A DNA stretch of 14,493 nucleotides from Anaerolineales bacterium. Lineage in GTDB: Bacteria > Chloroflexota > Anaerolineae > Anaerolineales > DRMV01. A program made the translations under genes and the position numbers. The notes under the pieces are model-generated. The model did no database searches, had not been told where the DNA came from, and saw nothing but the letters and a program-made list of their open reading frames with translations. Positions 1 through 14,493 of the stretch are shown here, piece by piece; position 1 is the first letter of the stretch, and each line of letters begins with the position of its first letter. Where the stretch lies: contig WFVP01000002.1 in NCBI GenBank assembly GCA_015491595.1, positions 1 to 14,493 on the forward strand, read 5' to 3'.

Positions 1-1077
1 CTCCCGCAGCACGTGCAACAGGGCCTCGTAATCCGCCGCCTCGGAGACGGCCACCGCGGCCCGGTACAGGTGCTCCGTTTCGGCCAGGGCCTTCTGGGTC
101 TGTTCCGCCAGGTACAGAGTGGAGATGCGGGCGCTGGCCTGGATGGCCAGGGATTGCAGGATACGGATTTCTTCCTCGGGGAAGGCCTGTTCCTCGGGGT
201 ACACGGCGAAGAGGAAGCCCACCATGCTCTCGCCCAGGAAGAGGGGCACCCACAGTGCGGAGCGTCCGCCCAGCATCAACGTAATCTGACGTACCGCGGG
301 ATGGACGTGGGGGTCATGCTCCACATCCCGATGCACCGTCACCACCGGCTCCCAGACGGGCTCTTCCTCCCCCGAAGCCATCATGGTGTAGGGGATGCGT
401 TCGGGAAGGCCGGGGGTCAGGCCAGGCATGGCAGACCACTTGGCCAGGGTACGAATCCATTCCGGCCGCTGGGTGCGGGTCAGGGCAGGCTCGAACCAGC
501 TCAGGGAGATGTAGCGGGCGCCCTGCGCGAGAATGGTGAACTCCCGCAGCGTGTTCAGAATCTCCTGGTACGTGGTGGCCTGATTGATGGCCGTGGTGGC
601 CCGATACAACCGCTCCGTTTCGGCCAGGGCCTTTTGGATGCGCTGGAAGAGCTCGGCGTGCTCCAGGGCCAGGGCCGTCTGTTCCAGAATGTCCTGTACC
701 AGCCGCTCTTCCTCCTCGCCCCACTCCCGCTGGCCCGACGCGATGGCCTCCAGCAGGAAGCGCCGGTCCTGGTACCGGCTGGCCGCGGCCAGCATGGCGG
801 GGACATCCCGGTCGCCCGGAAAGAGCTGGGGGCGCAGGGAGGTCAGGGCCTGCCAGCCAAAGGGCGTCAGGGGGGAACGGGAGGGCACCCACTGTTCCCC
901 TTCCACCCGCAAGCCGAACTCCTCCCCCCGTCCGGAGCGCTCGAGCTCAGGTGCTATCCCGCTTTGGGGATGGTCCATGGGCAGCACAGGAGGCTCGAAT
1001 TCCTCCTGGGGCTGCTCAGGAAGCTGAAGCGCCTCCAACCGTTTCTTCAACTCGTCGAGGGATCGAGAGCGGCTCAT
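1..1077 (-). CDS. Soluble multi-GAF sensory protein, 3' end outside the window
   Basis: The minus-strand frame is open from an ATG at 1077 to the window edge, giving 359 residues with no stop, so the C-terminus (and any output domain) lies off the left edge. No membrane segment is visible. Residues 1-18 form a basic amphipathic start (MSRSRSLDELKKRLEALQ), followed by a Pro/Glu-rich linker to about 65. Residues 70-145 look like a degenerate GAF-like segment (GWQALTSLRPQLF, then a REWGEEEERL...ALALEHAELF end). A coiled-coil linker follows (QKALAETERLYR, 148-159), then a GAF domain at about 160-322 with a conserved-looking ALWVPLFLGESMVGFLF core. At 328-359 the linker and the first helix of another GAF repeat at an exact 180-residue offset. 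The start is fixed by a strong ribosome binding site (AGGAGG at 1087-1092, 9-base spacer) and overlaps the ParA-like gene by 62 bases. The GAF ligand is unknown. It could be the N-terminus of a histidine kinase or hybrid kinase, which this window cannot decide. Confidence 0.85.
   Translation of the reverse strand, partial: MSRSRSLDELKKRLEALQLPEQPQEEFEPPVLPMDHPQSGIAPELERSGRGEEFGLRVEGEQWVPSRSPLTPFGWQALTSLRPQLFPGDRDVPAMLAAASRYQDRRFLLEAIASGQREWGEEEERLVQDILEQTALALEHAELFQRIQKALAETERLYRATTAINQATTYQEILNTLREFTILAQGARYISLSWFEPALTRTQRPEWIRTLAKWSAMPGLTPGLPERIPYTMMASGEEEPVWEPVVTVHRDVEHDPHVHPAVRQITLMLGGRSALWVPLFLGESMVGFLFAVYPEEQAFPEEEIRILQSLAIQASARISTLYLAEQTQKALAETEHLYRAAVAVSEAADYEALLHVLRE
72..93. repeat. 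22-bp direct repeat, copy 1
   Basis: This 22-base string occurs again, identical, at 612-633, exactly 540 bases away. It encodes the KALAETE coiled-coil linker that precedes a GAF domain and marks an internal 180-residue duplication in the soluble multi-GAF protein. Confidence 0.9.
612..633. repeat. 22-bp direct repeat, copy 2
   Basis: This is the second identical copy of the linker-coding repeat at 72-93. Flanking bases (about 541-650 against 1-110) are also similar but diverged, as expected for an older in-frame domain duplication. Confidence 0.9.
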
Positions 1078-1828
1078 GAGCGAACACCTCCTGGGCCAGA
1101 GCTCGATAGGCTTGCGCTGCCCGGGAACGGGGCGCGTAATGGGTCACGGGCAATCCCGCGATGGCGGCTTCGCGAATTTTCGTGTCCACCGGAATGGTGG
1201 TCGAACACAATCCCGGTCCCAGGGTGACCTCCAGCCGGGCCCGAATCCATTTGTGCGCCCGATAGCGGGGCTGGTACATGGTCAGGAAGGCCCGGTAGGC
1301 CAGGGCGGGCTGGAAGCGCAGACGGACCCAGCGGATGGCCTGGAGCAAGTAACGCAACGCATAGGCGGAGAAATATTCGGGTTGCGTGGGAATGAGGACC
1401 TGGTCGGCCATGATGAGGGCGTTCAGCGTCAGCAGGTCCTGGCCGGGGGGCGTGTCCACCAGGACGTAGTCATAGGCCGCCTGGGAAGCCCAGGGCCGGA
1501 AAAAGGAACGCAGCAGGGTGTAACTGTCCTGGCTTTTCAGGTCCCGCTGGGCATGGCGGAGCTGCGGCGTGGCAGCCACCACATCCAGGCCCGGGACCTC
1601 GGTGGACAGAATGGCCTCCTGCAAGGGGAGCCGGTACTGGAGCACGTCCACAACGGAGGCCTGGACTTCTTGCGGGATGTGGCCCAGGGCCAGGGTCAGG
1701 CTCCCCTGGGGGTCCAGGTCCACGGCCAGGACCCGATGACCCCGCTCGACCAGGGCTCCGGCCAATGAGGTCACGCTGGTGGTCTTGGCGACACCACCTT
1801 TCGGATGACTAACCACCACGATGTGCAT
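1016..1828 (-). CDS. ParA/MinD-family (Soj-like) partitioning ATPase
   Basis: This 270-residue protein matches the usual length of small chromosomal or positioning ParA ATPases, which dimerise on ATP and bind DNA or membrane to place cargo. The deviant Walker A is at residues 9-17 (PKGGVAKTT), with signature Lys10 and Walker Lys15. The A' motif is at 37-42 (DLDPQG), and Walker B is at 121-128 (YVLVDTPP, Asp125). The C-terminal segment TTIPVDTKIREAA...GLPVTHY...SRAAQAYRALAQEV follows the Soj pattern. Ala14 replaces the more usual Gly in KGGVGKT, a variant tolerated in the family. The start at 1828 is chosen because GGGGAG (1835-1840) lies 6 bases upstream and the protein then begins directly with the beta-strand before Walker A; the open frame extends further upstream but that part is non-homologous. 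It overlaps the upstream GAF gene by 20 bases and the downstream GAF gene by 62. No ParB and no replication gene is present, so a role in positioning the neighbouring sensory proteins is more likely than chromosome segregation (inference). Confidence 0.93.
   Translation of the reverse strand: MHIVVVSHPKGGVAKTTSVTSLAGALVERGHRVLAVDLDPQGSLTLALGHIPQEVQASVVDVLQYRLPLQEAILSTEVPGLDVVAATPQLRHAQRDLKSQDSYTLLRSFFRPWASQAAYDYVLVDTPPGQDLLTLNALIMADQVLIPTQPEYFSAYALRYLLQAIRWVRLRFQPALAYRAFLTMYQPRYRAHKWIRARLEVTLGPGLCSTTIPVDTKIREAAIAGLPVTHYAPRSRAAQAYRALAQEVFAHEPLSIPRRVEETVGGASAS
1087..1092 (-). promoter_or_regulatory. Strong ribosome binding site inside the ParA-like gene
   Basis: The minus strand reads AGGAGG, 9 bases before the ATG at 1077. 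It lies within the last codons of the ParA-like gene and decides the start of the soluble multi-GAF protein, giving a 62-base overlap between the two frames. Confidence 0.75.
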
Positions 1829-4800
1829 GGTCCACTCCCCTGGACGAAGGCGATTCCCCATCCCCGTCCGTCGGCGCCGGTTCAGCATACATGAGCAATT
1901 GCGCCCGTTCCGCGCCCAGGGCGCGACGCAGTTCTTGCAGGGCGACGCGCACCACTTCCTGCGGGTCGGTGGTGGCCCGCAGGCGGGTGGTAATTTCCCG
2001 GACCAGGCGCTCCCGCTCCGCGCGGCGGGAGAGGGTTTCCAGCAACTGTACCCGATCGTACGCACTGGCCAGCTGGTTCACCATCTGACGGAACAGGACC
2101 AGCTCGTCTTCGGTCAGACGTCGCTCGGGGTCGTCCAGGTCCAGGGCCACACTCCCCACCACTTTACCGCGAATGAGCAAGGGGAACAGGATGAGGGACA
2201 CGGTGCCCCGTTGCTTGAGGATGTCCCGAATGGTCTGGGACAGAATGGGCGACTCCTGTACGTTGTAGATGACCACCACGTCCCGGGTGCGCTTGAGGCG
2301 CTGGATGCTCTCATCCCCCTGGTGCGGGAAGCGCACACCCACCAGGGAGGCACCCGGCGCTTCCGGCGTGCGGGACGCCGTGGCCACCAACGTACTCCAG
2401 GAGTCCGTGGGGTCGAAGAGCGCAATACCGCAGTGCAGGGCGTCGAAGACCACCCGCAGACGCTGGGCCGCTTCCTGGAACAGGTCCTGCAAGCGGGTAT
2501 GCCGCCCCAGGGCCTCGGAGAACTCGTACAACAGGCGGAGCTGTTGCGTGCGCCGGTTCAGGTCCACCACCAGGCGCAGGTTGTAGAACACCGAGGAGAG
2601 CACGTACCCCAGGGTAGTGAAGAGCTCCCGGTCTTGGGGAGTGAAGGCTGCGGCGTAGCGCCGTTGCAGCACAATCGCGCCCAGGGGGATGTCCGCGTAC
2701 CGCAAGGGCACGATGAGCTGGGACGCGTGTTCGTTCCAGAACAGGGACTGGGTCAGGGGATTGGCCTCCAGGTCGATGCTTTCGCCCGTCTCCAGGGCCT
2801 GACCGTAAGGCGAATTGGTCACGGTCAAGGCCTGGGGCACGGTCTCGATGTTGCGGGAGTGGCCGTGCAGGCGCAAGATCTGGGAGCCTTCGTCGTAGCG
2901 ATAGATGGCCAGCGCGGTGTCCGGATACAACCGTTCCAGGGTCTGCACCGCGCGGGTCATGGCCTCTTCCACCGAGTCCGCCCGCATGAGTTCCACGACC
3001 AGGCTGTGAAGTTGTTGGTGCTGGCCCAGGAGCTGCTGGACCAGGTCGAACAGGCGGGCGTTCTGGAGGGCGGAGGCCATCTCTTCCGCGAGGAGCTCCA
3101 GCACCGGCGCGTCCTCTTCCGTGAAGGCCCGGGGGCGGTCCACCGCGATTTCCAGCACGCCCCAGGGGACCTCACCCCCCAGCAGCGGAATCAAGGCCCA
3201 GGTCACGTTGTTCAGCGGTCCGGTCTGCTCATGCAGGGCACGCACACAGGTGTCGATGCACGCCTTCCCGGCCTGGAGGATTTTCTCCATGATGCCCGGC
3301 AGCTCCTCCGGGGGCGCCTGTTCCAGGACTGAGGTCCATTGCGCCTCCCCGGCCACCGGTTCCAGCAGGCCCCGACGCGCGTCCCATCGGTACAGCACCA
3401 CATGGGGCCAGCGGAAGGCCTCCTGGACGTAACGCACCAGGTCGCGCGCCAGGTCCTCTTCGGCCTTAAGCTCCCACAACCGGGCCATCTCGGCCACCCG
3501 GTGCAACCAGGCCAGACGCCGCTGGGAACCCACGAACAACCGGGCGGTTTCCAGGGCCACGGCCAGCCGTTCGGCCAGGGTCTGGGCCAGGTCCCGTTCT
3601 TGCGGGGTCCAGAACTGGTTGTCGGGCTTGTGGAGCTCCAGGGTGGCAATGGTGTGCTCCCGCAGGGTCAAGGGGATGCGCAGCACGTGGGGCGGGGCGC
3701 CGTTGCCGCTGGGAAGCTGGGAGACCTCGTCCACCGGTTGCAAACCGGCCCGGTGGTAACGATAGCCCAGGGGCAGATAGTGCTCCACGAACTGCCGCCA
3801 GGCCTCGGCGGTGAGCAACTGCTGGGCCCGGCGCAGGGTCTCCAGGGCTTCCCGCTGTTGCGCGAACAGGCGGGCGTTGGAGATGGCCACGGCCAGCAGG
3901 TCGGCCACAATCCGCAAGGTGGCGATGTCGTCGGGATGGAAGGCGTTGGGTTGCTTGCTCTGCACGTCCAGGACGCCCAGGATGTCCTCACCCACCTGCA
4001 AGGGAAGGGCCATCTCCGAACGGGTCTCGGGGAACTCGGGATTGGGATAGTAGAAGGGGTCTTCCGTCACATCCTCCACCACCCGAACCTGCCCCGTGTG
4101 GGCCACGAAACCCACGATACCCTGTTCGCCCACCCGAAGGCGGAAGCCCCGTTGAATCAGGCGCTTGCCGCCCTCGGTGCTGGCCGCCCGCATCACCGCC
4201 CACTGGCCAGTCTCATCCAGCAGGAAGATGCCCACCTGGTAGAACCCGAACCGCTGGGAGAGCAGGTCCGCGGCCTTTTGCAGAATCACGTCCAGGTCCC
4301 GCTCCATGGTGATGATACGCCCGATATCCGCGGCGGCGTGGGTCTGGGCCATCCGCCGCTGCAGCGCGTAGGTGCGCTCCTGAACCTGTTGCTCCAGGAA
4401 GCGCCGGGAACGGTCCACCTCCTCGGCCATGGCGTTGAAGACCTTGGCCAGGAGGCCCATTTCGTCCGGCCGGTCCTCCGGAAAGCGGAACTGCCAGTTC
4501 CCCTGGGTGTAGGCCTGCAGCCCCTGGATGAAGTTGAGCAGCGGTCGAATCACCATGCGCTGCTGCACCAAGGTAGTCTGCAGCACCGTGAGCAACATGG
4601 CCACCAGGCCCAAACCCGCGGGAATCAGCAGCAGGTGGGTCAGGCTCACCCGGGCCTGGGCCAGGGCCTGTTGCTGCTGGTAAAGGCTCATGCTGAGCAC
4701 CAGGTTCGCCCGTGTGCGCAACCGGGCTTCCAGACGCTCCATGTGGTCCACCAGCCGTTCCACCTCGTCCCACCGCCCGTCCTCAGCGAGGTGGATGAGG

Positions 4801-5270
4801 GTCTCCGTATTTTGCTCCACGCTCCGTAGCAGGAAGAGTACCTCGGTCATCCGCTCCCGCAAGGGACTGGGCTCCGTCTGGCTGTGGACCCAATCGTCGA
4901 TTTCGTTCATCGTCTCCCGCAGATTGCGCAATTGCAAACGCAACGTCGTGGTCAACCGGTAGGTGTCCCGCTGGGGCATGTGGCGGTAGGTGTACAGCAG
5001 AATTTCCTCCACGTGGGGATAGGCCCGCAGCACCAGAATCACCGGCGGGATGGTCTCGAAGGCCGTGGCAATCTGGGCCCGCAAGCGGAAGGCAAAACCC
5101 GTCACCAGCGCGCCCGTGCCTGCCAGGATGAACACCAGCACCACCATGTAGAGCTGGGCCATGCGGCGCAGGGAGCGCCGGGGCCGCAGGGGCACCTGCA
5201 AGGGGGTGCGGGCTTCTTCCCGCTCCGGGGATGCCAGGGACGTGCCTTGTTCACGCAGTTCCTCAACCAT
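1809..5270 (-). CDS. Membrane HAMP / multi-GAF sensor without kinase domain
   Basis: This 1153-residue protein has a basic N-terminus (RRSLRR) before TM1 at about 39-61 and a helical extracytoplasmic region at about 62-210, resembling a four-helix-bundle sensor. TM2 is at about 211-230, a HAMP domain at about 231-290 (IRPL...DEMGLLAKVFNAMAEEV), and a coiled coil reaches about 315. GAF 1 is at about 312-473 (VEDVTEDPFYYPNPEFPETR, ending AISNARLF). A degenerate segment spans about 487-579 (AEAWRQF ... ALETARLF). Three more GAFs lie at about 585-741, 750-900 and 908-1078, then a half-GAF at about 1083-1130 and a disordered tail. No H-box, HATPase, GGDEF, EAL, PP2C or MCP signalling motif is visible. 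The start lies 2 bases after the stop of the preceding gene, with GAG/GAGG at suitable spacing. It probably passes conformational signals across the membrane to a partner kinase or scaffold. The GAF ligands cannot be told from sequence; I saw no obvious bilin-binding cysteine motif. Confidence 0.92.
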   Translation of the reverse strand: MVEELREQGTSLASPEREEARTPLQVPLRPRRSLRRMAQLYMVVLVFILAGTGALVTGFAFRLRAQIATAFETIPPVILVLRAYPHVEEILLYTYRHMPQRDTYRLTTTLRLQLRNLRETMNEIDDWVHSQTEPSPLRERMTEVLFLLRSVEQNTETLIHLAEDGRWDEVERLVDHMERLEARLRTRANLVLSMSLYQQQQALAQARVSLTHLLLIPAGLGLVAMLLTVLQTTLVQQRMVIRPLLNFIQGLQAYTQGNWQFRFPEDRPDEMGLLAKVFNAMAEEVDRSRRFLEQQVQERTYALQRRMAQTHAAADIGRIITMERDLDVILQKAADLLSQRFGFYQVGIFLLDETGQWAVMRAASTEGGKRLIQRGFRLRVGEQGIVGFVAHTGQVRVVEDVTEDPFYYPNPEFPETRSEMALPLQVGEDILGVLDVQSKQPNAFHPDDIATLRIVADLLAVAISNARLFAQQREALETLRRAQQLLTAEAWRQFVEHYLPLGYRYHRAGLQPVDEVSQLPSGNGAPPHVLRIPLTLREHTIATLELHKPDNQFWTPQERDLAQTLAERLAVALETARLFVGSQRRLAWLHRVAEMARLWELKAEEDLARDLVRYVQEAFRWPHVVLYRWDARRGLLEPVAGEAQWTSVLEQAPPEELPGIMEKILQAGKACIDTCVRALHEQTGPLNNVTWALIPLLGGEVPWGVLEIAVDRPRAFTEEDAPVLELLAEEMASALQNARLFDLVQQLLGQHQQLHSLVVELMRADSVEEAMTRAVQTLERLYPDTALAIYRYDEGSQILRLHGHSRNIETVPQALTVTNSPYGQALETGESIDLEANPLTQSLFWNEHASQLIVPLRYADIPLGAIVLQRRYAAAFTPQDRELFTTLGYVLSSVFYNLRLVVDLNRRTQQLRLLYEFSEALGRHTRLQDLFQEAAQRLRVVFDALHCGIALFDPTDSWSTLVATASRTPEAPGASLVGVRFPHQGDESIQRLKRTRDVVVIYNVQESPILSQTIRDILKQRGTVSLILFPLLIRGKVVGSVALDLDDPERRLTEDELVLFRQMVNQLASAYDRVQLLETLSRRAERERLVREITTRLRATTDPQEVVRVALQELRRALGAERAQLLMYAEPAPTDGDGESPSSRGVDHAHRGG

Positions 5271-5272
5271 GG

Positions 5273-6931
5273 CTAAGCCTCACTCCCGTCCGTCGAAGGC
5301 GTTTGGCCGTTTCCAGAGGTCGTGGTGAAGTACAGGCGGGCTTCCTCGGCCTGGAAGATACGGGCCAGATAACGCAACGCTTCCTCCATGAGAGGCTCCA
5401 GCTCCATGTGACCACCCAGTTGCTCCACGAAACCGCGACGAATCTCCTCCATGCGGGCGAAGGAACGGCTCTGCTGGAAGAGCAACGCGGTCTGGAAGGC
5501 CGACAGGTAGTGCTGCAACGCGCTCTGCAGCAGGGTGCGCTCTTCTTCCGTCCAGGGCTGCTCCCGCTCCACTTCCACTTCGCCCACCACCACGCCGTGG
5601 AGCAAAAGGGGCACCCGCAGGCGCGCCCCTTCCTCGTCGGACACTTCCGTCCCCAGGCGGACTTCCAGCGTCTCCTGGGGCAGGGCCCCGCTCCAGGCCT
5701 CCACGGCCAGCTGGCGCTGCAGGCTCTCCAGCTGTTGCAGGGTCCGTTGCAACTGCTGGAAGAGTCGGGCGTTGGAAAGGGCAATGGCCAGCCGGTCGGC
5801 CAGCATCTGAATCACCTGAATGGTCTCCTCGTCAAAGGCATAAGGCTCCTCAAACTGCACCGTCATGGCCCCCAGGACCTCGCCCCGGGCCATGAGGGGG
5901 AAGGCACCCTCCGAGCGGGTCAGCGGCAAATAGGGGTTGGGAAAGTGGGTGGGGTCCTCCTTGACGTCTTGGGCCACCCGGGGCTGGCGATGGGCCACGG
6001 CCCAGGCAATCATGGACCCGCCGCCCAGGGGCAGACGATACCCTTCCTCAACCATTCGGCGCCCCGCCTCGCCGCTGCCCGCGGCCAGCTGGGCGAACTC
6101 ACGACCGGGGTCCAGGAGGAACACGCCCGTGTAGTACAGGCCAAAGGACTCGTGCACCCGATCCACGAATTCCCAAAGCAAGCGGTCTGGGGCCAGGATG
6201 TTGCTGATGGCTTGGGAAATTTCAGCGACGGTTCGAATTTGGTGGACCCGTTTTTCCAGCAACTTCCCCTGCTTTTCCAGACGTTCTCGTTCCCGTTCCA
6301 GGATTTCAGTGAGTTGATGGCTCTCCTCCAAGGAGGTCTCCAAGCGACGTCGATACACGGTAAAAACCATTTGGCTGGCCACCACCACGATGACGAAAGC
6401 GGTAAGACTCAAACCCCAAGGCTCCTGCTCTTTCAAGGGGAGACCTGGAGGAAAGACATCAAACGTCGTGATGTAGAGAAGCGTGCTGCCTGTTATCAGA
6501 GCTAAGACCATGTTGAACAGGGACTGATACGTGGGGAGGAAAATCGCGCCCAGAAAAGACGCGGAGAGTAGCCACAAGATGGATTGTACAGGATTGTCGA
6601 ACACAACACCGGTCAAACCACTCAGGCCATACAACAAGATCAAACCCATCCAAACTCGTACCGAGTAGGGAAATCCAGGAAAAGCGCGGCTCCAAATCAG
6701 CAAGAGCAGGTAGAAAATGGCCCCCACATACGCCCAGAGAACAGGTGACCCTAACCATTGCGTGGCCAGATAAACCAAGAAGGGGATGCCGAAGAGGGCC
6801 ATAATGATGTACAGTTGGTGTAAGAGGCGTTCCTGGTAATGCACCACAAACGTACGACTGGAAAGGCCCTCTTCCTGCTCTTCTAAGGATAAGGAGGGGG
6901 GTTGTGGAGAGGGGAATTGCACTCCTGTCAT
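5273..6931 (-). CDS. Six-helix membrane GAF-domain sensor without kinase domain
   Basis: The protein has 552 residues. After a Pro/Ser/Glu-rich cytoplasmic N-terminus (1-36), six hydrophobic helices lie at about 37-57, 62-80, 92-110, 113-133, 137-156 and 172-193. This is an integral-membrane input module of the MASE or 7TM kind that I cannot assign to a named family. A charged coiled coil (about 195-230; LERERERLEKQGKLLEKR) leads to a complete GAF domain at about 232-395 (QDVKEDPTHFPNPYLPLTRS, ending ALSNARLF). A degenerate GAF-like segment follows at about 408-487 (VEAWSG ... PWTEEERTLL ... TALLF), then a terminal half-GAF at about 494-540 (LARIFQAEEARLYF). There is no kinase or other enzymatic output domain. 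The ATG start overlaps the preceding stop as ATGA, with GGAG 7 bases upstream, which indicates translational coupling. The membrane part is clearly less GC-rich than the GAF part (about 47-55% in two 60-base samples). Function: signal input, partner unknown. Confidence 0.92.
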   Translation of the reverse strand: MTGVQFPSPQPPSLSLEEQEEGLSSRTFVVHYQERLLHQLYIIMALFGIPFLVYLATQWLGSPVLWAYVGAIFYLLLLIWSRAFPGFPYSVRVWMGLILLYGLSGLTGVVFDNPVQSILWLLSASFLGAIFLPTYQSLFNMVLALITGSTLLYITTFDVFPPGLPLKEQEPWGLSLTAFVIVVVASQMVFTVYRRRLETSLEESHQLTEILERERERLEKQGKLLEKRVHQIRTVAEISQAISNILAPDRLLWEFVDRVHESFGLYYTGVFLLDPGREFAQLAAGSGEAGRRMVEEGYRLPLGGGSMIAWAVAHRQPRVAQDVKEDPTHFPNPYLPLTRSEGAFPLMARGEVLGAMTVQFEEPYAFDEETIQVIQMLADRLAIALSNARLFQQLQRTLQQLESLQRQLAVEAWSGALPQETLEVRLGTEVSDEEGARLRVPLLLHGVVVGEVEVEREQPWTEEERTLLQSALQHYLSAFQTALLFQQSRSFARMEEIRRGFVEQLGGHMELEPLMEEALRYLARIFQAEEARLYFTTTSGNGQTPSTDGSEA

Positions 6932-9900
6932 AACCCTTCTCCTGGAGATTCATCTCGTAATGCTTCTCGGATCCGCATCGTCGTGGTCTCACCCACCGTA
7001 GGCATGTGTAACCGGAAGACCACTTGACGGGCCTGGAAAATACGCAGGAGTTCGCCCGCGATTTCCTGGGTAAGCACCGAGGGGTCCCACAGGGAGACCA
7101 GATGGGTCCCCAGAGCGTGAATCCACTCTTCCCGCTGCAGGCGATGCTCGTAGTGCTGGATGCGCATCAAGTAGTGCATGGCCGGAGCCAGACGCTCCGT
7201 GAGAACCGAAAGGCGGTACACGAGGGCCCGGTCGAACCGATGGACCTGGTGCATGTCCCGCAGGCCCCACACGCCCAAGACCCGGCCGCCGACCACGAAG
7301 GGCAGTCCGACCCAGGACTGCGGGAAGGAGGACTGGGCCAGGTGGGAAGGCTCGCCCAGGCGTGTGAACATCTCCCGGGGTTCGGAGAAGAGGAGGGGGT
7401 GCTGCTCCTCCACCACCTTCTGCACCAGGGCCTGCTCCGCGGGAGACAACACGAAGTGGTACTGCTCCTGGCCCTCCAGGAAGACGAAGCTCTGTCCGAT
7501 GCGCCCCTCCTCGTCCACGAAGGCGAAGAAGTAATCGCCTTCTTCGGTGAACAGCTGGCGCAAGGAGCGCACCAGCGCGGTTAGGGCCTGGCCCAGGGTA
7601 GGCGCCTCCGTGCTCACCACGAAGAATTCCATCACCGTCTGCCAGAGGCGCACGTGTTCCTGCACGTCGGTGCGTTCCAGCATCTGGGCCAGGATGTGCA
7701 TCACCAGGGAGAGGGCGCTGAGGATTTCCTGAGGATACTCCCCGGGCTCTTCTAGGCCCAGCAGGAGCACCGCTTCCAGGCGCTGCTGCGTCCAGACCGG
7801 CAGCGTGACCACGCCCTTCCAGTTGCGCTCCTGGGCCAGCTCTCGCACCTCCCGGGGCAGGCGCTGTACCGCGCGCAGGGCCTCCAGGTCAGGCTCCAAC
7901 AGCCAGCGCTGCTCCCGACTAATGGGGAACAGGGTGCGCAGGGTGCGTCCTGCCAGGGTAGCCGGATACAACGGCTGCCACTGGTTCTCTGTTTCGGGGA
8001 CCCGGACCAGGAGGATGGACTGAGGGAAGTAGCGCTCCAGCAAGCGGGCCACCGCGAAAAAGATGCCCATCAAATCCGCGGACGCGGCCACGGATTGCAT
8101 CAGCCGGGTGGTGACCTCCATGAGCTGGTGCAGGTACATGCGCACCCAGGCCAGATGGGCAAAGGCCACCGCGCTGCTCACCGTGGGCGCCAAGTCCTGC
8201 ACCTGGTTCTGGAAAAGCTCGTCAAAGGTCTGGTCCTGGGTGCTGTAGAATAGCAGAGCACCAATGGGTCGGTTCTGCTGAAACAGGGGCTGAATCCATA
8301 CCGCCTTGTAGGGCTCGGGAATTTGTCCTCGATGGGTTTCCTGGGTATAGAGGGCCGGGCGGCGCTGGCGCAGCACCTCCTGCACCCAGTTTCGCTCAGC
8401 CGGCGTGCGCAGGGGCGGGGTTGTTTCCTCTTCGTCGTCGTCCGAAGCCGCCACGACCCGCCAGTCCACGGTGTGGCGGTCATCGTTCCACAACACCAGC
8501 ACGGGATGCACCGCCTGGGACAGGAAGGGCCGCAGTCCCTCCAGCATGCGCTGCAAGAAGCTGCGGAAGGACGTCGCGTCCTCGGGCGGAGCCTCGGCCA
8601 GCCAGTCCAGGAACAGGCGCACCTGGTACGTACGGCGTCGCACTTCATCCTCCAGGGAACGGTACAGCCGTTCCAGGGAGGCCGCCATGTGGTTGAACAC
8701 CTGGGCCAGGAGCGCGAACTCGTCCTGCCCCTTGACGGGCACGCGCACGTCCCACAAGCCCTCGGCAAAGGCCTGCACGCTCTCGGTCACTTCCCGCACC
8801 GGGCGGGCCACCCGGCGGCTGAACCACCAGCCTGCCAGGAGCATTATCCCCAGGAAAGCCAGGGCTTGCAGTTGGACATAACGGGCAATAGGCTTCGTCA
8901 AAGGCCCCAGGACTTCTGGGAGAGAAAACACCACCCCCATCTTAGCGTTTTCACCCACAAACGGCGCAGGAAAGGTCACCCAAATCCGTCCCCCGTCTTT
9001 CGGCTGGTATACCACTTGATGGCGTTGGAAATCCCGCACGTAAAGGGTTTTGGGGATATTCGCGGGGCGCTCAATTTCCATATGCACGGGAATTTGACGC
9101 CAGATAAACCAGGTTAGGGCCGACCACGAGTTGATTTTTGGGGGAGTCTGGATGACGGCCTCATACACCTCGTCGGGGGACAAGTAGCCCTTCTGTTCTT
9201 CCGCGGGAACCCCGAAAGCCTGTCCATTGGCTGTGATCAGGAAGGGCATACCTTGCAGAGAGAAGAAGCTTTGCATCCACGCGACCAGGGAATCAGGGGA
9301 CACCAAGCCAATGACCCACCATGCATCTCCGTGGTTATCTACAACAGGTTGGATGATACCCATCCAGGCCCAGTAGTAGCCAAAGGCAGGCTCGCTTCCC
9401 CAAATCAAGATTCCGGGGCGCTCGGCATCTTGATACGCATTCAGAGCCTCCATCAACTGCGGTGTCAAGACCCGCTGCTCCAGACGGCTCTGAGAACTGA
9501 TCCAAATGCGGCCCGTGGTATCTATAATGACGACATCCTGTACCCATAAAGGCACGTCCTGTTGCACGCCCAATTCATCCATCAGGCGATCCAGGAGCAG
9601 CGCTCGTACCGGTTCAAAACGCAGAGGGTCTTCCCGGACCTGACGCAAACGGCTCAGGTCCCGCAGAAAAACAGGGTTTTGCGTGACTTGTTGGAGGAGG
9701 TCAGCCTGGATACTGACGAGGTTGTCAAAACTGTAAAAGAGGGTTTCGGTCAAGAGTTCAGTACGTCGAATGAGACTTTGCACAATGCCGGTGTAAGAAG
9801 AGAAGTACAGGAAGACATGCAGGGCAATGATGGCAGGTCCCAAAATAAGCACGAGGAAGAGAAGGGTGCGGAATTGGTAACCTCGGTACCAGGGCACCGT

Positions 9901-9948
9901 TAATTGCCGCGGGGCTTCACCTGAAGGCGAGGACGTCATAACTCCCAT
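6928..9948 (-). CDS. dCache-like / HAMP / triple-GAF membrane sensor without kinase domain
   Basis: This 1006-residue protein has TM1 at about 27-50 and a large extracytoplasmic domain (about 51-357) with two Cache-like halves. The first contains VQDVVIIDTTGRIWISSQ and a GIIQPVVDNHGDAWWVIGLV strand pair; the second contains GMPFLITANGQAFG and RIWVTFPAPFVGE. TM2 is at about 358-376 and HAMP at about 376-430 (ARPVREV ... DEFALLAQVFNHMAASLERL), followed by a coiled coil. Three GAF or GAF-like domains occupy about 440-600, 605-760 and 765-925, and a half-GAF lies at about 935-985 (LLRIFQARQVVFRL). Family knowledge suggests the dCache part binds a small extracellular ligand. No output enzyme or H-box is seen. 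The ATG at 9948 has GGGAG 7 bases upstream and overlaps the receiver gene by 13 bases. The ATG at 9939 (codon 4) would instead make an ATGA overlap, and either could be used. The extracytoplasmic region is less GC-rich than the cytoplasmic half. Confidence 0.92.
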   Translation of the reverse strand: MGVMTSSPSGEAPRQLTVPWYRGYQFRTLLFLVLILGPAIIALHVFLYFSSYTGIVQSLIRRTELLTETLFYSFDNLVSIQADLLQQVTQNPVFLRDLSRLRQVREDPLRFEPVRALLLDRLMDELGVQQDVPLWVQDVVIIDTTGRIWISSQSRLEQRVLTPQLMEALNAYQDAERPGILIWGSEPAFGYYWAWMGIIQPVVDNHGDAWWVIGLVSPDSLVAWMQSFFSLQGMPFLITANGQAFGVPAEEQKGYLSPDEVYEAVIQTPPKINSWSALTWFIWRQIPVHMEIERPANIPKTLYVRDFQRHQVVYQPKDGGRIWVTFPAPFVGENAKMGVVFSLPEVLGPLTKPIARYVQLQALAFLGIMLLAGWWFSRRVARPVREVTESVQAFAEGLWDVRVPVKGQDEFALLAQVFNHMAASLERLYRSLEDEVRRRTYQVRLFLDWLAEAPPEDATSFRSFLQRMLEGLRPFLSQAVHPVLVLWNDDRHTVDWRVVAASDDDEEETTPPLRTPAERNWVQEVLRQRRPALYTQETHRGQIPEPYKAVWIQPLFQQNRPIGALLFYSTQDQTFDELFQNQVQDLAPTVSSAVAFAHLAWVRMYLHQLMEVTTRLMQSVAASADLMGIFFAVARLLERYFPQSILLVRVPETENQWQPLYPATLAGRTLRTLFPISREQRWLLEPDLEALRAVQRLPREVRELAQERNWKGVVTLPVWTQQRLEAVLLLGLEEPGEYPQEILSALSLVMHILAQMLERTDVQEHVRLWQTVMEFFVVSTEAPTLGQALTALVRSLRQLFTEEGDYFFAFVDEEGRIGQSFVFLEGQEQYHFVLSPAEQALVQKVVEEQHPLLFSEPREMFTRLGEPSHLAQSSFPQSWVGLPFVVGGRVLGVWGLRDMHQVHRFDRALVYRLSVLTERLAPAMHYLMRIQHYEHRLQREEWIHALGTHLVSLWDPSVLTQEIAGELLRIFQARQVVFRLHMPTVGETTTMRIREALRDESPGEGL

Positions 9949-10409
9949 ACTTCCTCTCCCGCCAAGATGCGCCGAATTTGGTCCGGGAAGCGGTCAGGGT
10001 CCAGGGGCTTGCCGATGAAGCCGTCGAATCCGGCCTCCTTGGCCTTGCGCATTTGCTCCACGCTGGCCTCTGCGGTGACGGCGACGATGGGGACGTCCTT
10101 CCAGCGCTCGGAAGCCCGCAGTTTCTTCAGGGCTTCATAACCGTCCTCATACGGCAGACGCAGGTCCATCAGGATGAGGTCGACCTTGGGCAGGGAATCG
10201 GCGAACTCCACCACTTCGTATCCCGAGGTCTTCCACTTGGTCTCGATGCCGATGTAGCTGAGCATCCGGGCGATGAGGACGAAATTGGCCACGTTGTCCT
10301 CCACCACCAGCACCGTCGCCCCTTCCGGCCGCACCGGAGCGCGCTTACGTCGTCCTTCTTGGGAGGAAGTGGCACGCGATTCAGCGGACAAACGGTGTTC
10401 ATCGCTCAT
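9936..10409 (-). CDS. Stand-alone CheY-like response regulator receiver (second of pair)
   Basis: This 157-residue single-domain receiver has a basic, probably disordered N-terminal extension (about 1-30, including GRRKRAPVRPEG). The CheY fold covers about 31-155, with acidic pair Glu37/Asp38 in VLVVEDN, phospho-acceptor Asp82 in LILMDLRLP, switch Thr112 in VAVTAEAS and conserved Lys134 in FIGKPLDP. There is no DNA-binding, enzymatic or HPt domain, so it must act by protein contact, as a phosphate sink, or as a relay. The open frame extends upstream to 10538, but that part is antisense-like and unrelated to receivers; the ATG at 10409, preceded by GGAGAAGGG and a 5-base spacer, gives the expected protein. 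The start overlaps the stop of the upstream receiver by 11 bases, and the end overlaps the sensor gene, so co-translation with both is likely. The cognate kinase is not in the window. Confidence 0.93.
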   Translation of the reverse strand: MSDEHRLSAESRATSSQEGRRKRAPVRPEGATVLVVEDNVANFVLIARMLSYIGIETKWKTSGYEVVEFADSLPKVDLILMDLRLPYEDGYEALKKLRASERWKDVPIVAVTAEASVEQMRKAKEAGFDGFIGKPLDPDRFPDQIRRILAGEEVWEL

Positions 10410-10791
10410 GGGAACCCTTCTCCACAGGCCGGAGGAATTCTCGGATGAGCTTGGGGAACGCGTCCACATCGATGGGTTTGGGAATATACCCATCGCATCC
10501 GACCTGATAACACCGGACGGGGGTGTCCCGCAAGACATCCGCGGTCAGGGCCACAATGGGCACGTGTTCCAGGTCCTTCCGCTGTCGCAACTGGCGCACA
10601 ATGGTGAATCCATCCACGCCGGGAAGGTGCAAGTCCACCAGAATCAGGTCCGGGTGATGCTCTTCCAGGAGGGCCATGAGTTCCTGCGCGTTTTCGGCCT
10701 CGAAGAGTTCATAGCCTTCCGCCACCAAAATCCGGCGGATGAGCAACCGATTCTCCGGGTTGTCTTCCACGTACAAGATTTTCGGGGCCAT
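10399..10791 (-). CDS. Stand-alone CheY-like response regulator receiver (first gene of the operon)
   Basis: This 130-residue protein is essentially only a receiver domain. It shows acidic residues Glu9/Asp10 (ILYVEDNPENR), phospho-acceptor Asp53 in LILVDLHLPGVDG, switch Thr83 in IVALTADV, and Lys105 in GYIPKPIDVDAFP. VEDNPENR and PKPID resemble the DivK/CheY-like receivers often attached to or near multi-sensor hybrid kinases (family knowledge). It lacks any output domain. The ATG at 10791 is preceded by GGGAG with a 6-base spacer, and a candidate extended -10 promoter lies about 40 bases upstream, making it the promoter-proximal gene of the cluster. Its 3' end overlaps the second receiver gene by 11 bases. 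The two receivers share the fold but are clearly divergent in sequence, so they are not a recent duplication. Confidence 0.95.
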   Translation of the reverse strand: MAPKILYVEDNPENRLLIRRILVAEGYELFEAENAQELMALLEEHHPDLILVDLHLPGVDGFTIVRQLRQRKDLEHVPIVALTADVLRDTPVRCYQVGCDGYIPKPIDVDAFPKLIREFLRPVEKGSHER

Positions 10792-10821
10792 GCCTCACTC
10801 CCGGATGAGACCACGTCAAGG

Positions 10822-10841
10822 TGTGCTGTTAATATAGCACA
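10822..10841. promoter_or_regulatory. Perfect dyad overlapping the -10, candidate operator
   Basis: TGTGCT (10822-10827) and AGCACA (10836-10841) form a perfect 6-bp inverted repeat with an 8-base AT-rich spacer. The dyad covers the -10 element and the expected start of transcription, where a dimeric repressor would block polymerase. The half-sites are short, so chance is possible. No regulator gene with a DNA-binding domain lies in the window to pair with it. Confidence 0.35.
10831..10839 (-). promoter_or_regulatory. Candidate extended -10 promoter for the sensory operon
   Basis: On the minus strand this reads TGCTATATT, that is TG-N-TATATT, a good sigma-70-type extended -10. Transcription would start near 10824 and leave a leader of roughly 30 bases before the receiver ATG at 10791. 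No convincing -35 hexamer is visible 16-18 bases upstream, which is common for extended -10 promoters. It lies downstream of the rpoB terminator, so the cluster is likely its own transcription unit. Confidence 0.55.
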
Positions 10842-10904
10842 TTCGCCAGGGACGCGCAGGGCCTTTTTAAGGAACCTCGCACCCGGGGAGATGAGGATTG
10901 CATG

Positions 10905-10944
10905 AGAAAAAGCAACAGGCCGGGGACGACCACCGTCCCCGGCC
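10905..10944 (-). terminator. Intrinsic terminator of rpoB
   Basis: A perfect 11-bp GC-rich inverted repeat (10918-10928 with 10934-10944) encloses a 5-base loop and is followed, reading leftward, by TGTTGC and five T residues (10907-10911). It starts 24 bases after the rpoB stop codon. This is a strong rho-independent terminator for leftward transcription and separates rpoB from the sensory operon. Confidence 0.85.
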
Positions 10945-10967
10945 CGGGCCAGGCGTGAGAGAAGGGG

Positions 10968-13900
10968 TCAGGAGGCCTGCGGTTTGGGCTTGGACGCCTC
11001 TTCCAGACCCTCCAGCAGGCCGGTGCGGAGCTTGGGAATGCGCGGTCGAGCCTCCTCCTTGCCGAAGGTGACCACGCCCTCGGGCGTCTCGGCCTCCACC
11101 GCGATGCCCAGGCTCTGGAGTTCTTTGACCAGCACCTTGAAGGAAGCCGGGAGCTTGGGCGGGTCGATGGGCTTGCCCTTGACGATGGCCTCGTAAGTGC
11201 GATTGCGGCCCTCGACGTCGTCGGACTTGATGGTCAGCATCTCCTGCAAGGTGTAAGCCGCGCCGTAGGCCTCCAGAGCCCACACTTCCATCTCGCCGAA
11301 CCGCTGACCGCCGAACTGGGCCTTGCCACCCAACGGCTGCTGAGTGATGAGGCTGTAAGGCCCAGTAGACCGGGCGTGGACCTTGTCCTCCACCAGGTGA
11401 TGGAGTTTCATAACCGTCATCACACCCACCGTCACCGGTCGGTCATAGGGTTCTCCCGTCATCCCGTCCCGCAGGATTTGCTTACCCAAGATGGGTATAG
11501 GCCGCCCCGTTTCCAGCATGACCTGGGAGGCCTTCTGGCGAATGGCTTCTTCGTCGTCCGGCAGGTCCGAGGTATCGTAGCCCAAGGACTCCATCCACAA
11601 GCGCAGGCCCACTTTGATGGCCTCCTGAGCCCGGCGCTCCCGCTCCGCGATGGACAGTTCCTCGTCCTCAAAGTGCAGGATGTCGTCTGGATTGTAGCCC
11701 TTTTCCTTCAACCATTCCCGCAGAGCGCTGCGGCGGGCGTAGACCTCGTCCGTGGCCAGGCGGTAGAGGTCGTAACCCCGGTCGTTCAACCACTGCTCCA
11801 TGTACAGGGCCCGCACGTCGTCTTCATTCCGCAGGAGTTCCGGTTCCAGACCTTTCTGTTCCTTCAGCCAGGCCCAGGCTCGTTCGGTGACTTCCCGCCA
11901 GGCTTGATCGATCAACCAGGCCCTGGCCAGTTCGGCCTCGATTTCCTTCTCACTGGGACCGTCAAAGACGGGGGTCTTGGCCCGAAAGCCCAGTCGGGAC
12001 GCGGCCCATCCCAAATGGGCTTCCAGAATCTGACCGATGTTCATCCGGCCGGGAACACCCAAAGGATTGAGGATGATGTCCACCGGCGTCCCGTCCTCCA
12101 GGAAGGGCATATCTTCCACCGGGACCACCTTGGAAACCACACCTTTGTTCCCGTGGCGGCCGGCCATCTTGTCACCCGCGGTAATCTTTCGGCGCTGGGC
12201 CACGAAGACCCGCACCATCTTCTCCACGCCGGGCGGCAGGTCCCGGGTCTCCTCTCGGGAGAAGACCTGCACACCCACCACCGTTCCCCACTCACCATGG
12301 GGCATACGGAGGGAGGTGTCCCGCACATCCCGGGACTTTTCGCCGAAAATGGCCCGGGCAGCCGCTCTTCCGGGGTGAGTTCCTTCTCGCCCTTGGGCGT
12401 GACCTTACCCACCAGGATATCCCCGGGGCCCACCTGGGCACCGATGCGGATGATGCCGTTCTCGTCCAGGTTGCGAAGCTGGTCTTCACCCACGTTAGGG
12501 ATATCCCGGGTGATTTCTTCCGGACCCAAGCGGGTATCCCGGGCCTCCACTTCGTACTTCTCGATGTGGATGGAGGTGTACTTGTCCTCCTGTACCAAGC
12601 GCTCGGAGATGAGCACGGCGTCCTCAAAGTTGCCGCCCTCCCAGGACACAAAGGCCACCACCACGTTCTGGCCCAGGGCCAACTCCCCGTCTTCCGTTGC
12701 GCTCACGTCGGCCAACACGTCGCCCTTCCTCACCCGTTGGCCCTTGGAGACGATGGGGCGCTGGTCCAGGCAGGTGCTCTGGTTGGAGCGCTCGAAACGG
12801 CGCAGGGGGTACACGTCCGTGTCGCCGTCGTCCGTGCGCACCACAATGCGCTCGCCCGTCACGGAGATGACTTCACCATCCCGTCGGGCCAGCACCACCG
12901 TACCCGAATCCTGGGCGGCCTTCTTCTCGATACCCGTGGCCACGATGGGCGCGTCGGGCTTGAGCAAGGGCACGGCCTGATTCTGCATGTTGGACCCCAT
13001 CAGGGCCCGCGTGGGGTCGTCGTGTTCCAGGAAGGGAATCAGGGACGCGCTCACGCCCACGATTTGGTGGGGCGCGACGTCTACGTAGGACACCTGCTCC
13101 GGTCGGGCGAACAGAAAGGAGCCCTTGTACCGACAGATGAGGTTTCGGGATTCGAACTCATCGTGCTCGTTGATGGGCGCGTTGGACTGGGCAATGTAGT
13201 AGCGGTCATCCTGATCGGCCGTGAGATAGTCCACATCCTTGGAAATCCAGGGCACGATGGACACCGGCTTGTCCTTCAGGGCCTTCGCAATCTTCTTGGC
13301 CAGTTTTTCATCCACCCGCACCCCGGCTTCGGCAAGGACCTTACCCGACTTGGGGTCCACCACATCTTCCCGCAATTTGCGTCCGACCAGACGGGGGTCG
13401 TTGGCCGGCAGTTCTTTGTACACCCGACGGTAGGGCGTCTCGATGAATCCATAGGGGTTGATGCGAGCATAGGTGGTCAACCGGCCGATGAGGCCGATGT
13501 TGGGACCTTCTGGCGTCTCGATGGGACAGATACGCGCGTAGTGGGAGTGGTGCACGTCCCGCACGTCGAAGCCTGCTCGTTCCCGGCGCAAACCACCCGG
13601 CCCCAGGGCCGAGAGGGTGCGCTTGTGGCGCAATTCCGAAAGGGGGTTGGTCTGGTCCATGAACTGGGAAAGCTGGCTGGAGGCGAAGAACTCCCGCAAA
13701 GCCGCGCTGATGGGTCGGATGTTGATGAGGGAAGCAGGCGTGACCTTTTCCTGGTCGCCCCGGATGGACATCCGCTCCTTTATGATGCGCTCCATGCGCC
13801 GCAGACCCACCCGCAGGCGGGCATAGACCAATTCACCCACCGTGCGCACCCGGCGGTTGCCCAGGTGGTCCATATCGTCGGGCGCTTCCAGGCCGTTGTT

Positions 13901-14493
13901 GATGGCGATGAGCCGCCGCACCATGGCCACGATGTCCCATTTGCTGATGGTGCGGTATTCCATGGGCACCCGGTCGTGCAGGTCGAACTTCTGGTTCATT
14001 TTGTAACGACCCACCCGGGCCAGGTCGAAGTAGCGCGGGTCAAAGAGCTGGTTCTGAAGGAACTCACGCGCGTTGTCCAGGGTCGCGGGTTCGCCGGGGC
14101 GCAGGCGCTTGTAGAGCTCAATCAAAGCAGCCTCGGCCAGGGAAAGGCCATTGAGTTCCAGTTCCGGCTCCTGCTCGATGGTGTTGCGAATAAAGGGCCG
14201 TTCGGGGTCCACGTCCACGTCCTGGAACAGGGCCAGGAGCTCTTCATCGGTGCCCGTCTTGAGGGGGGATTCGGGAAGGCCGTCATCTACCGCGGCCAGG
14301 GCCCTCAGGAACAGGGTCACAGGCACCGAGCGACGGCGGTTGAAGCGCAGGATGATGTGGTCACTGCGCTTGGTCTCCAGTTCCAGCCACACCCCCCGGT
14401 CAGGGATGAGCTTGGCCGTGGCTAGGGGACGCCCCACCGAAGCGTCATAGGGCGCGTCAAAGTAGGCACCGGGGGAACGGATGAGCTGGGAGA
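10968..14493 (-). CDS. rpoB: DNA-directed RNA polymerase subunit beta (5'-partial, with a frameshift)
   Basis: This is the catalytic beta subunit of RNA polymerase. About 1174 residues are encoded here if the frameshift is repaired. The first 100 or so residues lie off the right edge, and the frame is already open at 14493, reading [11 protein letters not shown], a beta protrusion/lobe motif. Visible landmarks in order are the rifampicin pocket [20 protein letters not shown], then [29 protein letters not shown], the active-site lysine segment [15 protein letters not shown], and [18 protein letters not shown] with [15 protein letters not shown] near the end. The reading frame breaks near 12353-12359: TPEERL is followed in the upstream frame by nonsense up to a stop at 12041, while the next frame resumes RAIFGEK-like sequence. 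Restoring one T in CTGC(T)CCGGGCC gives the expected EERLLRAIF. A roughly 135-residue insert lies between VFDG and [10 protein letters not shown] terminator follows the stop, and no rpoC is adjacent. Confidence 0.96.
11475..11957 (-). other. Lineage-specific helical insert in RpoB
   Basis: Between the TPVFDG motif and the LRDGMTGEP motif, E. coli RpoB has about 26 residues, while this protein has about 160. The extra segment is rich in Trp, Glu, Lys and Arg and looks helical. It contains four similar W-[LM] motifs ([50 protein letters not shown]). The insert stays in frame and keeps the GC content of its surroundings, so it is part of the gene rather than a mobile element. Confidence 0.75.
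12351..12361 (-). other. Apparent one-base deletion (frameshift) in rpoB
   Basis: The minus strand reads CTGCCCGGGCC here. Family-wide conservation expects codons for Leu-Leu-Arg-Ala, and CTG CTC CGG GCC differs from the observed string by a single T. Both flanking frames code for perfectly conserved RpoB, so the break is exact and recent. In an essential gene this most likely reflects a sequencing or assembly error. The site is not a canonical slippery heptamer. Confidence 0.85.

Follow-up and report, generated by a model that had tools for sequence, protein, structure and literature searches.

The gene cluster and its continuation on a second contig

The window, i.e., the whole stretch of 14,493 nucleotides that was analysed, contains seven minus-strand genes that overlap or nearly touch according to open reading frames and Pfam. 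The spacings that the original prediction gave for these genes are exact throughout, with overlaps of 11 (10399-10409), 13 (9936-9948), 4 (6928-6931), 20 (1809-1828), and 62 bases (1016-1077) and one gap of 2 bases (5271-5272). The locus has the following features.

10916..10946, minus strand: terminator-like hairpin after rpoB, bounding the operon (14 pairs, then T-rich)
10399..10791, minus strand: lone receiver 1, CheY/DivK-like (PF00072, E 2.2e-27)
9936..10409, minus strand: lone receiver 2 (PF00072, E 2.3e-21, longer frame scanned)
6928..9948, minus strand: sensor 1 with membrane input domain, HAMP, and GAFs, without kinase (Pfam, AlphaFold2)
5273..6931, minus strand: sensor 2 with six-helix (MASE11-like) membrane part and GAFs, without kinase (Pfam; orthologues across the order)
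1809..5270, minus strand: sensor 3 with HAMP and five GAF units, without kinase (Pfam, AlphaFold2)
1890..2027, minus strand: C-terminal tail of sensor 3, residues 1082-1127 (TAIL profile match, AlphaFold2)
1016..1828, minus strand: ParA-type ATPase with KGGVAKTT (AAA_31, E 1.5e-40; PDB relatives ParA/Soj; cluster orthologues)
1..1077, minus strand: N-terminal part of a hybrid histidine kinase that runs off the contig (GAF by Pfam; continues on contig C316, locus L199)
1024..1077, minus strand: ParB-like peptide at the kinase N-terminus, MSRSRSLDELKKRLEALQ (variant form, without the strict motif)
646..723, minus strand: GAF end part at residues 119-144, near the kinase head (a weak 4.1 bits in the window, clearer in relatives)

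Lone receiver 1 has the acidic pair, the DLHLP aspartate, and the T and K by sequence reading, and lone receiver 2 likely starts at the ATG at 10409, which gives the 11-base overlap. The candidate promoter proposed for the cluster was not confirmed, as no sigma-70-like match was found in 10700-11100. The hairpin at 10946-10916, which is strongly terminator-like, stands between rpoB and the cluster.

The window cuts the operon short, and its last gene is the start of a hybrid histidine kinase. Positions 5817-6261 of contig C316 from the same genome match positions 1-445 of the window at 98.4%. C316 carries the rest of the operon, namely the HisKA (E 1.3e-21) and HATPase (E 1.2e-30) domains of the kinase as detected by Pfam, a fusion of a pyridoxal-phosphate (PALP) enzyme to a receiver, and an EamA transporter. 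The kinase's own receiver is weak in this genome (27.1 bits vs. a cut-off of 30.2). What had been taken for a soluble GAF protein is thus a gene cut by the contig end, with HisKA and HATPase on the overlapping contig. The earlier impression that the cluster has no visible output enzyme is likewise superseded by the hybrid kinase on C316 and by the kinase that immediately precedes the fused enzyme in all 77 named loci with enough sequence. We therefore rejected an array without kinase, given the kinase on C316 and in relatives.

Conservation of gene order in relatives, a check suggested with the original prediction, is apparent not only from the kinase but also from EamA, which lies directly downstream of the fused enzyme in 73/74 named loci, and from ParA, which lies within about 10 kb of it in 58/64; the other six have enough upstream sequence and show none. 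The fused receiver is present in 80/80 named loci, which were found by the fused enzyme. In the sequences compared, the gene order recurs in many families of the order, far beyond chance, and many loci derive from cultured Anaerolineae and environmental genomes. At E<=1e-50, ParA was detected in 31 of 42 fused-enzyme genomes (28/29 within the order) and in 0/20 enzyme-negative genomes from the same order or class; the 11 fused-enzyme genomes from which it is absent include those of families f35 and f46. Clusters at L149, L221, and L222 consist of receivers, kinase, and fused enzyme alone, without sensors or ParA. Loci and genomes with the fused enzyme but no ParA indicate that ParA is not essential to the core. 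The operon is widely conserved in Chloroflexota, yet seemingly undescribed; the basic N-terminal peptide on the gene after parA, the split GAF parts, and the PALP-receiver without the site residues of threonine synthase look new.

Sensors, split GAF parts, and the peptide of the gene after parA

No Pfam match to HisKA or HATPase was found at E<=0.1 in the three complete sensors of the window, and their description as kinase-less membrane sensors stands after this domain search. Sensor 1 had been called dCache-like; no dCache match by Pfam was found in the window's sensor 1, but a cluster sensor of genome G029 does match dCache_1 (57.1 bits). AlphaFold2 models the outer part of sensor 1 as a long helix and an alpha/beta domain (about residues 25-246) with the remainder at low confidence, and Foldseek gave GAF- and phytochrome-type proteins only among the 50 matches listed. 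The C-terminal end of the same model has two helices (H907-952, H956-970), followed by a low-confidence stretch. The six-helix part of sensor 2, orthologues of which occur across the order, has a weak match to MASE11 (23.9 bits, below the Pfam cut-off of 27.3).

The C-terminus of the kinase-less sensors corresponds to the beginning of a GAF domain. The TAIL profile matches 190/196 of these sensors vs. 0/22 controls, a result that is partly by construction as the profile was built from 165 non-redundant tails (167/195 lay within the length limits of 45-140). No match was obtained for six sensors, L070_S0, L077_S1, L078_S1, L125_S0, L162_S0, and sensor 2 of the window, the tail of which was recognised by eye alone; sensor 3 of the window is matched, and sensor 1 was left out of the tail set. 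The controls were proteins from 20 selected regions of a single genome, G028. Independent support for the tail as a GAF start is given by profile-profile alignment of the tails to GAF positions 3-42 (E 6.2e-5, probability only 65), by TAIL profile matches to the start of 73 internal GAFs, by the absence of matches among the controls, and by AlphaFold2. In the AlphaFold2 model, the sensor 3 tail folds as helix-helix-strand (H1054-1098, H1103-1118, E1122-1127), followed by pLDDT below 50, which is read as disorder. A 45-residue window on this tail ranks 13 of 1109 in conservation and holds 10 of 73 invariant columns vs. 2.8 expected. Pfam recognised GAF in only 1/5 isolated sensor tails (E 0.017), and the end part of GAF in 4/4 kinase heads from relatives.

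The gene after parA starts with the last part of a GAF in 80/82 cases when matches of any score are counted, down to the 4.1 bits in the window, and in 77/82 with a floor of 8 bits; three are led by a full GAF. At L108, L229, L230, and L231 a full GAF opens the kinase though the sensors have tails. End parts of GAF that lack a start are also seen internally in cluster proteins (195 cases) and in 4/50 control GAF matches, so a leading end part is not unique to the kinase. A start part joined directly to an end part in cis was seen in one protein only.

The ParA proteins have a deviant Walker A motif with the signature lysine, which reads KGGVAKTT in 83/88 and KGGIAKTT in one; of the other four, L111 and L237 have KGGVSKTT, and the stretch read in L091 and L137 does not show the motif. 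The gene after parA opens with a basic R[LI]xx[LIF]F peptide that resembles the ParA-activating N-terminus of ParB. The strict motif is present in 71 of 82 loci, which include one pair with identical heads (L086/L089), as compared to 0.1% of shuffled sequences, 2/3018 windows elsewhere in the same proteins, and 1/178 sensor N-termini. The proteins have on average 4.9 K+R in their first 16 residues. The window itself has the variant KKRLEALQ instead of a motif ending in LF. The chromosomal ParB, which these genomes encode elsewhere than the cluster, has its peptide in the same register (e.g., MSRKRKGLGRGLSALLPQ in G000). At L137, L160, and L231 the gene after parA is not the kinase yet has the peptide, and the kinase there is without it. 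The kinases of L157 and L233 carry the motif or a similar one, with no ParA seen adjoining. No ParB DNA-binding domain was found by Pfam in seven of the proteins (window, L069, L078, L082, L086, L087, L231). According to excerpts of PMC7993993, a short N-terminus with positive charge is common among proteins that activate ParA/MinD ATPases and is also a feature of TlpT in the PpfA chemoreceptor system.

Candidate mechanism and alternative explanations

The cluster had been interpreted as a multi-protein sensory array with ParA. The conserved unit, the kinase-less membrane sensors, and ParA hold, but a kinase is present after all. Pfam found no MCP signalling domain in the cluster genes of the window, and 12 of 14 cluster genomes searched, including that of the window, had no MCPsignal match over the cut-off. 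ParA is therefore unlikely to serve chemotaxis in these genomes, and we rejected this role.

We consider a ParA-positioned multi-input phosphorelay the best reading of the operon and, from its sequence, a fairly probable one. The kinase-less membrane sensors, with diverse inputs and similar GAF cytoplasmic parts, would be made from the same operon as one GAF-rich hybrid histidine kinase and would report to it via their conserved C-terminal tails. The protein encoded after parA, usually the kinase, might activate the ParA ATPase through its short basic N-terminal peptide as ParB does, and the kinase-sensor assembly would be the cargo that ParA spreads over or moves along the nucleoid. Phosphoryl groups could go from the kinase to the receivers it carries itself, to both lone receivers, and to the one on the PLP enzyme. 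Phosphorylation would switch the activity or placement of this enzyme, and its amino-acid-like product may exit through EamA. Catalytic and phospho-acceptor residues of the PALP-receiver are conserved, with the PLP lysine, four cysteines, and the phospho-aspartate each in 91/91 and, in the receiver domain, T/S in 91/91 and K in 90/91. A PALP output domain on a response regulator was not found in the literature searched.

The boldest part of this interpretation is the putative docking of sensor tail with kinase head through a split GAF. It is tempting to propose, tentatively and with some doubt, a plug-and-socket array in which interchangeable sensor tails and the last GAF part of the shared kinase form one GAF-like domain in trans, the kinase serves a dedicated ParA as cargo adaptor in the manner of ParB, and the PLP enzyme is a response regulator. 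Fused sensor kinases and chemoreceptor arrays would then be joined by a third architecture for connecting many inputs to a single kinase.

Alternatively, the sensors could be degenerate leftovers, or independent proteins signalling elsewhere, in an ordinary hybrid-kinase operon with ParA as a co-transcribed regulator (FleN/BcsQ-like) that has no positioning role. The original prediction had itself named such an operon as an explanation that would undo it; the hybrid kinase is indeed present and complete, and the three clusters without sensors or ParA would fit, but the operon as a whole departs from the ordinary type. The sensor 3 tail belongs to the best-conserved parts of its protein and is not decaying, and the ParB-like peptide goes with the position after parA, also when the gene there is not the kinase, which together make this explanation unlikely. 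We also regard it as improbable that the operon is a signal-making system, in which the receiver-controlled PLP enzyme makes a small amino-acid-derived signal, to be exported by EamA and perceived by some of the sensors. The adjacency of enzyme and EamA and the periplasmic binding proteins (amino-acid and NMT1 types) that large clusters add would agree with such a role; however, the inputs of the sensors are diverse, and the enzyme product and the direction and substrate of EamA are only putative.

A role of the PALP-receiver as the threonine synthase of the cell, under the control of phosphorylation, which would make the operon a regulator of threonine synthesis, is suggested by the best NCBIfam matches of three PALP-receivers, by the names of some relatives in their sources, and by the PDB chains closest to the enzyme part, all of which are threonine synthases. 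However, cluster-type PALP-receiver frames, present in 17/22 genomes, score 133-161 bits and thus under the curated thrC cut-off (TIGR00260, 167.1 bits), and 21/22 genomes have a separate match over it. Two copies of a second PALP-receiver paralogue pass (G041:C59, 172.8; G032:C108, 167.2). Positions S155, N157, R160, and N188 of the Thermus enzyme, which we take to be its substrate phosphate-binding residues, are each kept in 16/16 canonical enzymes, but PALP-receivers have G155 and G188 in 91/91, N157 in 2/91, and R160 in 0/91. On sub-cut-off scores, the separate canonical match, and the changed substrate-site positions, a housekeeping threonine synthase was rejected, and control of threonine synthesis by the operon is very unlikely. 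Finally, it is hardly credible that the ParB-like peptide merely reflects gene overlap, with codons constrained by the ParA C-terminus in another frame: 62/82 of the genes do start 32 or 35 bases inside parA, but offsets relative to parA range from -77 to -11 with the motif or a variant kept throughout, and the peptide end commonly falls past the parA stop, so this explanation was rejected.

If the ParA-positioned phosphorelay is true, sensing in a large group of Chloroflexota relies on an architecture for which no published description was found, which combines modular sensors on one kinase, positioning of this kinase by ParA, and a phosphorylation-switched metabolic enzyme. The operon makes it possible to test signalling kinases as ParA cargo adaptors, the complementation of truncated domains in trans for signal transmission, and the product of a receiver-controlled PLP enzyme, and the N-terminal peptide may help to identify ParA cargo adaptors by sequence in further orphan parA operons.

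Comparison with known systems

ParA-type ATPases are involved in chemosensory arrays, as described for PpfA/TlpT of Rhodobacter sphaeroides and ParC/ParP of Vibrio in excerpts of PMC7993993 and PMC9178275, according to which TlpT, the suggested partner of PpfA, has a basic N-terminal extension. The proposed phosphorelay resembles chemosensory arrays in that many kinase-less receptors feed one kinase and a ParA-type ATPase takes part; it differs by the lack of an MCP domain in the cluster proteins scanned, a HisKA-type kinase instead of CheA, and other outputs. With ParABS, McdAB, and PomXYZ the operon shares a ParA with deviant Walker A motif followed by a gene with a basic, activator-like N-terminus, but the seven proteins scanned are without a ParB DNA-binding domain and the presumed cargo is a kinase-sensor assembly. 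Several sensors also converge on one kinase in the RetS/LadS/GacS system, whereas the sensors described here are without kinase domain and have a common truncated-GAF tail. The PALP-receiver is like response regulators with enzymatic output in its fusion of an intact receiver to an enzyme, with the receiver at the C-terminus and PALP as output. It shares with ThrC the fold family, the PLP lysine, and the similarity of the enzyme part, but has changed substrate-site positions, is fused to a receiver, and occurs beside the canonical enzyme.

The hybrid kinase continues beyond the window

The seven genes described in the original prediction are present in the window, with exactly the overlaps given there when the frames are read on its contig. 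By Pfam, two of them encode lone receivers, three encode membrane sensors rich in GAF domains, and the remaining two a ParA-type ATPase and a GAF protein truncated by the contig end; no kinase domains were found in the three sensors. The end of C316, another contig of the same genome (81% complete, 450 contigs), matches window positions 1-445 at 98.4% over 445 bases (7 mismatches). Because the last gene continues on C316, where it encodes HisKA (1.3e-21) and HATPase (1.2e-30) domains, the supposed soluble GAF protein is instead the N-terminal portion of a hybrid histidine kinase, whose receiver match on C316 is weak (27.1 bits, under the cut-off). The kinase is followed by a pyridoxal-phosphate (PLP) enzyme of the PALP type fused to a receiver, and then by an EamA transporter. 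A strong terminator-like hairpin lies between the cluster and rpoB, and no sigma-70-like promoter was found in window positions 10700-11100. The rpoC gene is on a separate contig (C347). The rpoB gene (10968-14491, minus strand) is split into two frames, apparently by one frameshift that probably reflects an error in assembly or sequencing:

10968-12326, minus strand: rpoB, one frame
12041-14491, minus strand: rpoB, the other, overlapping frame

Conservation of the cluster and its fused enzyme

Sensor 2 and ParA were queried against 61 genomes taken from the window's own genus, family and order, and scanning named genomes with the fused enzyme gave at least 80 loci. The source labels of these loci are Chloroflexota, Anaerolineae or genera belonging to these groups; the exception, a record labelled Blastopirellula marina (L159), holds a typical cluster and is possibly a mislabelled metagenome bin. 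The enzyme bears its receiver in 80/80 listed named loci, the kinase lies directly upstream in 77/77 listed loci with enough sequence, EamA directly downstream in 73/74 listed loci (exception L163), and ParA within ~10 kb upstream in 58/64 (absent from L108, L132, L149, L157, L167 and L168). Among 400 genomes drawn evenly from the phylum, 42 encode the fused enzyme (E<=1e-120), and the cluster ParA (E<=1e-50) occurs in 31 of these (28/29 within the order) and in none of the enzyme-negative genomes examined for it, a set of 20 belonging to that order or its class.

The minimal cluster seen (L149, L221, L222) has just the receivers, the kinase and the fused enzyme; the sensors and ParA seem to be additions to it. 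Periplasmic binding proteins are present as well in large clusters. At L080, L081, L085 and L088, sensors alternate with binding proteins of NMT1/THI5-like and branched-chain amino-acid type, suggesting that these feed the sensors there. Many loci (e.g., L089, 13478-15858, minus strand) have two more genes convergent to EamA, one for another response regulator and one for a receiver-kinase. In related genomes (loci L233, L234, L236) there is also a second paralogue of the PALP-receiver, which comes with a kinase of its own, tailed sensors and an additional lone PALP enzyme; in one case (L236) ParA is present too.

At the sequence level, the receiver and catalytic residues of the fused enzyme are intact: the PLP lysine, four cysteines, phospho-Asp and T/S are kept in 91/91 and the receiver K in 90/91. 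The housekeeping threonine synthase is a different protein, because a separate match exceeds the TIGR00260 cut-off in 21/22 genomes, with the cluster type below it, and because canonical residues are replaced. S155, N157, R160 and N188 (Thermus numbering), which we take to be substrate-site positions, are kept in 16/16 canonical threonine synthases, whereas the fused enzyme lacks S155, R160 and N188 in 91/91 (G155 and G188 in 91/91; R160 in 0/91) and N157 in 89/91 (kept in 2/91).

A possible split GAF joint

Behind the last sensor GAF follows a tail (median 65 residues; consensus eetqrRAeRER.vsEITsKIrstnDpq.iLqTAaeEL.raLgasev.iql) that aligns with positions 3-42 of the 153-position GAF profile. 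It occurs in 190/196 cluster sensors, against 0/22 for GAF proteins outside the cluster, drawn from 20 regions of a complete genome (G028); AlphaFold2 models that of sensor 3 as helix-helix-strand, then disorder. The gene directly after parA, usually the kinase, was compared at 82 loci (ParA >250 bits). Its first GAF match begins at profile position >=80 in 80/82 proteins (77/82 with an 8-bit floor), compared with 1/22 controls and 14/196 sensors. In 40 of the 80, the leading end part begins at residue 51-127, and P, S, T, E, K, Q, D, G or N make up half or more of the residues ahead of it, so that a GAF start has little room there.

Tail and leading end part together would form a GAF minus its middle, and we propose that they may pair. 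The non-kinase after-ParA proteins of L137 and L160 contain both parts, as would be expected of a chain link; that of L231 has the tail, but a full GAF at its start. Against pairing, a full GAF opens the kinases of L108, L229, L230 and L231 (each of which holds at least one internal end part) although the sensors of those loci are tailed, and end parts often occur within cluster proteins, with 195 internal last-part-only matches in sensors and kinases, a median of 69 residues past the preceding GAF match. In the AlphaFold2 model of one of these (sensor 3, residues 502-547), the usual last strands are preceded by two short ones.

We consider it reasonably probable that several sensors act through one kinase, that ParA positions the kinase-sensor assembly, and that the outputs are the receivers, including that on the fused enzyme. 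The full reading, with a split GAF joint between sensors and kinase as its boldest part, is rather doubtful. No published account of the fused enzyme, the cluster or such a joint was found in the literature searched, which excluded most subscription journals.

A ParB-like peptide in the putative ParA partner

At the same 82 loci the after-ParA gene opens with a basic peptide, e.g., MPKKPKIDKRLDKLFQDI and MSKKPLHSRLDALFEQL. The strict motif R[LI]xx[LIF]F lies within the first 36 residues of 71/82 proteins; the remaining 11, the window's among them, are mostly variant-like. Controls gave 0.1% for shuffled N-termini, 2/3018 for other stretches of the same proteins and 1/178 for sensor N-termini. 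Chromosomal ParB N-termini of the same genomes (MSRKRKGLGRGLSALLPQ, MARKRSGLGKGLDALIPG and others) have L, K/R, L, A and L at identical spacing. At L137, L160 and L231 the motif is borne by the non-kinase gene after parA and is absent from the kinase. Of 11 further kinases read that have no adjoining ParA, nine lack it (L108, L132, L149, L167, L168, L221, L225, L229, L230) and two (L157, L233) have it or something similar.

Because the motif tracks the after-ParA gene and matches the ParB register, and given the basic N-termini described in PMC7993993, the kinase may be both activator and cargo adaptor of the ParA. That article describes an N-terminus rich in positive charge in ParB, MinE, ParG and PomX, and likewise in the suggested activators TlpT and McdB (PMC7993993).
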